Part shown: piece after piece, positions 1-35,051 of the stretch
How positions within the stretch are numbered: the stretch's first letter is position 1
How the letters are laid out: each line of letters begins with the position of its first letter
Source: an uncultured Opitutia bacterium
Lineage (GTDB): Bacteria > Verrucomicrobiota > Verrucomicrobiia > Opitutales > UBA953
Length of the DNA stretch: 35,051 bases
NCBI GenBank assembly: GCA_903860195.1
Contig: CAIOPO010000039.1
Location: forward strand, 1-35,051
Direction: 5' to 3'
Position numbers and translations under genes: made by a program
The notes under the pieces: generated by a model
The model's input: only the letters and a program-made list of their open reading frames with translations
Told to the model about the DNA's origin: nothing
Databases searched by the model: none

Positions 1-266
1 CCGCCGCGGGAGTCATCGGTGGGCTTGACGGCAAGCACCCTGCCCTTGCCCTCGACGTAGGCGAGCTGCTGCTCGACCTTGCATTCGAGGCGGTAGGCGT
101 TGCCCTGAAGGGTCGCCCAGTCCTTGCGGTAGGCTTCGGGCGAGAACGGCGTGAGGTCGCCGAACTGTCCCCCGCCGGCGAGCCGCGGCAGGACGATGGC
201 GAGCAGCACCACGATGACCACGACGGGGATGCCCAACGCGAAGAAAAGAGGGTTTATTTTGGACAT
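1..266 (-). CDS. Hypothetical single-pass membrane protein (3' end outside window)
   Basis: The reading frame opens at an ATG at 266 and runs leftwards for 88 codons without a stop, so the C-terminus lies outside the window. The start reads MSKINPLFFALGIP, followed by a strongly hydrophobic stretch (VVVIVVLLAIVLP, about residues 14-28) that should be a signal anchor. A soluble part beginning GGGQFGDLTPFSPEAY follows. The ORF track lists a different frame here; this frame was chosen because it gives a normal membrane-anchor N-terminus and sits 40 nt behind the ABC exporter in the same direction. It is probably co-transcribed and may be an accessory subunit, but I do not recognise the family. 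Confidence 0.6.
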   Translation of the reverse strand, partial: MSKINPLFFALGIPVVVIVVLLAIVLPRLAGGGQFGDLTPFSPEAYRKDWATLQGNAYRLECKVEQQLAYVEGKGRVLAVKPTDDSRG

Positions 267-306
267 GCAGATTGGCCCGCACCTTCAATACTAACGCCGT
301 CTCGGA

Positions 307-2004
307 CTAGTTCCAGCGCTTTTGCTGGCATCCGACGACCACCAGGCACACCCCCACGAGGCCCTGGGCCAGCAGCACCATGAGGCCGATGGAGGTGTCC
401 GCGACGTAGGCGCTCTGATTGGGCAGGCTGGCCGTATAGGCGTCCCAAAGCGGGTGGGACCCCATGGCCTTCATGTAACCGGACCAGCCCCAGTAGGCGT
501 TGATGAAGGGCCGGCACACCCAGGTGAGGGCCTCGGGCAGGGCCAGCACCACCCCGGAAAGGGGCAGCTGGAAGCCGACCAAGTAGATGGACAGGAGCGA
601 GGACTTCTCGGGCGAAGCCAGCATGGCGGAGAAGCCCAGGCAGACGACCGACATCGAGACGCAGCTGGCGGCGAGAATCGCGCCCTGCTCGAACCAGGGC
701 CCGGGGAAACGGCAGATGAGTTTGACGAACAGGCACATCCAGGCGCCCTGCATCAGCGCGACGAGCGAGACGAAGGTGACCTTGGAAAAGGCGTAGGCCC
801 AGGGGCGCAGGCCGGTCATGCGCTCCTTCTCATACAGGATGCGTTCGGCGGAGATCTCACGGCCGCCGTTGTTGGCGCCCATCAGCGTGAGGAGGATGAC
901 CTGGAACATCACCAGCCCGGCGGCGAGTCCGGCGACCTGCGCGTTGGAGACCTGCACGGCCACCGCCTGCTGGATGGCCTCCATCGAGGCGGTGTTCCGG
1001 TCCATGGGAATCTTCCGCACGTCCCACGCCCCGTCCAAGTTGAAGATGATGACCAGCAGGGGGAATCCGAAGGTGATGGCGAGAGTGAGCCCGAGATAAC
1101 CGGTGTCCCGGAAGAAGAGACGGAGCCTTCGCGCCAGCAGGGTCATGAACTGCGAGACGCCTCCGGGCACCTCGGGCTCGGGCAGTTCCGCAGGCACGAC
1201 CGAGCCTCCGGCGGCCGACGCCGCGAGCTCGAAAGCCTCGGGATGGGCCGCCTGATGGGCCGCCCAGCGCTCGCGCCAATGGTCGAGGGTTCCCGCGTTC
1301 AGCACTTCGTAGAGACTGAGCCCGTCAGGAATGCCGAAGTAGGCGAGCAGGGCCGAGGGCGACCCCTGGAAGACGACGTCACCCTGATAGACCACCGTGA
1401 CCCAGTCGAACTGCGAGAGCTTCCCGAGGTTGTGGATGATGCAGACGAAGCTCTTGTCGCCGTCGTTGGACAGCTGCCGCAGCAGGGCCAGAATCTGGTC
1501 CTCCGACTGGGGGTCGAGGCCGGAAGTCACCTCGTCGCAGACCATGCAGGGCGGATCGAGGGTGAGTTCGATGCCCAGGGAAAGCCGACGCAGCTGCCCC
1601 CCGGAGAGCGAAGAGACGCGCTTGTCGCGATGAGGGGCCAGCCCGGTGACCTTGAGCACGGACTCGAGGCGCCTCTTGCGTTCGGCGGCGGCGGGCACGG
1701 CCAGTCGCAGGGCGTAATCAAGGGACTCGTTGACGGTCAGCTGGGCCTGCGCCGCCGTGAACTGGGGAGCGAAACCGACCTTGCCCACGAGGTCTTCGGT
1801 GCAGGTGATGGGCTGGCCGGCCAGGCTGGCCTCCCCCTCCGACGGGAGAATGCCCAGAATGGCCTTCATCAGGGTGGTCTTGCCGCAGCCGGAAGGGCCG
1901 ATGACGGCGTTCAGCCCCCGGGGCAGGAATCTGGCCGTGGCTCCGTCCAGAATGACCGGGCCGTCGGCGCCCGCCCGCACGGTGAGGTTGGCGCAGCTCA
2001 GCAT
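307..2004 (-). CDS. Fused ABC ATPase / ABC-2 type permease (ABCG-like half-transporter)
   Basis: A 565-residue protein starting MLSCANLTV. The longer track ORF begins upstream inside a divergent gene, so this internal ATG was chosen. The N-terminal ATPase has Walker A GPSGCGKTT (about 36-44), signature LSGGQ (133-137) and Walker B ending CDE (156-158) followed by TSGLDP. A linker leads to an ABC-2-type membrane domain from about residue 300, with several hydrophobic helices and a CQQKRWN end. ATPase before membrane domain in one chain is the ABCG/White layout, usually working as a dimer that exports lipids or other hydrophobic substrates. The substrate here is unknown. A membrane-anchored protein follows 40 nt downstream, and an exported protein gene diverges 48 nt upstream. 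Confidence 0.9.
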   Translation of the reverse strand: MLSCANLTVRAGADGPVILDGATARFLPRGLNAVIGPSGCGKTTLMKAILGILPSEGEASLAGQPITCTEDLVGKVGFAPQFTAAQAQLTVNESLDYALRLAVPAAAERKRRLESVLKVTGLAPHRDKRVSSLSGGQLRRLSLGIELTLDPPCMVCDEVTSGLDPQSEDQILALLRQLSNDGDKSFVCIIHNLGKLSQFDWVTVVYQGDVVFQGSPSALLAYFGIPDGLSLYEVLNAGTLDHWRERWAAHQAAHPEAFELAASAAGGSVVPAELPEPEVPGGVSQFMTLLARRLRLFFRDTGYLGLTLAITFGFPLLVIIFNLDGAWDVRKIPMDRNTASMEAIQQAVAVQVSNAQVAGLAAGLVMFQVILLTLMGANNGGREISAERILYEKERMTGLRPWAYAFSKVTFVSLVALMQGAWMCLFVKLICRFPGPWFEQGAILAASCVSMSVVCLGFSAMLASPEKSSLLSIYLVGFQLPLSGVVLALPEALTWVCRPFINAYWGWSGYMKAMGSHPLWDAYTASLPNQSAYVADTSIGLMVLLAQGLVGVCLVVVGCQQKRWN

Positions 2005-2052
2005 CGCCGAGGAATCTTGCCTCCCCCTCGCCCTGCGTAAAGAATTAACGCC

Positions 2053-2736
2053 ATGCGCAAGACCACCCTGCTCGCCCTTACGGCGTTCGTCGCCGCCCTC
2101 GCACCCGAGGCGCTGGCCTTCAAGATGCAGACCAAGCAGATCCCGAACCAGGCCGTGTTCGGCGTCCAGGTCGAAGGCACCTCGATGAGCTTCTACGGAC
2201 AGGCCGACGCCATCCTGTCGGTGTCCTTCCAGGAATACACGACCGGGCCGCTGATCGTCTCCGAAGTCGTGATCGACCTCCGCGGGTCCAACCAGCAGCT
2301 GCGCATCTACGCTTCCCGCCCCCCGGGCTCCGCGGACGTGGCCGACCGGGCGAACCGGGCGAGCGCGGCGAATTCCGTCAACCGCGGCCTCGACCCGGCG
2401 GCGGCCACGCGCCTCGCCATTCCCGGCCCGCTCGCCGCCGTCGAATCCAAGGTCAACAACATGGTGACCGAGACCACCGCGGGCCTCGTGGTGAAGAACT
2501 ACCCGAACACGACGCACGCCAAGACCGTCGAGATGGTCGTGAAATCAAAGGAAGAGCTGATCCAGTTCTACAGCGCCCTGCGCTGCCTCTACACGGGCAT
2601 ACCGGTGTCCGTCTCCGCGGACGGCACCACGGCCGAGGGAGCGAACGCGGCCTCCGCCACCGCCACCGCGGCCGGACAAGCGGGCGCCACGATCCGGATC
2701 ACCAAAGTCGGCGGGGTCCTGTTCAGCCTGGAGTGA
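2053..2736 (+). CDS. Exported protein of unknown function
   Basis: A 227-residue protein with a clear Sec signal peptide (MRKTTLLALTAFVAALAPEALA, shown here as the first 22 residues' region, likely cut after ALA). The mature part starts FKMQTKQIPNQ and looks like mixed beta strands with an Ala/Asn-rich middle (RANRASAANSVNRG) and an Ala/Thr-rich segment near the end. There are no transmembrane helices after the signal and no catalytic motif I can name. It diverges from the ABC exporter with only 48 nt between starts; TAAAGAATTAACGCC just before the ATG is AT-rich enough to hold a -10 element and would imply a very short leader. I cannot assign a function. Confidence 0.75.
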   Translation: MRKTTLLALTAFVAALAPEALAFKMQTKQIPNQAVFGVQVEGTSMSFYGQADAILSVSFQEYTTGPLIVSEVVIDLRGSNQQLRIYASRPPGSADVADRANRASAANSVNRGLDPAAATRLAIPGPLAAVESKVNNMVTETTAGLVVKNYPNTTHAKTVEMVVKSKEELIQFYSALRCLYTGIPVSVSADGTTAEGANAASATATAAGQAGATIRITKVGGVLFSLE

Positions 2737-2833
2737 GCGCAGGCCGGAAACGGCCTTAAAAATGGGGCTCGGCGGGGCAAGTACGGCTTGACCGAGGGAT
2801 GGCGGACGGCTTGGCTGACCCTTCCCTACTCCC

Positions 2834-3397
2834 ATGCCCAGCCTGCCCGTCAACCGGATCAAGAAGAAGAACATCCTGAGCTACAACGGCGAGCTCTGCA
2901 TCGTCCTCGAGTGCCTGATCCGCACCCCCCCGAACAACGCCTCCTATTGCCAGATGGAACTCCGCTCCATCAAGACCGGGGCCAAGATCCCCGTGCGCTG
3001 CGGCATCAACGTGGCCTTCGAGGTCTTCGACAACTCGATCAAGCAGCTCGAGCTGTCCTACCAGGCCGACGGCAACTACGTCTTCAGCGACCCCAACACC
3101 TTCGAGGAGTTCTACGTCTCCGAGGCCTCCCTCGAGGAGTCGAAGGACTTCCTCATCCCCGGCACTTCCTACCAGGTCCTCTTCGTCGAAGAGCGCCCGG
3201 TGACCGTCGACCTGCCGCCCTCCGTCACGGTCAAGGTGGTCGAGGCCCCTCCCGCCGTGAAGGGTGACACCGCCGGCAACGTGCAGAAGACCGTGACCTG
3301 CGAGAACGGCCTCATGGTCAACGTCCCGCTCTTCATCAAGGAAGGCGAGATGATCAAGGTCAGCACCGAGAACAAGGAGTACCTCGGTCGCGCCTGA
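2834..3397 (+). CDS. efp: Elongation factor P with asparagine at the modification site
   Basis: A 187-residue protein matching EF-P over its whole length, including the conserved domain III end (GDTAGNVQK, VPLFIKEGEMIKVSTE, EYLGRA). EF-P binds ribosomes stalled at polyproline and promotes peptide bond formation. The domain I loop is the striking part. Aligned without gaps to the E. coli loop PGKGQA, it reads PPNNAS, so Lys34 (beta-lysylated) or Arg32/34 (rhamnosylated in other groups) is replaced by Asn34, inside a Pro-Pro-Asn-Asn tip. R30 lies four residues before it. No epmA/B, earP or ymfI-type modification gene is visible in the window. A strong terminator follows. Confidence 0.93.
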   Translation: MPSLPVNRIKKKNILSYNGELCIVLECLIRTPPNNASYCQMELRSIKTGAKIPVRCGINVAFEVFDNSIKQLELSYQADGNYVFSDPNTFEEFYVSEASLEESKDFLIPGTSYQVLFVEERPVTVDLPPSVTVKVVEAPPAVKGDTAGNVQKTVTCENGLMVNVPLFIKEGEMIKVSTENKEYLGRA

Positions 3398-3422
3398 CCG
3401 GCGGCCACGCCCTTCCGACGAA

Positions 3423-3451
3423 GACCCCGGGACCGCCCGGGGTCCTTCTTT
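3423..3451 (+). terminator. Rho-independent terminator after efp
   Basis: A perfect 9-bp stem GACCCCGGG / CCCGGGGTC with an ACCG loop is followed by CTTCTTT on the plus strand, 25 nt after the efp stop. It also lies just beyond the 3' end of the minus-strand tRNA but has no T-run in that direction. Confidence 0.75.
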
Positions 3452-3467
3452 GACGGCGCGGCAGGCG

Positions 3468-3538
3468 TAGACCCGCAGGGATTCGAACCCCGACAAGGAG
3501 AACCAAAATCTCCTGTGCTACCGTTACACCACGGGTCT
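3468..3538 (-). tRNA. tRNA-Gln (anticodon TTG)
   Basis: Read on the minus strand, the sequence folds into a full cloverleaf. The acceptor is AGACCCG/CGGGTCT and the D arm is GTGT-AACGGTA-GCAC. The anticodon arm is GGAGA-TTTTGGT-TCTCC with TTG at 34-36, a short variable loop follows, and the T arm is CGGGG-TTCGAAT-CCCTG. The discriminator is A, giving 71 nt, and the 3' CCA is not encoded. UUG reads CAA (and CAG by wobble). The terminal pair is A1-U72, not the U1-A72 seen in many bacterial tRNA-Gln. It lies alone between efp and pyrH on the opposite strand. Confidence 0.95.
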
Positions 3539-3630
3539 GCGCAGTGCGACTGAACACCCTCCCGCGCCCCCTAGTCAAGCGAGACCAAGGCGGGGTTGAC
3601 TCCCCCGCCCCCGCCGTCTCTTTTGCCACC

Positions 3631-4362
3631 ATGCCCGCCGCCGCCAAGAAGCCGAAGTACCGCCGCATCGTGCTTAAGATCAGCGGCGAGGCGCTCCGGA
3701 ACGACGCCACCGGCGAGCCGATCGACTCGAAGGTGCTCGACCGGCTGGCCGACGAGCTCCGCGCGCTGCAGAAGATCGGGGCCCAGGTCGCGGTGGTCGT
3801 GGGCGGCGGCAACATCTTCCGGGGACTGGCCGGCGCCCGTTCCAACGGCACCGACCGCACGACCGGCGACAACATGGGCATGCTGGCCACGGTGATCAAC
3901 GGGCTCGCCCTGATGGACCGGCTGGAGAAGGCCGGACTCGAGGTCCGGGTGATGACCGCCATCCCCATGGACCGCATCGCCGAACCTTTCATCCAGCGCC
4001 GAGCCACCCGGCACCTGGAGCGCGGACGCATCGTGGTCTTCGTGGCCGGCACGGGCAACCCCTACTGCACCACCGACTACGCGGCGGCCCTGCGCGCCAA
4101 CGAGATCGGCGCGGACGCCATCCTCAAGGCCACCAAGGTCGACGGCGTCTACGACAAGGACCCGATGAAGCACCGCGACGCGCGACGCTTCGAACGCGTC
4201 TCCCACGAGGAGGCCCTGCGCAAGCGCCTCGGGGTCATGGACGCCGAGGCCTTCTCGCTCTGCGAGGCCAACCACCTCCCGATCATCGTCCTCTCCATGG
4301 CCGAAAAGGGCGCCGTGCTCCGCGCGGTGCTCGGCCAGCGGGTCGGCACGCTCGTCGGCTGA
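3631..4362 (+). CDS. pyrH: UMP kinase
   Basis: A 243-residue amino-acid-kinase-family protein that phosphorylates UMP to UDP with ATP in pyrimidine nucleotide synthesis; family members are usually hexameric and controlled by GTP and UTP. Visible motifs are KISGEAL near the N-terminus, GGGNIFRG (nucleotide/phosphate binding), GDNMGMLATVINGLAL, and TGNPYCTTDYAA followed by KATKVDGVYDKDP. The track ORF starts 29 codons earlier. I chose the ATG giving MPAAAKKPKYRRIVLKISGEA because that spacing to the KISGEA strand is normal for the family and the upstream stretch overlaps the tRNA promoter side. It leads a pyrH-frr-sucC-sucD run, with frr 19 nt downstream. Confidence 0.95.
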   Translation: MPAAAKKPKYRRIVLKISGEALRNDATGEPIDSKVLDRLADELRALQKIGAQVAVVVGGGNIFRGLAGARSNGTDRTTGDNMGMLATVINGLALMDRLEKAGLEVRVMTAIPMDRIAEPFIQRRATRHLERGRIVVFVAGTGNPYCTTDYAAALRANEIGADAILKATKVDGVYDKDPMKHRDARRFERVSHEEALRKRLGVMDAEAFSLCEANHLPIIVLSMAEKGAVLRAVLGQRVGTLVG

Positions 4363-4381
4363 ACATTCTCAAACCCACCCC

Positions 4382-4945
4382 ATGGACATCAAGAAGACCC
4401 TCGCCGACGGCGCCAACGGCATGAAGAAGGCCGTCGACCACACCCTGCACGAATTCGGCACGCTGCACACCGGCAAGGCCTCGCCCTCCATGGTCGAGAA
4501 CATCCAGGTGCACGTCGAATCCTACGGCATGACGCAGCGGCTGAAGGACATGGCCGCGATCACCACGCCCGACGCCCGTTCGATCATCATCACGCCCTTC
4601 GACAAGGCCGTGATGGACGACATCCGCAAGGCCGTCCAGGCGGCGAACCTCGGCATCAACCCCGTGCCCCAGGGCAGCTTCCTGCGCTGCCCCATCCCGG
4701 AGCTCTCCGGAGAGCGCCGCACCGAACTCACCAAGGTCGCCACGCGCATGGCGGAGGAAGGCAAGGTGCGCGTCCGCAACGCCCGGCGCGACTGCCTGGA
4801 GACGCTGAAGAAGGCCAACAAGGACAAGCTCATCACCGACGACGACCTGAAGCGTTCGGAAAAGGAGGTCCAGCTGCTGACCGACCGCAGCGTCGCCGAC
4901 ATCGAGAAGCACCTCGAATCCAAGGTGGCCGAGCTCAAGGGCTGA
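4382..4945 (+). CDS. frr: Ribosome recycling factor
   Basis: A 187-residue protein of normal RRF length. Typical segments are [55 protein letters not shown] and the C-terminal lysine/glutamate-rich helices. RRF acts with EF-G to split post-termination ribosomes into subunits. The pyrH-frr order is conserved across bacteria and confirms both genes. The stop is only 2 nt ahead of the sucC start, so translation of the two is probably coupled, an unusual link between a translation factor and a TCA-cycle enzyme. Confidence 0.96.
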
Positions 4946-4947
4946 AG

Positions 4948-6156
4948 ATGAACATCCACGAGTATCAGGCCAAGGCGCTGTTCGAGAAGTTCGGCGTGGC
5001 CGTGCCCAAGGGCGCGGCGGCGCAGAAGGCCTCCGACTTCGAGGCGGCGGTCGCACCGCTCGACGGCAAGGGCGGCATCATGGTGAAGTCGCAGATCCAC
5101 GCGGGCGGCCGCGGCAAGGGCGTCTTCACCGACGGATTCAAGGGCGGGGTCAAGTTCGCCCCCACCAAGGAGAAGGCCCTCGAACTGGCGAAGGCCATGC
5201 TCGGCAACACGCTGGTGACCGCGCAGACCGGACCCGAGGGCCGCAAGGTCCAGACGATCTACTTCACGGAGGCCGCCAATCTCGGGAAACGCCCGGACGG
5301 CCGTGACGACGAGTACTACCTCGCCATCCTGCTCGACCGCGCCACTTCCCGGCCGGTCATCGTCGCCTCCACCGAGGGCGGCGTGGAAATCGAGAAGGTG
5401 GCGCACGACACCCCCGAGCGCATCTTCAAGGTGCACGTCGACCCCGCGGTCGGACTGCAGGCCTACCAGGCCAGGCAGATCGCCTTCGCCCTCGGCTTCA
5501 GCGGGGAGCTGCACAAGCAGTGCGTGGCCCTGGTCGCCAAGCTCTACGCCTTCTTCTGGGAAAAGGACTGCTCGATGGTCGAAGTGAACCCGATGCTGGT
5601 CACCGCCGAGGGACGTCTGCTCGCCCTCGACGCCAAGGTTTCCTTCGACGACAACGCCCTCTTCCGCCACCCCGACGTGGTCGCGCTGCGGGACCTGAAC
5701 GAGGAGGACGCCAAGGAGATCGAGGCCTCGAAGTTCGGGCTCTCCTACATCGCCCTGGACGGCAACATCGCCTGCCTCGTGAACGGAGCCGGACTGGCGA
5801 TGTCCACGATGGACATCATCCAGCACTTCGGCGGCAGCCCGGCCAACTTCCTCGACGTGGGCGGCGGCGCCTCCAAGGAGCAGGTGTCCGCCGCGTTCAA
5901 GATCATCCTCGGCGACCCCAACGTGAAGGGCATCCTGGTGAACATCTTCGGCGGCATCATGGACTGCAACGTCATCGCCACCGGCATCGTCGAGGCGGTC
6001 AAGGAGACCGGACTGAAGCTGCCGCTGGTCGTCCGGCTCGAGGGCAACAACGTCGAGGCCGGCAAGGCCACGCTGGCCGCCAGCGGCCTCACCATCGTCT
6101 CGGGCGACTCCATGGCCGACGCGGCCAGGAAGATCGTCGGGCTCGTCACCAAGTAA
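4948..6156 (+). CDS. sucC: Succinyl-CoA synthetase (ADP-forming), beta subunit
   Basis: A 402-residue protein beginning [17 protein letters not shown], the standard SucC start. It has an N-terminal ATP-grasp domain ([12 protein letters not shown] near residue 45-57, VEVNPM near 210) and a C-terminal CoA-ligase-like domain ([25 protein letters not shown]). It pairs with SucD to interconvert succinyl-CoA and succinate with nucleotide phosphorylation in the TCA cycle. It is slightly longer than the E. coli subunit (388) but not abnormal. sucD starts 11 nt after its stop. Confidence 0.96.
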
Positions 6157-6167
6157 CGCACTTCACC

Positions 6168-7073
6168 ATGTCCATTCTCGTCAAGGAAGACACCCGCGTC
6201 CTCGTCCAGGGGATCACCGGCGACTTCGGCGCGCGCCACGCCCGCCTTTCGATCGACTACGGCTCGCAGATCGTGGCCGGAGTCACCCCGGGCAAGGGCG
6301 GCCAGACGTTCGAGCACGGAGGCAAGAAGGTGCCCATCTTCAACACGGTGGCGGACGCCGCCCGGCAGACCGGAGCGACGGTTTCCGCCATCTTCGTCCC
6401 CCCGCCGTTCGCCGCCGACGCGATCCTCGAGTGCGTCGACGCCGACCTGGACCTGGCCGTGGCCATCACGGAAGGCATTCCGGTCCGAGACATGGTCCGC
6501 GCCAAGCGCGCCATGCAGGGCCGCCGCACCCGCCTCATCGGGCCCAACTGCCCCGGCCTGGTCACCCCGGGACGCGGAGACAAGTCCCACGGAGGCTGCC
6601 GCATCGGCATCGCTCCCGGCTACATCCACAGACGGGGCAACGTGGGCGTGGTCTCGCGCTCCGGCACGCTGACCTACGAGGCGGTCTGGCAGCTCACCTG
6701 CCGCGGCAAGGGACAGTCGACGTGCGTGGGCATCGGCGGCGACCCGGTCAACGGGACCTCCCACCTCGACGTGATCAGGCTCTTCAATGACGACCCGGAG
6801 ACGGAGGCCATCATCATGATCGGCGAGATCGGCGGCAACGCCGAGGTCGAGGCCGCCCGCTGGATCAAGCAGCACTGCAAGAAGCCCGTGGCGGGCTTCA
6901 TCGCGGGCGCCACGGCTCCGGCCGGACGCCGCATGGGCCACGCAGGAGCGGTCATCGGCGGAGCCGAGGACACCGCCGCCGCCAAGATCAAGATCTTCAA
7001 GGAGTGCGGCATCTCGGTCGCGGAGACCCCCTCCGACATGGCCGACGCGCTGCTGCGCATCTGGAAGGGCTGA
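6168..7073 (+). CDS. sucD: Succinyl-CoA synthetase, alpha subunit
   Basis: A 301-residue protein starting [18 protein letters not shown]; the track ORF extends far upstream in an overlapping frame inside sucC and is not the real start. It shows the CoA-binding Rossmann fold ([12 protein letters not shown]) and the loop [20 protein letters not shown]. It also has the active-site His segment [13 protein letters not shown], whose His carries the phosphohistidine intermediate in this family. It forms the complex with SucC. Two tandem terminators follow, so this is the last gene of the run. Confidence 0.96.
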
Positions 7074-7092
7074 CCTCTCCCGCACGCGCCGC

Positions 7093-7120
7093 AAAAGGGC
7101 TGCCTCAGGGCAGCCTTTTT
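7093..7120 (+). terminator. Rho-independent terminator 1 after sucD
   Basis: The stem AAAAGGGCTGCC / GGCAGCCTTTTT pairs over 12 positions (one G-T wobble) with a TCAG loop and ends in a T run, 19 nt past the sucD stop. Confidence 0.85.
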
Positions 7121-7132
7121 CATGGGAAGACG

Positions 7133-7152
7133 CCGCCGCAAACGGCGGTTTT
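7133..7152 (+). terminator. Rho-independent terminator 2 after sucD
   Basis: A second hairpin CCGCCG-CAAA-CGGCGG is followed by TTTT, 12 nt after the first terminator. It could act as a back-up or as a leader hairpin for the next gene. Confidence 0.5.
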
Positions 7153-7207
7153 CCGGCAGTTATCCGGCTGGTCTCAGGACGGTCGATTCCTAAGGTGGCG
7201 TCACCCC

Positions 7208-8140
7208 ATGCGCGTCTTCGCACTCCTGCTCACTCTCACTTTCACCGGACTTCTCGGCGCCGAACAAGCCAAGCCCGCAGGGGCCGCCTCGGCGCCGGCC
7301 GTGAAGCCCCTGCCCGACGAGAAGACCAAGCTGCCCTGGCACATGGTCAACCTGTGGTGGACCCTGCCCGAGACCCCCGACTTCGAGTCCTTGGAAATCG
7401 ACGTGACGATCAGTGACGACGTCGATCCGGCGAAGCTCAACCTGTACATCGCACCGGTGGGGATCGGACGGCTCAACGACACGAATTTCTACGGCGGCAT
7501 CCAGAGCAACATCGGCGGCTATCCGGTGTCCGACGCAAGTCCGCAAGGACCGTACCACAAGGGCAAGGGCGCCATCTTCTCCCGCTGGGGCAACAAGAAC
7601 CTGGACACCTCCTTCGTCCGGCCGGCCGCGGACGGCCTGATCGAGGCGGCAGGCTACGAGGGCGACTTCGCCTCCGGGCGGCGGCCCTTCGCCTGGAAGG
7701 CCGGCACCTACACGTACGCGATCCGCAAGCTGTCCTACGAGAAGGACAAGGACGGGAACGAATGGACGTGGGTCGGCGCGTTCCTCACCGAACACGCCAC
7801 GGCCCGCATGGTCTTCATCAGCTCCCTGAAATTCCCCGGGCGCACGCTCAAGTTCTGGGGGCGCCATTCGGCCTTCATCGAAATCTATGGAGGAAAGAAA
7901 GTCGTCATCGCCGACCTGCCCAAGCTCACGGTCCGCATCGGGATGCCCCGCATCAACGGACAGGCGCCCGAAGTGAAGCAGCTTTCTGTCCACTACCCTC
8001 GCGACACCGGACCGGCCTCGCCGGCGATCATGTCCACCCGGCTCGCCGAAGGGGGCAAGGAGGTGGTCTGCGAGCTGCACAACGAGATCCTGACCCGCGA
8101 GAAGTGGTCCTTCCCCCTCCTCCCCGCACCGGCCAAGTAA
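7208..8140 (+). CDS. Exported DUF3472-like protein
   Basis: A 310-residue protein with signal peptide MRVFALLLTLTFTGLLGAEQ; the track start at 7004 lies inside sucD and was rejected. AAGGTGG lies about 10 nt before this ATG and could be the ribosome binding site. The mature region has the Trp/Gly-rich beta pattern I associate with DUF3472: NLWWTLPE, FYGGIQSNIGGY, IFSRWGN, AGYEGDFASGRRPFAWKAGTY (split over two strands), WTWVGAFL and HSAFIEIYGG. Such proteins are common in Planctomycetes, Bacteroidetes and Verrucomicrobia next to carbohydrate genes and are probably surface or periplasmic carbohydrate-binding modules. The family assignment is from memory of the pattern. The gene stands alone between two terminators. 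Confidence 0.7.
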   Translation: MRVFALLLTLTFTGLLGAEQAKPAGAASAPAVKPLPDEKTKLPWHMVNLWWTLPETPDFESLEIDVTISDDVDPAKLNLYIAPVGIGRLNDTNFYGGIQSNIGGYPVSDASPQGPYHKGKGAIFSRWGNKNLDTSFVRPAADGLIEAAGYEGDFASGRRPFAWKAGTYTYAIRKLSYEKDKDGNEWTWVGAFLTEHATARMVFISSLKFPGRTLKFWGRHSAFIEIYGGKKVVIADLPKLTVRIGMPRINGQAPEVKQLSVHYPRDTGPASPAIMSTRLAEGGKEVVCELHNEILTREKWSFPLLPAPAK

Positions 8141-8154
8141 ACGAGTACAAATCG

Positions 8155-8178
8155 AAGGCCGCCCGACGGGCGGCCTTT
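8155..8178 (+). terminator. Terminator between the convergent DUF3472-like gene and leuD
   Basis: A perfect 10-bp stem AAGGCCGCCC / GGGCGGCCTT with a GAC loop is followed by TCGCTT. It lies between two convergent genes and may work in both directions, though neither side has a long T run. Confidence 0.65.
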
Positions 8179-8207
8179 CGCTTGGCTCTCCCTTCAGGGA
8201 AGGACCT

Positions 8208-8828
8208 TCACTTGCCCGCCACGTAGGCGAGGCCGTTGGCGGTCTTGTTCACGGCGCCGTCGTCGCCCAGGAGGTCGGCGATGGGATCCCACTTGCCGTT
8301 GATGAGTCCGTCACGGGCGGCGGCGGGAATGGTCGCCTTCCAGGAGCGGCCTTCGCAGGAGACCTTGAGGCCTTCGACGTCGACGGTGACCTCGACGCCG
8401 GGCTGCTTCTGCACGAGGGCGGTCAGTTCGGCCAGGTCATCCTTGGAGAGGGAGAGGCAGGGGACGCCGAGGGCGGTCGAATTGCCGAAGAAGATCTCGG
8501 CGAAGCTTCCGCCGACGATGGCGGTGAAGCCGAAACGCCAGATGGACTGCGGGGCATGCTCACGGGAGCTGCCGCAGCCGAAGTTGAAACCGACCACCAT
8601 CACGCCCTTCTTGGCCTTGGAGACCGCCGCGGCCTCGGGGGTGTTGAGGGGATGCGCGCGCTCCTTGCCGTCCGGACCGGTGCGTTCGTCACGGAAGGCG
8701 TGCTCGCCGAGTCCGTCGAAGGTCACGCACCGCAGGAAGCGGGCGGGAATGATGCGGTCCGTGTCGATGTCGTCTCCGGGCACGGCGACGGCGGAGGCGC
8801 GGACGAGGGTGATCTTGGCGAGGGACAT
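8208..8828 (-). CDS. leuD: 3-isopropylmalate dehydratase, small subunit
   Basis: A 206-residue aconitase swivel-domain protein. It shows DDIDTDRIIPARFL near the N-terminus and VGFNFGCGSSREHAPQSIW, the serine loop binding the substrate carboxylate, at about residues 77-96. It works with LeuC to isomerise 2-isopropylmalate to 3-isopropylmalate in leucine synthesis. It is the last gene of the leuC-orf-leuD operon and starts 5 nt after the stop of the small unknown gene. Confidence 0.95.
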   Translation of the reverse strand: MSLAKITLVRASAVAVPGDDIDTDRIIPARFLRCVTFDGLGEHAFRDERTGPDGKERAHPLNTPEAAAVSKAKKGVMVVGFNFGCGSSREHAPQSIWRFGFTAIVGGSFAEIFFGNSTALGVPCLSLSKDDLAELTALVQKQPGVEVTVDVEGLKVSCEGRSWKATIPAAARDGLINGKWDPIADLLGDDGAVNKTANGLAYVAGK

Positions 8829-8833
8829 GGTGA

Positions 8834-9120
8834 TCAGGAAAGGGACGCGGGGATGAAACGAACGGGCATGGGCACGGCGGCGACGAGGGAATCCCGCCTG
8901 GCCCGCGCGACCGAGGGGGGAAGTCCGGACTCGGTGACGAAAACCGCCCTGCCCTCCACCACGGCCGGGACGGTCAGCGGACAGACGGGCTTGCCGTCAT
9001 GAAGGGCGTCGACGGAGACGTCACGGACGCAGGACAGGCCGGCCTCAAGGGCCAGACGCGCGAGCTCATCCACGCCGGAAGCGGCGCGGATGATGCCTTC
9101 GGCTGCGTCCGAGCGCTCCA

Positions 9121-9121
<1 letters not shown>
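8834..9121 (-). CDS. Unknown 95-residue protein between leuC and leuD
   Basis: An ATG at 9121 shares its A with the leuC stop (TGATG), and the stop lies 5 nt before leuD, so this gene sits tightly inside the leuCD operon. The track lists a longer ORF reaching back into leuC; the overlap codon was preferred. The product starts MERSDAAEGIIRAASGV and has a helical N-terminal half (DELARLALEAGLSCVRDV), a middle segment VCPLTVPAVVEGRAVFVTE, and an Arg-rich segment SVARARRDSLVAAVPMPVRF. It has two cysteines and no signal peptide. I do not recognise a family. It could assist LeuCD assembly, the Fe-S cluster or regulation, but that rests only on position. Confidence 0.7.
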
Positions 9122-10527
<1,406 letters not shown>

Positions 10528-10548
10528 CTTCGGTGAAGTCGAAAGGTC

Positions 10549-10576
10549 AACGTAGGAGAGGACAAATGGGGGTCAA
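10549..10576 (-). promoter_or_regulatory. Candidate leuC promoter
   Basis: On the minus strand TTGACC (10576-10571) is followed after 16 nt by TACGTT (10554-10549), 22 nt ahead of the leuC ATG. The -35 is good and the -10 weak. Confidence 0.4.
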
Positions 10577-10578
10577 TC

Positions 10579-10600
10579 CCGCAGGAGGGCCCTCCTGCGG
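10579..10600. promoter_or_regulatory. 22-bp perfect palindrome in the leuC/purU divergent region (candidate operator)
   Basis: The half-site CCGCAGGAGGG is followed directly by its exact reverse complement with no spacer. It lies between outward-facing TTGACC hexamers for leuC (minus) and purU (plus), upstream of both. It has no T run on either side, so a terminator is unlikely. A dimeric regulator binding site is the simplest reading. Confidence 0.5.
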
Positions 10601-10613
10601 CCGAGAACCGCCG

Positions 10614-10642
10614 TTGACCCGCCGCCCTGAGCCTGCCAAAAG
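10614..10642 (+). promoter_or_regulatory. Candidate purU promoter
   Basis: TTGACC at 10614-10619 is followed after 17 nt by CAAAAG (10637-10642), 12 nt ahead of the purU ATG. The -10 is poor and the leader would be short. Confidence 0.3.
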
Positions 10643-10654
10643 AGCGGGCTGCGC

Positions 10655-11509
<855 letters not shown>

Positions 11510-11568
11510 ACTCGGACCCGCTCCGGCACGGACCAGGCGGAGGAGTCCTCGCTCAATCGGCACGGAAC

Positions 11569-11592
11569 GCCCTGCTCGCAGGGCAAGTTATT
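11569..11592 (+). terminator. Weak hairpin after purU
   Basis: The stem GCCCTG-CTCG-CAGGGC is followed by AAGTTATT, 59 nt past the purU stop. The stem is short and the T run interrupted, so it is a possible terminator only. Confidence 0.35.
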
Positions 11593-11637
11593 GGCGGGCA
11601 AAGGTGTCGGAACCGGGGCCGTTAGGACTCGCCCTTC

Positions 11638-11666
11638 CGTAAGACATTCTTCTAATGAGTCTTACG
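11638..11666 (+). promoter_or_regulatory. Inverted repeat upstream of pta
   Basis: CGTAAGAC and GTCTTACG form an 8-bp perfect inverted repeat spaced by 13 nt, ending 22 nt before the pta ATG. Inside it, ATT/AAT can add three pairs around a CTTCT loop. It is notably AT-richer than its surroundings and could be an operator or an RNA hairpin controlling pta. Confidence 0.4.
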
Positions 11667-11688
11667 AACCGACCCGCCACGCAAGACC

Positions 11689-12744
11689 ATGCCGCTCATC
11701 TCCCGACTTTCCGCCCGGCTCCAGAACCACCCCAAGCGCGTCATCTTCGCCGAAGGCGCCGACCCGCGCGTGATCCAGGCGGCCCGTCAGTTCGCCACCA
11801 AGAAGCTCGGAGTGCCCGTGCTGCTGGGAGACCGGCAGCGCATCAAGCTCAACGCGGCCCGGCTGAACGTCCGCCTGGATGACATCCGCATCCTGGAGCC
11901 GGAACGGAGCGACGAACTCAAGGGCTTCGCCGAGAAGCTCGAGTCGATCCAGAAATACGGCGGCACCAACCTTCAGGGAGACCCGAAGGAGCTGGCCCTC
12001 AATCCGAACTACTTCGCATGCCTCATGGTGGCCACCGGGGGCGCCGACGCCCTCATCTCCGGGGCCACGACGCACGCGGCCTCCGGACTGCGCGCCGTGC
12101 TCCAGACCATGCCGCGCCAGTCCGGCGTGGAGACCGTGTCCTCGATGCAGATCCTTGAGTCCGAAGAGGGCCGCTTCGGTCACGAAGGCGTGCTCTTCCT
12201 CGCCGACTGCGGGGTGATTCCCGAGCCCACCTCCGCGCAGCTGGCGGACATCGCGGTCACGACCGCGGGCCTGGCGGGACACCTGACCAACTCCCGTCCG
12301 AAGGTGGCGCTGCTGGCGTTCACGACGCACGCCTCCAATCCCCGGCTGGACTCGGTCAAACGCGTCCAGGCAGCGACCGAACTGGCCCGACGCAAGGCGC
12401 GCGAACTCTCGATCGTCTGCGACATCGACGGCGAGATGCAGGCCGACGCGGCCATCAATCCCTTCGCCGCCCAGTCCAAGGAGGTCGCAGGAGCGGTGGC
12501 CGGACGCGCCAGCGTGCTGGTCTTCCCCGACCTCAACTCCGGCAACATCGCCTCCAAGCTCGCCCAGCACATCGCCGACATCCCGGCCTACGGCCAGATC
12601 CTGACGGGGCTGGAGCGCCCGGCCGCCGAGATCTCGCGCGGCGCCAGCGCCCATGACATCTTCGGGACCGCGGTCATCGTCGCCTCACAGGCCGTCGACC
12701 GGGCCTACCTCTACCCTTCCGCGACGGAAACGGGGAAGGCCTGA
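11689..12744 (+). CDS. pta: Phosphate acetyltransferase, short catalytic form
   Basis: A 351-residue PTA/PTB-family enzyme, the length of the single-domain Pta found in Bacillus and Methanosarcina. Visible segments are RVIFAEGADPRVIQAA, ADALISGATTHAASGLRAVLQ (CoA/phosphate region), MQADAAINPFAAQSK and VLVFPDLNSGNIASKLAQ, all standard. It converts acetyl-CoA and phosphate to acetyl phosphate and CoA. No acetate kinase gene is in the window. A BioD-like/DRTGG gene follows 2 nt downstream. That domain pair is normally fused in front of this catalytic domain in long Pta, so the two proteins may form a complex. Confidence 0.92.
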   Translation: MPLISRLSARLQNHPKRVIFAEGADPRVIQAARQFATKKLGVPVLLGDRQRIKLNAARLNVRLDDIRILEPERSDELKGFAEKLESIQKYGGTNLQGDPKELALNPNYFACLMVATGGADALISGATTHAASGLRAVLQTMPRQSGVETVSSMQILESEEGRFGHEGVLFLADCGVIPEPTSAQLADIAVTTAGLAGHLTNSRPKVALLAFTTHASNPRLDSVKRVQAATELARRKARELSIVCDIDGEMQADAAINPFAAQSKEVAGAVAGRASVLVFPDLNSGNIASKLAQHIADIPAYGQILTGLERPAAEISRGASAHDIFGTAVIVASQAVDRAYLYPSATETGKA

Positions 12745-12746
12745 AC

Positions 12747-13892
12747 ATGGCCTCGAAGCGCAGGTTCGCCGAGAACGTGCCCGGGCTGCTGTCGCGCCCG
12801 ATGAACCGCGACACGCGCCGCATCTTCGTGGCGGCCACGCGGATGAACGACGGCAAGACGACGGCCTGCCTGGGCCTGACGGCCGCGCTGCGCTCGATGG
12901 GGCTGCACGTCGGCTACATCAAGCCGATCGCGCAGCGGGTGGTGCAGTCGGGCGACGACCAGGTCGACGAGGACACGCTGCTGATCAACGGACTGTTCGA
13001 CCTCGACGTGCCCATCGCCGCGATGTCGCCCGTCGCCATCGGACCCGACTTCACCAAGCAGTACCTGGAGAACCCCTCCGAGATCGGCCCGCAGATCACC
13101 GACCGGATCTGCCGCGCGTTCGACCGCACGGCCTACGGGAAGGACGTGGTGGTGGTCGAGGGCTCCGGCCATGCCGGGGTGGGATCGGTGTTCGGAGCCT
13201 CGAACGCCGACAATGCGCGCGTGCTCGGCTCCAAGGCGCTGCTCGTCGCCGCCGGCGGCATCGGCAAGCCGGTGGATGAGATCGCGCTCAACAAGGCGCT
13301 CTTCGACCAGGCGGGGGTCCAGGTGATCGGCGCCATCCTCAACAAGGTGATGCCGGACAAGCTGGAGTTCATCCGGGACTTCGCCGGGCGCGGACTCAAA
13401 AGGCTCGGCGTGCCGCTGCTGGGCGTGGTGCCGCTGCAGGAGACCCTCGCCTACCCCAATCTCGACCAGGTCGCCGAGGAGACGCGCGCGCGCTGGATTC
13501 ACCGCCCGCCGGGCCTGCGGCGGGTCAGGCGGGTGATCATCGGCGCGATGTCCGCCCGGCGCGCGGCGGAATACCTCAGGACGGCGGGCACGCTCGTCAT
13601 CGTCCCCGGAGACCGCGAGGACCTGCTCGAGGCGCTGGTGGCCGACGCCGGAGTCCGCGGGCTGGCCGGCGTGATCCTCTCGAACGGACTGCTGCCCGGC
13701 GAGGAGACGCTCCGGAGGCTCAAGGAGGCCGGCCTGGCCCTCGCCTCCGCCGAGACGGAATCCTTCGCGGTCACCGCCCGGATCAACAACATGACGGTCA
13801 AGACGATGAGCCAGGACTCCGACAAGATCCCGATCATCGAGAGGATGATCCGGGAGTCGGTCGACATCCCGTCGCTGCTCCGCTCGCTCTAA
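12747..13892 (+). CDS. BioD-like P-loop / DRTGG-domain protein (stand-alone Pta regulatory half)
   Basis: A 381-residue protein. The N-terminal half is a dethiobiotin-synthetase-like P-loop domain: AATRMNDGKTTACLGL (about residues 29-44), then VGYIKPIAQ, a segment also seen in the N-terminal domain of long Pta, and VVVVEGSGHAG. The later part, with GTLVIVPGDREDLLEAL and GVILSNGL, fits the DRTGG domain. In E. coli Pta these two domains sit before the catalytic domain and mediate allosteric control. Here they form a separate gene 2 nt after pta. Nucleotide binding is likely; a regulatory role for Pta is inferred from position and family. Its stop overlaps the convergent amidohydrolase stop. Confidence 0.8.
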   Translation: MASKRRFAENVPGLLSRPMNRDTRRIFVAATRMNDGKTTACLGLTAALRSMGLHVGYIKPIAQRVVQSGDDQVDEDTLLINGLFDLDVPIAAMSPVAIGPDFTKQYLENPSEIGPQITDRICRAFDRTAYGKDVVVVEGSGHAGVGSVFGASNADNARVLGSKALLVAAGGIGKPVDEIALNKALFDQAGVQVIGAILNKVMPDKLEFIRDFAGRGLKRLGVPLLGVVPLQETLAYPNLDQVAEETRARWIHRPPGLRRVRRVIIGAMSARRAAEYLRTAGTLVIVPGDREDLLEALVADAGVRGLAGVILSNGLLPGEETLRRLKEAGLALASAETESFAVTARINNMTVKTMSQDSDKIPIIERMIRESVDIPSLLRSL

Positions 13893-14860
13893 AGCGGACG
13901 CAGCACCTCCGCGAGCCGGGTGAAGTGCCCCTCCTCGAACCCGGCGGCCTGCTTCAGCATGCGGTCACGGGCGAGCGGATTGGGCTCGGCGGCCGCGGCA
14001 CGCCGCGCCTCCGCGGGGATCACTCCCCTCAGCCAAGGCCAGACGGCGCCCACGGGCACGGGATGATCGCTGCCGTGCAGGAAACGGTCGCGGTGCCGGC
14101 ATGCGAGGATGTCGCGCAGGACGGCGCTCCGGACGGGGCTGTTCAGCGCGCTGGTGTCGGCATGGAGACGGGGGAACTCGTCCATCATCGCGAGGAGCTC
14201 CCGGAAGTGGCCGCGGCTCCAGGGGATGCTCGAACTGGCGCCGTGCGCGGCGATCACCTTCATGCCGAGCTCGAGGGGCCGGCGCAGGATCCGGGGATCC
14301 TCAAGGGCGCGGTTGAACACGGGGACGGTGAGTTCGCCGCCGGTGTGTGAAAGCAGCGGCAGACCGCTTGCGGCCATCTTCTCCCAGAACGGCCGGTACT
14401 GCGGCAGGGAGCAGTCGACGTTCTGGCAGTTGGGCAGGAGCTTCAGCGCACGTGCGCCGAGCGAAAGGCAGCGCTCCAGCTCCTCCATCGCGCCGGGACG
14501 GCCGGGATGGATGGAGACGGCGGGCAGGAAGGCGGGGTTGCGACGACAGACGGCGAACAGATGGTCGTTGGGCACATGGAAGGACCCGAAGTCGGCGCGA
14601 CGGCCGTCATCATGGTAGACCTCGTCCTGGGCGAGCAGCAAAGCGCGGTCCAGGCCGCTGCCGGCCAGCATCGCAACGATGGAACGTTCGTATTCCTCAT
14701 CGAAGTCACGATGGTCGGCCTGCACGCGAAGGCCCGCCTCGCTCACCATGGCGCGGGCCAGCACGCGATGCCAGAGGCCGTCGAGTCTCAGCCAGCAGCC
14801 GCTGCCGGCGCCGCCGTTGCCCACGAGGTGGACGTGGCAGTCGTGGGTGAGGGCCGGCAC
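13889..14860 (-). CDS. Amidohydrolase-2 family metal-dependent hydrolase
   Basis: A 323-residue TIM-barrel hydrolase with a GTG start placed directly after the stop of the upstream gene (TGAGTG). The N-terminal metal motif HVH appears in THDCHVHLVGNG. Later elements are LLSHTGGE, VIAAHGASSS, RLHADTSALNS and FLHGSDHPVPVG, where the Asp is the expected catalytic/metal residue. The family includes decarboxylases and lactonases; the substrate cannot be told. It is the last gene of a nagB-nagA-DUF2339-amidohydrolase run, though a functional link to amino sugars is not shown. Confidence 0.82.
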   Translation of the reverse strand: MPALTHDCHVHLVGNGGAGSGCWLRLDGLWHRVLARAMVSEAGLRVQADHRDFDEEYERSIVAMLAGSGLDRALLLAQDEVYHDDGRRADFGSFHVPNDHLFAVCRRNPAFLPAVSIHPGRPGAMEELERCLSLGARALKLLPNCQNVDCSLPQYRPFWEKMAASGLPLLSHTGGELTVPVFNRALEDPRILRRPLELGMKVIAAHGASSSIPWSRGHFRELLAMMDEFPRLHADTSALNSPVRSAVLRDILACRHRDRFLHGSDHPVPVGAVWPWLRGVIPAEARRAAAAEPNPLARDRMLKQAAGFEEGHFTRLAEVLRPL

Positions 14861-17326
14861 TCAGCGGCCCTCCTTGCCGGAGAGTCTTCCGTAGACCCAG
14901 GCGACGGCGAAGAAGGCCGCCGCGAGGGCGGCGCAGGCCAGCACGCGGCCGAGGAGGTCGGTGACGTCATGGATCACGATGCGTAAGGTGACGAAAGCCA
15001 GCCCGACGAGGCCGACCATGCGCAGGGCGCGGGTGGACATGAGGTGTCCGACGAGGAAGGTCAGCATCGCCGCCACCGCCCAGCCAAGCGAAGCTGCGGC
15101 CCCGGGGAGGTCACGGAGCAGATGGAACGACGCCAGCAGCCAGAAGGAAGGCAGCAAGGCCCGCTGCGCCGCACCCCATTCACCGCTGGCCCCGGTAGAC
15201 AGGGCGATGAAACGCAGGTGCAGCGCCAGACCGACAAGCAGCACGCAGGCATGAAGGGCGTAAGGTGCGCCGAAGGACGTCTTCGGGGCGGCGGAACCCA
15301 GGAGGTCCTGCAAGAAGACCAGCAGCTGGACGAAGGCCCCGAGCACGGCACCCCATGACAGCATCGAAAGCTCGCCGCCGACTGATGCGGACGCAGAGCC
15401 GCGTCGAGTCATCCCATGGACGAACGGATGCGCCGCAGCCAATGCGACGCCGGCGCAAGCCCAGGAAAGTCCGATACGCCACGCGGCCGCCGCCTGCAGT
15501 CCGTCAGTGAGATGCCAGGCGCAAAGGAAGGAGAGGTAGCCGGCCAACATGGCGATGACGTGTCGGACGACCGCATGCGCCCCCTTCAACGCTCCCATGA
15601 CGAGGGCGGAAAGCGCCAGGACGATCAGCAGGCCGGACCAAAGCGCAGGCTCACGGTGGGATGAGCTCTGCGCCAATTCACCCCAGAAGGTGAGAATGAC
15701 CACGCTCCACAGCAAGGCGGGGACGGCGGCGAGCCGAAGCGCGGTCGACGGGAGGGCAAGACTCACCGCCAGTGCGATGAGCCACGGAACGAAGGTGAGG
15801 GAGCCGGGCTGACCGTCCTCCGTCACCAGCAGCACCAGGGCCATGGAAAGCCCACCGCAGACGGAAAGGAACGAGGCGCCGGCATAGGCGCCACGCTCCT
15901 TCTCACGCGCACCGAGAAGCACGGCGAACAGCGCGACGACGATCAGTCCGACCCAAGGTCGCGAAGGAGGGTGGACGGAGTAGGCATGGACGGAGTAGCT
16001 GAGCGCGGCGACCATCACGAAGGCCTCACTCGCCCACCGGAGCACGGAAGAAGCACTGCGGGACGCGGCCGCCAGGCTGAGTCCGCCCGCAAGGAACCAG
16101 GCAAGCCAGTCGAGACGCTGACCGTCAAGCAGCCAGGCGCCGCCGGCGGCCGCCAACCCCAAGGCGAAGGAGAGGAAGGACGAGGCGGCGACCGGCGAGA
16201 CACCCCTCTCCAAGAGGTACGCGACGCCCGCCACGCCCGCGCAAATGAAGGCCCAGACGGGACGTTCCGGCCGGCCGGAGGCGTGATTCAGCAAGGCCGT
16301 GGCCGGCAGCACGAAGGAGGCGAGCGAGAACGCGAGGCGTTCTCCTTCGGCGTGGAAATGACCGCGGCCGCGCACGAGACGCTCAGCACCCCAGTTGAAG
16401 GCGAAGGCAAGGGAGGCGGCGATGGCCACGGAGGTCGGCTCCAATCCTCCCCTCAGGAGTGCGAGTTGCGAACCGACGAGTCCGATGGCCGCGGCGGAGA
16501 ACCAGCCGGCGCGCAAAAGGAAGATCGCGCCCAGCAAGGCCACGCAGGCGACGGCCGAGCCTGACACGACGGGCGAACCAGGCAGCTCCTTGACGCCGAA
16601 GACCAGGCTGGCGGCGGAAAAGCCGGTGGCCAGCTGGGCCAGCAGGCGGTCCGACCTGGAAAGCGCGAGCCATGCGACCGCGGCGGCGGTCACAAGCTGG
16701 ACGAACACGCCCAAGGTCGGCGAATCCACGACGCGCAGCCGATCGAGCCCCTGAGAGGCCCAGGCGGAAAAATGCAGCACCGAAGCCCCCACGGCGGCCA
16801 CGACCCGCCCGAGGTCCGGACGACGCCGAGCAAGGTTGAGTCCGCCCACGAGAAGCGCCGCGCCCAGCAGCACGACTTGGGCGAGACGCAGCCAGGGGGG
16901 AAGTTCGGAGGTGAGGTTCAGCCAGATTCCCAGGAAGACGACGGCCGCCACGCCCACCAGTCCGCCGATGCGCGCCGCCCACCAGGCTCCGAGCGCGCTC
17001 TCTCCGGCAAGTCCGACGGGCGGCAGGACGCCCATCTCGCGAAGACGGACGACGAGAGGCGACGGCGCTTCCGGCAGAGGCGGCTTGCGGGGTGGCAAGG
17101 GCGGCGGCGTAGCGAGCGGAGCGGCCGCAGGCGCAGGCTGCACGACGGCAGGCGACGCCTCGGCGGCAGGCCGGGGAGTCTGAACGGGAGTCCGTGACCT
17201 GAGCTCTTCGACCTGCTTGCCCAGCCGCTGAACTCTGACCAAGAGGTAGACGAGCAGCACGGGCACCGAGACGATGGCCAGCGAAAGCAGCAGCTCGAGC
17301 ATTTGGGCCAGTTCGCGGGGCAGCAT
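14861..17326 (-). CDS. DUF2339-type polytopic membrane protein
   Basis: An 821-residue protein. An N-terminal helix (LLLSLAIVSVPVLLVYLLV, residues 12-30) is followed by a short coiled segment (RVQRLGKQVEELRSRT). A Pro/Ala linker of about 60 residues comes next, then more than twenty hydrophobic helices with LGIWLNLTSELPPWLRLAQ near the start of the repeat region. This architecture matches DUF2339 membrane proteins, whose role is unknown. An alternative start is M9. It lies 48 nt after nagA in the same direction. The end reads VYGRLSGKEGR, and the stop abuts the amidohydrolase GTG. Confidence 0.8.
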   Translation of the reverse strand: MLPRELAQMLELLLSLAIVSVPVLLVYLLVRVQRLGKQVEELRSRTPVQTPRPAAEASPAVVQPAPAAAPLATPPPLPPRKPPLPEAPSPLVVRLREMGVLPPVGLAGESALGAWWAARIGGLVGVAAVVFLGIWLNLTSELPPWLRLAQVVLLGAALLVGGLNLARRRPDLGRVVAAVGASVLHFSAWASQGLDRLRVVDSPTLGVFVQLVTAAAVAWLALSRSDRLLAQLATGFSAASLVFGVKELPGSPVVSGSAVACVALLGAIFLLRAGWFSAAAIGLVGSQLALLRGGLEPTSVAIAASLAFAFNWGAERLVRGRGHFHAEGERLAFSLASFVLPATALLNHASGRPERPVWAFICAGVAGVAYLLERGVSPVAASSFLSFALGLAAAGGAWLLDGQRLDWLAWFLAGGLSLAAASRSASSVLRWASEAFVMVAALSYSVHAYSVHPPSRPWVGLIVVALFAVLLGAREKERGAYAGASFLSVCGGLSMALVLLVTEDGQPGSLTFVPWLIALAVSLALPSTALRLAAVPALLWSVVILTFWGELAQSSSHREPALWSGLLIVLALSALVMGALKGAHAVVRHVIAMLAGYLSFLCAWHLTDGLQAAAAWRIGLSWACAGVALAAAHPFVHGMTRRGSASASVGGELSMLSWGAVLGAFVQLLVFLQDLLGSAAPKTSFGAPYALHACVLLVGLALHLRFIALSTGASGEWGAAQRALLPSFWLLASFHLLRDLPGAAASLGWAVAAMLTFLVGHLMSTRALRMVGLVGLAFVTLRIVIHDVTDLLGRVLACAALAAAFFAVAWVYGRLSGKEGR

Positions 17327-17374
17327 GAACGCAACCTAGGCGGTGCCGACCGCGGCTTCAACCAGCGATTCAGA

Positions 17375-18529
17375 TCAGAGCATGCGCTGCCCGCCCAGCC
17401 AGACCTGCTCCGCCCGGGGAATCGCGCGGGACCCATCCCAGCTGAACGCAAAGATATCCGCCCTTGCGCCCGGCTTCAGCTCACCCCTGCCCTTCGCCCA
17501 CCTGCCCGGATTGCGCGTGGCTAGCTTGAGCGCATCGGAGAGGGAAAGGCCGGCCTGATGCACGAGCACAGGGATAGCAGCAATGAGCGGCAGGGCCGCA
17601 CCGGCGAGATAGTTGCCGGTGCCGTCGTCGAGGCCGAGGAAGCCGTCCTCACGCAGGATGACCTTGCCGCCGACCGGAGTCACGTGGCGCCCCGCCGGCA
17701 TCCCGCCGAGGGCCACGGTGTCGGAAACGACCAGCGAGCGGTCGAGCCCCTTGGCCCGCAGCATGGTCTTCAACGCCGGGGGAACGAGGTGGTGCCCGTC
17801 GGCGATGAACATCGCGGTCAGGGCGTCATCCGCCAGCTGCGGCCAGAGCACGTTGCGCCGGCGGTCCAAGGTCGCGCTGCAGCCGTTGCCCAGGTGGGTC
17901 GACAGACGCGCCCCCGCCGCCACCGCGGCCGCCAGGGCGGCCTCGTCGGCCGAGGTGTGCCCGATCGAGACGGCGACGCCCGCAGCCGTGAGATGGCGGA
18001 CGTATTCCGGCGCCTCCGGCCAGTGGGGCGAAAGAGTCACAAGGGTGACGAGTCCGCCCGCGGCCTCCTGCCACCGGCCGAACTCCGCGACGGACGGAGG
18101 ACGCACGTGCGCGGCCGGATGCGCGCCCCGCGGCCCGTCCTCCGGAGCGATGTGCGGCCCCTCGACATGGACTCCGACGATCATCCTTGCCGCGACCGGA
18201 TCCGCCTTCACCGCTTCATGGATGGAGCGCAGGCAGCGGATCATCGCGTCCTCCGCCTGGGTGATGACGGTGGGCAGGAAGGTCGTCACGCCCACCTTGA
18301 GCATCTCAAGGCAAAGACGTGAGACTTCGGCCGGAGAAGGCTGCGACGCGTTCACGTCCTGACCCATATAACCGTTGACCTGCAGGTCCACGAGCCCGGG
18401 CGCGATCCACTGCTTCTCGCCGTGAGGCTCCTCGCGGACGGAACGGATGAGACCGTCGGCAATCTCGACGGCGACCGGGCGTGATGTCGCCGGATCGAGT
18501 CCGCGGACGGTCTGGACGGCGCCTGACAT
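17375..18529 (-). CDS. nagA: N-acetylglucosamine-6-phosphate deacetylase
   Basis: A 384-residue amidohydrolase. APGLVDLQVNGYMGQDVN marks the N-terminal metal region, VGVHVEGPHIAP carries the metal-binding Glu, VSIGHTSADE and STHLGNG carry the two histidines, and LVVSDTVALGGMPAG has the catalytic Asp. NagA removes acetate from GlcNAc-6-P to give glucosamine-6-P in amino-sugar and cell-wall recycling. The THLGNGCS segment differs from the usual THLFNAM, marking a divergent branch. Its ATG is 1 nt past the nagB stop (TGACATG), so the pair is translationally coupled. Confidence 0.88.
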   Translation of the reverse strand: MSGAVQTVRGLDPATSRPVAVEIADGLIRSVREEPHGEKQWIAPGLVDLQVNGYMGQDVNASQPSPAEVSRLCLEMLKVGVTTFLPTVITQAEDAMIRCLRSIHEAVKADPVAARMIVGVHVEGPHIAPEDGPRGAHPAAHVRPPSVAEFGRWQEAAGGLVTLVTLSPHWPEAPEYVRHLTAAGVAVSIGHTSADEAALAAAVAAGARLSTHLGNGCSATLDRRRNVLWPQLADDALTAMFIADGHHLVPPALKTMLRAKGLDRSLVVSDTVALGGMPAGRHVTPVGGKVILREDGFLGLDDGTGNYLAGAALPLIAAIPVLVHQAGLSLSDALKLATRNPGRWAKGRGELKPGARADIFAFSWDGSRAIPRAEQVWLGGQRML

Positions 18530-18530
18530 G

Positions 18531-19286
18531 TCAGCCTTGGGCGGGCGGCCGGGCGAGCGTGGAAGCGGAAGTCACGTCCAGATGAAGCGTGCAGTCGGCA
18601 TGACCGCGCACCACCGAGGCCGGACAGTGCGGGGTCACGGGGCCTTCGACCGTCGCCTTCACCGCGGCCGCCTTGCGCTGGTCGGGCACGGAGAGGATGA
18701 TCTTCTTCGCACGCATGATCTCGCGGATGGACATCGAGATGGCCTGCTTCGGCACGTCGTTCATGGTCGGGAACCAGCCCTCGCCGAACTGCTGCCGCCG
18801 GCAGGCTTCGTCGAGGTCGACCACCAGATAAGGGCGCGTGGTCTCGAAGTCGGCGGGCGGATCATTGAAGGCGAGGTGCGAGTTCTCGCCGATGCCGGCG
18901 AAGCAGACCTCGATCGTGGTACGGGAAATCAGCCCGGACAGCCGGTCGAGCTCGGCGCGCAGATCGCGGGCGTCACCGTTGACCGGAATGAACTCCGGAC
19001 GGGCGGGCAGGAGGTCGACGAACCTCTCCCGCAGGTATTTGCGGAAGCTGGCGCCGTGTGACTCGGGCAGACCGACGTATTCGTCCAGGTGGAAGGCCGT
19101 GACCCGCGACCAGTCGATGCCCGGGGCCTTCACGAGGGCCTTGAGCGTCTCGAACTGGCTGGCGCCGGTGGCGACGATGATGCTCACGCGCTCCCGGGCG
19201 GCCAGCGCGCGGCGGATGACGTCCGCGCCTTCGGCGGCGGCGGCGGCGCCCATGGCGGATGAATCCTTATGGATGCTGATCTTCAT
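18531..19286 (-). CDS. nagB: Glucosamine-6-phosphate deaminase (variant active-site loop)
   Basis: A 251-residue NagB/SugP-family protein. The start [13 protein letters not shown] was chosen over the upstream MWRHPA codon of the track because it matches the usual NagB N-terminus. Motifs are [24 protein letters not shown] (with the Asp of the DEY motif) and [13 protein letters not shown]. The last corresponds to GVGNDGHIAFNEP in E. coli, so Asp141 is Asn and Glu148 is Asp while His143 stays. This GENxH variant occurs in a broad NagB subgroup, so function is probably kept. It converts glucosamine-6-P to fructose-6-P and ammonia. It leads the nagBA operon. Confidence 0.87.
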
Positions 19287-19432
19287 GGCGGGGTGACGCC
19301 ACACTGGCCCAGACCTCCCCGCACGGGCAAGCGTGGAAGGACCGTGAAGTCCGGCCGAAGGACCCGTCCCTCAGCATTTCCTCCCAAGGGATGCGGATTG
19401 AACTGGCAGCCCCGACGAGGTTCCCCGAACGC

Positions 19433-20956
19433 ATGCTTTCCGTCATCCGTTCGGGCGCGCTGGTCGGCGTCGAGGCCCTGCCGGTCGAGGTCGAGGTCAA
19501 CTCCGGCGAGATCGGCGAATACGGCCTCTGGCTGGTCGGCCTGCCCGACGCCGCCGTGAAGGAGTCCGAGGACCGCGTGACGTCCGCGCTCCAGAACGCG
19601 GGGCTGCGTCTGCCTGAGACGCGAACGACGATCAACTTGGCGCCGGGCGACCTGCGCAAGGAGGGAGCGTTCTACGACCTGCCCATCGCGCTCGGTCTGG
19701 CCGCGGCCACGGGACAGCTCGACCGACGGAGGCTGGCCCAATACCTGATCGCCGGAGAGCTCGGCCTCAGCGGAGGCACGCGGCCCGTCCGCGGCGGGGT
19801 GGCGTTCGCCCTGCTCGCGCGACGACTGGGACTCAAGGGAGTCGTACTGCCGCGCGCCTCGGCCGTGGAGGCCGCGCTCGTCCCGGGAGTCGAGGCTTTC
19901 GCCGCCGACTCGCTCGACGCCGCCCGGCGCTTCCTCAACGGCGACCCCGCCTTCTCGCCGCTGCCGCCGTCCCCCGCGGTCCCGCCGACGCCGTCCGGCG
20001 AACTGCCGGACTTCTCCGAGGTCAAAGGCCAGCTCGCGGTGCGCCGGGCGGTCGAGGTCGCCGCGGCCGGCGGACACAACCTGCTGCTCATCGGACCGCC
20101 GGGCTCCGGAAAATCGCTCATCGCCAAACGCATTCCGACCGTGCTGCCGGAACCCGACGCCGAGGAACGACTGGAGATCCTTTCCGTGCACTCGGCCGCG
20201 GGCACGTGCCCTTCCACGGACGCCCGCGCCTGGTCACGTCCGTTCCGCTCGCCCCACCACACGATCAGCGACATCGGGCTGGTCGGCGGCGGCAGCATGC
20301 CGGGCCCGGGCGAAGTCTCCCTGGCGCATCGCGGCGTGCTCTTCCTCGACGAGCTGCCGGAGTTCAGGCGCTCGGCCCTCGAAGTGCTGCGCCAGCCGCT
20401 TGAAGACGGGCAGGTGACGGTCTCACGCGCGGCGGCGAAGGTCACCCTGCCCTCGCGCATCATGCTGGTGGCGGCGATGAACCCCTGCCCCTGCGGCCAC
20501 CTCGGCGACCGCATGCGGGAGTGCCGCTGCTCGCCCGCGCAGGTGAGGCGGTACCGGTCCCGGGTCTCCGGTCCGCTCCTCGACCGCATCGACGTCCAGG
20601 TGGAGGCCCCGGCGCTCACCATCGATGAGCTGAGATCCGCCGCGCCCGGAGAGGCGTCGTCCGAGATGCGCGCGAGGATCGAGGCCGCCCGCGCGATCCA
20701 ACGTCGCCGTTTCGCCGGGCGGCCGGGCGGGTGCAACGCGGTGCTCGGCGGCCGCGACCTGCGTGAGCATTGCGCCTTGGAGCGGGCACAAGGGGACCTG
20801 CTGCAGCAGGCGATGGAGAAGCTCGGGCTTTCAGCCCGGGCCTACGACCGCATCCTGCGCGTCGCCCGCACGGTGGCGGACCTCTCAGGGACGGAAAGGA
20901 TCGCGACCGCCCATCTGCTCGAGGCCATCCACTACCGCTCGCTCGACCGGGGCTGA
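19433..20956 (+). CDS. comM: ComM/YifB family Mg-chelatase-like AAA+ ATPase
   Basis: A 507-residue protein starting [17 protein letters not shown]; the track start 14 codons upstream lacks the family N-terminus. Order: N-terminal Lon-like fold ([36 protein letters not shown]), then the AAA+ domain with Walker [13 protein letters not shown] and Walker B FLDELPEF. The conserved SPHHT and [12 protein letters not shown] (zinc-like cysteine cluster) follow, with a C-terminal helical domain. ComM promotes branch migration during integration of transformed DNA. Its presence suggests, but does not prove, natural transformation. It diverges from nagB over 146 nt, where I see no clear operator. Confidence 0.92.
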
Positions 20957-21001
20957 AAAACGCTCGCCGACCCCGCGCGGGCAGGTTCATATGACGGCCC
21001 C

Positions 21002-22057
21002 ATGAACCCCATCCGCAACTGCATCACCGCGGCCCTCGCCCTGGCCGCCGCCGTCCTTGGCGCCGCCGAGCCGGTCCGGGTGCTCGTCATCGACGGGCGC
21101 AACAACCACGACTGGCAGGGCACCACCGCCTCGCTGAAGGCCACCCTCGCCGCCGTCGGCGGCTTCCAGGTCGACGTCTCCACCGCGCCGCCCGCCTTCA
21201 CCAAGCGCGCCCCGCAGCGTCCGAAGAAGATGGACGACAAGCAGAAGGCCGCCTTCGACAAGGCGCTTCAGGCCTGGAAGGACGAGGAGTCCGCCTTCAG
21301 CCGCGCCCACGCCGGCGAGTGGGAGAAGTGGCTGCCGGAGTTCGGCAAGTACCAGGTCATCGTGAACAACTACAACGGCGCCGAATGGACCGACCCCGTG
21401 AAGCAGGCCTTCACCGCCTTCGTCCTGCAGGGCGGCGGACTCGTCAACGTCCATGCGGCCAACAACGCCTTCACCAACTGGGAGGACTTCAACGAGATGA
21501 TCTGCTTCGGCTGGCGCGGCGACACCTTCAAGGACCGCGTCGCGGTCGATGACGCGACGGGCAAGGCGGTCGCCGTGCCCCGCGACAAGGAGAAGTTCCA
21601 GGACCGCGGCTTCGGCTCCGGCCACGGCCCGAAGCACGCCTTCGTGCTCAAGGGACGCAACATGGACCACCCCATCCAGAAGGGCATGCCCGTGGAGTGG
21701 CTGCACGCCTCCGACGAGCTCTACCACCGCATGCGCGGCGACGCCGGGCACGTGGACATCCTCGCCAGCGCCTACTCCGCGCCCGAGGACCACGCCAAGG
21801 GAACCGGCATGCACGAACCCATGGTCTGGTGGGCCAAGTTCGGCCAGGGACGCGTCGTCACCACCTCCATGGGACACCTGATGGGCGGCGTCCCGCTCGA
21901 CCCGCTGCACTGCGTCGGCTTCCAGACGGTCTTCGCCCGCTCGGTCGAATGGGCCGCCACCGGCAAGGTGACGCTCGAGGTGCCCAAGGAGTTTCCGACG
22001 AAGGACAAGGAAAGCGTCGTCGAGCCCTCCAAGGTCAGCTGGAAGCGCTCGAACTGA
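21002..22057 (+). CDS. Exported ThuA-domain protein
   Basis: A 351-residue protein with a Sec signal (NCITAALALAAAVLGAAEP) and a ThuA fold, a trehalose-utilisation/glutamine-amidotransferase-like domain. Markers are VRVLVIDGRNNHDWQGTT at the N-terminus, VIVNNYNGAEW, GGGLVNVHAANNAF and GRVVTTSMGHLMGG. ThuA proteins are numerous in Planctomycetes and Verrucomicrobia, often beside sulfatases and GFO/IDH/MocA enzymes, and some act on oxidised sugars. A stretch of charged residues (about 60-95, KRAPQRPKKMDDKQKAAF and after) inserts into the N-terminal half. The exact substrate is unknown. Confidence 0.85.
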   Translation: MNPIRNCITAALALAAAVLGAAEPVRVLVIDGRNNHDWQGTTASLKATLAAVGGFQVDVSTAPPAFTKRAPQRPKKMDDKQKAAFDKALQAWKDEESAFSRAHAGEWEKWLPEFGKYQVIVNNYNGAEWTDPVKQAFTAFVLQGGGLVNVHAANNAFTNWEDFNEMICFGWRGDTFKDRVAVDDATGKAVAVPRDKEKFQDRGFGSGHGPKHAFVLKGRNMDHPIQKGMPVEWLHASDELYHRMRGDAGHVDILASAYSAPEDHAKGTGMHEPMVWWAKFGQGRVVTTSMGHLMGGVPLDPLHCVGFQTVFARSVEWAATGKVTLEVPKEFPTKDKESVVEPSKVSWKRSN

Positions 22058-22078
22058 TCGCCCCGCCGTCCGACTGCG

Positions 22079-22110
22079 AAGGCCCGCCGACCGGCGGGCC
22101 TTTTCTTTTA
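22079..22110 (+). terminator. Rho-independent terminator after the ThuA gene
   Basis: The perfect stem AAGGCCCGCC / GGCGGGCCTT with a GACC loop is followed by TTCTTTTA. It lies between the convergent thuA-like and gluconokinase genes. Confidence 0.85.
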
Positions 22111-22112
22111 CC

Positions 22113-22628
22113 TCAGAGCGAAGAGAGCGCGGCCGCCACGGCCGCCTGGATCACCTGGGGCTCCGGCCCGACGTCGACCGTGACGCACCGTTCCGCCGGC
22201 ATGACCGGCGGCTCCAGCGCCGCCAGCTGGCTGTCCAGCAGTCCCGCCGGCATGAAATGCCCCCTGCGAGCGCCGATGCGGGCCGCCAGCAGTTCACGCG
22301 GGCCGGTGAGATGCACGAAGATGAGATGCGGGTCCGCCTCCCGCAACCGGTCACGATAGGCCCTCTTGAGCGCGGAACAGGTGACCACCATCGCCTCGCC
22401 ACGCGCCCTGCCTTCGGCGATGCGGGCGGCCATGGCGGACAGCCAGCCCGCGCGGTCGGCGTCGGTCAGAGGCGTGCCCGCACGCATCTTCTCGACGTTG
22501 GCCGGAGGATGGAAGTCGTCGGCCTCGATGAGCGTGGCGCCGGTCGCGCGGGCGTGCAGGGCGGCCACGGTGCTCTTGCCGCAGCCGCTCACGCCCATGA
22601 AGACGACGTTGTCCCGTCCCTTGCCCAC
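22113..22628 (-). CDS. gntK: Gluconokinase
   Basis: A 171-residue P-loop kinase. The start is a GTG at 22628, 2 nt after the upstream gene's stop; the track's longer start lies inside that gene. Walker A is GVSGCGKST. The segment EADDFHPPANVEKMRAGTPL is diagnostic for the GntK family, and LTDADRAGWL, CSALKRAYRDRLR and FVHLTG also match. It phosphorylates D-gluconate to 6-phosphogluconate using ATP. It is the last gene of the sulfatase - GFO/IDH/MocA - gluconokinase run, so the upstream oxidoreductase may deliver an aldonate substrate. Confidence 0.92.
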   Translation of the reverse strand: MGKGRDNVVFMGVSGCGKSTVAALHARATGATLIEADDFHPPANVEKMRAGTPLTDADRAGWLSAMAARIAEGRARGEAMVVTCSALKRAYRDRLREADPHLIFVHLTGPRELLAARIGARRGHFMPAGLLDSQLAALEPPVMPAERCVTVDVGPEPQVIQAAVAAALSSL

Positions 22629-22630
22629 GG

Positions 22631-23704
22631 TCAGAGCTCGATGGTGCGCCCTTCGCGGAAGGAACGGTCGGCGGCGTGCACGATGCGCATGGAGTTGACC
22701 GCGTCGTCCATGTGCGCGGTCAGGTCGAGGTCCTCCCGGACGGCCCGCTCGAAGTAGGCCTGCTCCCGCTCGCACAGGCCGTCATGACCCGGATCGGCCT
22801 CCGTGGGCACGACCTCGTCCGGCTTCAGGAACTTGCCGTCCGGTCCGAGCGCGGCGTGGTGCACCTTGAGCGCCTGGGCGGCGGAATGGGAGTCGACGTC
22901 GGCGGAGTTGCCGGCCTGGGCGGCCTTGCCGGCCACGATGGAGACGCAGCCCCTGGGTCCGATGACGTCCTTCACGAAGAAGGCCTCCTCGGACATCATG
23001 GGGCCCCACCCGGCCTCGTACCAGCCGACGGAACCGTCGGCGAAGGTCACCTGAAGCTGGCCGTAGTTGATCTGGCCCGCCGGCATGTCCTCGGTCAGCC
23101 GCGCGCCGATGCCCGAGACGCGCACCGGACGGCTGCCCGTCATCAGGCACATGATGTCCACGTAGTGGACGCCGCAGTCGACGACGGGGCTGCAGCTCTG
23201 CAGCAGCGCGCGATGGGTCTTCCACATGTCGCCGAAGCTCTGCTGGTTGAGGTTCATCCGCATGACGAGCGGCTTGCCGAGCTTCTGGACCGTGGCCACG
23301 AACTGCGTCCAGGCGGGATGGTGCCGCAGGATGTAGCCGATGACGACCTTGCGCTTCACGGCCTTGGCCTTGGCCACGATGCGCTCGGCCTCCTCGACGG
23401 TGACGGCGAGGGGCTTCTCCACGAACACGTGGCAGCCGGCGTCGAGCGCGGCGACGGCGTATTCGGCATGGGTGTCGGGATAGCTGGAGATGGAGACGGC
23501 GTCCGGCTTCGTCGTCCGGAGCGCGGCGTGGAAATCGCCGAACTCTGCGTAGCCGCCGCCGAGTTCGGCGTTCAGCTTCGCGCGGGATTCGGCCGAACGG
23601 GTGACGAGACCGACGATCTCAAAGCCGGGCAGGCGGTGGTAGGCGAGGGCATGGGACCGGCCCATGTGGCCGGCGCCGACGCAGAGGACGCGTATCTTCT
23701 TCAT
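22631..23704 (-). CDS. GFO/IDH/MocA family NAD(P)-dependent oxidoreductase
   Basis: A 357-residue protein with an N-terminal Rossmann fold (IRVLCVGAGHMGRSHALAY), the family's catalytic EKP lysine in HVFVEKPLAVTVEEAE, and the second-domain motif DCGVHYVDIMCLMTG with the conserved Asp/His. Members oxidise sugars, inositols or glycosides. No twin-arginine signal is present, so it is cytoplasmic. It lies 7 nt after the sulfatase and 2 nt before gluconokinase, which supports a shared sugar pathway, though the substrate cannot be read from sequence. Confidence 0.9.
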   Translation of the reverse strand: MKKIRVLCVGAGHMGRSHALAYHRLPGFEIVGLVTRSAESRAKLNAELGGGYAEFGDFHAALRTTKPDAVSISSYPDTHAEYAVAALDAGCHVFVEKPLAVTVEEAERIVAKAKAVKRKVVIGYILRHHPAWTQFVATVQKLGKPLVMRMNLNQQSFGDMWKTHRALLQSCSPVVDCGVHYVDIMCLMTGSRPVRVSGIGARLTEDMPAGQINYGQLQVTFADGSVGWYEAGWGPMMSEEAFFVKDVIGPRGCVSIVAGKAAQAGNSADVDSHSAAQALKVHHAALGPDGKFLKPDEVVPTEADPGHDGLCEREQAYFERAVREDLDLTAHMDDAVNSMRIVHAADRSFREGRTIEL

Positions 23705-23711
23705 GAGGAAA

Positions 23712-25277
23712 TCAGAGGCCGAGCGGCTGGTTGAAGCCCTTGGCGCGCTCGGCGTCGAGGGCGGCCTTGAGGCGCGCGACGACTTCGGGATGGGCGGCCG
23801 CGACGTTGTCGCGTTCGGCCGGGTCGGCGACGAGGTCGAAGAGCCGGTCCTTGCCCTGCTCCGCCGCGTCGCGCTTGAAGTCCTCGGCCTTGCCGGGCTG
23901 CACCGCCACGGACTTCCAGGCCGCCTTGCCCTTCTGGCCCGTGCCGGGGATGTACTTCCAACGCGCGTCCCGGACCGAGAGCTGTCCGCCCTGGGTGCTG
24001 GAGACGAGCAGTTCGCGGCCGGCGCCGCCGAGGAGGGCCGCCGAATGGTCGCGCGCGTCGAGCGTGGCGTATTCGGCCGCGTCTCCGCCGGCCAGCTTCA
24101 CGAAGGTCGCCGGCAGGTCGACCTGGGACACCAGCGCGTCGGAGACCTTGCCCGCCGGCGCCCGCCCGGGCCAGCGCACGATGAAGGGCACGCGCGTGCC
24201 GCCCTCGAGGATCGAGTATTTGCCGGACCGGAAGGGACCGGCCGGCTCATGGCCCGCCTTGGCGTTGAGTTCCGTGGACTGGTCCTTGTAGCCGTCGTCG
24301 AGGATCGGTCCGTTGTCGGAGGAGACCACGATGACCGTCCTCTCCGTCAGACCGTGCCGGTCGAGTTCGGCGAGGATGCGTCCCACCTGGTCGTCGAAGG
24401 CGACCACGGCGTCGCCGCGCGGTCCGAGCGGGGTGCGGCCGGCGTAGCGCGGGTGCGGCAGGCGGGGCACGTGGTTCTCATGCGAGGCGTAATAGAGCAG
24501 GAACGGTCGGTCCTTGCTGCGCGCGATGAACTCGCAGGCCTTGCCCGCGAAAGCGTCTCCCATCGTCTCATCATTCCAGACCGCGGACTTGCCGCCTTTC
24601 ATCCAACCGATGCGACCGACGCCGTTGACGAGCGCCATGTTATGGCCGTGCGACCAGTCCATCTTCAGCTTGGCTCGCTCCGCCTCGAGCTTGAGGTCCG
24701 GATCCCCCGGATAGGGCGACTTGTAGCTGACTTCGATCGGATCCTCGGGGTCGAGTCCGACCACGCGTCCGTCCTCCACGTAGACCGTGGGCACGCGGTC
24801 ACCGGTGGCGGCCATGATGAAGGAGTAGCCGAAACCGATGTCATTGGGAGAAGGGGCGATCTTCCCGTTCCAGTCCACGTCGCCGGAGCCCAGGCCCAGA
24901 TGCCACTTCCCGACCACGCCGGTGGCGTAGCCCATCTTGGCGAGACTGGAGGCCATCGTCGGACGGCCCGGGCGGATGATCATGCGGGCGTCGCCCGGAA
25001 GCACGCCGGTGCCCTGCCGGCGCCAGGCATACTCACCCGTGAGGAGAGAGTAGCGAGAAGGCGTGCAGGTGGCCGACGTGCAGTAACCGGCGGTGAAACG
25101 GACGCCTTGCGACGCCAGCCGGTCGAGGTTCGGCGTCGGGATGACCTTGGCGCCGTAGCAGCCGAGGTCGCCCCAGCCGATGTCATCCGCATAAAGCAGG
25201 ACGAAGTTGGGACGCTCGGCGGCGGAGGCGGAAACGGCGAGAAGCAGCAGGCCGGCGATGAGCGGGGCGATTCGCAT
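23712..25277 (-). CDS. Exported sulfatase (formylglycine-dependent)
   Basis: A 521-residue sulfatase starting MRIAPLIAGLLLLAVSASA, a signal peptide. The track start 33 codons upstream was rejected because it puts the signal inside the protein. LLYADDIGWGDLGCYG has the metal-binding Asp pair (31-32). CTPSR (71-75) is the C-x-P-S-R site at which Cys71 would be converted to formylglycine, and GKWHLG and SSDNGP give further active-site residues. It hydrolyses sulfate esters, likely of a polysaccharide. No formylglycine-generating enzyme is in the window, so activation relies on a gene elsewhere. It heads the operon. Confidence 0.93.
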   Translation of the reverse strand: MRIAPLIAGLLLLAVSASAAERPNFVLLYADDIGWGDLGCYGAKVIPTPNLDRLASQGVRFTAGYCTSATCTPSRYSLLTGEYAWRRQGTGVLPGDARMIIRPGRPTMASSLAKMGYATGVVGKWHLGLGSGDVDWNGKIAPSPNDIGFGYSFIMAATGDRVPTVYVEDGRVVGLDPEDPIEVSYKSPYPGDPDLKLEAERAKLKMDWSHGHNMALVNGVGRIGWMKGGKSAVWNDETMGDAFAGKACEFIARSKDRPFLLYYASHENHVPRLPHPRYAGRTPLGPRGDAVVAFDDQVGRILAELDRHGLTERTVIVVSSDNGPILDDGYKDQSTELNAKAGHEPAGPFRSGKYSILEGGTRVPFIVRWPGRAPAGKVSDALVSQVDLPATFVKLAGGDAAEYATLDARDHSAALLGGAGRELLVSSTQGGQLSVRDARWKYIPGTGQKGKAAWKSVAVQPGKAEDFKRDAAEQGKDRLFDLVADPAERDNVAAAHPEVVARLKAALDAERAKGFNQPLGL

Positions 25278-25301
25278 GCTGCGTGCATAACGGGACACGA
25301 C

Positions 25302-25338
25302 CCTTTGCCAAGCCCTCCCCGCCGATGCTTGCCAAAGG
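25302..25338. promoter_or_regulatory. Inverted repeat between sulfatase and dapF homologue
   Basis: CCTTTGCCAAG (25302-25312) and CTTGCCAAAGG (25328-25338) are reverse complements except for one position, separated by 15 nt, in the 85-nt divergent spacer. They also share TTGCCAA as a direct repeat. It may be a two-site operator. Confidence 0.35.
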
Positions 25339-25362
25339 AGCGAAAAACGCCAATCCCACGGC

Positions 25363-26217
25363 ATGCGCTTCGCCAAGTATCACGCCCTCGGCAACGACTA
25401 CCTCGTGCTCGAGCCGAAGGACTGCCCCGCCCTCTTCGCGGCCGAGGCGGTGCGCAAGGTCTGCCACCGTCACTACGGACTGGGCTCGGACGGAATCCTC
25501 TACGGACCCATCGCGCGTGCGGACGGACTCATCGGCCTGCGCATCCTGAACCCCGACGGCTCGGAAGCCGAGAAGTCGGGCAACGGCATCCGCATCTTCT
25601 GCCGCCATCTTCTCGAAACCGGCCGGGTGCGCGAGGGCCAGGAGTTCCGTCTGCACACGCTCGGCGGAGTCGTCGGTTGCGCGGTCTTCGAAGGCGGGCG
25701 CCGCATCAGGGTCGAGATGGGAGGCGTCTCCTTCCGCGCCCCGCAGATTCCGCACGTCGGACCCGACCGCGAGGTCCTCGGCGAGGAGATCACGGTCGCC
25801 GGCCGCACTTTCCGCTACTGGTCCGCGACGGTGGGCAACCCCCACTGCGTCATACCCGTGGACGAGCTGACGCCCGACCTGGCCCGCACCTACGGACCCC
25901 ACCTCGAGGTGCATCCCAACTTCCCGAACCGCACCAATGTCCAGTTCATGAAGGTCGTCGACCGCCGGAACGTCCGGATTGAGATCTGGGAGCGCGGGGC
26001 GGGCTACACCCTCGCCTCCGGCTCGTCCTCCTCCGCCTCGGCGGCCGTGGCCCGCAAGATGGGCCTGGTCGACGCCGACGTCACCGTGCACATGCCGGGG
26101 GGGCAGATTAGTATTGGCATCGGACCGGACTACTCCATCGTGATGACCGGACCGACGACCCCGGTGGGCATCTTTGAGATGCACCCCGGAGTACCGGACC
26201 AGGACGTCGCCCTCTGA
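25363..26217 (+). CDS. dapF: Diaminopimelate epimerase homologue with both catalytic cysteines replaced by serine
   Basis: A 284-residue protein with the two-fold DapF layout and typical N-terminus (FAKYHALGNDYLVLEP). In the canonical enzyme, two cysteines (73 and 217 in H. influenzae) act as the acid-base pair. Here the first site reads EKSGNG with Ser72 and the second TLASGSSSS with Ser219, so both are serine. Tyr215 also replaces the Glu of the usual GET. Carboxylate-binding residues look kept (E210-R211, N11, GNPHC, PNRTN). Canonical DapF converts LL- to meso-diaminopimelate for lysine and peptidoglycan. The enzyme may be a serine-based epimerase, act on another substrate, or be inactive. 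The gene symbol is by homology only. Confidence 0.75.
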   Translation: MRFAKYHALGNDYLVLEPKDCPALFAAEAVRKVCHRHYGLGSDGILYGPIARADGLIGLRILNPDGSEAEKSGNGIRIFCRHLLETGRVREGQEFRLHTLGGVVGCAVFEGGRRIRVEMGGVSFRAPQIPHVGPDREVLGEEITVAGRTFRYWSATVGNPHCVIPVDELTPDLARTYGPHLEVHPNFPNRTNVQFMKVVDRRNVRIEIWERGAGYTLASGSSSSASAAVARKMGLVDADVTVHMPGGQISIGIGPDYSIVMTGPTTPVGIFEMHPGVPDQDVAL

Positions 26218-26294
26218 GGCGCCGCCTATCCCATAGAATAGCGCACATACACGGCCTGCCCTCAGGGGCGGGTCGCTCGAATCCATCCATACCC

Positions 26295-29186
26295 ATGGCG
26301 GCACCGGCGCCGTTACCCAATATCTCAGAAGACGACCTGATCGACCTGGCCGGCGGGGCGACCGTGCTCCAGGCGAAGACCCTGGTGCGTCAGGGCAAGG
26401 TGCGCAAGGCCGTCTGGAAGGCCCCGAACGTCGAGGCGCTCGTGGAGGACGCCAAGGGCAGCCGCGAAGCCCGCTGGAACCTGCGCTCGGTGACTTTCCA
26501 GCGCAACGAATGCGGATGCGACGTCTCCCTGGTGCAGCGCAAGCTGTGCGTGCATTCGGTCGCGGCCTACCTCGCCCTCGCCGTCAAGGAAGGACGCATC
26601 AAGCTCGAGGAGGAGCCGGCGCCGGCGCCGAAGCCCGCCGAGAAGCCGGCGGAGAAACGTCCCGCCGCCGAGGCCGCCGCGGGTCCGCGCCTGCGCTCGA
26701 TCAGCCTCTCCAACCGCAAGGGCACCCCGATCGAGGTGCGCTTCATCATTCCGCCGAACATCGCCACCGCCGCCCAGCGCGACGAGATCATCTGCCGCCT
26801 CGAGCTGCGCGTCGAAGGCGTGCAGGTGGCGCCCGAAAACCTCGACCGCGGCAAGGCCTGGAACATCGAGCCGGAGACGGTCTTCTTCCTGGCGATCCTC
26901 GAAAACCTCTGCAACGGCAAGCTGCAGGGCATCCTCCCCCTCACGCGCCGTCACCTGCGCCAGCTCCTCTCGGTCGGCAAGGGGCTCTCCATCTTCCGCA
27001 TGGCGAACGCGCCCGAAGCCGCCCTCGCGTGGGAGGGCGACCGTCTGGCCGGCGTGCATGCGCATCTGGACGAGCCCGATCCGACGCCGCAGCCCGTCGC
27101 CGCCGGCGACCCCGAGGAGGACGGCGACGAGCAGGAGGTGCGCTCCACCGACCGCGGCCGGGAGGACAAGGTCTGGCTCGACGGGTCGATGAAGTGGCTG
27201 CGCGTGCGCCTGCCCCAGCAGTCCTCCGGCCCCGTGGCCGAACTGCGCGAAGTGCTGAAGCGGGGCGGCTTCACCCTCGAGACGGCCACGCGCGAGTGGT
27301 ACCTCGCCGGCACGATCCAGGTGCTCAACTTCCTGGCGCGGCACCACCGGCTCCTGCTCGAGCAGAACGAGTCCTACTTCTCGCACAACCTGAACAACTC
27401 CCTCAACAAGGTGCAGCTGGCCAAGGCCCGCTGCGACGCGGCCGAGGCCGAGGACGGATTCAAGTTCGCCGTCGGCATCGATCCCGAGGGCAAGTCGCCG
27501 AAAGTCATCCAGGAGGCGCTCTCCAGCGGGCGCATGTTCTTCTACACCGACCACGGCCCGCGCCTCATCACGCCCGAGCTCCTCGAGTCCATCCGCAACG
27601 CCCAGCGCCGCATCACCGGGGACGCCAAACGGGACGTCGACCTGGACCTCGAGCTCAAGATCGGCTACGCCGACCTGGCCAGCGCCGACGCCATCGCCGA
27701 GGAGCTGCAGGCCGCCTTCGCCCCGCCGGAGACCTGGTCCAAGCGCTCCGCCGCCATCCGGAACCTCTCCAAGCTCCAGCCCGCCCCGGTGCGCGCCGAG
27801 CTGGCCGCCATGCTGCGCCTCTACCAGCAGGTCGGGGTCGCCTGGCTCTGGCACGTCCATTCCAGCAACCTCGGCGGGCTGCTCGCCGACGAGATGGGCC
27901 TCGGCAAGACCGTCCAGGCGCTGGCCTTCATGGAGGCGCTCCGCACGCACCGCAAGGAGGACGGGCCCTGCCTCGTCGTCTGCCCCGCCTCCCTGGTCGA
28001 GAACTGGCGGCGCGAGGCGCGACGCTTCACTCCCGGCCTGCGGACGCTCGCCCACCACGGCCAGGCCCGCGTGGTCTCCCAGGAGTATCTGGGCAAGTTC
28101 GACCTGGTGATCACCTCGTACGGCACGCTGGCGCGGGACATCGGCGCCTTCTCGCTCATCACCTGGGGGGCCGTGACCTGCGACGAAGGACAGAACATCA
28201 AGAACCCGCGCTCCCAGGCCGCGAAGTCGGTCAAGCAGCTCATCGCCAAGGGCCGGTACATCCTGACCGGCACGCCGGTGGAGAACTCCCTGGAGGACCT
28301 CCGCTCGCTGTTCGGCTTCCTGATGCCGGGCTACCTCCCGAAAGCGCAGGAACGTCTGACCGGCGAGGACCGCAAATGGCACGACGACCGCCTGCTCCAG
28401 ATGGCCGCCCCCTACATCCTGCGTCGTTCCAAGGCGGCGGTCGCGCCCGAACTCCCGCCGAAGATCGAGCAGCTGATCTACTGCGACCTCGAGGACGCCC
28501 AGAAGAAGCTGTACGACGAAGTGCAGGAGACCATCAGCAAGGAGATCTTCGAGATGGAGATCGGCGGCGCCAAGGAGAAGGACGTGCGCATGCAGGCCTT
28601 CAAGCTGCTCACCCGCCTGCGTCAGACCTGCGCCGACCCGCGCATCCTGGATCCCAAGCTGGAGGAGACGGACTCCGCCAAGCTGCAGGCGCTCCTGGAA
28701 CTGCTCGAGGAGTCCAAGGACGCCAATCACCGGCTGCTGGTCTTCTCTACCTTCGTCTCCGCGCTCCAGCTCATCCGCGAAGCCCTCGAGGAAAGGGACA
28801 TCCCCTTCTGCTACCTCGACGGCTCGACCACGGACCGCCAGGGGGTCTGCGACAAGTTCAACGGCACCCCCTCCATCCCGGTCATGCTCATGTCCCTGAA
28901 GGCCGGCGGCACGGGCCTGAACCTCACGGGGGCGGACACGGTCGTCCATTTCGACCCCTGGTGGAACCCCGCCGCCGAAGCCCAGGCCACCGACCGGGCC
29001 CACCGCATCGGCCAGACCCGGACGGTCACCAGCATCAAGCTCATCGCGGCCGGCACCATCGAGGAACGGGTGATGGACCTCCAGAAGGGGAAGTCGGAGA
29101 TGTTGCGCAAACTGCTCAGCGAGTCAGATTCTGTCTCGTCCTCCCTCTCCCTTGACGACATCAAGGAGCTCCTGCGCAAGGACTGA
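26295..29186 (+). CDS. SWIM zinc finger / SNF2-family helicase-like ATPase
   Basis: A 963-residue protein. A SWIM zinc finger CGC...CVH (C73, C75, C85, H87) lies near the N-terminus, followed by an Ala/Pro/Glu linker (about 102-125). A large middle region leads to the SNF2 ATPase. This has motif I DEMGLGKT (532-539), motif II DEGQ (630-633, usually DEAQ in this bacterial group), TGTPVENS and a C-terminal helicase domain with HFDPWWNPAAEAQ and RAHRIGQTR (901-909). It is a DNA translocase of the bacterial HepA-like SNF2 group, likely involved in transcription or chromosome remodelling. No nuclease or methylase partner is adjacent, so a defence role is not supported. tatC starts 5 nt downstream. 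Confidence 0.9.
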   Translation: MAAPAPLPNISEDDLIDLAGGATVLQAKTLVRQGKVRKAVWKAPNVEALVEDAKGSREARWNLRSVTFQRNECGCDVSLVQRKLCVHSVAAYLALAVKEGRIKLEEEPAPAPKPAEKPAEKRPAAEAAAGPRLRSISLSNRKGTPIEVRFIIPPNIATAAQRDEIICRLELRVEGVQVAPENLDRGKAWNIEPETVFFLAILENLCNGKLQGILPLTRRHLRQLLSVGKGLSIFRMANAPEAALAWEGDRLAGVHAHLDEPDPTPQPVAAGDPEEDGDEQEVRSTDRGREDKVWLDGSMKWLRVRLPQQSSGPVAELREVLKRGGFTLETATREWYLAGTIQVLNFLARHHRLLLEQNESYFSHNLNNSLNKVQLAKARCDAAEAEDGFKFAVGIDPEGKSPKVIQEALSSGRMFFYTDHGPRLITPELLESIRNAQRRITGDAKRDVDLDLELKIGYADLASADAIAEELQAAFAPPETWSKRSAAIRNLSKLQPAPVRAELAAMLRLYQQVGVAWLWHVHSSNLGGLLADEMGLGKTVQALAFMEALRTHRKEDGPCLVVCPASLVENWRREARRFTPGLRTLAHHGQARVVSQEYLGKFDLVITSYGTLARDIGAFSLITWGAVTCDEGQNIKNPRSQAAKSVKQLIAKGRYILTGTPVENSLEDLRSLFGFLMPGYLPKAQERLTGEDRKWHDDRLLQMAAPYILRRSKAAVAPELPPKIEQLIYCDLEDAQKKLYDEVQETISKEIFEMEIGGAKEKDVRMQAFKLLTRLRQTCADPRILDPKLEETDSAKLQALLELLEESKDANHRLLVFSTFVSALQLIREALEERDIPFCYLDGSTTDRQGVCDKFNGTPSIPVMLMSLKAGGTGLNLTGADTVVHFDPWWNPAAEAQATDRAHRIGQTRTVTSIKLIAAGTIEERVMDLQKGKSEMLRKLLSESDSVSSSLSLDDIKELLRKD

Positions 29187-29191
29187 CCCCG

Positions 29192-30217
29192 ATGCTCTCC
29201 AGCTTCATCAGAAGGAACAAGCCGAAGGCCGAGATGACGTTCCTCGAGCACCTCGACGATCTGCGGATCTCGATGCTCCGGGTGCTGGGAGTGTTCGCGG
29301 TCGGCATGGTGGGGGCCCTGATCTTCTACGAGGAGACCCCCACCCTGCTGAACATGCCCCTGGAATGGGCGAAGCATCCCGAGACCTCCCCGGTCGGCTT
29401 CCTGCTCGGCGAATCCAGCGAAGGGCTGCGCTCCATCCCCGAGCTCAAGGAGTTCACGTTCATGGGGGTGTGGAAGGTGCTCATGTACGCGGCCTTCGGC
29501 GTCGGCATCGCCATCGCCTCGCCGGTCTTCCTCTACGAGACGGCCCGGTTCGTGGGCCCCGCCCTGACCGACCGCGAGAAGCGCGTCCTCGTGCCCTTCT
29601 GCCTCGCGGCCCTGCTCCTCTTCCTGGCGGGCGCCTCGCTCGCCTTCTTCTGGCTCAGCCCGATGTCGGTCCAGATCTGGCACCACTTCGCGGTCGGGCT
29701 CAAGATGGACGTGATCTGGCAGGCGTCCGACTACTACGGGTTCGTCATCATGATGTGCCTGCTCACGGGGCTGACCTTCCAGTTCCCGCTGGCCCTCATC
29801 GTGGTGATGTGGCTCGAGATCGTCCGTCCGCGCACGCTGCTGCGCCACTGGCGCGGCATGCTCTTCGGCATCATGTGCCTGGTGGCCCTCATCACGCCCA
29901 TCGCCGAGCCGATCTCGCTCTTCGTGATGACCGGCGTGCTGTTCGGCTTCTACCTGGTGGCGGTGGCCATCGGCACGGCGATCGTGCGCCGCAAGCGCGT
30001 CGCCCGCGGCGACAGCGCCGACCCGGAGGATGACGACGTCGACGACGATGACGACGGCCCCGACGGGGACGATGATCCCGACGGCGAGCCGGGCTCGTCC
30101 GGTCGCTCCTCCTCCGCTTCACGCGCCCCCACCGCCTCCTCCGCCGCCGCGGTGGAAGCGGAAAGGCCCCGGCGCCTCCCGCCGCCCGCCGAAGGGGATC
30201 TGAGCTCACTCGACTGA
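29192..30217 (+). CDS. tatC: Twin-arginine translocase subunit TatC with acidic C-terminal tail
   Basis: A 341-residue membrane protein. The family N-terminus MTFLEHLDDLR is followed by about six hydrophobic helices (starting near LRVLGVFAVGMVGALIF), and VALITPIAEPISLF matches the conserved ITPPDPxSQ region with changes. TatC is the receptor for twin-arginine signal peptides on folded exported proteins. The normal core is about 250 residues. Here an extra tail of roughly 75 residues carries a run of Asp/Glu (PEDDDVDDDDDGPDGDDD) and then Ser/Pro-rich sequence. No tatA or tatB is in the window. It sits 5 nt after the helicase and 4 nt before the next gene. Confidence 0.92.
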   Translation: MLSSFIRRNKPKAEMTFLEHLDDLRISMLRVLGVFAVGMVGALIFYEETPTLLNMPLEWAKHPETSPVGFLLGESSEGLRSIPELKEFTFMGVWKVLMYAAFGVGIAIASPVFLYETARFVGPALTDREKRVLVPFCLAALLLFLAGASLAFFWLSPMSVQIWHHFAVGLKMDVIWQASDYYGFVIMMCLLTGLTFQFPLALIVVMWLEIVRPRTLLRHWRGMLFGIMCLVALITPIAEPISLFVMTGVLFGFYLVAVAIGTAIVRRKRVARGDSADPEDDDVDDDDDGPDGDDDPDGEPGSSGRSSSASRAPTASSAAAVEAERPRRLPPPAEGDLSSLD

Positions 30218-30221
30218 CACC

Positions 30222-31076
30222 ATGCGCCTCCTGCTGATCCTGGCCCTCACCGCCTCCCGGCTCTCCGCCCAGGAGACCTCGCTCTTCGGGAAGAAGCCTT
30301 CCGCGACGACCGCGCCGGAGCCCGCCGCCCCCGCCACGACCATCGGCGCCTCCGCCCCGGCCGACGGCCCGGACGACGCCGCCGACACTTCGGTGGTCAT
30401 CACTCCGTTCAAGCCCTTCGCGCAGCCCGAGGCCAAGGAGACGCGGACGTTCAGCCTGGCCAAGATGAACCGTCCGCTCGCCTTCGAAAGCACGCGGGAG
30501 CTCCAGCGGCTCTTCTCGGCCTTCATGCTGCAGCACGTCACGGATGCAGGCAGCGCGGGCTTCGCGCGCGCGCCCGGCCCGATCACCACCATCGAATACG
30601 TCGTGCAGCAGGACCTGGGCGACGGACGGCTGCTAGTCAAAGCCAACTGGAACGCGTCCGCCGACGGACGGCTTCCGGCGGCCACCGAGGCCTTCGCGGT
30701 GATGATGCCCGAAAAGGCCCCCGCGGTCGGGGAGAAGGGCACGGCGGTCGTCGCGAACGTCGGCATGGTTGCCGTGCGCTTCACGCCGACGTTCGCTCCG
30801 CTGGCGGGCCGCAGGCTGACGATGCGCCGCGAGGCCTTCATCGAATGCGCGCCCCTCACGGACGGCTCGGCCGGTCTCCAGAAGTTCGTCGACCTGGTGC
30901 GCAGCGGATCCGAGTTCTCCGTGTTCACCGCCGAGAAGTTCCCCTGCAAGACCTGCGGCGGCCTCGGCTTCACGCGCGAGGCCCAGAAGGGCAAGCTCGA
31001 GGACAAGCGCATTCCCTGCACGGTCTGCGAACAGGGCAAGGTGACGGTGCGGATCGAGACGAAGTTCACGCCCTGA
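30222..31076 (+). CDS. Exported protein with DnaJ-type CxxC zinc motif pair
   Basis: A 284-residue protein with a short signal peptide (MRLLLILALTASRLSAQE) and an Ala/Pro/Asp-rich region to about residue 70. A mixed alpha/beta middle of unknown type follows. At the C-terminus are two CxxC motifs, CKTCGGLGF (C242, C245) and CTVCEQGK (C266, C269). Their CxxCGGxG spacing resembles one half of the DnaJ cysteine-rich zinc domain. I cannot place the rest. The 4-nt gap from tatC suggests one transcript. A zinc-binding or redox-active exported protein is plausible but unproven. Confidence 0.7.
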   Translation: MRLLLILALTASRLSAQETSLFGKKPSATTAPEPAAPATTIGASAPADGPDDAADTSVVITPFKPFAQPEAKETRTFSLAKMNRPLAFESTRELQRLFSAFMLQHVTDAGSAGFARAPGPITTIEYVVQQDLGDGRLLVKANWNASADGRLPAATEAFAVMMPEKAPAVGEKGTAVVANVGMVAVRFTPTFAPLAGRRLTMRREAFIECAPLTDGSAGLQKFVDLVRSGSEFSVFTAEKFPCKTCGGLGFTREAQKGKLEDKRIPCTVCEQGKVTVRIETKFTP

Positions 31077-31134
31077 GCCGGCCCGGGGGCATCCTGCGCT
31101 TGCGCCGGACGGAGCGGGCTCACAAGGTCTGGCC

Positions 31135-32085
31135 GTGTCCACTCCGCTTCACGCCGGGCTCGAGGAGCATTTCTCCGCACTGGAGAAGTTCCTGCGTGAC
31201 CAGGAGTCGGCCTTCGAACCCGAGGTGAGGCCGATGGTGCGCGAGGCCCTCGCCCACCCGGGCAAACGCCTGCGCCCGCTCCTCGCCTTCGGCTCGGGCG
31301 CCGGCGGACCGCCCTCCGCGGCCCTCGTGCGCGGAGCGGCCATCGTCGAGCTGGTGCATCTGGCGACGCTGGTGCACGACGACGTGCTCGACGGCGCCGA
31401 CCGCCGGCACGGAGCCGACACGCCCAACCGCACCCACGGCGCCCATGCGGCGGTGCTTTTCGGCGACGCGCTCTTCGCCCATGCGCTCGTGCTGGCCGCC
31501 GAGCACGCCACCCCAGAACTCTGCCTGATCGTCGCCCGGGCCTCCCGCGAGGTCTGCTCCGGCGAGGTCTGCCAGACGTTCTCGCGCGGAGACGACGCCC
31601 TGCCCGTCGAGGCCTACCGACGGCACATCCGGCTGAAGACCGCCGAGCTCTTCGAGGCCGCCTGCCGGGTCGGGGCGCTGCTGGCGGGCCGGCCCAAGGA
31701 ACACGTGGAAGCCTGCAGCGCCTTCGGCAGGCACCTGGGCGTGGCCTACCAGATCTACGATGACCTGGCCGACCTGCTGCAGGATGAGTCCAAGGCGGGC
31801 AAGACGCTCGGGACGGACGTCGCCAGCGGCAAGCTGACGCTGCCGATGATCCTGGAGCGTGAACTCAACGGACCCGACGGCATCCTCCGCCTGCGTCGCG
31901 GAGAAGACCCCCGGAAGGCCGTCTCGGCGGCGGCCTGGAAGGAATCCTTCCGTGCGCTGGACGCTGAGATCGCCGCCGCCGAACTGGCGCTGGTCCCCGC
32001 GGAAGGCTCCCCTTCGCCGTTCTTCCTGCTCAGGCTCACGGGCTTCCTCCGTGAGGCCGCCGCGAAACTCGCGCCGCGCGCATGA
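31135..32085 (+). CDS. Trans-polyprenyl diphosphate synthase
   Basis: A 316-residue isoprenyl synthase with a GTG start. GKRLRPLL is the IPP/phosphate-binding region. The first Asp-rich motif is LVHDDVLDGADRRHG (DDxxD) and the second is YQIYDDLADL (DDxxD), with GKTLGTDVASGKLTLP after it. It condenses IPP onto an allylic diphosphate to make a long-chain all-trans prenyl diphosphate, as in quinone side chains (IspB/HepT-like). The chain length cannot be read safely. The segment after position 230 is shorter and more divergent than usual. A 34-residue gene overlaps its stop by ATGA. Confidence 0.88.
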   Translation: MSTPLHAGLEEHFSALEKFLRDQESAFEPEVRPMVREALAHPGKRLRPLLAFGSGAGGPPSAALVRGAAIVELVHLATLVHDDVLDGADRRHGADTPNRTHGAHAAVLFGDALFAHALVLAAEHATPELCLIVARASREVCSGEVCQTFSRGDDALPVEAYRRHIRLKTAELFEAACRVGALLAGRPKEHVEACSAFGRHLGVAYQIYDDLADLLQDESKAGKTLGTDVASGKLTLPMILERELNGPDGILRLRRGEDPRKAVSAAAWKESFRALDAEIAAAELALVPAEGSPSPFFLLRLTGFLREAAAKLAPRA

Positions 32086-32186
32086 GGCTCTTCCGCACGA
32101 CGTCCTCCGAACGTCTGGCGATGACGCTCATCCTGTCGCTGCTTGCGGCGTGCGCCGGGCTGCTGCTGGTCTGGCGCTCGCTCTGA
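32082..32186 (+). CDS. 34-residue single-pass membrane peptide
   Basis: The ATG overlaps the prenyl synthase stop (ATGA), giving MRLFRTTSSERLAM followed by a hydrophobic segment (LILSLLAACAGLLLV) and WRSL. It is below the ORF track cut-off. The tight overlap, one membrane segment and positive N-terminus are typical of a real small membrane protein, but no homologue is recognised and the frame is too short for codon statistics. The DUF192 gene ends 4 nt beyond on the other strand. Confidence 0.5.
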   Translation: MRLFRTTSSERLAMTLILSLLAACAGLLLVWRSL

Positions 32187-32190
32187 AGGC

Positions 32191-32700
32191 TCAGGGGAGA
32201 TAACGGGTCGGGTCGAAGCCGCGGGCCGCAAGGCCCGCCCGCAACGCCGCCAGGTCCACGGAGTCGCCGGGCTTGACGCCGGCGCGCCCGAACCAGCCGG
32301 AAGGCATCTCGATCGCCAGCCTGACCTCGTCGGAACGGGATTCGACGGTGGTGAGGTCGAGGGCCCGCATGTTGCGCACTTCAAGGATGACCCCGGACGA
32401 GGAGATGAAGGCGATGTCCAGGTCGAGCGGGGTGTCCTTCATCCAGAAGGAAGTCCGCTGTTCGCGCTCATAGAGGAAAGCCATGCCCTCCCCCTCGGGC
32501 AGCTGCGCAGTGCCCATGAGTCCGCGCGCCTTCTCAAGATCCGTCACGGCGAGACGCAGGCGGACGACCGGCCGGCCCATTTGCACGGGAAAATAGGTCT
32601 CAATGCCCGCCTCCGAAACGAGACGCGTGCCCGCCGCGGGGCGGCCGGAATCGCAGGCGACCAGCAGCGCGGCGGCGACGAGGGCGAAGAATGTCCGCAT
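32191..32700 (-). CDS. DUF192 family lipoprotein
   Basis: A 169-residue protein starting MRTFFALVAAALLVACDSG, with a lipobox (LVAC) for lipidation at Cys16. The track start 37 codons upstream has no signal-like N-terminus. The mature protein matches DUF192: VRLRLAVTDLEKARGLMG, GMAFLYE, FWMKDTPLDLDIAFI, VRLAIEMPSGWFGRAGVKPGD. The family is a small beta-barrel of unknown biochemical role, often exported. It diverges from the methyltransferase gene, with 53 nt between starts. Confidence 0.87.
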   Translation of the reverse strand: MRTFFALVAAALLVACDSGRPAAGTRLVSEAGIETYFPVQMGRPVVRLRLAVTDLEKARGLMGTAQLPEGEGMAFLYEREQRTSFWMKDTPLDLDIAFISSSGVILEVRNMRALDLTTVESRSDEVRLAIEMPSGWFGRAGVKPGDSVDLAALRAGLAARGFDPTRYLP

Positions 32701-32753
32701 GCGGCAGGATTCACCACGGTTGCCACGGAAGCAAGAGCCTGTTGGCTGGGGCG

Positions 32754-33467
32754 ATGGAACGCGACCGCAGGGCGCACTGGCTCGAGCCCGCGACGGCCCT
32801 GCACTACGCACGTGCGGCGGTCCGGGTCGGGCTCTGGGAATCGGAACGCCTGCTGGTCGAACGGCACTTCCGGCGCAACGGCCGCCTGCTCGAGGTGGGA
32901 GCCGGCGCCGGCCGGGCGGGGCTGGGGCTGCTGAAACTGGGGTTCACGCAGCTTACCGTCACGGACTTCTCGCCGACGATGGTCGAGATGGCCCGCGGGG
33001 TGCTGGGCGAGGCCAATCCGGAGTGGGACCGGAAGGTCGAACGGGCCGACATGACCGCACTGCCCTACCCTGATGCGTCGTTCGACGGCGTGCTGGCGGC
33101 ATTCAATGCGCTGATGTGCCTGCGCAACCGGACCGACTGCGCCTTGGCGCTGTCAGAAATCAGGAGAGTGCTCCTTCCGGGAGGACGTCTCATCTTCTCG
33201 GCGAACGACCGGGAACGGGGCGACCACCGGGCCGAATGGGCGAAGCACTCCCCGGAAGACGGCCTGGAGGCCGGCGAGCGCTGGCACGATTCACCGACGT
33301 CACCGGTCTTCATGCGCAGCTGCACCGAAGCGGAGATGCGGGCGGAACTGGAGATCGCCGGTCTGCGCCTGATCGAATCGGCGCTCACGACCGAGCTGGC
33401 CGAGGACGGGCCGATGGCGCGGGAGTTCGCGGGCATCACCCGGCTCTACGTGGCGCAGAAGGCCTGA
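32754..33467 (+). CDS. SAM-dependent methyltransferase, class I
   Basis: A 237-residue protein starting MERDRRAHWLEP. The track start 21 codons earlier overlaps the divergent gene, so this ATG was preferred. Motif I is LLEVGAGAGRAGLGLL (about residues 45-60). Later elements are VTDFSPTMVEMAR (motif post I, acidic residue binding the SAM ribose), FDGVLAAFNALMCLRN and RVLLPGGRLIFSAND. This is the Methyltransf_11/25 pattern, and the substrate is unknown. The stop directly abuts the convergent esterase stop. Confidence 0.87.
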   Translation: MERDRRAHWLEPATALHYARAAVRVGLWESERLLVERHFRRNGRLLEVGAGAGRAGLGLLKLGFTQLTVTDFSPTMVEMARGVLGEANPEWDRKVERADMTALPYPDASFDGVLAAFNALMCLRNRTDCALALSEIRRVLLPGGRLIFSANDRERGDHRAEWAKHSPEDGLEAGERWHDSPTSPVFMRSCTEAEMRAELEIAGLRLIESALTTELAEDGPMAREFAGITRLYVAQKA

Positions 33468-34295
33468 TCAGCGGGCCTTCGGCGGCTGCTCCCTGAAGAA
33501 GCGGACGATCAGCTCGGAGGCGCCCTTGGGGAACTCGTGCGCGCCGTCATGGATGACGGCCACGACCGGCGCCTTGTCGGAAGTCCAGACCTCGCCCTTG
33601 AGCGCACCCGCTTCGCCCCACGGCTTCGCCGTCTCCACGCAGGCGTTCGCCTTGCGCGCGGCGGCGATGCTGGCCTCCTGGCCGGTGAATTTGACGATGG
33701 GATCCTTGCGACCGGCCACGTGCAGCACGGGCATCGGAGTCAGCTCCTTGGGACGTGAGGCGATGACGCCGGCCACGGGCGCGATGCCCGCCAGTCGGTC
33801 CGCGCGCGTCTGCCAGAGAAGATAGCAGAAGACGCCGCCGTTGGAATGGCCGAGGGCGAAGACGCGATCCTTGTCCGCCCCCTGTTCCTTGAGGACGTCG
33901 GCCAGCATCACGTCGAAGAACTTGAGGTCACGATCCTCCTGCGCGCCCTGCCGGGTCTGCCAGCCGTTGCCCTTGCCCTGCGGATCGTTGACGGTGGGAG
34001 TGGGCAGGCCCTGGGGAAAGACGAAGACCGCTTCCGGCCAGAGCTTCATGATGTCCCACGAGCCGGCCACGCGGGCCGCCGTGCCGTAGTGTCCGTGCCA
34101 GCCGAAGACCACCGGCGGCTTGGCGGAGGACTTGAGAGGGGCCCGCACGACGGCGGTCCGCTTCACCCCGTCGACTTCCCAGGTCCGCTCCACGCAACCC
34201 TCCGGAGGCTGGGCTTTGATGAGTTCCCGCAGCTTGGACTGGGCGTGGGACGAGGCCGCCAGGGCCAGGGCGAACAAGAGGACGAGGGGACGCAT
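33468..34295 (-). CDS. Exported PHB-depolymerase-like esterase (LpqC family)
   Basis: A 275-residue alpha/beta hydrolase with a signal peptide (MRPLVLLFALALAASSHAQ). The track start lies upstream in the previous gene and was rejected. FGWHGHYG is the oxyanion-hole region, GHSNGG carries the nucleophile Ser151, GRKDPIVKF the likely acid Asp and HDGAHEFP the His. Such exported esterases act on polyhydroxybutyrate oligomers, feruloyl esters or other polymers; substrate identity is open. It is preceded by a strong terminator from the neighbouring gene. Confidence 0.83.
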   Translation of the reverse strand: MRPLVLLFALALAASSHAQSKLRELIKAQPPEGCVERTWEVDGVKRTAVVRAPLKSSAKPPVVFGWHGHYGTAARVAGSWDIMKLWPEAVFVFPQGLPTPTVNDPQGKGNGWQTRQGAQEDRDLKFFDVMLADVLKEQGADKDRVFALGHSNGGVFCYLLWQTRADRLAGIAPVAGVIASRPKELTPMPVLHVAGRKDPIVKFTGQEASIAAARKANACVETAKPWGEAGALKGEVWTSDKAPVVAVIHDGAHEFPKGASELIVRFFREQPPKAR

Positions 34296-34297
34296 GC

Positions 34298-34332
34298 AAA
34301 AGAAAGGGCTCCCGATGGAACACCGGGAGCCC
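34298..34332 (-). terminator. Rho-independent terminator after the BI-1 family gene
   Basis: On the minus strand GGGCTCCCG / CGGGAGCCC pairs over 9 bp with a 9-nt loop, then TTTCTTTT. It ends the minus-strand BI-1 gene and separates it from the esterase ATG, which lies only a few bases beyond. Confidence 0.88.
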
Positions 34333-34351
34333 GCAAAGGTTGTGTTCCGCT

Positions 34352-35051
34352 TCAGTCGTCGCGGCGGTCGAGGAACAGCCGGATGACGTAGAAGAGCAGC
34401 GTGACGAAGGACGAGAACAGGATGAAGGCCGCCGCCACGTGCTGGTCGGTCTCCAGCGTGTTCTTGATCTCGTGGGTCTGGTACAGGATGACCGAGGCCA
34501 TCAGGACGATCATCGCGATCGAGAACCAGGCGCCGAGCGTCCATCCGGCGACGATCGAGACCACGATGGCCCCGAGGGCGCAGAAGCTGGCGATCACGAT
34601 GGCCGTGCGCAGGAAGGAGAAGTCCGTCGAGGACATGAACACCGTGACGGTGAGGCCGGCGGCGAGGACGCCCGTGATCAGGCAGGCCGGCAGGAGGATC
34701 TGGCCGGGGTTGCCGCCGGTGACGATCACGGTGTAGGCGATGATCGGGATGAAGATCAGGGCCTGGAGCAGGATGTAGAGACCGAGACCGAGATACTGGG
34801 AGCCCCGGGAGGCGCGGTTGAAGGCCAGCGACTGGGCGACCGTTGAGCCGCCCCAGAAGGCCAGCATCACGAGCAGCATGCTCCACCCGCCGAGCGAGTT
34901 GATCATGGACCCGAAGCCGTTCATGACCGCCTGGGCGACGCCCGTGACGAACATGCCGTAGAGAGCCACCGCGAAGGCGGCCAGCGAGGCGGCGACCAGA
35001 CCGTAGGTCCGGCGGTAGAAGGCCGCGCGGGCGGCGACCGGGGCGTCAGCG
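34352..35051 (-). CDS. Bax inhibitor-1/YccA family membrane protein (5' end outside window)
   Basis: The frame is open to the window edge, so the true start lies outside; the track start at 34969 is an internal GTG. Visible residues upstream of it read FYRRTYGLVAASLAAFAVALYG, the typical first helix of the family. About seven hydrophobic helices follow, with VAQSLAFNRAS, NTLETDQHVAAAFILF and the end LFYVIRLFLDRRDD matching the BI-1 pattern including the C-terminal acidic residues. Bacterial members are thought to be calcium-leak or stress-related channels. A strong terminator follows. Confidence 0.85.
   Translation of the reverse strand, partial: ADAPVAARAAFYRRTYGLVAASLAAFAVALYGMFVTGVAQAVMNGFGSMINSLGGWSMLLVMLAFWGGSTVAQSLAFNRASRGSQYLGLGLYILLQALIFIPIIAYTVIVTGGNPGQILLPACLITGVLAAGLTVTVFMSSTDFSFLRTAIVIASFCALGAIVVSIVAGWTLGAWFSIAMIVLMASVILYQTHEIKNTLETDQHVAAAFILFSSFVTLLFYVIRLFLDRRDD

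Follow-up and report, generated by a model that had tools for sequence, protein, structure and literature searches.

Diaminopimelate (DAP) epimerase, DapF, is a two-base epimerase that works with a cysteine thiol and thiolate, and it is a drug target. In the window, which is the whole stretch of 35,051 nucleotides from an uncultured Opitutia bacterium that was analysed here, one open reading frame encodes a protein that is recognizably a DapF but carries serine at both catalytic positions. The question raised by this locus is whether such a protein can be the working epimerase of its cell, or whether the substitutions mean an artefact, another substrate or another cell wall. The earlier note, made from the sequence alone, had described this reading frame, and its description was correct in every particular that was checked. 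The gene is located as follows:

25363 to 26217, + strand: Ser/Ser-type dapF, 284 aa, from ATG to TGA (TIGR00652, PF01678, AlphaFold2 model)

The protein scored 215.1 bits against the DapF equivalog model TIGR00652 (cut-off 114.65) and 166 bits against PF01678, its sole Pfam match, whose cut-off of 34.7 was exceeded in both halves. The AlphaFold2 model (pLDDT 92.5, pTM 0.87) has the two-domain fold expected of a DapF, and the closest solved structure was that of a cyanobacterial DapF (9mro, TM 0.89/0.91). Membership of the proline racemase family was rejected, since only PF01678 matches and the structures of that family have 13-18% identity, well below DapF. Identity with the HisR/CntK histidine racemases was also rejected, since the protein has a Ser/Ser pair and retains the DAP residues, while CntK (6jis) showed 16% identity and a TM of 0.66. 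Its score, fold, substrate site and context make the protein a DapF, whereas its catalytic pair sets it apart from the canonical ones, and it is filed here as a variant of DapF.

The phmmer alignments with solved DapFs placed EKSGNG on EMCGNG or AQCGNG and GYTLASGSSS on GITLACGTGA or GETQACGSGA, which puts Ser72 and Ser219 directly on the cysteines, as had been claimed. The acid/base pair of two catalytic cysteines that defines a canonical DapF is thus missing, with Ser72 and Ser219 instead. The catalytic positions and three clade-specific neighbors, counted in 140 Ser-type and 40 Cys-type sequences, are the following:

25399 to 25401, + strand: Tyr13, clade-specific, Tyr in 140/140 versus Phe in 36/40 of the Cys-type (GNDF)
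25573 to 25575, + strand: Lys71, clade-specific, Lys in 138/140 and Ile in 2/140; Met, Gln or Asn in the Cys-type (38/40 Met)
25576 to 25578, + strand: Ser72, codon TCG, at catalytic Cys73 (H. influenzae) or Cys83 (C. glutamicum); Ser in 140/140
26005 to 26007, + strand: Tyr215, clade-specific, 140/140; in the Cys-type the Glu of GxGET, or Ile, Val or Asn
26017 to 26019, + strand: Ser219, codon TCC, at catalytic Cys217 (H. influenzae) or Cys221 (C. glutamicum); Ser in 140/140

Canonical DapF (EC 5.1.1.7; H. influenzae, E. coli, C. glutamicum; TIGR00652) and the Ser/Ser-type protein share the fold (TM up to 0.89), length, DAP-binding residues, glycine-rich motifs and place in the DAP pathway. 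The differences, beyond the catalytic pair itself, are GAGYT for GxGET (the change from GAGET had been read correctly), a Lys ahead of the first catalytic position, Tyr13 and Ser222 where canonical DapF has Phe and Gly, and Ile for the third Cys of CGNGxRC. Across the clade, the residues that differ from the Cys-type include Tyr6, Tyr13, Lys71, Ile78, Gln194, Tyr215 and Ser222. Helices are predicted at 73-85 and 220-232, so that in the model each serine would sit at a helix N-terminus, as the catalytic cysteines do.

The substrate site was compared with that of CgDapF, in which DAP is contacted by N15, N74, G84, N85, N159, N194, E212, R213, G222 and T223 (PMC5296763). Nine of these ten contacts are invariant in all 140 Ser-clade sequences, and the equivalent of T223 is Ser (134) or Thr (6). 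The retention of Glu210-Arg211 and of the Asn motifs (N11, N63, N74, N159 and N192 are all present) had likewise been noticed earlier, and stands. The residues with assigned roles in CgDapF (PMC5296763) are:

25549 to 25551, + strand: Asn63, equivalent to Asn74 of CgDapF, in the recognition sub-site for the L-end of DAP; 140/140
25837 to 25839, + strand: Asn159, equivalent to Asn159 of CgDapF, recognition sub-site; 140/140
25936 to 25938, + strand: Asn192, equivalent to Asn194 of CgDapF, recognition sub-site; 140/140
25990 to 25995, + strand: Glu210-Arg211, equivalent to Glu212-Arg213 of CgDapF, contacting the amino group and carboxylate of DAP; 140/140

The genome of the window (G000; 2.1 Mb, 209 contigs, 85% complete) was searched with PF01678 and TIGR00652, and no second DapF, including a Cys-type one, was found in this 85% complete assembly. 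Since up to 15% of the genome may be missing, congeners were examined for DapF copy number, and exactly one hit was present in each of the eight with at least 90% completeness. Within the limits of this assembly and the eight congeners, the premise that the genome has no other DapF is borne out. The pathway genes dapA, dapB and lysA are present in G000, as is an LL-DAP aminotransferase, DapL (NF004937, 635 bits, cut-off 585). A negative result with TIGR03542 was not taken as absence of DapL, since that model represents the plant type and the NF004937 match was found. Neither DapD nor a clear DapE was found in G000, and no ddh (TIGR01921) scored above the cut-off there; the one ddh candidate was a 20-bit fragment match to a neighboring GFO/IDH oxidoreductase (22631-23704) and was rejected. 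MurE of G000 carries DNPR, the meso-DAP motif of this enzyme. Of the genes for which the earlier note had proposed a genome search, a second Cys-dapF and ddh were not found, while dapL and murE were present. DapL yields LL-DAP from tetrahydrodipicolinate, whereas MurE and LysA need meso-DAP, and therefore an epimerase is required in G000, where the Ser/Ser-type DapF is the only candidate found.

The genes around it in the window (sulfatase, SNF2 helicase, TatC, prenyl synthase) are functionally uninformative, and dap genes are not adjacent to it in this genome. Elsewhere, rows with a Ser-type dapF run dapF-dapA-dapB in L057 and L069 and dapB-dapA-dapF in L081, and dapL lies directly before the gene in L059. 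Two neighbors in the window may be recorded here. The SNF2-family helicase (963 aa, 26295-29186, +) has an SCO1167-type model as its nearest, with a score far below the cut-off of that model, and a 284-aa open reading frame downstream of the TatC-like gene (30222-31076, +) is without Pfam or NCBIfam match. In a complete Opitutales genome with DapL and Ser-type DapF (G040), MurE (L172) has DNSR, versus DNPR in most.

The Ser/Ser pair is not confined to this genome. All 29 aligned congeners have the same residues, as do other families of the order, and among all sequences collected in which both sites were covered, 140 were Ser/Ser, 40 Cys/Cys and none mixed. At least 585 relatives were confirmed in the named genome collection, the best 80 of which all have KSGNG with GYTLASG or GYTMASG. 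The taxa listed for them comprise Opitutales, Limisphaerales, Methylacidimicrobium, Cyanobacteriota, Planctomycetota, Myxococcota and other former Deltaproteobacteria, as well as Chloroflexota, Armatimonadota, Bacillota and others. Metagenome-assembled genomes make up the majority, exceptions being Westiellopsis prolifica and the complete genome of IMCC26134. In trees calculated with both sites masked, all Ser sequences fell on one side of a single branch, with an SH-aLRT support of 99 (85 rows). When long branches and odd compositions were left out (78 rows), the support was 100/99, and the branch was recovered in 100% of 200 bootstrap trees. The Ser-type proteins thus do not group inside the Cys/Cys DapFs but constitute a separate single clade in the unrooted tree. 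The two independent changes of the earlier note are no more than a possibility, since both changes fall on one branch and no Ser/Cys intermediate was found to order them; none was present among 20 low- or intermediate-scoring members of the phylum that were fetched, in which f78/f81 and the small-genome families were Ser/Ser and the remainder Cys/Cys.

The codons at Ser72 were AGY in 73 and TCN in 67 of the 140 sequences, and those at Ser219 were AGC in 15 and TCN in 125. At both sites the codon has switched between AGY and TCN while serine was kept, unlike what would be expected of a drifting site. Within the genus, dN/dS of the gene was 0.06-0.15. Even the fast-evolving Ser-type DapFs of 0.9-1.3 Mb Opitutales genomes (L046, L047, L212 and L213) retain both serines. 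The single clade, the unvarying residues, the purifying selection and the occurrence in many phyla strongly support the proposal that this is an evolved Ser/Ser subfamily and not decay. An assembly or read artefact, or a decaying pseudogene, might be suspected in a window from a 209-contig, 85% complete assembly, but this explanation is refuted: the residues recur in the congeners, in other families and throughout the 140 sequences, which come from independent assemblies including the complete IMCC26134 genome, so that they are neither a read error nor a one-genome quirk, and a dN/dS of about 0.1 speaks against decay. The Ser/Ser DapF is a single, deep-branching, widespread subfamily that is apparently undescribed; no paper on a Ser/Ser DapF or Ser/Ser epimerase was found in open-access PMC text. 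The four fast-evolving proteins are carried by genomes G042, G048, G358 and G304, of which G042 keeps its DapF though no MurE match over the cut-off was obtained, hinting that lysine supply alone maintains the gene there.

Indirect evidence on function came from a survey of the phylum (381 genomes, 95% completeness filter), in which nearly all members of the order had a Ser-type DapF and 80 genomes were tested for ddh. The two steps that Ddh bypasses are precisely those of DapL and DapF, and the joint loss of both where ddh is present is therefore a prediction of an active Ser-type DapF. Ddh was found in 18 of the 20 genomes without DapF versus 2 of the 60 with DapF (52 Ser-type and 8 Cys-only; Fisher p ~1e-13), and within the order in 8/10 without DapF versus 2/48 with the Ser-type (Fisher p ~1e-6). 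The genomes are related and these tallies are not phylogenetically independent, so that, for the order, they amount to roughly three independent displacements. One lies in the window's own family (f1), where six g22 genomes have ddh and no DapF, compared with g1, g23 and g24. Another lies inside g17, where G052 has ddh and no DapF while G297, G307 and G319 have the Ser-type. The third lies inside g30, with ddh and no DapF in G402, while G164 still has ddh, Ser-type DapF and DapL together. The NF004937-type DapL is absent from the ddh genomes of the order that lost DapF, and present in most of their sisters with the Ser-type (exception G329 of g24). Twelve members of the order, for all of which the residues were read, have only a Cys-type DapF, which is consistent with the Cys-type replacing the Ser-type in the same job. 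Both types are present in G449 (family f8; L227, L238), possibly as a replacement in progress or as contamination. In two Opitutales genomes, G249 and G330 (the latter a single contig), no DapF, ddh or NF004937-type DapL was found, a state for which displacement does not account.

Taken with the pathway and the rows of dap genes, this displacement makes a role in the conversion of LL-DAP to meso-DAP the most likely one, and we consider it quite probable that the product of this gene, from a Ser/Ser subfamily of DapF, is the diaminopimelate epimerase on which the cell relies, although the LL-DAP epimerase activity itself is inferred. In the proposed scheme, DapL would convert tetrahydrodipicolinate to LL-DAP, the Ser/Ser-type DapF would invert one alpha-carbon to give meso-DAP, and this would be inserted into peptidoglycan by MurE and decarboxylated to lysine by LysA. 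Ser72 and Ser219, at their helix N-termini, would act as the acid/base pair in place of the thiols, perhaps tuned by clade-specific neighbors such as Lys71, Tyr13 and Tyr215, which is a guess without distances from the model. The pair is chemically unexpected, since single Cys-to-Ser changes in HisR greatly reduced turnover (PMC11602996) and Cys-to-Ala changes in CgDapF abolished activity (PMC5296763). The closest precedent for a catalytic serine in the superfamily is a Ser/Cys 4-hydroxyproline epimerase solved with substrate, but the partner of the serine in that characterised racemase is still a cysteine (PMC4113996).

Other readings were also weighed. The protein could be an active DAP epimerase whose bases are Lys71, Tyr215 and Tyr13, the serines having merely a positioning or hydrogen-bonding role. 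These residues and Tyr6 are nearly or fully invariant in the Ser clade and different in the Cys-type, but the two sequences with Ile at position 71 include L046, the only DapF of its genome, while both serines never vary, and in the model it is the serines that lie at the helix N-termini where Cys-type enzymes have their catalytic cysteines. This is a variant of the preferred reading, with which it overlaps in confidence, and although it remains a possibility, we think it rather unlikely. It is more doubtful still that the protein is an enzyme of DapF fold for another amino acid, or an inactive relative, with meso-DAP coming from an unknown enzyme. Racemases for histidine or O-ureidoserine do exist among DapF-like proteins, and a Cys-to-Ser change usually hinders or kills activity. 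However, the DAP-recognition residues are all retained, the protein is the sole DapF in genomes with DapL, MurE and LysA and lies in dap operons of other lineages, and it vanishes together with DapL where ddh arrives.

The earlier note had offered two consequences, that meso-DAP is made by new chemistry or that the wall uses LL-DAP or another diamino acid. The former, through a Ser/Ser enzyme, is favored by the pathway, the operons and the displacement by ddh, with the chemistry inferred, and the latter is disfavored. A protein inactive for DAP and a wall built with LL-DAP, or with ornithine or some other diamino acid, would agree with a report on Lacunisphaera and Opitutus terrae, strains whose DapF type is unconfirmed, in which DL-DAP was not detected by TLC in three Lacunisphaera strains and GC/MS gave low DAP together with ornithine in the Lacunisphaera strains and Opitutus terrae (PMC5303756). 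DAP was present in Opitutaceae cells, and no statement on the stereochemistry of the DAP of Lacunisphaera or Opitutus terrae was found (PMC5303756). A Ser-type DapF occurs in IMCC26134 and in records labelled Opitutus or Opitutaceae. Against an LL-DAP wall, MurE of G000 has DNPR and LysA is present, and the swap for ddh or a Cys/Cys DapF in sister genera is sensible only if the product is meso-DAP. This makes such a wall improbable to a degree beyond either of the preceding alternatives.

A working meso-DAP epimerase thus remains the preferred reading, and it can be set beside known systems. The 4-hydroxyproline 2-epimerase B9JQV3 (Avi_0518; proline racemase family; PMC4113996) is likewise a cofactor-independent two-base epimerase of DapF fold with a catalytic serine, but has only one, with Cys as the other base, a different substrate and low identity. 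The trans-3-hydroxyproline dehydratase B9K4G4 (Ser/Thr; PMC4113996) also lacks a catalytic cysteine at either position and uses Ser as a base, but it catalyzes a dehydration, which needs one base and does not invert the carbon. The histidine racemases HisR and CntK and the O-ureidoserine racemase DcsC have DapF-like folds in which substrates changed and Cys/Cys was kept, whereas here the bases changed and the DAP recognition residues were kept. Ddh (TIGR01921) also makes meso-DAP and supplants DapL and the Ser-type DapF in sister lineages, but is an unrelated NADPH enzyme that bypasses LL-DAP. That an entire lineage relies on a cofactor-free Ser/Ser acid-base pair to invert an unactivated amino acid at the alpha-carbon, and that this is the sole source of meso-DAP in most Opitutales, is a claim on which we are evenly divided. 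If true, this enzyme would be the first racemase/epimerase with the DapF fold found in nature to use hydroxyl groups alone.

In canonical DapF, activity is normally lost when either cysteine is replaced, and a natural, single-copy, widespread Ser/Ser DapF that is genomically interchangeable with Ddh and Cys-type DapF challenges the requirement for a thiol. Annotation pipelines conceal the substitution by naming such proteins simply DapF, and thiol-directed DapF inhibitors would be expected to miss them. The subfamily also bears on the old puzzle of the failure of TLC to detect DL-DAP in Opitutae walls. Outside Verrucomicrobiota, the Ser-type occurs beside a Cys-type DapF in cyanobacteria (L077, L103) and in G069, G070, G079, G087 and G064, with two Cys-type and one Ser-type DapF in Westiellopsis. 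This coexistence suggests transfer or a second role in those lineages, and the role of the Ser-type there may consequently differ.
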